In this document: piece by piece, positions 1 through 39,599 of the stretch | How the letters are laid out: every line of letters begins with the position of its first letter | Numbering within the stretch: the first letter of the stretch is position 1 | NCBI GenBank assembly: GCA_947454715.1 | Contig: CANGMZ010000018.1 | Span: 1-39,599, forward strand | Length of the DNA: 39,599 nt | DNA from: Chitinophagaceae bacterium | Lineage (GTDB): Bacteria; Bacteroidota; Bacteroidia; Chitinophagales; Chitinophagaceae | Direction of reading: 5' to 3' | Made by a program: the position numbers and the translations under genes | Notes under the pieces: model-generated | What the model was told of the DNA's origin: nothing | The model's database searches: none | The model's input: the letters and a program-made list of their open reading frames with translations, nothing else

Positions 1-1293
1 CAGCGAGATTTTGGTATAATACTGCAACATACCTATACCTGGGGACCAATCGATACTACTTACAATGCAGACTCTACTCAATATTCATTTAAGCTGAAAC
101 CAAGATTCAGCATCACACACAAAATGGAGTTAAGTACTGAAAAGCACCTGTATAAAGATTTGGCTCCAGACTCAGTAAACTACAATCCTTTCTTCAATCA
201 TGCTTTTGTGCATACAGGTTCGCCTTATTACATAAATGGCAGCGATTCTGTGGTGACCCAACAAAAGTGGTTCTGGGTAGATAATCTGATTACACTCAAT
301 GGCTACATAGGAAAAGAAAGCAGCCAAATAAAATTCAGTGCAGGAGCAGGAAATCGGTATGACGAGTTTATCGTTACTCCGGCTTATGGTGTAAATCTTG
401 ATCGTAGCAAAATTGTTAGTAATTACATTAATGGAGATATAAGAAAAGAAGCACTAAATGACGGTGAATGGAGTTATGGTGCACATGCAAAATTCTATGC
501 AACAGGTGACTATGCAGGTAATTTTGATTTGAATGCGGCAATTGGTCGTGACTTTAAGAAGAATAACGGAGGCTTTATCGCTGGTTTTTCTCAGTTATTA
601 GGTTCATCGCCATACAACTATGCTAATTATGAAAATATATATACACAATTAGCTTATTCATTTAAAGATGAAAGTATCACTACAGTATATGCGACACTGA
701 ATGTTCGTAAGTATAATTTTTCAGCGGGTGTAAAAAATTATGTAATGAACAATTACATATACCTCAATGAAACCAGAGCACCATCACAATATACTCAGGC
801 ATTCAATGTTGGGCAGGCATGGATAAGAAAAATGTTCAAAGCCGGTAATTGGTTCATGGATAATGAATTGATATACCAACAAACTGCAGATAATGCACCG
901 ATTAACGTACCTCAACTAATGGGGCGTCATCAGATATCTTATGAACGTGCAATGTTTAAAAGGGCATTAAAAATTTCAACAGGTCTGGAAGTTCGATATA
1001 ATACTAGCTATCATCCTGCCGCCTACGATGCGCAACAAAATCGTTTCTTCTATCAAAACCAATCATATATCAGCAATACACCGGAGCTTTCCGCTTTTCT
1101 TAACTTCAGAGTAAAGCATTTCCGTGCTTTTATCGTTGCTGACCAACTCAATCAATTGTTTGCCCGTAATACCATCTTGTTTGTTGCACCTCAAGTATAT
1201 AATTTCTTTGGTACTGGTACTACATCTTCACCTGTTTACGCTACTCAAAATATGATGATCCGTTTCGGATTCAGCTGGGTACTTATAAATTAA
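1..1293 (+). CDS. Putative outer-membrane porin / beta-barrel protein, 5' truncated by window edge
   Basis: The ORF listed from 124 is open in frame 1 back to base 1 (QRDFGIILQHTYTWGPIDTTYNADSTQYSFKLKPRFSITHK-MELS...). Alternating aromatic/polar strands and a C-terminus ending ...MMIRFGFSWVLIN are typical of Bacteroidota putative porins. Confidence 0.7.
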   Translation, partial: QRDFGIILQHTYTWGPIDTTYNADSTQYSFKLKPRFSITHKMELSTEKHLYKDLAPDSVNYNPFFNHAFVHTGSPYYINGSDSVVTQQKWFWVDNLITLNGYIGKESSQIKFSAGAGNRYDEFIVTPAYGVNLDRSKIVSNYINGDIRKEALNDGEWSYGAHAKFYATGDYAGNFDLNAAIGRDFKKNNGGFIAGFSQLLGSSPYNYANYENIYTQLAYSFKDESITTVYATLNVRKYNFSAGVKNYVMNNYIYLNETRAPSQYTQAFNVGQAWIRKMFKAGNWFMDNELIYQQTADNAPINVPQLMGRHQISYERAMFKRALKISTGLEVRYNTSYHPAAYDAQQNRFFYQNQSYISNTPELSAFLNFRVKHFRAFIVADQLNQLFARNTILFVAPQVYNFFGTGTTSSPVYATQNMMIRFGFSWVLIN

Positions 1294-1334
1294 TCTGCTG
1301 TTATTCCATTTTAAGACGCGCATTAAAATAAAAA

Positions 1335-1357
1335 AGAGCGCAGAAAATCTGCACTCT
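1335..1357 (-). terminator. Intrinsic terminator for the minus-strand acyl-CoA dehydrogenase-like gene
   Basis: AGAGCGCAGA-AAA-TCTGCACTCT. On the minus strand the single imperfect pair is G.U and the stem is followed by TTTTTTATTTT; on the plus strand that pair would be a C.A mismatch. Confidence 0.75.
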
Positions 1358-1384
1358 AAATAATGTTATAAACTATAATCCCCT

Positions 1385-1432
1385 TACCATCTACCATCTA
1401 CCATCTACCATCTACTATCTACTATCTACTAC
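1385..1432 (-). repeat. Heptameric tandem repeat (CTACCAT/CTACTAT on +; TAGATGG/TAGATAG on -), about 6-7 units
   Basis: Direct reading: taccat ctaccat ctaccat ctaccat ctactat ctactat ctactac. The stop codon of the minus-strand gene (1429-1431) lies inside the last unit. Confidence 0.9.
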
Positions 1433-2532
1433 TTCCCATCACCAACCAACATTTTATGCTGCCCAGCAGTTTGTATATCTCTCCAAACCCTGTTAATTTC
1501 CGAATCTTTATTAGCAGAACTTAAACCACAATATGGGAAAAGTGTATTTACACAATCTCTTACAACATGAACTGCTGTAAATGAGCCGGCAGTAACCTTA
1601 TACAACAGTGAAGGGCTAATGTCTTTATTAGCAGAACATACTTGCCAGGACATATCAACTGCATAATATAGTTTTTGGCGTGCAGTCTGTAATTTTTCCA
1701 AAAGATGTTCATACTTGTCATTAAGTAAATCAAGATTTATATGATCGTCTTCTGTATGTACCTTACTGGTAATGATTTTTCCACATAGATCCATAAAATG
1801 CAAACACATGCCCGTCATATTGATGGCTAACGTAGCTTCCGCAAACTGTTGAAAAGGATAATAATATAATGATGCACTTAACAGTGGTGCTTGTTTTATA
1901 TTAAAGGCTCTATCTTGTTTAACAACCAAATTCTTAATCTCATAAGAATGTGAACTGGTTGCAGTCATTCCAAATGCATTAAAATGTCCTGTAATCGTAA
2001 CTTCATTCTTCAGAAATACAAAAGCTAGAATTGTGTCATTCCCTTTTTCATCTTTTACAGGAATGCCATTTTGTGTAACAACACAATTTGCAGTAACAGA
2101 CGTTGCATCAGTTATACCACTTGCATATTGCCACGCACCGTTAATCATGTAACCACCATCTACTATCTCAGCAGTTCCATTTTTCGCACCGCTGCCGGCA
2201 AGGCAAACGTGTTCATCTGCAAATATATTTTTGGCAATTTCTGATTCTAAAAATCCGCCAAACCACCCGGCTCCGGCACATAATGTCACAACCCACCCAA
2301 CACTGCCGTCTACGCACGCCAAAGCTTCTTCAATTCTCAAAGCTTCTGGTAAGGATAATTGTTTACCACCATAAGACACCGGCGCTAACATTTTAAACCA
2401 TCCTTGTTCGTATATTATATTCAGTTGTTTTTTAGTAAGTTTTCCTTGCCGCTCTGCATGAATAGACTCTACTCTTAAAGTATCTATCCAGTTGTTTTGC
2501 AGTATGTTAAGTGGATTTGATAAATCAATCAT
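1429..2532 (-). CDS. Acyl-CoA dehydrogenase family / flavin-dependent monooxygenase-like protein
   Basis: 367-aa ORF with acyl-CoA dehydrogenase-like N-terminal and middle domains (GWFKMLAPVSYGGKQLSLPEALRIEEALACVDGSVGWVVTLCAG..., GAWQYASGI). Confidence 0.7.
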   Translation of the reverse strand: MIDLSNPLNILQNNWIDTLRVESIHAERQGKLTKKQLNIIYEQGWFKMLAPVSYGGKQLSLPEALRIEEALACVDGSVGWVVTLCAGAGWFGGFLESEIAKNIFADEHVCLAGSGAKNGTAEIVDGGYMINGAWQYASGITDATSVTANCVVTQNGIPVKDEKGNDTILAFVFLKNEVTITGHFNAFGMTATSSHSYEIKNLVVKQDRAFNIKQAPLLSASLYYYPFQQFAEATLAINMTGMCLHFMDLCGKIITSKVHTEDDHINLDLLNDKYEHLLEKLQTARQKLYYAVDMSWQVCSANKDISPSLLYKVTAGSFTAVHVVRDCVNTLFPYCGLSSANKDSEINRVWRDIQTAGQHKMLVGDGK

Positions 2533-2706
2533 GCGGTAAAGATAGAATTATTATAACAAACAAAAAACAAATCCAGATGTTTTTAATTTAAAAAGAAGGT
2601 AGCTACATCTATACATTTAGCAAAAAAGCGTGTTTTAGTAGCTTTATATTCAAAAATAATATACTATGCAAATGAAAAATCAACAATATGTAAATAATTA
2701 TAAAAT

Positions 2707-2793
2707 AAAAAAAAGTCTCAACTTTCGTTGAGACTAGTTGTGTTGTAATACAGGATTTTTGACGTCCCATTACAACCTCGAGGTTTGGCACCG
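2707..2793 (-). ncRNA. Candidate small structured RNA with intrinsic terminator
   Basis: Minus-strand RNA approx. GGUGCCAAACCUCGAGGUUGUAAUGGGACGUCAAAAAUCCUGUAUUACAACACAACUAGUCUCAACGAAAGUUGAGACUUUUUUUU. Perfect 8-bp stem GUUGUAAU/AUUACAAC, terminal hairpin GUCUCAAC-GAAA-GUUGAGAC followed by U8, and an upstream TTTG-N21-TACCTTTG promoter. Confidence 0.7.
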
Positions 2794-2796
2794 ATA

Positions 2797-2829
2797 CAAA
2801 GGTAACCAAATAGACAGACACCACACAAA
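2797..2829 (-). promoter_or_regulatory. Bacteroidota-type promoter for candidate sRNA (TTTG-N21-TACCTTTG)
   Basis: Minus strand TTTG at 2829-2826, 21-nt spacer, TACCTTTG at 2804-2797. Matches the known Bacteroides -33/-7 consensus TTTG/TAnnTTTG. Confidence 0.65.
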
Positions 2830-2880
2830 TAATGTTTCATTTATAAATAATACGTAGCTTTATCTCTCAGAATAATCAAA

Positions 2881-5169
2881 ATGAGAATCTATATATTAAT
2901 AACCCTTCTTTGTTGCACTTTTATATCTACAGCTCAGATAAGCAAAGCATATTACCCCGACAGTACAGTTAAGGTTTACTCAGGCACTCGCGAATTAACG
3001 TTGGCATGGGCAGGAGGTTTCAACAACCCACAATTTGCAATGGGAGATCTCAATCATGATGGATTACCCGACCTGGTTGTTTACGAACCATCTAAAATGG
3101 TTAAAACATTCATTAACAAAGGCACAACAGGTAACCCGGATTATAGATATGCACCTGAATACGCGCTAAATTTCCCGCCCGTTTCTAATTATCTGGTTTT
3201 AGCTGATTATAACTGTGACAATATCCCTGATCTTTTTCAGGAAGGCGGTACAGGTTTTTCAGTTTACAGAGGATATTATAATAGCAGCAACAGATTGTGC
3301 TTTAGCTTCTATAAAGACATATATTATAACAACGACCCGCACGCGGGGGGGGCAGCAAATGCATACAATAACCCGGGAGATATCCCTGCCATTGTAGACG
3401 TAGATAATGATGGCGATTTAGATTTTGTGTCTTATGACATTAACGGTGGCTTTCTCAATTTATATAAAAATATGAGGGTGGAATATGGTCTGCCTTGCGA
3501 CAGCATTCATATTGAACTAAAAGACAGGTGTTGGGGGAAAGTTTCTCAGATTTTCTACCGTACCCATTTTATGGGAACTTCCTGCGACAATACGGGACTA
3601 AAGCAAACTAATGATACTGCAGCAAAGCAAACGCATTCCGGCAACACACCATGTCTTTTCGACTGGGATATGGATGGCGACTACGATTATCTCGATGGTA
3701 GCGTATCATTTAATGAAATGACATTCCTGAAAAATGGCAGGATTGAATATGGCGGCCCGGACAGTATGGTATATCAAGATACTATGTGGCAATCTGGAGG
3801 TACTACTGTCTCTATACCTATTTGGCCGGCGGCTTTTAATGTAGATATAGACCAGGATGGTAAAAAAGATTTACTCATTTCTCCGAATGCAGGAAACGCT
3901 TCTGAAAACTATAAATGTATCTGGTTCTATAAAAATATGACCACTCCGGGTGCTCCGGACTGGCAATTCAAATCAGATACTTTCCTTATTGACAAAACTA
4001 TCGATGCCGGAACAGCCTCATACCCAATGTTATTTGACTATAATAAAGACGGCAAACCTGATCTTTTTGTTGGTTCAGATGGCTTTAGACAATCTACAGG
4101 TCTGCTCAAAAGCAGAATAGCTTATTACGAGAATACAAGTACCACAGGGCATCCATCGTTTACTTTACGGTCATTAAATTTCCTCAATATTGACACCTTC
4201 AGTTTTCAAGGTGCTGCGCCAACATTCGGTGACATTGACAATGACGGTAAAACAGATATGATCTTAGGTCATTCAAACGGCACGCTTACCTATTATAAGA
4301 ATATCGCTGCTTCTGAAACCGTACAACCTATATGGCAGCCAATAATGACAACGCTGACAAATGACACAGGTGGCACCATCAACGTTAGTGGCAAAGCCGC
4401 ACCTTTCATTTATGATATTGACAAAGATGGCAAAAAAGACCTGGTAATAGGCAATACCTACGGCACTATACAGTATTATCGCAATGTAAGCACTGTGCCG
4501 GGTAGCATAAAACTAAAATTAATCAACAATAAATTGGGAAATATAAAAGCAGATCCTAATCAGTTGATTGGCTGTTACAGCACTCCATTTATTGGCAGAA
4601 TTGACAGCACAGGCAGAGATTACCTGCTTATGGGTAGTAATTCCGGTAATATATATAGATTTGATAGTGTGCAAAGTGGTGACACTACCCTCACCTACCC
4701 TATGATAGACACCCAATACTCATCTATTGATTCTACTTATACCTATTACAATCATCCATACAGTGTACTTGGTTTATATGACAATATCCGCAGCTCACTG
4801 ACTGTTGGTGACGTTGATGGTGATGGAGACTATGAAATGATTACCGGAAACATATTGGGTGGACTCAATTTTTACAAAAGAAAACTGAATGATTACACCG
4901 GAATACCTGTTGTTAATGAAGATGGAAGAGTAAATGTTTACCCTAACCCAACCGCAGATATACTTAATATCAACTGGAGTGGTATGCTTCACGAGCAACT
5001 CAAGCTAACCATTATTAATATGCAGGGACAACAGTTTTATTCCGAAACCATACCAGCAAATACGCAGCACACGAGTATTGATGTCAATAGCCTAACTACA
5101 GGTATCTACGTTTGTATTGTACAAAGCGGGGTAAACAGGTATTACAACAAGTTCACAGTATTAAGGTAA
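2881..5169 (+). CDS. Secreted FG-GAP/VCBS-repeat protein with T9SS type A sorting domain
   Basis: 762 aa; N-terminal signal peptide (MRIYILITLLCCTFISTAQ); many D-x-[DN]-x-DG-x-x-D motifs (DLNHDGLPDL, DIDNDGKTDM, DVDGDGDYEM); C-terminal VNVYPNPTADILNINW... domain. Confidence 0.88.
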   Translation: MRIYILITLLCCTFISTAQISKAYYPDSTVKVYSGTRELTLAWAGGFNNPQFAMGDLNHDGLPDLVVYEPSKMVKTFINKGTTGNPDYRYAPEYALNFPPVSNYLVLADYNCDNIPDLFQEGGTGFSVYRGYYNSSNRLCFSFYKDIYYNNDPHAGGAANAYNNPGDIPAIVDVDNDGDLDFVSYDINGGFLNLYKNMRVEYGLPCDSIHIELKDRCWGKVSQIFYRTHFMGTSCDNTGLKQTNDTAAKQTHSGNTPCLFDWDMDGDYDYLDGSVSFNEMTFLKNGRIEYGGPDSMVYQDTMWQSGGTTVSIPIWPAAFNVDIDQDGKKDLLISPNAGNASENYKCIWFYKNMTTPGAPDWQFKSDTFLIDKTIDAGTASYPMLFDYNKDGKPDLFVGSDGFRQSTGLLKSRIAYYENTSTTGHPSFTLRSLNFLNIDTFSFQGAAPTFGDIDNDGKTDMILGHSNGTLTYYKNIAASETVQPIWQPIMTTLTNDTGGTINVSGKAAPFIYDIDKDGKKDLVIGNTYGTIQYYRNVSTVPGSIKLKLINNKLGNIKADPNQLIGCYSTPFIGRIDSTGRDYLLMGSNSGNIYRFDSVQSGDTTLTYPMIDTQYSSIDSTYTYYNHPYSVLGLYDNIRSSLTVGDVDGDGDYEMITGNILGGLNFYKRKLNDYTGIPVVNEDGRVNVYPNPTADILNINWSGMLHEQLKLTIINMQGQQFYSETIPANTQHTSIDVNSLTTGIYVCIVQSGVNRYYNKFTVLR

Positions 5170-5174
5170 GTACA

Positions 5175-5984
5175 TCAAACATCCTGATTGCTGTAATCCC
5201 AAATTGCCTGCCCATGTAGGTAATTGGTAATTGCTCCATTTTCTGTCTGAACGGCTAATGTACCATCAGTATTGGCATGTAGTATGGTTGCTTTCCACAT
5301 TCCGGAGGCATCACTGAATGTTTGCTTTTGCCCCTTCCTGAAAAGTAAACCATTATAAAGTTGCATCAGCAAATAGGCTGGCATTGGTCGCGGCACAGCT
5401 TCACAAACCGCATCACGAATCGCGCGCAGAATAACAGCTTTATCAAACGATTTACCCGTTGCAATTTTTAAAGATGTTGCATGCGGTAGATCGGCCGGAA
5501 AACTATCCTGTAAAATGTTGAGCCCCAACCCTATGACACTATGTGTCCACTTACTGCCACGAAGAACATTTTCGATAAGTATGCCCCCTGCCTTTTTGTC
5601 ACCGACAATAATATCGTTGGGCCATTTAATATTAATATTCAGGTCATTATCTAACTTTTGCAAAACATTGACAATTGCCAGTGTTACAGTGGTATTAAAC
5701 AGGAATTGTTCACTAAGAGTATGCTTTGGAGACACGACAATACTCATCAGTAAACTTTGGCCGGGTGTATCTGTCCAAGCTTTGCCTCTTTGACCCTTGC
5801 CATTGGTCTGCCCATTAGCAACAATTGTCAGTCCGGGCTGTGCCTTATTGCCATCTATAAGGCGCATGGCATAGTTATTGGTGCTATCAGTAAAATCGAG
5901 TTCAATTATTTGTGGTTCTGACAAAGTCGTATGGTTTAGTGCAAAAAGATTTATAATTTTGATAGACCATAAAGATATTATCAA
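5175..5984 (-). CDS. birA: Biotin--[acetyl-CoA-carboxylase] ligase
   Basis: DSTNNYAMRL, ANGQTNGKGQRGKAWTDTPGQSLLMSI, IKWPNDIIVGDKKAGGILIEN, VIGLGLNI: BirA/LplA catalytic motifs. The true start is probably downstream of the listed ORF start. Confidence 0.9.
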   Translation of the reverse strand: MIISLWSIKIINLFALNHTTLSEPQIIELDFTDSTNNYAMRLIDGNKAQPGLTIVANGQTNGKGQRGKAWTDTPGQSLLMSIVVSPKHTLSEQFLFNTTVTLAIVNVLQKLDNDLNINIKWPNDIIVGDKKAGGILIENVLRGSKWTHSVIGLGLNILQDSFPADLPHATSLKIATGKSFDKAVILRAIRDAVCEAVPRPMPAYLLMQLYNGLLFRKGQKQTFSDASGMWKATILHANTDGTLAVQTENGAITNYLHGQAIWDYSNQDV

Positions 5985-6008
5985 TCAATAAAACGGGGAA
6001 ATTTAAGT

Positions 6009-6401
6009 TTGGAGCATATATTGAGTACATTAGAGGAGAGGAAAAAGCCGGTGGCCCGTCTTGCAAAAAACAGCAAGCTATTTAAAACAATAATAAATAC
6101 CATCAAGGAAAAGAAGGGAGAGAACATAGTTGTACTTGATCTTAGAAAAATTGATGAAGCAGTTGCCGATTTCTTTATTCTTTGCGATGGCCGTTCTAAT
6201 ATTCAGCTCAAAGCGATAGCCGATAATATTAAAGATGATGTGGAACTGGAATGTGACGAAAAACCTTACCACGTAGAGCATGGCGATAAATGGACGCTAG
6301 TTGACTATATAAATGTTGTTGTGCACGTTTTCCAGCACGAACAACGTGAGTTCTATAGTCTGGAGAGTTTGTGGGCAGATGCTGAGCGTACTGAATATTA
6401 A
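6009..6401 (+). CDS. rsfS: Ribosomal silencing factor RsfS (probable TTG start)
   Basis: DUF143 signature: VVLDLRKIDEAVADFFILCDGRSNIQLKAIADNI...HVEHGDKWTLVDYINVVVHVFQHEQREFYSLESLWADA; sits directly upstream of ftsH. Confidence 0.92.
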   Translation: MEHILSTLEERKKPVARLAKNSKLFKTIINTIKEKKGENIVVLDLRKIDEAVADFFILCDGRSNIQLKAIADNIKDDVELECDEKPYHVEHGDKWTLVDYINVVVHVFQHEQREFYSLESLWADAERTEY

Positions 6402-6429
6402 TTGAAACACAAAGTAGCACTTATACAGA

Positions 6430-8421
6430 ATGGAAGATAATAAACAGATACCCGGAATGAAACCCGGAAGTAACGATCCTAACCAAAAGAAAGGCCCGAA
6501 ATTCAATATCTATATAATTTATGGCATCATCATGTTGGTGACCATGGGCGTTCTGTTCTTCGGCGGCAATCTTAATCCGCTCAACAACGAACATAGCTTT
6601 CAGGATTTCAAAGCTTACTACGAAAAAGGCCAGGTTGCTAAATTAAAAGTTATCAACAACGACCACGTTGAGGTTTACCTTAAAAAAGATGTGCCACTTC
6701 CTACTAACACAGGTACTGGAAAATCTGGGACTCAGGCGTTGAGCAATGAAAAAGTGCCGGCTTTCGAATTCAAAATCGGTACAGTTGAACAATTTGGCAA
6801 AGACATGGCAGACGCTGAAAAGAATACACCTGAAGCCAGTAAAGTACAGGTATTCTACGATCAGCAGCAAGATTACATGCACATTATGGTGCAATTCATT
6901 CTGCCAATCATCTTCCTGGTTGCAATTTGGTTCCTTATTTTCCGAAAAATGGGCAATGGCGGTGGCGCAGGTGGTGCCGGTGGTATCTTCAACATCGGAA
7001 AATCTAAAGCACAGCTATTCGAAAAAGGAACTCGTGTAAACATCACTTTCAACGATGTTGCCGGTCTTGATGAAGCTAAGGTAGAAGTAATGGAAATAGT
7101 GGATTTCCTTAAAAATCCTAAAAAATATACCGCATTAGGTGGCAAAATACCTAAGGGTGCGCTGCTGGTAGGCCCTCCGGGAACCGGTAAAACATTGTTG
7201 GCTAAAGCAATGGCAGGTGAAGCGCAAGTACCTTTCTTCTCTATGTCAGGTTCTGACTTCGTAGAATTATTTGTAGGTGTGGGTGCAAGCCGTGTTCGTG
7301 ATTTGTTCAAACAAGCAAGAGAAAAAGCGCCATGTATTGTATTTATTGATGAAATTGATGCAATTGGCCGCGCAAGAGGTAAGAATGCAGTAATGAGCAA
7401 TGACGAACGTGAAAACACCCTTAACCAATTGTTGGTTGAAATGGATGGTTTCAGTGGAGACAGTGGTATCATTGTGCTGGCAGCAACTAACCGCCCGGAT
7501 GTATTAGATACTGCCCTGCTCCGTCCGGGTCGTTTCGACAGACAGATTTCAATAGACATTCCGGATGTTAAGGGTAGAGAAAAAATATTTGATGTGCATT
7601 TGATGCCTATCAAACGTTCTAAAGACCTGAATATCAAAAAACTTGCTGTTCAAACTCCTGGGTTTGCGGGTGCTGATATCGCTAATATCTGTAACGAAGC
7701 CGCATTGATTGCCGCTCGTAAAGGAAAGAGCGAAGTAGACATGAGCGATTTTAACGATGCTATCGACCGTGTGATCGGTGGTCTCGAAAAGAAAAATAAG
7801 ATCATACTTCCTGAAGAAAAACGCATCATTGCTTACCACGAAGCCGGTCACGCCGTTTCAGGTTGGTTCTTAGAGCATGCACACCCATTGGTTAAGGTAA
7901 CAATTGTGCCACGTGGTGCTGCTGCATTGGGTTATGCACAATACCTGCCAAAAGAAATGTACATCCGTACCACCGAGCATCTGTTAGATGATATGTGTAT
8001 GTCATTGGGTGGTAGAGCAGTAGAAGAACTGGTATTTGGTAAAATATCAACCGGAGCATTAAGCGACTTACAACACGTTACCCGCATGGCTTATGCAATG
8101 GTATCGATGTATGGTATGAGCGAAAAAGTAGGTAATGTATCTTTCTACGATCCGCAGAGCGAAGGCAGCTTCTCAAAACCATACTCTGAAGAGACCGGTA
8201 AAATGATAGACGAAGAAGTAAGAGCAGTGGTTGCAAAAGCTTATGAAAAAGTAAAAGCACTCCTTACTGAAAAGATGGAATATGTAACAGTAATCTCTGA
8301 AGAACTGCTGAAAAAAGAAGTTTTGTTCAAAGACGATTTGGAACGCCTGATTGGCAAACGCACATACGAAGATGCAATTGCAGCAGAAGATGCACCATCA
8401 GAACCACCAAGCGTAGCATAA
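6430..8421 (+). CDS. ftsH: ATP-dependent zinc metalloprotease FtsH
   Basis: Walker A GPPGTGKT, Walker [16 protein letters not shown] region, zinc motif HEAGH, N-terminal TM segments; 663 aa. Confidence 0.98.
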
Positions 8422-8442
8422 TCTACAATCTGAATATTCATT

Positions 8443-8477
8443 AAAAAGCCTTCAAATGTATTTTTGAAGGCTTTTTT
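8443..8477 (+). terminator. Intrinsic terminator after ftsH
   Basis: AAAAAGCCTTCAAA-TGTATT-TTTGAAGGCTTTTT, a perfect 14-bp stem followed by T. Confidence 0.9.
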
Positions 8478-8599
8478 GTGTTTAAAAATTATCGTTATCT
8501 TTAATCTATCATTTCTGTTCAGACCTGTTGATACAGAATTTAATACCTAAAATCGTTTTCAGAAGCTTAACAAAATATCTAAATAAATTTATCATCAAT

Positions 8600-10033
8600 A
8601 TGAAAAAGCTTCTGTTAATCCTTGTAACCCTGCTAAACACATTCATTGGTAAGTCTCAGAATTATCAATGTCTACAACCCGCCGTAAAACATTACTTTAT
8701 TAATGGCGATCACTATTTGAGAGGCGTGCGGGTAGATTCTTTTAGCATGAGCGGTGATACTACCGTTTATCATTTATATCGAACAGAACGCGGATCCTGT
8801 ATGGGCACCATGTATCTGGGGCCTTGCGACACTAATGGTGGTAGCTGGCTCGGACACAGGGTATTGCAATGTGCTGACGGTACTTTTATATTTGATAATC
8901 GCTGGGGAAATAATGTTGTCATAAAACCACAAGCAACCATTGGCGATAGCTGGACGATGTATTCAGATAGCAGTAATCTGCATTATGAAGCCAGCGTGGC
9001 TGGAATTGACACTATGACAGTTCTGGGGGTATTAGATTCGGTTAAGCGGCTTTATATTACAGCCAATGACACTACAGGTATAGTGACAACCGATTCAATT
9101 ACCGGTTTCGAAATATGGTTAAGTAAAGATCATGGGTTTGTGCAGATTTGTGACCTCTATACATTTCCTTACCATAGGGCAGATTCTGTTTACAGAGTCG
9201 GATTAGACCATTTTCTGGATGTCTGCACTCGGAATATTTACGCAGCCACTTACGAACCTGGTAGCAACAATGCCCTATTCAAAATAGTGCCACTAACACC
9301 TCCTAACGATATTGCAATGCATAATTGGAATGTAGGTGATATATTCGAACAGAGTTACTATGGTGGGTTTTGGCCCAGCCCAGCGTCGAATGGCTACTTT
9401 ATGGATAGTATTGTTTCTAAAGTTACAACAGGCCATAAAACTGTTTATGGGATATCGGGTTGGAAATCGGAAAGTGGTATACTGACTCCACGTAGCGGGA
9501 GTTTGAACTTTTATGATACAGTATTCAGTATCGTGGATAGCATAAAAATGCCTGAGGAACGCACTTTGAATAAACCATTTGTTTACTATTATCCCGCAGA
9601 CACCTCTCAATGCGTAATATCTGATGCTTTTAAAACATTTTATTACGGATATACCTATATCTGGTATAAAACAAATATTGGCCGCACATCTTATTATTCT
9701 ATGGATGAAATGGCCTACTTTTCAGACACAAGTATTAATAGCTACAAAATGGGATCCCACGTATGTGGTAATTTACCGGCACCGGTGTTTGTAGAAAATA
9801 TATCAGGGAGTTTGCCAACTATTGAATTACATCCTAACCCCGCAAAGGGTAATATTATCATTACTTCCGACCAACAGCTTGGCAGGTTAGAGGTAACCGA
9901 TTTAGTCGGCAGGATATTGTATAGCACAAACTGTAATTCACACAATCTGTCAATTGATGTAACCGCCTTCCCTTCAGGTCTTTACCTCGTCCACATCAGC
10001 AACAGCTTAGTACAACGCTTTGTAAAAGAGTAA
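8600..10033 (+). CDS. Secreted protein with T9SS type A sorting domain
   Basis: The listed ORF starts at 8528, but ATG 8600 gives a clear signal peptide (MKKLLLILVTLLNTFIGKSQN). C-terminal IELHPNPAKGNIIITSD...LEVTDLVGRILYS...GLYLVHI. Confidence 0.8.
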   Translation: MKKLLLILVTLLNTFIGKSQNYQCLQPAVKHYFINGDHYLRGVRVDSFSMSGDTTVYHLYRTERGSCMGTMYLGPCDTNGGSWLGHRVLQCADGTFIFDNRWGNNVVIKPQATIGDSWTMYSDSSNLHYEASVAGIDTMTVLGVLDSVKRLYITANDTTGIVTTDSITGFEIWLSKDHGFVQICDLYTFPYHRADSVYRVGLDHFLDVCTRNIYAATYEPGSNNALFKIVPLTPPNDIAMHNWNVGDIFEQSYYGGFWPSPASNGYFMDSIVSKVTTGHKTVYGISGWKSESGILTPRSGSLNFYDTVFSIVDSIKMPEERTLNKPFVYYYPADTSQCVISDAFKTFYYGYTYIWYKTNIGRTSYYSMDEMAYFSDTSINSYKMGSHVCGNLPAPVFVENISGSLPTIELHPNPAKGNIIITSDQQLGRLEVTDLVGRILYSTNCNSHNLSIDVTAFPSGLYLVHISNSLVQRFVKE

Positions 10034-10103
10034 CCTTGTAAAAAGAATGAGTTCAAAACAATAGGCACTAAAGTCAATTTTCCCATTAATGAACAGGGAA
10101 GTA

Positions 10104-10397
10104 CTACCTCACCAATATCACATCACCCTTATATAAAAGTTTTGAATGTGCGTTATTGTTGTCTTTTATAGAAATATAATATATATAAGTACCTATCTCA
10201 CAAGCTTGATTTTTATAGTCACCCCACCAACGCTCTGAGGGGTCGTGCGCACTAAATACTAATTCGCCCCAGCGGTTGAATATGGAAAATGTATAATAAG
10301 AAAAAGAACAATCGGCGCTGAAAATAAGAGATAAAGCAATGCTTTTTTCATAAAATAGGATATAGATATCTCTCAAAAATACTAAAAAATTACACAA
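10104..10397 (-). pseudogene. Orphan remnant of a T9SS type B / gliding motility-associated C-terminal domain
   Basis: FSIFNRWGELVFSAHDPSERWWGDYKNQACEIGTYIYYISIKDNNNAHSKLLYKGDVILVR matches the type-B CTD pattern (IFNRWGe.vF...W.G...G.Y.Y.i......kG.v.l.R). No passenger or signal peptide upstream; the ORF opens with an alternative TTG. Confidence 0.7.
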
Positions 10398-10513
10398 ATT
10401 GTATATACCTAACCATATCTAGCTAAACACCTCAATCCCCTCTCCCACACTTTTTTACATTAATTAACCCTATAAGTTTTTAGGGTGTTGTAGCATTGTA
10501 TATATTTGTTGTT

Positions 10514-11287
10514 ATGAAGGTAGTCATATTTGCAGGCGGCAGGGGTACCCGTATATCGGAAGAGTCTTCTTTGAGGCCAAAACCCATGATTGAAATAGGC
10601 GGAAAACCTATTTTGTGGCATATAATGAAAATATATGCAGCCTATGGTCATACGGAGTTTATCGTATGTCTGGGTTATAAAGCATGGATGATCAAGGAAT
10701 ATTTCGCTAATTATTTCCTACATAATGCAGATATCACTGTTGATTTGGCCAATAACTCAATTGAGGTACACCGCAATTCAGCAGAACCTTTCAAAATATC
10801 GCTCATAGATACCGGCCTCGATACTATGACTGCCGGAAGGCTCAAAAGGGTATTACCTTATGTAGGTAATGAAACCTTTATGCTTACTTATGGCGATGGT
10901 GTTTGTAATGTAAACCTCGACGACCTGCTCAAATACCACAAAGAGAGTGGTAAAATATGTACTATGACAGCCATTCAGGCAACTAGCCGTTTTGGCGTTA
11001 TAGAAATGCAGGAAGACGGAACAATTGATAGTTTTGAAGAAAAACCGGCTGATTCAGGTACTTGGATCAATGGTGGTTTCTTTGTTATAGAGCCTGAAAT
11101 TGCCAAATATCTGCATAACGATGCTGATGATGTGATGTGGGAAAGACAACCAATGGACGACCTGGCACGCGACAAACAAATTGGTGCATACAAACACCAC
11201 GCGTTCTGGAAGTGTATGGACACATTGAGAGATAAAGAAGAATTAGAGAACCTTTGGCAAACAGATCCCTTATGGAAAAAGTGGTAA
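10514..11287 (+). CDS. rfbF: Glucose-1-phosphate cytidylyltransferase
   Basis: MKVVIFAGGRGTRISEESSLRPKPMIEIGGKPILWHIMKIYAAYG...FILTYGDGV-like...GFFVIEP...WKCMDTLRDK. ATG at 10514 preferred over the listed 10496 start. Confidence 0.93.
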   Translation: MKVVIFAGGRGTRISEESSLRPKPMIEIGGKPILWHIMKIYAAYGHTEFIVCLGYKAWMIKEYFANYFLHNADITVDLANNSIEVHRNSAEPFKISLIDTGLDTMTAGRLKRVLPYVGNETFMLTYGDGVCNVNLDDLLKYHKESGKICTMTAIQATSRFGVIEMQEDGTIDSFEEKPADSGTWINGGFFVIEPEIAKYLHNDADDVMWERQPMDDLARDKQIGAYKHHAFWKCMDTLRDKEELENLWQTDPLWKKW

Positions 11288-12360
11288 CAACAGAATATCT
11301 GAGGTCTATATTTAACGGCAAACGTGTATTTCTAACAGGTCATACCGGCTTTAAGGGGGCATGGATGTTGCAGATACTGCACGCTCTTGGCGCAAAAGTT
11401 AAAGGTTACTCATTAGCTACAGAAAAAACCGGCGACCTTTATAACCTTATTGATGGTGACAAACTTTGCTATTCATCAATCATTGCCGATATATGTGACC
11501 AAAATAAACTCAATACAGAGTTAGTAAGGTTCGAACCGCATTTTGTGTTTCACTTTGCAGCACAACCGTTGGTAAGGCGCGGTTACAGTCAGCCTGCATA
11601 TACCTTCTTGGTCAATGCACAAGGCACAGCCCATGTACTCGATGCTATGCGCTTGATGGCAACTCCGTGCGTTGGGGTTATGATTACAACAGATAAAGTA
11701 TACGACAACCCTGAGCGTGGCTTACCTTTTAAAGAAGATGACAAACTAGGTGGTTACGACCCCTATTCTGCAAGTAAAGCTGCTGCTGAAGTAGTTATAG
11801 ACTCTTATCGTCGTTCTTTTTTCAATCCTGCCGATTATACCCATCATGCTAAATCTATTGCATCGGCTCGTGCCGGCAATGTAATAGGTGGTGGCGATTA
11901 TTCCGATGATCGTATTGTACCCGATATTGTACGTGCTATTTCATTCGGAGAAACCGTTAGCTTACGTAACCCTAACTCTATTCGCCCTTGGCAGCATGTA
12001 CTGGAACCATTGGCAGGTTACCTCATGCTGGCAGCTAAAATGAGCGAATCGCCTAAACAATTCAACACGGCATATAACATGGGCCCTAACCCCGATGATA
12101 TGCTCACTGTTGAGGAGCTGACGCGCATTTTCGTAGAAAGCTACGGGCACGGCAGTTATAAATCATTAGCTGAAGAAGGTGCACCGCACGAAGCGAAACT
12201 GTTGCTACTCGATAGCAGCAAGGTAGCCAACGAAATAGGCTGGATTCCTAAATTAGATGCCCGCACTGCCATAGAATGGACTGCACAATGGTATGCCGAT
12301 AAAGGCACACCGGCATACGACAAATGCCTGCAACAGATTAAAAGGTATTTTGGCGAATAA
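11272..12360 (+). CDS. rfbG: CDP-glucose 4,6-dehydratase
   Basis: GKRVFLTGHTGFKGAWMLQIL, TTDKVYDN, DPYSASKAAAE, SARAGNVIGGGD, IVPDIVRA, RPWQHVLEPLAGYL. ATG 11272 overlaps the end of rfbF. Confidence 0.95.
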   Translation: MEKVVTTEYLRSIFNGKRVFLTGHTGFKGAWMLQILHALGAKVKGYSLATEKTGDLYNLIDGDKLCYSSIIADICDQNKLNTELVRFEPHFVFHFAAQPLVRRGYSQPAYTFLVNAQGTAHVLDAMRLMATPCVGVMITTDKVYDNPERGLPFKEDDKLGGYDPYSASKAAAEVVIDSYRRSFFNPADYTHHAKSIASARAGNVIGGGDYSDDRIVPDIVRAISFGETVSLRNPNSIRPWQHVLEPLAGYLMLAAKMSESPKQFNTAYNMGPNPDDMLTVEELTRIFVESYGHGSYKSLAEEGAPHEAKLLLLDSSKVANEIGWIPKLDARTAIEWTAQWYADKGTPAYDKCLQQIKRYFGE

Positions 12361-12382
12361 CAACAACAATTAATACTAACCG

Positions 12383-12919
12383 ATGAATTTTGAACCTGCA
12401 CCGCTCAACGGAGCTTTTGTAATTACATTGCCTGCCCCGGCAGACAATCGCGGTCTGTTTGTAAAAACATTCCACTACACTACACTACAGAGTGCAGGCA
12501 TTCATTTTGAACTCAAAGAAAGCTACTTCTCCATATCTAAAAAAGATGTTATAAGGGGTATGCACTTCCAAACACCACCGCACCAACATAGCAAAATTGT
12601 CTTTTGCCCACAGGGCGCCATACTCGATGTTATTGTCGATTTGCGTAAAAACTCACCAACTTATGGACAGTTTTTTGCGCAGGAATTATCTATAGACAAT
12701 CACAAAGCATTGTTTATTCCGGAAGGTTTTGCACATGGCTTTAAGTCACTTACAGAAGGTGCTATGACCTATTATCTTGTATCTTCAGAATACAGCAAAC
12801 CAAATGATACAGGTATCAGATACGACAGCATTGGTATGAACTGGCAGGTGGCCGCCCCTATTCTTTCAGAACGCGACCTATCTTTTATTAGTCTTTCAGA
12901 CTTCAACAGCCCTTTTTAA
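12383..12919 (+). CDS. dTDP-4-dehydrorhamnose 3,5-epimerase (RmlC/RfbC) family sugar epimerase
   Basis: DNRGLFVKTFHYTTL...FSISKKDVIRGMHFQTPPHQHSKIVFCPQGAILDVIVDLRKNSPTYGQF...LFIPEGFAHGFKSL. Confidence 0.88.
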   Translation: MNFEPAPLNGAFVITLPAPADNRGLFVKTFHYTTLQSAGIHFELKESYFSISKKDVIRGMHFQTPPHQHSKIVFCPQGAILDVIVDLRKNSPTYGQFFAQELSIDNHKALFIPEGFAHGFKSLTEGAMTYYLVSSEYSKPNDTGIRYDSIGMNWQVAAPILSERDLSFISLSDFNSPF

Positions 12920-12926
12920 TACTTAC

Positions 12927-13454
12927 CTATTTCACCTTGAAATAGAACTCTTTGGCAAGTACCATCAAATCAGTATGATCACAGTTAGTCAGGTAGTAAC
13001 ATTGCAGTTTATATTTACCCCTGTGCTTAAAATTAAAAAACGCAGCCAAGTGGCAACCTACAGTATAATGCCCCTTTGGCGGTAATACTATTGCTTGAGT
13101 TGCTCCTGCTATAAATTGATTTCCCTTAATCTGTTGCGTGTAGGCTTTACCTTTCCGCTTGAACAATTTCATATAAATGAAATTATCCCGCTTACCATTT
13201 ATATCATTCACTCTATCCGCATTCAAAAACAAATCACTGCAATAGAAAGTATCTGTATTACTGCGATTGTTTACAGTAACCCAATAACCCGAAGCATCGA
13301 TATGCCGCTTTACATCCTTTAATATAATAACTGAATCTTGCATGTGTAGATTCACCACTACATTACAATTACAAGGTCGCATAGGTAACTGCGCCAATAC
13401 AGGTTGTATAAAAGCAAACAAAACAATAATAAATAAAACATGTAATTTATTCAT
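12927..13454 (-). CDS. Hypothetical secreted protein (175 aa)
   Basis: Internal ATG at 13454 gives a signal peptide MNKLHVLFIIVLFAFIQPVLAQ; the upstream extension in the listed ORF (to 13541) looks spurious. Confidence 0.6.
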   Translation of the reverse strand: MNKLHVLFIIVLFAFIQPVLAQLPMRPCNCNVVVNLHMQDSVIILKDVKRHIDASGYWVTVNNRSNTDTFYCSDLFLNADRVNDINGKRDNFIYMKLFKRKGKAYTQQIKGNQFIAGATQAIVLPPKGHYTVGCHLAAFFNFKHRGKYKLQCYYLTNCDHTDLMVLAKEFYFKVK

Positions 13455-13548
13455 AAAATTAATCCTGACAGAAGAAATAAGCCATTGATTGTTCAAAATA
13501 ACAAAATTAACCCCACAACTAATATTACAGGTAGAAAGCAAGACTTAT

Positions 13549-14193
13549 ATGAAGCAAGCTTTTTGCGAATTAAGCATAAAAGTCATTTTTTTTTGCTTAA
13601 TTCGCAGGAAATCATTCCAAACCTTGGCTACAGGTAAAATCATCGTCATTACGGCGCCATCCGGCTCCGGTAAAACTACATTGGTAAAAAGGTTACTTAC
13701 CTCTTGCAATCACCTTGCATTCTCTATATCTGCTTGCACCCGTCAGCCTCGCGCCGGTGAAGTGCATGGTAAAGATTACTATTTCTATTCTGAAGACGAA
13801 TTCAAACAACTCATTGCAGAAGATGCATTTATAGAGTGGGAAATGGTATATACAGGTAAATATTATGGGACACTAAAAAGTGAGTTACAACGTATTTGGG
13901 ACAATGGGCAATCGCCACTGGTAGACATTGATGTGCAAGGTGCACTGGCTATCAAAAGCAAATTTCCGGAAATTGCACGTACCATATTTATTGAAGCACC
14001 TTCTATCGAAGAACTTAGAAAAAGACTGATATCAAGAGGTACGGAAACACCGCAAACACTTGAAGAAAGAATTGAAAAGGCGGAAGATGAATTAAAATAT
14101 GCCCCTAAATTTGAAAAAATCATCATCAATGAAAACCTTGACAGAGCAACACAAGAACTGATTGATGTTGTTGACGAGTTCACAACATGCTGA
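13549..14193 (+). CDS. gmk: Guanylate kinase (start uncertain: ATG 13549 or TTG 13624)
   Basis: GKIIVITAPSGSGKTTLVKRLL, FSISACTRQPRAGEVHGKDYYF, YGTLKSEL, VDIDVQGA, FIEAPSIEELRKRLISRGTET. Confidence 0.93.
   Translation: MKQAFCELSIKVIFFCLIRRKSFQTLATGKIIVITAPSGSGKTTLVKRLLTSCNHLAFSISACTRQPRAGEVHGKDYYFYSEDEFKQLIAEDAFIEWEMVYTGKYYGTLKSELQRIWDNGQSPLVDIDVQGALAIKSKFPEIARTIFIEAPSIEELRKRLISRGTETPQTLEERIEKAEDELKYAPKFEKIIINENLDRATQELIDVVDEFTTC
13564..13606. repeat. Perfect 13-bp inverted repeat with 17-nt loop in gmk leader / N-terminal extension
   Basis: TGCGAATTAAGCA (13564-13576) ... TGCTTAATTCGCA (13594-13606); the T-rich stretch (nine T, 13586-13594) is in the loop and not downstream of the stem. 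Confidence 0.9.
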
Positions 14194-14236
14194 TCGACAA
14201 GTATAAATAACTACTTTTGAGTATCATATTACTAAC

Positions 14237-16336
14237 ATGGCCAAGAAGCAAAAAAATAATCCACCGGCAGAAGTAAAAATAACTGCTGAACCGGTAGTAG
14301 CAGCACCCGCACAGCAGGCGCCTGCAGCTCCAAGATCTTTTTCGTTATATGACTTTAATGTTCAAGCCATCCTTGTGGCTCTTTTGGCATTTATATTTTA
14401 CATCAACACCTGGTCAAATGAGTTTGCTCATGACGATGGAATTGTAATTGTAAAGAATGAATATGTGCGCGAAGGTTTTGCAGGCTTAGGCAGCATCTTC
14501 ACTGAAGATGCCTACGCCAGTTATTATCGCCAACTAAATACTGTTAACCAGCTTTCAGGAGGTCGTTACAGACCATTGTCTATTGCCACATTTGCTATCG
14601 AACAACAGTTCTTTGGTGCAGTATCAAAAGACAAAGTAGATAGCTTATTGCAGCAAAACATATCTTATGGCATTCGTGGTCCTGCAGAAAAGAAATTGGT
14701 CAGCGAAATGCATGTCAGGCACGTAATCAATGTGCTGTGGTACATGGCTTTGGCTGTTGTTCTACTTTACTTCTTACGCTATATTGTATTCAAAAACAAT
14801 GAGTTAATGGCATTAGTAGCCACAGCATTATTTGTTATTCACCCTATCCATACTGAGGTTGTAGCCAATGTAAAAAGCCGAGATGAAATCATGTCGCTGC
14901 TCTTTATCTGCCTTACTTTCATCTTCGCGTTCAAGTATGAGGAACAAAAAAAAATGGGCTTTTTGGCAGGTGCATTAAGTTGCTTCTTCCTTGCCTTCCT
15001 TTCTAAAGAGTATGCAATTACATTAGTCGCGCTCCTTCCTTTGTCGTTCTTCCTGTTTAAAGATTACCCGATTGCTAAGAGCATTAAGGTGGCTATACCT
15101 TACTATGCAGTAGTAGTAATTTACATATTTATTCGTATTAAAATGGCCATCCATGTGGCAGGTATTGATGAAACAGCCAACCTTAGCATCCCCGATATTA
15201 TTGAAACTGTGAAAGCTACCGGGCAAAATGCAGATAAAGAAGTACTCAATAACCCGTACTACTTCGCTACACATCCGCAAAAAATAGCTACTGAAATAGC
15301 TACATCACTCAACTATATCAAGCTTTTGATATGGCCCGATCCGCTTTCTGCAGATTATTCATACAACAGCATTCCGTATAAAAATTTCGGAGATTGGCAG
15401 GTATTGTTGTCTATGTTAGTGCATGGTCTCCTACTGGCAGGTATGTTTGTATTTAGCTTCGTAAAGAAACAATACAAGATATTCGGTTTTGCACTGGCTT
15501 TTTATATGTTGCATTTATTGCTGGTCAACAACCTTATATTCAATATCGGTGCAACAATGGGTGAACGTCTTATTTTCCACTCTTCTGTCGGTTTCTCTAT
15601 AATAGTGGCATATTTCCTCGTAAAGGGTGCAGAGCGCATTCAACCGATAGCTACTTCAAGAATAGCATTAACAGCAGTAGTTGGTATCATGGTTGTATTG
15701 TGCGGTTTTAAAACCATCTCCCGTAATGGTGACTGGAAAAATGATAAATCACTGTTCTTTCAAGACATTAAAACTGTACCTAATAGCGTATTGGTAAATG
15801 GTAATGTGGCAGCAGCACTCATCACTATGTCAGATTACGAAAAGAACGACACACTCAAAAACAACTACCTGCACAGGTCTATTGGTCTGCTCAACAAAGC
15901 AATAACAGTTCATCCTAAATTTGTTGCCGGTTATCTGAACAGAGGTATCGCTTATTACAAACTGGGTATACTGGATAGTGCAAAAATGTGCTTGGATAGC
16001 GTTAGAGCCAACTACCCTAACTACCCTACATTGAAAACACTCTACACTCTTCTGGGAGATTACCACATGAAGAATGGCTGGAATAACTATGGTCGTTTCG
16101 GGAAATACCCTGAAGCCATCAATGAATTCAAAATAGGTATCAGTATTGACTCTACTAATTCTGAATTGTGGTACAACCTGGGTGGTGCATACTTCTCAAA
16201 CAAACAACCGAAAGAAGCTATAGAGGCATGGCAAATGACATTGAAACTAAACCCTAATCATGCGCAAGCCAAACAAGGTATGAATGCAGCTTATGGCATG
16301 TTACAGCCTGCAGTACAAATGCCGAAACAGAAATAA
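14237..16336 (+). CDS. Multi-pass membrane protein with C-terminal TPRs (TMTC-like / GT-C type)
   Basis: 699 aa; FAHDDGIVIVKNEYV near TM1, GGRYRPLSIATFAIE, ~10 hydrophobic helices, then TPR-like units (NSELWYNLGGAYFSNKQPKEAIEAWQMTLKLNPNHAQA). Confidence 0.75.
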   Translation: MAKKQKNNPPAEVKITAEPVVAAPAQQAPAAPRSFSLYDFNVQAILVALLAFIFYINTWSNEFAHDDGIVIVKNEYVREGFAGLGSIFTEDAYASYYRQLNTVNQLSGGRYRPLSIATFAIEQQFFGAVSKDKVDSLLQQNISYGIRGPAEKKLVSEMHVRHVINVLWYMALAVVLLYFLRYIVFKNNELMALVATALFVIHPIHTEVVANVKSRDEIMSLLFICLTFIFAFKYEEQKKMGFLAGALSCFFLAFLSKEYAITLVALLPLSFFLFKDYPIAKSIKVAIPYYAVVVIYIFIRIKMAIHVAGIDETANLSIPDIIETVKATGQNADKEVLNNPYYFATHPQKIATEIATSLNYIKLLIWPDPLSADYSYNSIPYKNFGDWQVLLSMLVHGLLLAGMFVFSFVKKQYKIFGFALAFYMLHLLLVNNLIFNIGATMGERLIFHSSVGFSIIVAYFLVKGAERIQPIATSRIALTAVVGIMVVLCGFKTISRNGDWKNDKSLFFQDIKTVPNSVLVNGNVAAALITMSDYEKNDTLKNNYLHRSIGLLNKAITVHPKFVAGYLNRGIAYYKLGILDSAKMCLDSVRANYPNYPTLKTLYTLLGDYHMKNGWNNYGRFGKYPEAINEFKIGISIDSTNSELWYNLGGAYFSNKQPKEAIEAWQMTLKLNPNHAQAKQGMNAAYGMLQPAVQMPKQK

Positions 16337-16337
16337 C

Positions 16338-17564
16338 ATGAAAGATAATCTGTTACGTCCCCGTGTGGAGATACTGCTGCTATTTCTGCTGTATCTTTTC
16401 ATATTTCCGGGGGTGTACATGGATTATGATATGGGTTTCTGGAGAGACTGGGCATTGCAAATTCATCGTTACGGGTTAAGCAATGCGTACGACCATGGTA
16501 TCAATTATTTCCCGGTATACCTTTATGGGCTTTATCTGTTCGACCTCTTGCAAGGAACAGAGGCGCACATAATTGCTAACATCAATAACATTAAAGTACT
16601 ATTTATCTTTTTCGACTTTTTGCCGGTATTTGTCTTGTGCCTGTTCCGTCAAAAGCTACTTTCTTGTAAAATACCCTACCTCTTCTTGTTGCTCAATATT
16701 GCATACGTATTCAACTCCATGATATGGGGGCAAATAGACAGTATCTATGCAAATCTCAGTTTTTTGGCAATTGTTGTAGGTTTACTATATCCTGTTATCG
16801 GTTCATTATTATACCTGTTGGCACTAAATACCAAACCCCAGGCAATAGAGTTTTTGCCGGTAATAGGCTTGGCATTGCTCTATAGTGTGCGAAAGTTTAA
16901 AACTGCATTTATCATAATTACCTCATTATCAATTACTCAGATTATCTTATTTCTACCATTTTTACAAAATGGTGGTGTGTCTAAACTCATGAATTTTGCC
17001 GTTCACTCGGTTGACCTATATAACAAACTATCCATTTGTGCTTTCAACATTTGGTACATTATAGTACCACACAACCAATACTTCATTAACGATAAAGACA
17101 CCTTTATCCTTATCTCATACAAGGCTACGGGGCTAATAATGTTCGGTACTGCATCTGCATTGGTATTATTCCCGCTACTCAAACATATATGGAATCTCAG
17201 AATTAAAAACTTACAACCCTCCGAACAAACATATCGTTATGTATTCTTAGGCACGGGGTTATTATGTCTCTACTTCTTTTACTTTAATACGCAGATGCAT
17301 GAACGATACGCTAACCCCATTATTATCTTTTTCTTCTTTTATGGTGGTGCATCACGCAACTACAAATTATACATATTGGCATCGATACCCTACTTCCTGA
17401 GTCTGGATAAGTGCTTTCCCAACTACCTTCCTATTGAGCATTATAAGATCATTTATGCAGATAAGATAATTGCATTATGGTATACTGCAACTGTAGTTTA
17501 TGGTAGCTGGCTGTATTATAAACTTGTAAAATCGGGTGACTCCATCACTGCCTCCATCAAATAA
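16338..17564 (+). CDS. Integral membrane glycosyltransferase-like protein (GT-C mannosyltransferase-like)
   Basis: MDYDMGFWRDWALQIHRYGLSNAY, NSMIWGQIDSIYA, LALNTKPQAIEFLP, YFFYFNTQMHERY; multi-TM. Pattern typical of GT-C membrane transferases. Confidence 0.7.
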   Translation: MKDNLLRPRVEILLLFLLYLFIFPGVYMDYDMGFWRDWALQIHRYGLSNAYDHGINYFPVYLYGLYLFDLLQGTEAHIIANINNIKVLFIFFDFLPVFVLCLFRQKLLSCKIPYLFLLLNIAYVFNSMIWGQIDSIYANLSFLAIVVGLLYPVIGSLLYLLALNTKPQAIEFLPVIGLALLYSVRKFKTAFIIITSLSITQIILFLPFLQNGGVSKLMNFAVHSVDLYNKLSICAFNIWYIIVPHNQYFINDKDTFILISYKATGLIMFGTASALVLFPLLKHIWNLRIKNLQPSEQTYRYVFLGTGLLCLYFFYFNTQMHERYANPIIIFFFFYGGASRNYKLYILASIPYFLSLDKCFPNYLPIEHYKIIYADKIIALWYTATVVYGSWLYYKLVKSGDSITASIK

Positions 17565-17611
17565 ACGCAACATTAACAAAGCCCCGCATAAACTTTCGTA
17601 CTTTTGCAGCA

Positions 17612-18943
17612 ATGCAAAATAAAAATTACTCAATTGAACAGATTCTTACTGATCTGAAAATTGAAGCACTCAACGAGATGCAGCTCACTTCGATAGAAGC
17701 CAGCAAAAAAGACAACGACATCATTTTATTATCAGCAACTGGTTCAGGAAAGACATTGGCTTTCTTACTACCTATACTTGACCTTATAGATGAAAGTAAC
17801 AAACTAACACAGGCATTGATCATCGTTCCATCTCGCGAACTGGCTATGCAAATAGAGCATGTGTTCAGGGCTATGCGCACAGGAATGAAGATTACCTGCT
17901 GCTATGGTGGTCACCTTAGAGAAACGGAAGAGAACAACCTCATTCAGCCTCCTGCGCTAATTGTAGGTACTCCCGGCCGATTGGCAGATCATATCCGCAG
18001 AGGTAACATTACAGTCGATGCTATTAAAACTTTGGTACTCGATGAGTTTGACAAATCACTGGAGCTAGGTTTCCATGAAGAAATGTCTTTCATCATTGAT
18101 TCTTTAAGAAACGTAAAGAAACGCATTCTTACTTCTGCTACTGAAGCAGTAGAGATACCGGATTTTTTCAGAATGAATGCTCCGGTTAAAATCAACTTCC
18201 TCACGGGCGACAATAACATGCCGGAGGGACTGACCATAAAAACAGTGCTTTCTGAAGATAAAGACAAGGTAGATACTTTGTTCCGTTTACTATGTATGAT
18301 TGGCGGCACAAGGTCATCTATTGTATTCTGTAACCATAGAGAATCTGTAGAACGCACCAGCGAACTACTGAAAGAAAAAGGTATCAGTAACGAATTCTAT
18401 CATGGAGCTATGGAGCAGCAGGAAAGAGATAGTGCACTTTGTAAGTTCAAAAACGGCAGCACTAACGTCTTGATTACTACTGATCTGGCGTCACGCGGAC
18501 TCGATATCGCCAATATCAGAAACATTATTCATTACCACCTGCCACATACCGAAGATATATACACTCACAGAAACGGACGTACGGCAAGAATGGACGCATC
18601 GGGCACTGCCATCATCATATTGTCTGCAGGGGAACGCCTACCGGAATATGTGGATCAAAACATAGAGTCAATAACACTTCCTGAAGCTGCTATATTACCG
18701 GAAAACCCAAAGTGGGTTACCTTCTTCATTGCAGCCGGCAAGAAAGATAAAGTGAACAAAATTGACATCGTAGGCTTCTTAGCACAAAAAGGACAACTAA
18801 AAAAAGAGGATATCGGACTAATTGAGGTTAAAGACTTCTTCTCTTTTGTGGCAGTACGAAAATTAAAAGCTAGCGCTGCTCTTGACTTAGTAAAACACGA
18901 AAAAATAAAAGGTAAAAAGGTAAGAATCGATATTGCTAAATAA
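17612..18943 (+). CDS. DEAD-box ATP-dependent RNA helicase (DbpA-like C-terminal domain)
   Basis: SATGSGKTLAFLLPIL, PSRELAMQ, VGTPGRLADH, LDEFDKSLE (DEFD variant of DEAD), TSAT, LITTDLASRGLDI, HRNGRTARM; 443 aa. Confidence 0.92.
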   Translation: MQNKNYSIEQILTDLKIEALNEMQLTSIEASKKDNDIILLSATGSGKTLAFLLPILDLIDESNKLTQALIIVPSRELAMQIEHVFRAMRTGMKITCCYGGHLRETEENNLIQPPALIVGTPGRLADHIRRGNITVDAIKTLVLDEFDKSLELGFHEEMSFIIDSLRNVKKRILTSATEAVEIPDFFRMNAPVKINFLTGDNNMPEGLTIKTVLSEDKDKVDTLFRLLCMIGGTRSSIVFCNHRESVERTSELLKEKGISNEFYHGAMEQQERDSALCKFKNGSTNVLITTDLASRGLDIANIRNIIHYHLPHTEDIYTHRNGRTARMDASGTAIIILSAGERLPEYVDQNIESITLPEAAILPENPKWVTFFIAAGKKDKVNKIDIVGFLAQKGQLKKEDIGLIEVKDFFSFVAVRKLKASAALDLVKHEKIKGKKVRIDIAK

Positions 18944-18965
18944 TATCAATATTGGCAAATAACTA

Positions 18966-19000
18966 GAAAGGGAGAAAAGCGTATCGCTTTTCTCCCTTTC
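18966..19000. terminator. Bidirectional hairpin between convergent genes
   Basis: GAAAGGGAGAAAAGCG-TAT-CGCTTTTCTCCCTTTC, perfect 16-bp stem. Confidence 0.8.
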
Positions 19001-19040
19001 TTATAAAATACAGTATTGATTACCTAAAATAATCAAAGCA

Positions 19041-20456
19041 TTACTTAATATAACCAAGTATCTTCAGCATGCTTTGTGGTGTTTGCTCTCTTGCATACAA
19101 CCAATCTTCCATATTACCCTCCTTATCATATTCTACAACGATATGCTTTGGAGAAGGTATCATGCAATGCTTGATACCACCATATCCGGCCAACTGATCT
19201 TGATAAGCACCTGTGTGGAAGAAGCCTATATACAATGGCTCTTTAGATTTTTCCTTATCAATCTTAGGCAAGAACACGGCATTAATATGCTCTTCTGATG
19301 TATAGAAGTCATGGCTATCGCAGGTAAGTCCACCCAGATGCACCTCCTGATATTCATGATCCCATTTATTAATAGGTAGCATCAGGAATTTCTCCCCTAT
19401 ACCCCATGTATCCGGCAAAGTTGTAATAAATGAACTGTCAATCATATACCAGATCTCACGATCATTCTGCATCTTTTCATCAAGAACGCTATATACAACA
19501 GCACCTGTTTCACCAATCGTAAATGAACCGAATTCAGTGTAAATATCCGGAACCTCCACTTTATTCTTCTTACATACTGTCTTGATTGTCAATACAATCT
19601 CATTGATCATGTAATTGTAATCATAATCAAAGTTCAAAGAATGTTTAATAGGCAAACCGCCACCAATATTCAGGGCTTTCAACTCGGGACATATTTTCTT
19701 GAGCTGGCAGTAAAGGTTCAATACCTTATTCAATTCACTCCAGTAATACACATCGTCCTTTATACCCTTATTCATGAAGAAGTGCAACATCTTCAGACGG
19801 AATTTCTCATTACCCTTGATTTTATCAATGTAAAATTCAAGAATATCACGACTGCGAATACCTAAACGTGAGGTATAAAAGTCAAAAGTCGGTTCTTCTT
19901 CAGTTGCAATTCTCAGACCTATATTCACCGGCTCTTTTGAGCGAATAGATTTCTTATAGTCTTCAAATTCATTCTTATTATCGAGTACAGGAATAACATT
20001 CTTAAAGCCATCATTGATAAGTGATGCTATACTGCGGGTATATGCCTTGGTCTTAAAACCATTGCAGATAATAAATGTCTCTTTGTTGATTTTCTTCTTT
20101 GCATACAATTGCTTGATGATATCAATATCATAAGCAAAAGAAGTTTCCAAATGCACATTGTGCTTTAGTGTCTCTTCTACTATAAAAGAGAAATGCGAAC
20201 TTTTTGTACAATAGCAATAAAAATACTCACCTTCATACTTATGCTTCTTAATAGCATCTGCAAACATCTTCTTGGCCTTGGCTACCTGCATCCCAATCTT
20301 GGGCAAAAAGGTAAGTTTAAATGGAGTGCCGTATTTATCAATGAGCGCCTTAATGTCTACATTGTTAAAAAGAAGCGTGTTGTTGTCGTTAGTATCAAAA
20401 CCTTCCTGAGGGAAATGGAACGTCTGATGTACGAGATCGGTGTAAGTATTATTCAT
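19041..20456 (-). CDS. speA: Biosynthetic arginine decarboxylase (alanine racemase-fold PLP enzyme)
   Basis: YGTPFKLTFLPKIG, YFYCYCTKSSHFSFIVEETLKHNVHLETSFAYDIDII, GLRIATEEEPTFDFYTSRLGI, LNIGGGLPI, GLTCDSHD; 471 aa. Confidence 0.8.
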   Translation of the reverse strand: MNNTYTDLVHQTFHFPQEGFDTNDNNTLLFNNVDIKALIDKYGTPFKLTFLPKIGMQVAKAKKMFADAIKKHKYEGEYFYCYCTKSSHFSFIVEETLKHNVHLETSFAYDIDIIKQLYAKKKINKETFIICNGFKTKAYTRSIASLINDGFKNVIPVLDNKNEFEDYKKSIRSKEPVNIGLRIATEEEPTFDFYTSRLGIRSRDILEFYIDKIKGNEKFRLKMLHFFMNKGIKDDVYYWSELNKVLNLYCQLKKICPELKALNIGGGLPIKHSLNFDYDYNYMINEIVLTIKTVCKKNKVEVPDIYTEFGSFTIGETGAVVYSVLDEKMQNDREIWYMIDSSFITTLPDTWGIGEKFLMLPINKWDHEYQEVHLGGLTCDSHDFYTSEEHINAVFLPKIDKEKSKEPLYIGFFHTGAYQDQLAGYGGIKHCMIPSPKHIVVEYDKEGNMEDWLYAREQTPQSMLKILGYIK

Positions 20457-20603
20457 TTATAATCACAAAAAAGTTGCAAATGATCAATATTGTTTAGACA
20501 TAACAAAATTAGTACTTTACTACAATCTTGTGTCATTTTCTTTTACGCTACTACTAAAATTAATCTTAGCACGGATTCCAGTATGTTTGCAGTGTATTAG
20601 AAA

Positions 20604-21584
20604 ATGAAAAAAGCATTAATTCAAATGAACCTCGCAGTATTGCTGTGGGGATTTACAGGTGTTCTGGGACGCGCCATTTCGCTTGAAGCACCTATGTTGG
20701 TGTGGTACCGTATGTTGTTTACTGCCCTCTTTATGGCAGGTATACTCACCTACAGAAAACAATGGACTCCCGTAACCCGGAAAGACCTGTGGCAGCTTAT
20801 CTCTGTAGGTTGCTTAATGGGCTTGCATTGGGTAGCATTTTATGGTGCTATTAAGTTCACAAATGCATCTATTGCTTTGGTGTGCTTGTCCACAGCAAGT
20901 GTGTTCACATCACTGCTCGACCCTCTCGTAAATAAAGGAAAATTCGACTATAAGGAGATTTTACTTGGCTGGCTGGCCATAGCAGGTGTGTATATTATTT
21001 ATCACTTCCAGCCATCAGATACTGTTTCTGCTACTGGCACTCCATCTTTCAGCAATTACGGTCTGGGAATCATTTCCGGCGTAGTAGCAGCTATTCTCAG
21101 TTCTGTGTTTACGGTGTTGAATAAGAATGTAGCACATAAATACCCGGCCAGAACAATGGTTTTTTATGAAATGACTACCGGTTGGCTGTTTATTACACTA
21201 CTGTTGCCGGTTGTTTTTTATTATCTGCCAGATACTAAATTCCTACCTCGCTCTGCAGATTTGCTAAGTATAGATTGGTCAAAAAACGATTGGCTATGGT
21301 TGGTAGTACTAAGTTTATGCTGCACTGTTTGGGCGCAGTCTTTGGCACTAACAGCCCTTAAAAAGCTATCTTCATTCATGGTTACCTTGTCCGTAAATCT
21401 GGAACCTATCTATGGTATGATATTGGCATTTATCCTCTATCATGAAAATAAAGAACTGGGTAAAGGCTTCTTTATAGGTGTATCACTCATCATATTGTCT
21501 GTAGTGCTTCAGGTAATTCGAATGCTCAAACCGAAACAAACATTATCTCCTGGTCTTATAGAAGAGAAAGGAGGAATTGACTAA
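20604..21584 (+). CDS. EamA family DMT-superfamily transporter
   Basis: Ten hydrophobic helices in two repeats; LLWGFTGVLGRAISLEAPMLVWYRMLFTALF, LEPIYGMILAFILYHE. Confidence 0.88.
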   Translation: MKKALIQMNLAVLLWGFTGVLGRAISLEAPMLVWYRMLFTALFMAGILTYRKQWTPVTRKDLWQLISVGCLMGLHWVAFYGAIKFTNASIALVCLSTASVFTSLLDPLVNKGKFDYKEILLGWLAIAGVYIIYHFQPSDTVSATGTPSFSNYGLGIISGVVAAILSSVFTVLNKNVAHKYPARTMVFYEMTTGWLFITLLLPVVFYYLPDTKFLPRSADLLSIDWSKNDWLWLVVLSLCCTVWAQSLALTALKKLSSFMVTLSVNLEPIYGMILAFILYHENKELGKGFFIGVSLIILSVVLQVIRMLKPKQTLSPGLIEEKGGID

Positions 21585-21618
21585 CAAAGTAATTCACTCA
21601 AATTATCCTTCCCATAAA

Positions 21619-21662
21619 AAAAGGAAGTAAAGTTAACCACACAGGTCACTTTACTTCCTTTT
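21619..21662. terminator. Bidirectional terminator between convergent genes
   Basis: AAAAGGAAGTAAAGT ... ACTTTACTTCCTTTT, 15-bp stem with A/T tracts on both sides. Confidence 0.9.
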
Positions 21663-21680
21663 AACATACCTTATAAATGA

Positions 21681-22031
21681 TTAGTTAAGATGTAATTTTT
21701 CTTTCTTAGCTAACAACTCATCAACTGTTTCTTTATACATTTCATCAGGTACGCAGCAGTCAACCGGACATACGGCAGCACACTGTGGCTCATCATGAAA
21801 ACCCTGGCACTCTGTACACTTATTAGGAGTAATGTAGTAAGTATCAACAGACACAGGCTTATGAGCAGCTTCCGCATCTGTTATTGTTCCATCAATCAAT
21901 GTGTAAGAGCCTTTTACACCTGTACCATCAGCCATTGCCCACTCTACACCACCTTCATAGATCGCATTATTAGGACATTCCGGTTCGCAGGCTCCGCAGT
22001 TAATGCACTCATCTGTTATTTTAATAGCCAT
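21681..22031 (-). CDS. 2[4Fe-4S] ferredoxin with inter-cluster insertion
   Basis: [16 protein letters not shown] ... [22 protein letters not shown]; 116 aa. Confidence 0.93.
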
Positions 22032-22195
22032 TCCTGTAGTTATTTAGAATTAGAATTGTGTGTTATTGTTTATATCGATTGTAAAGTTACTAATTACGAC
22101 CAAATGAAAATACAATGATTACCTTAAATTGAACATAATTTCTATTCCCATTTCTAAGACAAACGAATCATCGCTCACAAATAAGAACAAATCTT

Positions 22196-22831
22196 TTAAT
22201 CTACTTTAGTAGTAAAGCCACTCAACAACTCCTCCATATCCGCTTTATGCTTATTGTACAATGATTCTGATGTATAAGTAATAAATTGAACTGTCATATC
22301 ATCACTACTGTAATAATAGGCAAGGTAAACGAACTTAATACCTTGTGATGTGGCTCTCTTTTCTATCACACGCATGATATTTCCATTTACCCTTCGAGTT
22401 TCCATCCTTACAATGTGTGCATCCGGTGCGGTTTTCTTTGTATTTGACAAAGTAATATTCACCAATTCGTCCAACCCAATGCCAATACCTTCAGGAATAG
22501 TCATGGCATAAGCATCACCATTCTTAAGCGAGTATCTGTACTCAATTGGTGTTTCTTCATTAGTTTTAGGAGAAGAAAAGGTCCATTTTTTAGGATCTAT
22601 CCATATTCCATACTTTAATCGCTTACCCTTAATCAGAAACGTTGCTTTTCCACTTTTGGTAACTACAGGCGTATCAAGACGAGTTTCGTAAGATGGTGTA
22701 ACCGAAGCAGACCGCCACGTACCATCTTTATTAAGTATTACCTCTTCTCCATTATCCGTTACCGCCCTCACTTGCGCTTTGGCAGTAAAAAAAGTCCCTG
22801 CAAGCAGTAAAGATAAAAATATGATTCTCAT
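22196..22831 (-). CDS. Hypothetical secreted protein (211 aa)
   Basis: Signal peptide MRIIFLSLLLAGTFFTAKAQ; VTDNGEEVILNKDGTWR motif common in Bacteroidota secreted proteins. Confidence 0.65.
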   Translation of the reverse strand: MRIIFLSLLLAGTFFTAKAQVRAVTDNGEEVILNKDGTWRSASVTPSYETRLDTPVVTKSGKATFLIKGKRLKYGIWIDPKKWTFSSPKTNEETPIEYRYSLKNGDAYAMTIPEGIGIGLDELVNITLSNTKKTAPDAHIVRMETRRVNGNIMRVIEKRATSQGIKFVYLAYYYSSDDMTVQFITYTSESLYNKHKADMEELLSGFTTKVD

Positions 22832-22850
22832 AGAATTGTTTATATATCAA

Positions 22851-24065
22851 TTAAGCGTTCTTGATTGCTGCAATACCCGGTAATTCCTTACCCTCAAAGT
22901 ACTCCAGCATAGCACCGCCGCCTGTTGATACATAACTCACCTTATCTGCAAAATTGAATTTATTAACAGCAGCAACGCTGTCGCCACCACCAACTAATGA
23001 ATACGCACCCTTGGCAGTAGCGGCTACAACAGCCTCTGCAATTGCCTTAGTACCACCCTGAAATTTTTCCATTTCAAATACCCCCATCGGACCATTCCAA
23101 AGTATTGTCTTTGCTTCGCCAATGATATGTTTGAACTGCGTAATTGCCATCTGGCTGATATCCAATCCCATCCAACCCGCAGGAATTTCATTGCTCAATG
23201 ATGATGAAGTATTCGCATCTGCTGCAAACTTATCGGCAATTATGCTATCTGCAGGCAAATGAATGCAAACACCCTTTGCTTCTGCTTTCTTCAATAGATC
23301 TACTGCCATTTCCATGCGGTCATCTTCGCACAATGAATTACCTATTGTACCACCCTGCGCTTTATAGAAAGTATAAGCCATGCCACCACCTATGATAATG
23401 TCAGTAGCTCTTTCCAGCAGATTTTCAATAATAAGTATCTTGTCAGAAACCTTGGCACCACCAACTATGGCCACAAACGGCTTGTCATTAGCATGCATCA
23501 CTTTTTCAGCAGCAGCAACCTCGCCTTCCATCAATAAGCCGAACATCTTCTTATCGCCGGGAAAAAACTGAGCAATGATAGCAGTAGAAGCATGAGCACG
23601 GTGAGCAGTACCAAATGCATCATTTACATATACATCACCATACTGAGCAAGTTTTTCTGCAAAATCTTTGTCGCCTTTTTCTTCCTGCTTGTAGTAGCGC
23701 AGGTTTTCCAACAGCAATACCTGACCCGGTTTCAAATCTTTAGCTTTCTGAGCAGCGTCATCACCAATACAATCTGCTGCAAACTGCACATCAATACCCA
23801 ACAATTTTGACAAATGTGTAGCTACCGGCTGTAAAGTAAAATCAGCCAAAGTCAACTCAGGCTTCTTTTCAATATCTTTCAGCGGACGGCCCCAGTGACT
23901 CATCAATACCACCGCACCACCATCAGCCAATATCTTCTTAATAGTAGGCAAGGCAGCAGTCATACGTGTATCATCACCGATAACACCATTCTTAATTGGC
24001 ACATTAAAGTCAACGCGTATCAGCGCTTTTTGATTTGCAAAATTGTGGTTGGAAAAGTTTGACAT
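22851..24065 (-). CDS. pgk: Phosphoglycerate kinase
   Basis: [70 protein letters not shown]; 404 aa. Confidence 0.98.
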
Positions 24066-24120
24066 TGATATATTTTTAATAGTTATTAGCTAATTGATTT
24101 CTTAACGGGGTAAAAATAAT

Positions 24121-24146
24121 AAAACCCGCACAATAATGCGGGTTTT
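24121..24146 (-). terminator. Intrinsic terminator between gapA and pgk
   Basis: AAAACCCGCA-CAATAA-TGCGGGTTTT; minus strand continues ATTATTTTTA. Confidence 0.85.
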
Positions 24147-24169
24147 ATTGGTAATGTGTTTATGGAAAA

Positions 24170-25207
<1,038 letters not shown>

Positions 25208-25219
25208 TTAAAAGTGATG

Positions 25220-25251
25220 CAAAGGTACAGAGTGTATATATTAAATCCAAA
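25220..25251 (-). promoter_or_regulatory. Bacteroidota-type promoter of gapA (TTTG-N20-TACCTTTG)
   Basis: Minus strand TTTG 25251-25248, 20-nt spacer, TACCTTTG 25227-25220, upstream of ATG at 25180. Confidence 0.75.
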
Positions 25252-25380
25252 GAATTAGCACACCTATACCCTCTTTTAACCTGCTTTAATGCAACTACAG
25301 CGCATGTTTTAACAATACTCTTGAATATATTTTGACACCAAATTCGCTGACATAACATCGGTTTTATTTACTTTTCCGAC

Positions 25381-25785
25381 ATGAATGCAGCTGCCGACAA
25401 CAACAAAAATGAGCACTCTACTCAAAACGGACAAGGTTATTCACTCGCAAAATATCGCTGGATAGAGAATGCGCACATATTGCTCTGGCTGATAAAAGAT
25501 ACTTGCTGGGTGCTGGAATGGAAACCGGGAGGTATGTTCATGATTGCACCAACCATAAGCGTTGCAGTCTATATTCTCTGGCAATCACGGCGTAGCCGCG
25601 TAGATCTCTTTCATAATATTGCCGTATGCCTTTGGATTAGTGCCAACTCTGTATGGATGACCGGTGAATTCTTTAAATGGGAATTGCGCCCGGTTGCTGC
25701 AGGGCTATTCATAACCGGATTAAGCATACTCATTATTTATTATATCCTGTTTTTCCGCAAAGACAGACGGAAAGAATTATCATAA
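25381..25785 (+). CDS. Hypothetical small membrane protein (134 aa)
   Basis: Several hydrophobic segments (FMIAPTISVAVYILW, PVAAGLFITGLSILIIYYILFF); ATG start; directly upstream of lipB. Confidence 0.6.
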   Translation: MNAAADNNKNEHSTQNGQGYSLAKYRWIENAHILLWLIKDTCWVLEWKPGGMFMIAPTISVAVYILWQSRRSRVDLFHNIAVCLWISANSVWMTGEFFKWELRPVAAGLFITGLSILIIYYILFFRKDRRKELS

Positions 25786-25858
25786 CTGTGTTAATTTATT
25801 TTAGCCAATAACTGTTTTTCAAAATTCCGCACTTTAAGCTTTAACTTGCATATAGTTT

Positions 25859-26593
25859 ATGGAATCAATATTATTTCAGGATTTGGGGAATGTGGCTTAC
25901 GATGTGGCATGGGATTACCAGGAAACATTAATGAAAGCTAGTTTGGAAGCTAAAGCGCAGTGGTACAACTCACCGGAACTGGATCGTGTGCAAGGCCCCG
26001 ACACAAAACATCACCTGTTATTTTGTGAGCACCCTCATGTATACACATTGGGCAAAAGTGGTCATATTGAAAATCTCCTGGTCAACAATGCCATGTTGCA
26101 GGAGCTGAATGTATCTTTTTTCAAAACTAACAGAGGCGGAGATATCACATATCACGGTCCCGGACAAATAGTTGGCTATCCTATTCTCGATTTAGAGCGT
26201 TTTATTACCGATTTGGGCAAGTACATGCGTAATCTGGAGGAAGTAATGATACGTATGTTGGCTCATTATGGTATAGTAGCCGGCAGACTGGAAGGTTCAA
26301 CAGGTGTTTGGCTCGATGCAGATATAAAGGGTAAAGCCCGGAAAATATGCGCTATGGGCGTAAGATGCAGCCGTTGGGTAACTATGCACGGCTTTGCACT
26401 CAATGTAAACACAGATTTGAATTATTTTAATTATATTGTGCCTTGTGGCATAACTGATAAGAGTGTCACCTCTATGCAAAAAGAACTAGGCCGAGTGATT
26501 GACGAACAGGAGGTAAAAGATAAATTAATTGCTGAATTCGGACAAGTATTTGGCGCAGATATGGTAATTCAGAGAAAGAAGGAGTTGGTATGA
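25859..26593 (+). CDS. lipB: Octanoyltransferase (lipoyl(octanoyl) transferase)
   Basis: CEHPHVYTLGKSGHIENLL, RGGDITYHGPGQIVGYPILDLERF, KICAMGVRCSRWVTMHGFALNVNTDLNYFNYIVPCGI. Confidence 0.97.
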   Translation: MESILFQDLGNVAYDVAWDYQETLMKASLEAKAQWYNSPELDRVQGPDTKHHLLFCEHPHVYTLGKSGHIENLLVNNAMLQELNVSFFKTNRGGDITYHGPGQIVGYPILDLERFITDLGKYMRNLEEVMIRMLAHYGIVAGRLEGSTGVWLDADIKGKARKICAMGVRCSRWVTMHGFALNVNTDLNYFNYIVPCGITDKSVTSMQKELGRVIDEQEVKDKLIAEFGQVFGADMVIQRKKELV

Positions 26594-26615
26594 TTTTTTT
26601 GATTCTTAATAATCA

Positions 26616-27251
26616 TTGAAATTGGCAAAGCAGGACATAACATATTTTTGGGGTACTCGAAGTTTACTCATTAATCTTGGCAGCAGGATAAATACTCGCA
26701 TGAGGGTGTTATATGTTTTTGAATTCCTATTTACGATTGGGCTCGCTACTATTATCCTCTTTAAGTCTTTACCCATACATCGCAATTATTTCCTTTGGAT
26801 AAATATTGTAGGTGCATCGCTACTCTATTTTCTTGCAGGCAGGCGTTTGTTACTGCGCATGTATCTCAGTGAGAGCATTATACTCGATGATCAATGTATC
26901 TCTTTTGTAAAAAAATCAATCTTCTCTAAAAAAGTGCGCCGCTATGATTGGCGATTACTCGGTGCGCTGCATTACGAAGGGTATGCAGCTAAAACTGACC
27001 ACCCGTTGAAAGGTAAATCTTTCGATTATTTTGGCTTTGAGACGCACGAACAAATAATGCAGGTACTGCACCAGAACGGTAATTTATACTTCGATACACC
27101 GGAAGGTAAAATGTACTTTGCTATTGGCGTTTATTCATGGCATGCAGAAGAAATGGTACAAATGATGAAAATGTACATGGGCAACTATCTGCAACTGGGG
27201 CCTGAATGGGAACAAATGCTGCAAGCCCATGAAATGGACGATGCTCAATAA
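26616..27251 (+). CDS. Hypothetical membrane-associated protein (211 aa, probable TTG start)
   Basis: Long ORF with two N-terminal hydrophobic segments; close downstream of lipB on the same strand. Confidence 0.5.
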   Translation: MKLAKQDITYFWGTRSLLINLGSRINTRMRVLYVFEFLFTIGLATIILFKSLPIHRNYFLWINIVGASLLYFLAGRRLLLRMYLSESIILDDQCISFVKKSIFSKKVRRYDWRLLGALHYEGYAAKTDHPLKGKSFDYFGFETHEQIMQVLHQNGNLYFDTPEGKMYFAIGVYSWHAEEMVQMMKMYMGNYLQLGPEWEQMLQAHEMDDAQ

Positions 27252-28645
27252 ATATTTACATAACCGGTCTCTAATTCAACAATATCCCTGCGCAGTACAA
27301 ATCTGTATTGCCCTTTCTTCTGAAAATTACGCTTATCCAATATCACTTTTGCCGTATTGATTTTAGGTATTTCTATGACCGCATGATTATCCTTGTCATA
27401 AAACTTTACCGAATAGTGATGTGTAAGAATATCTTCAGGCAAATCAAATGTCACATTACCCGATATTGCATCATTGAAAATGTACTTTGATTTTATATCA
27501 GCAGCAGCGTTTACATTCATATCATCAGAAAACTTGATGCTTATTTTCTGTTTTGGTGGTGCAGCCACTTCCGGTTTAACTACTTCTGTCTTAGCAACTT
27601 CAGTTTTGGCAACATCAGTCATCTTTTTAGCATTAGCAGCTACCGTATCTACATTATAACTAACTGTTATCTTATTTTTTACTGTCTTAGGCAACGCGTC
27701 CATGTAGGCTTGTACTGCATGCTCATCTTTGAGTGTTACAGATACTTTTTTACCTTGATCGGCTTTTTTATTGTCTTCCAGATACTTACCAGCATCCGGC
27801 AGGTCTGTATCATTATTATAGGTTACAACAAATTTTCTTGTCTCTGATTTTGGTAAATTCTCTACAAATTTGCTTACATCTGATTTATCATCAAATGTCA
27901 CATTTACCTTTTTCTTCTGCTCTACAGGCTTTTTCTCCTCAATATATTTCGATGGGTCTATAGCCTCCTCCGAATCATCATCATAAGTAATGCTTATTTT
28001 CTTACGTGTTTCTTCAGGCAACTTATCTACGTATGACTCAACAGTGAGCACATCAATATCATCATCTGTTTTTACTTTATACTGTGGCTTAGGAGGCATT
28101 ACAACGGTATCTGCTTTAGCAACCGGAGCTTCTTTTTTATAAACCTCCATATACTTATCCTTATCAGCTGGTGCTACCGGACTTTTTAATTTACTGTTTA
28201 CAGGCTTGGCTTGTTTTTCAATAGTCTCTGTAACAATCATTTTCTGCAATGCATCATTCGATGGCATATTCCTACTCTTTCTTACAGCAATAGAGTCAAT
28301 ATAGACACCACAATGGTTACTTCCCCAGGTAAGTCCTGAATTGAATACAATAGATAATTTATAATAATTTTTACCGGGCAATGGGTGCCCATCTATATAT
28401 GCCTGAGCACCTTTATAGAGTTTCTTTACATAACCTATTGTAGAATAATTAAAACTACTATCTGTAGAACGCAGAACAGCAATTGATTTTACCCCATCAT
28501 ATTGACAGGTCCAGGATAGCAGAACAAGCCCATTCTGCTCATCACCCGCTATATCAGGCAATGTAGGTTGTGCTATTGCGGCTAAAGAAAACGTCACTAA
28601 GAAGAGTATCAATAACATACTCCGCCTAACGTGGCTTGAAATCAT
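27245..28645 (-). CDS. Secreted protein with Fn3-like N-terminal domain and degenerate internal repeats
   Basis: 466 aa; signal peptide (MLLILFLVTFSLAAIAQ); GLVLLSWTCQYDGVKSIAVLRSTDSSFNYSTIGYV...NYYKLSIVF Fn3-like; repeated ...LPxxxxxKxxVTYxxDT... units. Confidence 0.65.
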   Translation of the reverse strand: MISSHVRRSMLLILFLVTFSLAAIAQPTLPDIAGDEQNGLVLLSWTCQYDGVKSIAVLRSTDSSFNYSTIGYVKKLYKGAQAYIDGHPLPGKNYYKLSIVFNSGLTWGSNHCGVYIDSIAVRKSRNMPSNDALQKMIVTETIEKQAKPVNSKLKSPVAPADKDKYMEVYKKEAPVAKADTVVMPPKPQYKVKTDDDIDVLTVESYVDKLPEETRKKISITYDDDSEEAIDPSKYIEEKKPVEQKKKVNVTFDDKSDVSKFVENLPKSETRKFVVTYNNDTDLPDAGKYLEDNKKADQGKKVSVTLKDEHAVQAYMDALPKTVKNKITVSYNVDTVAANAKKMTDVAKTEVAKTEVVKPEVAAPPKQKISIKFSDDMNVNAAADIKSKYIFNDAISGNVTFDLPEDILTHHYSVKFYDKDNHAVIEIPKINTAKVILDKRNFQKKGQYRFVLRRDIVELETGYVNIY

Positions 28646-28805
28646 TTTTCAAACCTAATGCAATTTTCGAGATTTTGAAAATAGCTTATTTTAATAATTG
28701 AAAAATTAACTAAACTGAAACCCACCCAAAATAACCCGCTAACCATTGAATTACTCAATTAATCCCCTATCTTAGCCCTTTGCGATTTTAATCTTAAAAA
28801 GACAA

Positions 28806-30287
28806 ATGGGCATATTTACAAAAAAACCAATCGGCAAATTAATACAAGACGCCGGTGATGGAGAAAAAGGACTTAAACGAACCCTCAGTGCTGCTAACCT
28901 TGTTGCACTCGGTATTGGTGCCATCATAGGTGCCGGATTATTTGTAAGAACTGCTGCTGCTGCTGCCAATAACGCAGGTCCTTCTGTGACCATTGGTTTT
29001 GTGGTGGCGGCTGTAGGTTGCGCTCTTGCAGGACTTTGTTATGCCGAATTTGCATCAATGATTCCTATTGCAGGTAGTGCTTATACTTATTCTTATGCAA
29101 CTATGGGCGAATTAGTTGCTTGGATCATTGGTTGGGATCTGGTATTGGAATATGCAGTAGGTGCCGCAACTGTTGGTATCGCCTGGAGTGAATACCTTAA
29201 TAAATTACTTGAAATGTTTGGGCTGCGAGTCCCCTACGAGTGGTCGCATTCCCCATTTGAATCGGTCAAAGACGCTGCCGGAATGATGCATCATGGCATG
29301 ATGAATGTGCCTGCTCTGTTCATTATCCTCATGATTACCATGCTCCTGATAAGAGGTTCAAGGGAATCTGCAGTAGTAAATGGTATCATTGTAATATCTA
29401 AAGTATCTATAGTTATCCTGTTCATTGTTTTGGGTTGGAGCTATATGAACCCGATTAACCACGCTAACTACATTCCTCAGGCTTCAATTTATACAGATAC
29501 TCAGGGTGTAAACCACAATTATGGTGGGATCTGGGGTATTTTAGGTGCTGCCGGTGTGGTATTCTTTGCCTTTATTGGCTTCGATGCTGTATCAACCGCA
29601 GCTCAGGAAGCTAAAAACCCACGTAGAGATATGCCGATTGGTATATTGGGTTCATTGGTTATTTGTACCATATTATACATCCTTTTTGCTCACGTACTTA
29701 CCGGAGTAGCTAATGTAAACGACTTCCGCACAGTAGGTAAAGAAGCCTCTGTTGCTTATGCTATCAATACCTATATGCCGGGTTATGGCTGGTTGGCAAA
29801 CATGGTTACTGTCGCTATCCTTTTCGGTTTCAGCTCCGTAATATTGGTGATGCTCATGGGGCAATCACGCGTATTCTACTCTATGAGCCGTGATGGTTTG
29901 GTACCTAAAATATTCTCTGATTTGCACCCGAAATACCAGACGCCTTATAAGTCTAACTGGATATTCTTAATTCTGGTAGGTGGCTTTGCAGCTTTTGTGC
30001 CGGGCGACATAGTAGGTGATATGACAAGTATAGGTACGCTATTCGCATTCATTCTTGTTTGTGCAGGTGTATGGATTCTGAGAATTACCAATCCGGAAAT
30101 CCAAAGACAATTCAAAGTACCTGCTGTACCTATCGTTTCCACTCTGGGTATTTTGGTATGCGGTGCCATGATCGCCGGTCTCGGTTGGACAAACTGGGCA
30201 CGTCTTGGTGGTTGGTTAGTAATAGGTTTGGTTATCTATTACTCATACAGCAGAAAAAACAGCAAACTCAATAACAACAAAGAATAA
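28806..30287 (+). CDS. APC-superfamily amino acid permease (cationic amino acid transporter-like)
   Basis: LVALGIGAIIGAGLFV, LCYAEFASMIPIAGSAYTYSYATMGELVAWIIGWDLVLEYAVG, FFAFIGFDAVSTAAQEAKNPRRDMPIGILGSL; 12+ TMs. Confidence 0.94.
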   Translation: MGIFTKKPIGKLIQDAGDGEKGLKRTLSAANLVALGIGAIIGAGLFVRTAAAAANNAGPSVTIGFVVAAVGCALAGLCYAEFASMIPIAGSAYTYSYATMGELVAWIIGWDLVLEYAVGAATVGIAWSEYLNKLLEMFGLRVPYEWSHSPFESVKDAAGMMHHGMMNVPALFIILMITMLLIRGSRESAVVNGIIVISKVSIVILFIVLGWSYMNPINHANYIPQASIYTDTQGVNHNYGGIWGILGAAGVVFFAFIGFDAVSTAAQEAKNPRRDMPIGILGSLVICTILYILFAHVLTGVANVNDFRTVGKEASVAYAINTYMPGYGWLANMVTVAILFGFSSVILVMLMGQSRVFYSMSRDGLVPKIFSDLHPKYQTPYKSNWIFLILVGGFAAFVPGDIVGDMTSIGTLFAFILVCAGVWILRITNPEIQRQFKVPAVPIVSTLGILVCGAMIAGLGWTNWARLGGWLVIGLVIYYSYSRKNSKLNNNKE

Positions 30288-30303
30288 CTTCATTAATAGT
30301 ACC

Positions 30304-30345
30304 AAATGAAACAGGTGGCAGAAAAATCTGCCACCTGTTTCATTT
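30304..30345. terminator. Bidirectional terminator between convergent genes
   Basis: AAATGAAACAGGTGGCAGA-AAAA-TCTGCCACCTGTTTCATTT, perfect 19-bp stem. Confidence 0.88.
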
Positions 30346-30362
30346 ATATCTTACACTCTAGT

Positions 30363-31361
30363 CTACCTCCTAAAATGTATCTCTGTCGCACCGAAACCAT
30401 ACTTCCCGCTCCACTCATTCTTGAAACGCTTCACTTCAGGTGTCTTCTTCAAAATAGCATGAACCTCTTCCCGCAACTTACCCTTTCCTAATCCATGTAT
30501 CACTATCATACGCTCCTGATGGTGCACAATTGCCAGGTGCAGGTATTTTTCGAGCGTGTCCAGCTGCTTTTTCAATATCTCATCCGTATTCAGTGCCTTA
30601 GCATTTTTTACTAATTGCTCTATATGCAGGTCCAGTTCATACTTAGCAGGTTCTATTGTTCTCGTATTACTGGCAGTAGCATAATCCGGCAACATTTTCG
30701 GTTCAAAAGTCTCTTTAGGCTCAGGCATTTTCTTTACTGCAAAGTCCTCAATAAGCATGTAACTAAATGACGGCTCACTGTTGAGCATCACATTATTGAT
30801 ATGCTCAAACAGCTTTGCGGGTCTTATACGCAACACATTTTCAGCCATTTCCTTCTTATCATTACCCACATCTCTCACTTTCCAGTGAAATCGTGGCTGA
30901 TCATTCATATCGTTATACGATATGTTGTGCATATAGATATTCCCAAATGAGTGCAACGATCCTTCATGCTTAAACGTGCTTTTATTATTGATTTGTACAT
31001 CATAAGCAAACTTTATATCAACCGGCAGTTCATTGAGCAAATAGATCTTAATAAAATCTACTACTTCTTCCATCTCCTCTGTCTTAAATACGGGAACAAA
31101 AGACAGATATATGCCCCGCGCCAACTTTGGTTTGCGCTCTATTATTTTTTCTACCGGTAACTGCGGCAGCGCAGCACTTTTTTTCTGAGGTTTCTTTTCA
31201 GTAAACCATTTCAAATATGGGTGATCTATATCATCAATATATACCGGAAACACTACTCTACCCACCTCTACCTCTATCATCTGCTTATCTAAGATAGCGA
31301 CCACATGCCCTTCCTCACCTGTTCTCCTCAGTAATATCTTATCGCCTATTGTAAACTTCAT
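30363..31361 (-). CDS. DUF2027 / Smr-domain protein
   Basis: C-terminal Smr motif ELDLHIEQLV...IVIHGLGKGKLREEVHAILKK...; N-terminal GDKILLRRTGEEGHVVAIL. Confidence 0.88.
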   Translation of the reverse strand: MKFTIGDKILLRRTGEEGHVVAILDKQMIEVEVGRVVFPVYIDDIDHPYLKWFTEKKPQKKSAALPQLPVEKIIERKPKLARGIYLSFVPVFKTEEMEEVVDFIKIYLLNELPVDIKFAYDVQINNKSTFKHEGSLHSFGNIYMHNISYNDMNDQPRFHWKVRDVGNDKKEMAENVLRIRPAKLFEHINNVMLNSEPSFSYMLIEDFAVKKMPEPKETFEPKMLPDYATASNTRTIEPAKYELDLHIEQLVKNAKALNTDEILKKQLDTLEKYLHLAIVHHQERMIVIHGLGKGKLREEVHAILKKTPEVKRFKNEWSGKYGFGATEIHFRR

Positions 31362-31396
31362 AGTTCTTAATTGCTCTATTCAGAGCTATCTATTGA

Positions 31397-31996
31397 TTAT
31401 ATAACACTATTTTCTTCACCTACAGCTAACTGTTCATTTAAAAAAGCCACCATTTTCCGCACTGCTTTCCCTCTGTGACTGATCTGATTCTTAATCTCTA
31501 ACGACAGCTCAGCGAAAGTTTGCGTATAGCCATCAGGTATAAATATAGGATCATAACCAAAACCACCTGCGCCAGTTTTCTTATCTGTAATTTGACCATT
31601 ACATACCCCCTCAAAATAATAAACCTCATTATTCCATATCAGGCAAATAACCGCTTTATAATACGCACTCCTGTCATCAGCACCTTTTAATTCAGTAAGT
31701 ATCAGTTGCAGATTTTTTTCATCATCTCGTTCTCCTGAATAGTGCGCACTGATTACACCAGGCGCACCGCTGAGTGCATTGACACAAATACCGCTGTCAT
31801 CTGCAAATGTATTCTTTCCACTAAACTGATAAATGGCCGATGCTTTAGCCAATGCATTCTCTTCAAATGTAAAATATGGCTCCGGAATATCTGCAGTAAA
31901 TCCTATATCCTGTAGTGACAATACTTCCAGCCCCGCCACAAGTGGTGCTATCTCTCTTATTTTACCCTTATTGTTTGATGCTATAACCAATTGCAT
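31397..31996 (-). CDS. rdgB: Non-canonical purine NTP pyrophosphatase (RdgB/HAM1)
   Basis: LVIASNNKGKIREI, FEENALAKASAIYQFSGKNTFADDSGICVNALSGAPGVISAHYSGE, GFGYDPIFIPDGYTQTFAEL, SHRGKA. Confidence 0.96.
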   Translation of the reverse strand: MQLVIASNNKGKIREIAPLVAGLEVLSLQDIGFTADIPEPYFTFEENALAKASAIYQFSGKNTFADDSGICVNALSGAPGVISAHYSGERDDEKNLQLILTELKGADDRSAYYKAVICLIWNNEVYYFEGVCNGQITDKKTGAGGFGYDPIFIPDGYTQTFAELSLEIKNQISHRGKAVRKMVAFLNEQLAVGEENSVI

Positions 31997-32043
31997 GGGG
32001 CAAAGATACCCTATTGTTACATTTCAAGAGCAGAAGGTATATA

Positions 32044-35019
32044 TCACTTCGGCATCTTTGGCACGCGAAAAGTAAGGCTGATGATGGTACCCTTTCCGTA
32101 ATAAGAATCAATATACAATCTGCCGCCCAGTCTACCCGCCCGAACACTCATATTATTAACCCCATTACCCTTCTTTACCGCCTTCAGATCAAAACCCAGA
32201 CCATCATCTTTTAAGATCATTTGCAGCACATCTCTGCGCTTCATAGACACTTCAAGCGTTATGTTCTGCGCCTTAGAATACTTCAATGCATTATTGAGTG
32301 CCTCCTTAAATATCATTAAAAGGTTTCGACTCATATCCATGGGTAATCTGTTATTACGCCACTTCTCTTCTATTCCTGTTACCGTAAACTGCACATTTGT
32401 ATCCTGAAACAGCTCTCCGCCAAAATCATGTATGCGCACTAATATTTCATAAAGATTGTCGTTCGATGGTTTCAGCGACCACAATATATCACGTGTGCCA
32501 CCGTACAGCAATGAAGTATTTTCCTCTATCTGATCAAGTATTCGGGTCACATCGGGTGTTGGTGTTACCTTACTTTTCAATACATTGGTCAGCACATTGA
32601 TACGTGTAAGTTTATTACCTATCTCATCATGAAAATCTTCTGCAGTACGCATTCTTATCTTCGATTGCTCTTCCGCACGCAGCTTCGCCATAAGTTTTTG
32701 CCTGCGTTGATTGCGCTTATTATATATGCTTTGTAAAAAGATACCTATAAGAATACACGCAAACAAAATAGCCACCCTGAACCACCATGTTTTGTGGTAA
32801 GGGGTAATGATCTCAAACGAATAGGTCAATTGCGGATTCACACTGCCACCTGCACCAAGGCACTGCACATAGAATATATACTTACCCGGAGGCAAAGCAG
32901 AATAGGTTACCGTATTGGTGGCAGACCATTCAGACCACGGTGCATCAATACCTTCCATGCGGTAACGATAAAGCACTTGCTCTGCACCACTGAGCGTAAT
33001 AGCCTGAAAAGAAAAGGTGATATTGTTCTTCTTAAATGGTAATCGCAGATTTTGCGGTATACCATACCACTGGTCCAGACTATCATAATAACCCGGGTCT
33101 ATCGTGCTTTCCCCTGCCAGCTTTACCGACTGCATTACAATACTTGCGGGTGCTGAAGATACAACAGCAGAATGTGGCTGATAATGTACAGCTCCATTGG
33201 TAGTCCCAAACCATATTGTACCATCCTTCAGTTTGAGCACCGCATTGATATTGCTCTCCATGCCGGTAATGCCTTGTGCCTTACCATAAAAAGTTACCTG
33301 AGTAGAATTGTTTCCACCCAATACTATTTTATGTATACCGAAACCGGTACCAACCCAGATATTACCATCACTGTCATCAATGATATTATAGATAAAATCT
33401 GATCGCAAACCGTTAGCCTTATTCACCACCAAAGTACTGTTAGTCAATAGATTATATCGAATAGCTCCATTATCACTGCTACCCAACCATAGCTCTTTAC
33501 CTCTTAACGCAAAACAATTGATCAACGAACTATCAACAATAGTATGTGTAACAAATTCTGATATTACCCCGCCATTACAAAGCAACAATCCGCTCTTATC
33601 TGTTGCTATAAGCAAGCTGTCTGCACCAATAGATATGCACGACACTAAATGTATATTAGTCTTACCCCCAAGCGTCTTGAATGTATCATTTTCATACATT
33701 AACACCCCGTTGATAAACCCTACCCACAGCCTGTTTTGCGGGTCCTCATAGACATGTGTAATGACACTCGATGGAAAATTATGCTGTGGAGCTGAGTATT
33801 GCCTGAACGTCTCATGATCATATTCATACAGCCCCTTCTCCTTAGTGCCTACCCATAGCTTTTGGTTATGCGCATAATAAAGTGATGTGATAGCAGGTAT
33901 ATCTGTTCCCGGCAATTGCCTGGGGCTCACCTTACCATTATTAAACACAAACAACCCCGCCTCATAAGTACCCAAGAACAATGAATCTCGTTTATTGGAG
34001 GCTATAGCCATTATCTGCGCACTTGGCAAACCAAGTGTTTCATCTACAGTTGTAAACAGCGTTCCTGAAAAACGGAAGATACCTTGACCGTCAGATGCCA
34101 TCCAGATATTTCCCTCAGCATCAGTAAGCACATCAAAAAATGAGTTATCGCTTAACCCATTTTTCTTGTTATACCCTTGCAAGGTATTACCCGATAACTT
34201 CATTACCCCGTTACTCGTACCCAACCAGAATGCACCAGTTTTATCTTGTGCAAGCGAACGAATAGAAAGATAGTTAAGCGGCTGATCATTAAGATGATAA
34301 GGAGTAATTTTCTTCCCTGTTACATTATATAACCCTGCAGTCGTCCCCAACCATAAAGCATCATTTCGATCCTTGAATATTCTGGAAATATTCGGTGCTT
34401 TCTGGTCTCCCGGCAATGCAAATGACAATGTATCCCAATGATCATTGACAAAGTGAAACATGGTATCCCCCTTTGCAACCCACAAACTACCGGGCTCTGC
34501 AAGCATGGCAGATACCTGCCCCTCGCCACCCGGTGTCAGAAAGTATTTTATCTTACCATTAGCCACATAGTAAACATCTCCTGCGGCTTTCCACCACACA
34601 GTGTCTTTAACAATATTTATTTGTTGGGTATTATTAAACGGATGATCTACCTGTCGTTGTAAAGAAAAGTGTTCAAAGGTTTTGCCGTTGTAACGAGATA
34701 GCCCCTTTTGTGTACCTATCCATATATTATTACTATTGTCTGCTGCTACTGCATAAACAGTGTTGGTCAGCAGCCCATTACGTACATTATAATTAGTAAA
34801 TGTTTTGCCATCATAACGCGAAAGCCCACCCATTGTACCAATCCAGAGATTGCCGATCTTATCTTGCGTAAGGCAAATGGCTTGTGACTGTATCAGACCA
34901 TCATCAACATTAAGATTATGAAACGAATATCGTTGCCCGAAAACTAACGTAGCAGAGCTTATGCACAGCAACGTGACCAGAATAACCCTCAACTTATATA
35001 TGTATGACAACAATTTCAT
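32044..35019 (-). CDS. Two-component-regulator-propeller sensor histidine kinase (no receiver domain)
   Basis: 991 aa; repeated LWIGT..GLSRY..., Y_Y_Y-type region (LPPGKYIFYVQCLGAGGSVN), one TM, phosphoacceptor region EDFHDEIGNKLTRINVL, HATPase (LKDDGLGFDLKAVKKGNGVNNMSVRAGRLGG). Confidence 0.92.
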   Translation of the reverse strand: MKLLSYIYKLRVILVTLLCISSATLVFGQRYSFHNLNVDDGLIQSQAICLTQDKIGNLWIGTMGGLSRYDGKTFTNYNVRNGLLTNTVYAVAADNSNNIWIGTQKGLSRYNGKTFEHFSLQRQVDHPFNNTQQINIVKDTVWWKAAGDVYYVANGKIKYFLTPGGEGQVSAMLAEPGSLWVAKGDTMFHFVNDHWDTLSFALPGDQKAPNISRIFKDRNDALWLGTTAGLYNVTGKKITPYHLNDQPLNYLSIRSLAQDKTGAFWLGTSNGVMKLSGNTLQGYNKKNGLSDNSFFDVLTDAEGNIWMASDGQGIFRFSGTLFTTVDETLGLPSAQIMAIASNKRDSLFLGTYEAGLFVFNNGKVSPRQLPGTDIPAITSLYYAHNQKLWVGTKEKGLYEYDHETFRQYSAPQHNFPSSVITHVYEDPQNRLWVGFINGVLMYENDTFKTLGGKTNIHLVSCISIGADSLLIATDKSGLLLCNGGVISEFVTHTIVDSSLINCFALRGKELWLGSSDNGAIRYNLLTNSTLVVNKANGLRSDFIYNIIDDSDGNIWVGTGFGIHKIVLGGNNSTQVTFYGKAQGITGMESNINAVLKLKDGTIWFGTTNGAVHYQPHSAVVSSAPASIVMQSVKLAGESTIDPGYYDSLDQWYGIPQNLRLPFKKNNITFSFQAITLSGAEQVLYRYRMEGIDAPWSEWSATNTVTYSALPPGKYIFYVQCLGAGGSVNPQLTYSFEIITPYHKTWWFRVAILFACILIGIFLQSIYNKRNQRRQKLMAKLRAEEQSKIRMRTAEDFHDEIGNKLTRINVLTNVLKSKVTPTPDVTRILDQIEENTSLLYGGTRDILWSLKPSNDNLYEILVRIHDFGGELFQDTNVQFTVTGIEEKWRNNRLPMDMSRNLLMIFKEALNNALKYSKAQNITLEVSMKRRDVLQMILKDDGLGFDLKAVKKGNGVNNMSVRAGRLGGRLYIDSYYGKGTIISLTFRVPKMPK

Positions 35020-35180
35020 TCAGCGTGTGAAATTAACCTATATCATGGTTTATACAAGCAGTATTTATGGTCTTTTATACAACTTCAATGATAAATCACC
35101 CGTTTTGGAGAGATAATTTACCTCAACTGATATTGCAACTATATACATTATTACTAATTTTGCAACAAACTTTATATACT

Positions 35181-35588
35181 ATGTCCAGCCTAATTATTAA
35201 TCGCTCCAGTGAATATACTAATAGAGCTCGCGTTTACAACATCATTCTCGATGATATAAAAGCCGGCACCATCAAGAACGGCGCTACAGAACAATTAACA
35301 CTAGAATCAGGCTTACATACCTTAAAATTCACTATAGACTGGTGCTCCAGTGCCACTATCACATTTATGATTCATGACGGGGAAACAAAACACTTTGATA
35401 TCTCCGCATTCAAAAACTCAAAGAAAATAATGCCGGTTCTTTTGGGGTTGGCTGTATTAAATATGTTTTTGCTGATAGTTTTTAAACTCAACATCCTCAA
35501 TTACGTCTTCATTGCGCTTGCCCCGGTAATCATTTATAAATTATCTGTAGGCAGAAAATCATACCTCACATTAGTAGAGAAAGATTAG
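35181..35588 (+). CDS. Hypothetical protein with PEGA-like N-terminal domain and two TMs
   Basis: ATG 35181 in the listed ORF: MSSLIINRSSEYTNRARVYNIILDDIKAGTIKNGATEQLTLESGLHTLKFTIDWCSS..., followed by two hydrophobic segments. Confidence 0.6.
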   Translation: MSSLIINRSSEYTNRARVYNIILDDIKAGTIKNGATEQLTLESGLHTLKFTIDWCSSATITFMIHDGETKHFDISAFKNSKKIMPVLLGLAVLNMFLLIVFKLNILNYVFIALAPVIIYKLSVGRKSYLTLVEKD

Positions 35589-35632
35589 TGAGTGAGAACA
35601 GAATATATCATCAGAACTGACTATAAATAGCA

Positions 35633-35658
35633 AAGCCGGCAACTGTTGTTGCCGGCTT
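35633..35658. terminator. Terminator hairpin between convergent genes
   Basis: AAGCCGGCAAC-TGTT-GTTGCCGGCTT, perfect 11-bp stem. Confidence 0.8.
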
Positions 35659-35680
35659 CTTAAATACTATAAAGCTATAA

Positions 35681-35878
35681 TTACTTAGCTTGCTTGTCTT
35701 CTTTCTTTTCGTCTTTTTTAGCGTCTTTATCGCATTTGCCACCTTTCTTGTCTTTGCAGCAAGCAGATGATTCCTTAGCACACTTTTCACCTTTCTTCTT
35801 GCAGCATGCTTTTTCCTGTGCGAAAGAAGAACCGGTAACCATAAGAGCAGCAGCTACTAATAATGTAAGTTTTTTCAT
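35681..35878 (-). CDS. Small secreted Cys/Lys-rich peptide (65 aa)
   Basis: Signal peptide MKKLTLLVAAALMVTGSSFAQ, then EKACCKKKGEKCAKESSACCKDKKGGKCDKDAKKDEKKEDKQAK; followed by a terminator hairpin. Confidence 0.75.
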   Translation of the reverse strand: MKKLTLLVAAALMVTGSSFAQEKACCKKKGEKCAKESSACCKDKKGGKCDKDAKKDEKKEDKQAK

Positions 35879-36059
35879 TGTTTTGATTTTTTATAGGATA
35901 AAGATAGGGAATAATTTTAAAAACAATACTGATATAGATCACTTTTAATAGTTAAAATAAACACATAATAAATCAGCCCATCTTTAAATAAAAAATCATC
36001 AGCGGAACAATTACAATCCAAACAATTTAATTAGGTTTGCGCCTGCTAAAACAACAGTT

Positions 36060-37133
36060 ATGCAACAATCAGTAATTGATACAATGAACTTAATGGGTCA
36101 CGAACAGGTAATGTTTTGTACAGACCCTCATACTGGCCTTAACGCCATCATAGCTATCCACAACACTACCCTCGGTCCATCATTGGGTGGTACTCGTTTG
36201 TGGAATTATAACAGCCATGAAGAAGCGGTTACAGATGCATTGCGCCTGAGCCGTGGTATGACCTACAAATCTGCTATCAGCGGCCTTAACTTAGGTGGTG
36301 GCAAAGCTGTTTTGATAGGCGATGCATCTAAATTAAAGAATGAAGCTTACTGGCGCAGATACGGTCGTTTTGTCAATAACCTTGGTGGTAAATATATAAC
36401 TGCTGAAGATGTGAATACATCGTCTAAAGACATGGAATACATCAGCATGGAAACCAAACACGTAACAGGTGTTCCGGAATATCTTGGCGGTAGCGGCGAT
36501 CCTTCGCCTATCACTGCTTATGGTGTTTATGTAGGTATGAAGGCCGCTTGTAAAAAAGTGTTTGGCAGCGATAGCCTTTCAGGTAAAAAAGTTTTGGTAC
36601 AAGGTGCCGGCAATGTAGGTCGCACACTTATCGACCACATTGTAGAAGAAGGTGGTAAAGTTTTCCTGAGCGATATCAACGAAAACAACATAAAGAAAGT
36701 AACAGACAAACACAGCAGTGTTACTGTTCTCAACAACGACAATATATTTGATACTGAAATCGACATTTATGCACCTTGCGCACTGGGTGCAAGCGTAAAT
36801 ACCGATAGCATCAACAAAATGAAGTGTGCCATCATTGCAGGTGCAGCTAACAATCAGCTGGCTGATGAAAATGTGCATGGCCCAATGTTGGTAACAAAGG
36901 GTATCACTTATGTACCTGACTTCCTTATCAATGCAGGTGGTATTATCAACATTAGTGTGGAATTAGAAGGTTACAACCGCGACCGCGCTGTAGCAATCGT
37001 ATCTAACATTTACGATCGTACCCTCGAAAACTTTAGAATGGCAGAAACAGAAAACATCCACAACCAACTCGCTGCTATGAAAATGGCAGAAAAGAGAATC
37101 AACGACATCGCAAATATGAAGCGTGGATTGTAA
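36060..37133 (+). CDS. Leucine dehydrogenase / Glu-Leu-Phe-Val dehydrogenase family
   Basis: LGPSLGGTRLWNYNSHEEAVTDALRLSRGMTYKSAISGLNLGGGKAVLIGD, KKVLVQGAGNVGRTLIDHIVEEG, APCALGASVN, IAGAANNQLAD; 357 aa. Confidence 0.93.
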   Translation: MQQSVIDTMNLMGHEQVMFCTDPHTGLNAIIAIHNTTLGPSLGGTRLWNYNSHEEAVTDALRLSRGMTYKSAISGLNLGGGKAVLIGDASKLKNEAYWRRYGRFVNNLGGKYITAEDVNTSSKDMEYISMETKHVTGVPEYLGGSGDPSPITAYGVYVGMKAACKKVFGSDSLSGKKVLVQGAGNVGRTLIDHIVEEGGKVFLSDINENNIKKVTDKHSSVTVLNNDNIFDTEIDIYAPCALGASVNTDSINKMKCAIIAGAANNQLADENVHGPMLVTKGITYVPDFLINAGGIINISVELEGYNRDRAVAIVSNIYDRTLENFRMAETENIHNQLAAMKMAEKRINDIANMKRGL

Positions 37134-37137
37134 TTGA

Positions 37138-37193
37138 GTAGATAATTAATTGTAGATGATTGATAGACTTTAATTGATAGTTTATAGTTCAGT
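37138..37193 (+). repeat. Degenerate heptameric repeat downstream of leucine dehydrogenase stop
   Basis: Parses in 7s: GTAGATA ATTAATT GTAGATG ATTGATA GACTTTA ATTGATA GTTTATA GTTCAGT. Confidence 0.55.
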
Positions 37194-37195
37194 GT

Positions 37196-37246
37196 AATTA
37201 AAGCAAAAAACCGGAGGCAAATAGCTTCCGGTTTTTTGCTTTAATT
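37196..37246 (+). terminator. Intrinsic terminator of leucine dehydrogenase
   Basis: AATTAAAGCAAAAAACCGGA ... TCCGGTTTTTTGCTTTAATT, perfect 20-bp stem. Confidence 0.9.
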
Positions 37247-37294
37247 ATGTCAAAAACAGGAGATTATCCCTACCTCATAACCATCACAAAAAAA

Positions 37295-37320
37295 TAGAGC
37301 GCAGACAAATCTGCGCTCTA
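37295..37320 (-). terminator. Intrinsic terminator of minus-strand alpha-oxoamine synthase gene; same stem as at 1335-1357
   Basis: TAGAGCGCAGA-CAAA-TCTGCGCTCTA; minus strand continues TTTTTTTG. Confidence 0.85.
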
Positions 37321-37360
37321 AATATTTATTAAAGTATTAAATAAATAGTCTATTCCCTCA

Positions 37361-37387
37361 CTCTATCTACTATCTACTATCTACTAA
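37361..37387 (-). repeat. Heptameric tandem repeat (CTACTAT)n, about 3 units
   Basis: ctctat ctactat ctactat ctactaa; the minus-strand stop codon (37384-37386) lies in the last unit. Confidence 0.85.
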
Positions 37388-38634
37388 GCAACAATACCAA
37401 CGTTTGGCATTTCCTGAGGATAAAGCTTAGCTTCCAGTTTGTGTCTTACAGCATCAAATGCAGCCAATGTCTCATCAATATCTTGATCAGTATGCGCTGC
37501 GGTAGGAATAATACGTAATTCTATCTGTCCCTTAGGAATTACCGGGTATACAACTACAGAGCAGAAGATATTGTGGTTCTCACGCATATCGCAGGTAAGC
37601 TGTACTGCATCATACAATCCACCCTTCATAAATACAGGCGTTACCGGTGTATTGGTAGTACCCAAATCAAAACCTCTGTCACGGAAACCCTGCTGCAAAC
37701 GACGAACGTTATGCCACAGTTTTTCACGCAATTCAGGTCTGTCACGCAGCAACTCTAAACGCTTCAGGTTCCCCACAACAAATGCCATTGGTAATGACTT
37801 AGCGTAGATCTGTGAGCGCATGTTATAACGCATAAACGTCAATATCTTCTTATCAGCAGCAAGGAAACCACCTATACTCGCCATAGATTTAGCGAAAGTA
37901 GAGAAGTAAACATCGATACCTTCTATACAATTCTGCTCATCACCAATACCTGCACCACGGCTACCCATTGTACCGAAACCATGCGCATCATCAACAAATA
38001 AACGGAACTCATATTGGTCTCTCAATGCAATGATATCCTTTATCGCACCCTGGTTACCGCTCATACCAAACACACCTTCTGTGATTACCATGATACCACC
38101 ACCGGTCTTCTTCACCATTTCAGTAGCACGTGCCAATTGCTTTTCGCAATCTGCTATATCATTGTGCTTATATACATAACGGTGACTTGGAATCATTCTC
38201 AAACCATCAATGATACATGCATGTGATTCCGCATCATAAACTACAACATCATGTCTGCCACAAAGTGTATCAATAGCAGAAACCATACCCTGATATCCGA
38301 AATTGAACAACATAGCATCTTCCTTACCAACAAAAGCAGCTAATTCACGCTCTAACTGAAGGTGATAATCAGAGTTACCACTCATCATACGAGCGCCCAT
38401 AGGTGAAGCCAATCCAAACTTAGCCGCTGCTTCAGCATCAGCCTTTCTTACTTCAGGGTGGTTAGCCAACCCCAGGTAATTGTTCAGACTCCAAACAATT
38501 TTCTCTTTCCCGTTGAATTTCATACGGTTTCCTATCTCTCCTTCGAGTTTTGGAAATGCAAAATAGTTAGGTGCTTTTTCAGCATAGTCGCCTATCGGTC
38601 CTAGTCTGTTCTCAAATTTGGCAAAAATATCCAT
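37384..38634 (-). CDS. Alpha-oxoamine synthase family PLP enzyme (KBL / AONS / serine palmitoyltransferase-like)
   Basis: WSLNNYLGLANHPEV, FNFGYQGMVSAIDTL, DAESHACIIDGLRM, ITEGVFGMSGNQG, FVDDAHGFGTMGSRGAGI, FSTFAKSMASIGGFLA (PLP lysine); 416 aa. Confidence 0.88.
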   Translation of the reverse strand: MDIFAKFENRLGPIGDYAEKAPNYFAFPKLEGEIGNRMKFNGKEKIVWSLNNYLGLANHPEVRKADAEAAAKFGLASPMGARMMSGNSDYHLQLERELAAFVGKEDAMLFNFGYQGMVSAIDTLCGRHDVVVYDAESHACIIDGLRMIPSHRYVYKHNDIADCEKQLARATEMVKKTGGGIMVITEGVFGMSGNQGAIKDIIALRDQYEFRLFVDDAHGFGTMGSRGAGIGDEQNCIEGIDVYFSTFAKSMASIGGFLAADKKILTFMRYNMRSQIYAKSLPMAFVVGNLKRLELLRDRPELREKLWHNVRRLQQGFRDRGFDLGTTNTPVTPVFMKGGLYDAVQLTCDMRENHNIFCSVVVYPVIPKGQIELRIIPTAAHTDQDIDETLAAFDAVRHKLEAKLYPQEMPNVGIVA

Positions 38635-38820
38635 CTGCTATATTTATTTTTTCAATTCAAAAATCAATTATAGTCGGAAGAAAATGATCATAAAACAACA
38701 ATGCATTTTCTCATCTGCAATCTCAATTCATTACTTATGAAACAATCGCGGTGCGAAATTAATAAAAATATAACTGGTTGTTCATCCTTAAATTTGCACT
38801 TTTGTACCTAAACTGTATTA

Positions 38821-39599
38821 ATGAAACGTTATTTTCTGCTTATTTCAGCACTTTCCGTAGCATTTTATTCCTCTGCAAAGAAACCTGCAAAGGTGGCAAG
38901 ACCAAAATTGGTAGTGGGAATAGTCGTAGACCAAATGCGCTGGGACTACCTCTACAGATTTTATGAACAGTATGGTAACGGCGGATTTAAGCGACTCATG
39001 AAAGACGGCTATAATTGTCAGAATACCATGATCAATTATCTCCCTTCGTTCACTGCTCCGGGTCACTCCTGCATTTATACGGGTTCTGTCCCCTCTATTC
39101 ATGGCATAGCTGCCAACGATTGGGTAGATAACTATACCGGCAAAAAAGTCTATTGTACAGATGATACTGTTCATGAAGTAAATGGCGGCATTGTTGGCGG
39201 CACATCCATGAGCCCTCGCAATCTGCAGGCTACAACTATTACAGACGAACTGAGATTAGCCACAAACATGGGTAGCCGTGTTTATGGGGTTTCCATAAAA
39301 GACAGAGGTAGCATACTACCGGCTGGCCACTTGGCTAATGGTGCTTATTGGCTCGATGAAAGCACAGGTAGTTTTTGCACCAGCACCTATTATAAAAATA
39401 CTTCTCCGGCGTGGTTAAGTATTTTCAATAAAAGAAAGGTTACAGATAGCCTTATCAATCTTAATTGGGAGCTTCAAGACCCTACAACCAAGCTTTATAC
39501 GCAGAGCCTGCCCGACAATAACGCCTACGAAGGCAGTTTCAAAGGTGAAAACGCACCTGTATTTCCGCACAGTATCAAATCACTGAGCGGCAAAGACAA
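38821..39599 (+). CDS. PafA-type alkaline phosphatase family protein, 3' truncated by window edge
   Basis: ATG 38821: MKRYFLLISALSVAFYSSAKKPAKVARPKLVVGIVVDQMRWDYLYRFYEQYG...NYLPSFTAPGHSCIYTGSVPSIHGI...SIKDRGSILPAGH. Open to the window end, so absent from the ORF track. Confidence 0.88.
   Translation, partial: MKRYFLLISALSVAFYSSAKKPAKVARPKLVVGIVVDQMRWDYLYRFYEQYGNGGFKRLMKDGYNCQNTMINYLPSFTAPGHSCIYTGSVPSIHGIAANDWVDNYTGKKVYCTDDTVHEVNGGIVGGTSMSPRNLQATTITDELRLATNMGSRVYGVSIKDRGSILPAGHLANGAYWLDESTGSFCTSTYYKNTSPAWLSIFNKRKVTDSLINLNWELQDPTTKLYTQSLPDNNAYEGSFKGENAPVFPHSIKSLSGKD

Follow-up and report, generated by a model that had tools for sequence, protein, structure and literature searches.

The minus strand of the window, a 39,599-nucleotide stretch of Chitinophagaceae bacterium DNA (contig CANGMZ010000018.1), carries at 2793-2707 a well-supported candidate gene for a new, structured, stand-alone small RNA (sRNA) of ~87 nt. 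Invariance falls on the first 15 nt at its 5′ end, of which 13 are antisense to helix 89 of 23S rRNA; this is the main point gained beyond an earlier note on this DNA, which had proposed a structured candidate sRNA equipped with a promoter and an intrinsic terminator. The sRNA family is previously undescribed and is absent from Rfam. The best reading, which we hold to be rather probable, is that of a stand-alone trans-acting sRNA that would pair with the helix 89 strand of immature 23S rRNA and thereby shape 50S maturation.

Architecture of the candidate gene

The elements named in the earlier note were all found on the minus strand where it had placed them. TTTG lies at 2829-2826 and is followed, after N21, by TACCTTTG at 2804-2797; the palindrome AACCTCGAGGTT occupies 2785-2774; the stem GTTGTAAT/ATTACAAC pairs 2776-2769 with 2749-2742 and carries a GGGA/TCCT extension; the terminator stem-loop spans 2735-2714, after which the T's run to 2707. 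The candidate gene is known from these letters and from its homologues, and we infer its transcription from them. Its parts are the following.

2797 to 2804, minus strand: -7 promoter box TACCTTTG, Bacteroidota-type (direct reading; conservation in homologues)
2707 to 2793, minus strand: candidate sRNA gene of ~87 nt, predicted 5′ end C2793 or G2792 (homologues, promoter spacing, tRNA-fused form)
2779 to 2793, minus strand: invariant 5′ tag CGGUGCCAAACCUCG (exact in 30 of 30 covariance-model loci)
2780 to 2792, minus strand: 13 nt GGUGCCAAACCUC, complement of the 23S rRNA helix 89 3′ strand GAGGUUUGGCACC
2742 to 2776, minus strand: hairpin with a lower stem of 8 bp, an upper stem of 4 bp, a 2-nt bulge and a 9-nt loop
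2736 to 2741, minus strand: A-rich unpaired linker ACAACU (position kept in homologues)
2707 to 2735, minus strand: intrinsic terminator with a 9-bp stem, a GAAA-type loop and a U tract (independent terminator detection)

Across 48 distinct loci the family RNA measures ~85-100 nt and keeps the order 5′ tag, hairpin, A-rich linker and terminator. The linker ACA occurs within the RNA at 40 of these loci, and a terminator, an element absent from the search model, lies downstream of all 48. With a -7 box in 45 loci, the proposal of a structured small RNA possessing its own promoter and terminator is borne out. The promoter itself stood in part: in TAnnTTTG, the T-A and TTTG are 98-100% conserved over 45 homologous loci, at a fixed N3 before the RNA start, whereas the TTTG element at -33 showed no conservation among the same 45 promoters.

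Three species of genus g33 carry the RNA directly 3′ of tRNA-Phe(GAA), with no promoter between the two and with an identical 5′ base, and this tRNA-fused form suggests, as an independent pointer, where the mature 5′ end would lie. The corresponding loci L049, L051 and L052 (genomes G261, G284 and G042) have neither promoter nor terminator between the tRNA and the sRNA, which must therefore be released from the tRNA transcript; as predicted from this layout, the g33 arrangement is a coupling of sRNA expression to a stable RNA.

A coding function was also considered. In five loci the frames inside the RNA contained stops and showed no consistent start for a small ORF, and the 71-aa ORF at 2609-2824 of the window gave no Pfam match.

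Fold and covariation

The 90-nt RNA folds with -25.6 kcal/mol (z = -3.7), and none of 200 shuffled sequences was as good. Upon removal of the terminator the fold is weak (z = -1.24); much of the folding signal is thus supplied by the terminator, and single-sequence folding alone would not decide. The comparison of relatives bears on the hairpin directly, as changes on both sides were seen in 12 of 12 pairs among 43 distinct rows. The hairpin cells are paired in 94.8%, against at most 48% when the alignment is slid and 73.5% when it is shuffled, and the covariation score is 0.612 compared to 0.215 in shuffles, values which lean towards the model since the hairpin alignment was fitted to it. Both stems drawn in the earlier note are kept in relatives, and this comparative evidence, together with the compensatory changes, confirms the predicted RNA structure. 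Of the 13 complementary nucleotides of the tag, 6 are predicted to lie inside a weak hairpin of 3 bp.

Family and distribution

In its own genome the sRNA sequence occurs as a single copy; clear homologues were found in three genomes of the same genus and in one other genus. The first BLAST also returned L012-L015, which match the terminator or a fragment only and were rejected. The covariance model R1 was built from the 5′ part and the hairpin only, promoter and terminator being left out deliberately, and a search of 349 genomes from the family with it gave ~30 strong matches. Although this search tolerates mismatches, the tag GGTGCCAAACCTCG was exact in all 30 fetched loci. A pattern scan for TTTG-N3-Y-tag over 84,980 species genomes returned 48 loci, of which 42 or 43 are real; the real ones are annotated as Flavipsychrobacter, Taibaiella, other Chitinophagaceae or Bacteroidetes, and the others were put down to chance or to bin contamination. 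Altogether the homologous loci amount to 48 distinct ones forming a single family around Flavipsychrobacter and Taibaiella, whose members begin with the invariant 15-nt start YGGUGCCAAACCUCG.

Outside this group, the refined model R2 yielded no convincing member among 399 genomes at order level and 376 at phylum level, in agreement with the pattern scans. By these searches, the candidate sRNA family is restricted to one family of Chitinophagales (Flavipsychrobacter, Taibaiella and relatives). Several scattered hits were discarded. L099, L102, L107 and L117, from other phyla, are chance pattern matches in which the hairpin is absent. L019, L133, L134, L138, L139 and L175-L186, also outside the family, do not show the set of promoter, hairpin and terminator and were read as chance. 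L100, assigned to a 'Phycisphaerales' MAG (JASGCQ010000032.1), is a copy of the Chitinophagaceae type that hardly differs from L033, and it probably reflects bin contamination. A phage origin was rejected, there being no phage match, and L132 (viral_contigs) is a chance pattern with neither hairpin nor terminator.

The sRNA is also absent from several close relatives with complete genomes (G006, G007). Since its presence is patchy even within a genus, it would be an accessory element, not one essential to ribosome assembly in general.

The earlier note had not recognised the RNA as a known riboswitch and had raised the question of an existing Rfam family. Rfam 15 gave zero matches at the gathering threshold in the whole window and only weak sub-threshold ones at the sRNA. 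The best of the latter, MicC (E = 0.026, 28 bits against a gathering threshold of 90) was rejected, being driven largely by terminator-like pairing.

Complementarity of the 5′ tag to 23S rRNA

Thirteen of the 15 invariant nucleotides of the tag, GGUGCCAAACCUC, match the reverse complement of GAGGUUUGGCACC in 23S rRNA without a single mismatch. This is the 3′ strand of helix 89, which we take to correspond to about 2487-2499 of E. coli, in the peptidyl-transferase centre. The positions of C2498 and A2503 in a published study (PMC11194073) agree with this placement. Most sRNA-bearing MAGs have no 23S gene, so that the match was read directly in three genomes (G004, G443 and G412), which are all the sRNA-bearing ones whose assembly includes this gene. 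In 23 sRNA-bearing genomes, perfect sites for the 13-mer are confined to the sRNA gene itself and to 23S rRNA. A match of at least 13 nt arose by chance in 8 of 20,000 shuffled tags and in 0.0008 of genomic 15-mers (~4-8e-4). The computed energy of the tag/23S hybrid is -27.1 kcal/mol, compared to -18.1 kcal/mol for isolated helix 89. Taken together, we infer 23S helix 89 as the putative target of the sRNA.

The 23S target is near-invariant in bacteria, which makes co-variation uninformative for this complementarity. G029 is the sole relative seen with a changed site, its 23S rRNA (L141) having a compensated change in helix 89, CTTACCC/GGTAAGG instead of CTCCCCC/GGGGAGG; the sRNA was not found in that genome, which consequently brings no co-variation evidence. 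A second rRNA contact made by the hairpin and linker did not surpass shuffled controls in the five loci tried.

The same tag could instead be the seed of a classical regulator that pairs with several mRNAs, its complementarity to 23S rRNA being accidental. Messenger-targeting sRNAs with invariant 5′ seeds are known, and those of the RybB, MicA and OmrA type share with this RNA a stand-alone gene of ~80-100 nt, a single-stranded conserved 5′ end, a central hairpin and a 3′ intrinsic terminator, a layout that fits; moreover, seeds of 7-10 nt fall below the reach of 13-nt searches. Nevertheless, the RNA is unrelated to them in sequence, its conserved end matches 23S perfectly, with the chance probability given above, and the one-mismatch 13-nt sites in eight genomes had no orthologous mRNA in common, the only homologies being between large repetitive proteins. 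We therefore consider regulation of mRNAs unlikely as the explanation of the tag.

The tag might also be an element bound by a protein such as an RNA chaperone, or a start-site element read by RNA polymerase, with a coincidental likeness to antisense 23S. Position G15 is invariant, yet it is unpaired with 23S, so that another constraint must exist, and the preceding pyrimidine is fixed as well; invariance hence reaches one base past the complementarity. Against this stand the low chance probability of the 23S match and the tRNA-fused form of g33, which keeps the tag without a promoter of its own and speaks against a pure initiation element. We judge such an element to be quite improbable as the whole account.

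Proposed mechanism

For the preferred reading, pairing with 23S rRNA, the state of the ribosome matters. The target strand is buried in helix 89 within finished 50S subunits, and pairing would thus need nascent or immature 23S rRNA, in which the exposed 5′ end of the sRNA could reach the 3′ strand of helix 89. Because the hybrid is computed to be stronger than native helix 89, pairing would hold this helix open, and a helicase or an assembly factor would later have to remove the sRNA. The hairpin and terminator may serve as a stable body or as a handle for a protein.

The helix 89 region differs in 50S assembly intermediates, and for residues 2498-2500 of helix 89 a misfold with the P loop has been described (PMC11194073). 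Tag pairing would cover 2498-2499 and, with them, this misfold. Since the intermediates differ around helix 89 and the misfold could be covered by the tag, a 50S assembly helper or checkpoint, keeping the helix 89 strand from misfolding, is slightly favoured provided that rRNA pairing takes place. On the same proviso, a growth brake that would stop 50S maturation is our second choice and a plausible minority view, and titration of the sRNA by free rRNA appears improbable.

Comparison with known RNAs and significance

One parallel in action is offered by the box C/D guide RNAs (archaeal sRNAs and eukaryotic snoRNAs) and by chaperone snoRNAs such as U3/snR30, which have a similar rRNA antisense stretch of ~10-20 nt near the active centre and, as the present sRNA would likewise do, act on pre-rRNA. 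In contrast to the box C/D RNAs, the RNA described here has a bacterial promoter and terminator. Box C (RUGAUGA) was found in 0 of 48 loci, as was the pair of box C and box D (CUGA), and membership of the box C/D class is excluded by motif. That the sRNA is a bacterial counterpart of the chaperone or guide snoRNAs, its invariant 5′ end pairing with helix 89 to control maturation of the large subunit, is put forward tentatively, at somewhat short of even confidence.

Among bacterial small RNAs, 4.5S RNA (SRP RNA) has a short conserved stretch in common with 23S rRNA; this resemblance is in the sense orientation, whereas that of the present sRNA is antisense. The 3′ETS-leuZ RNA, derived from a tRNA 3′ external transcribed spacer, is a sponge for other sRNAs, and the g33 form resembles it in lying directly 3′ of a tRNA, here tRNA-Phe; in contrast, most members of our family have their own promoter.

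In bacteria the role in ribosome assembly is filled by proteins, antisense RNAs being used in archaea and eukaryotes, and to our knowledge no trans-acting small RNA acts on bacterial ribosome assembly. In the open-access literature, we found no bacterial small RNA antisense to the peptidyl-transferase region. For the ribosome-associated ncRNAs (rancRNAs), a direct action of small RNAs on ribosomes has been proposed (PMC7914890); the bacterial ones are mostly fragments of other RNAs, unlike the dedicated and conserved gene with antisense complementarity reported here.

If pairing is true, the sRNA may help or block the building of ribosomes, and it would be categorically new only if pairing is proved. 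With a perfect 13-nt antisense match to the catalytic centre in a conserved bacterial RNA gene, the idea lends itself to direct testing in cultured Flavipsychrobacter stenotrophus RB1R16. Should the rRNA link fail, the sRNA family would still stand as new and well supported, and few sRNAs have been characterised in its phylum.

Genomic neighbourhood

Different genera have different genes flanking the sRNA, and in most loci the closest gene downstream lies antiparallel to it. Such diverse neighbours imply a trans-acting RNA. They also settle the choice, posed in the earlier note, between a stand-alone sRNA and a terminating leader, in favour of the former. A 5′ leader or riboswitch that terminates ahead of the acyl-CoA dehydrogenase gene would agree with four Flavipsychrobacter genomes, in which the terminator precedes the ATG of this downstream gene by ~175 nt and shares its strand; given the different neighbours in other genera, and G006, in which the FG-GAP/acyl-CoA dehydrogenase pair is kept and the RNA is absent, we regard such a leader as very unlikely. 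Dimerisation through the palindrome AACCUCGAGGUU, also suggested in the earlier note, is hardly credible: of the 48 distinct loci, only 7 contain the 12-mer, which is present in the window, and 21 contain CCTCGAGG.

Several features around the stand-alone sRNA were observed in passing. The ribosomal silencing factor RsfS has its gene at 6009-6401 of the window on the plus strand, ~3.2 kb from the sRNA, a proximity that is probably coincidental. In genus g22 and relatives (L086, L104, L106 and L114), a gene recognised by eye as a SpoU/TrmH-like RNA methyltransferase lies just upstream on the same strand. Within one subgroup, the sRNA is followed in many loci (L085, L088, L108, L109, L112, L123, L125, L128 and L131) by an antiparallel efflux-like operon which, as read by eye, comprises a DHA2-type MFS transporter, a membrane-fusion protein, an outer-membrane factor and a TetR-like regulator.
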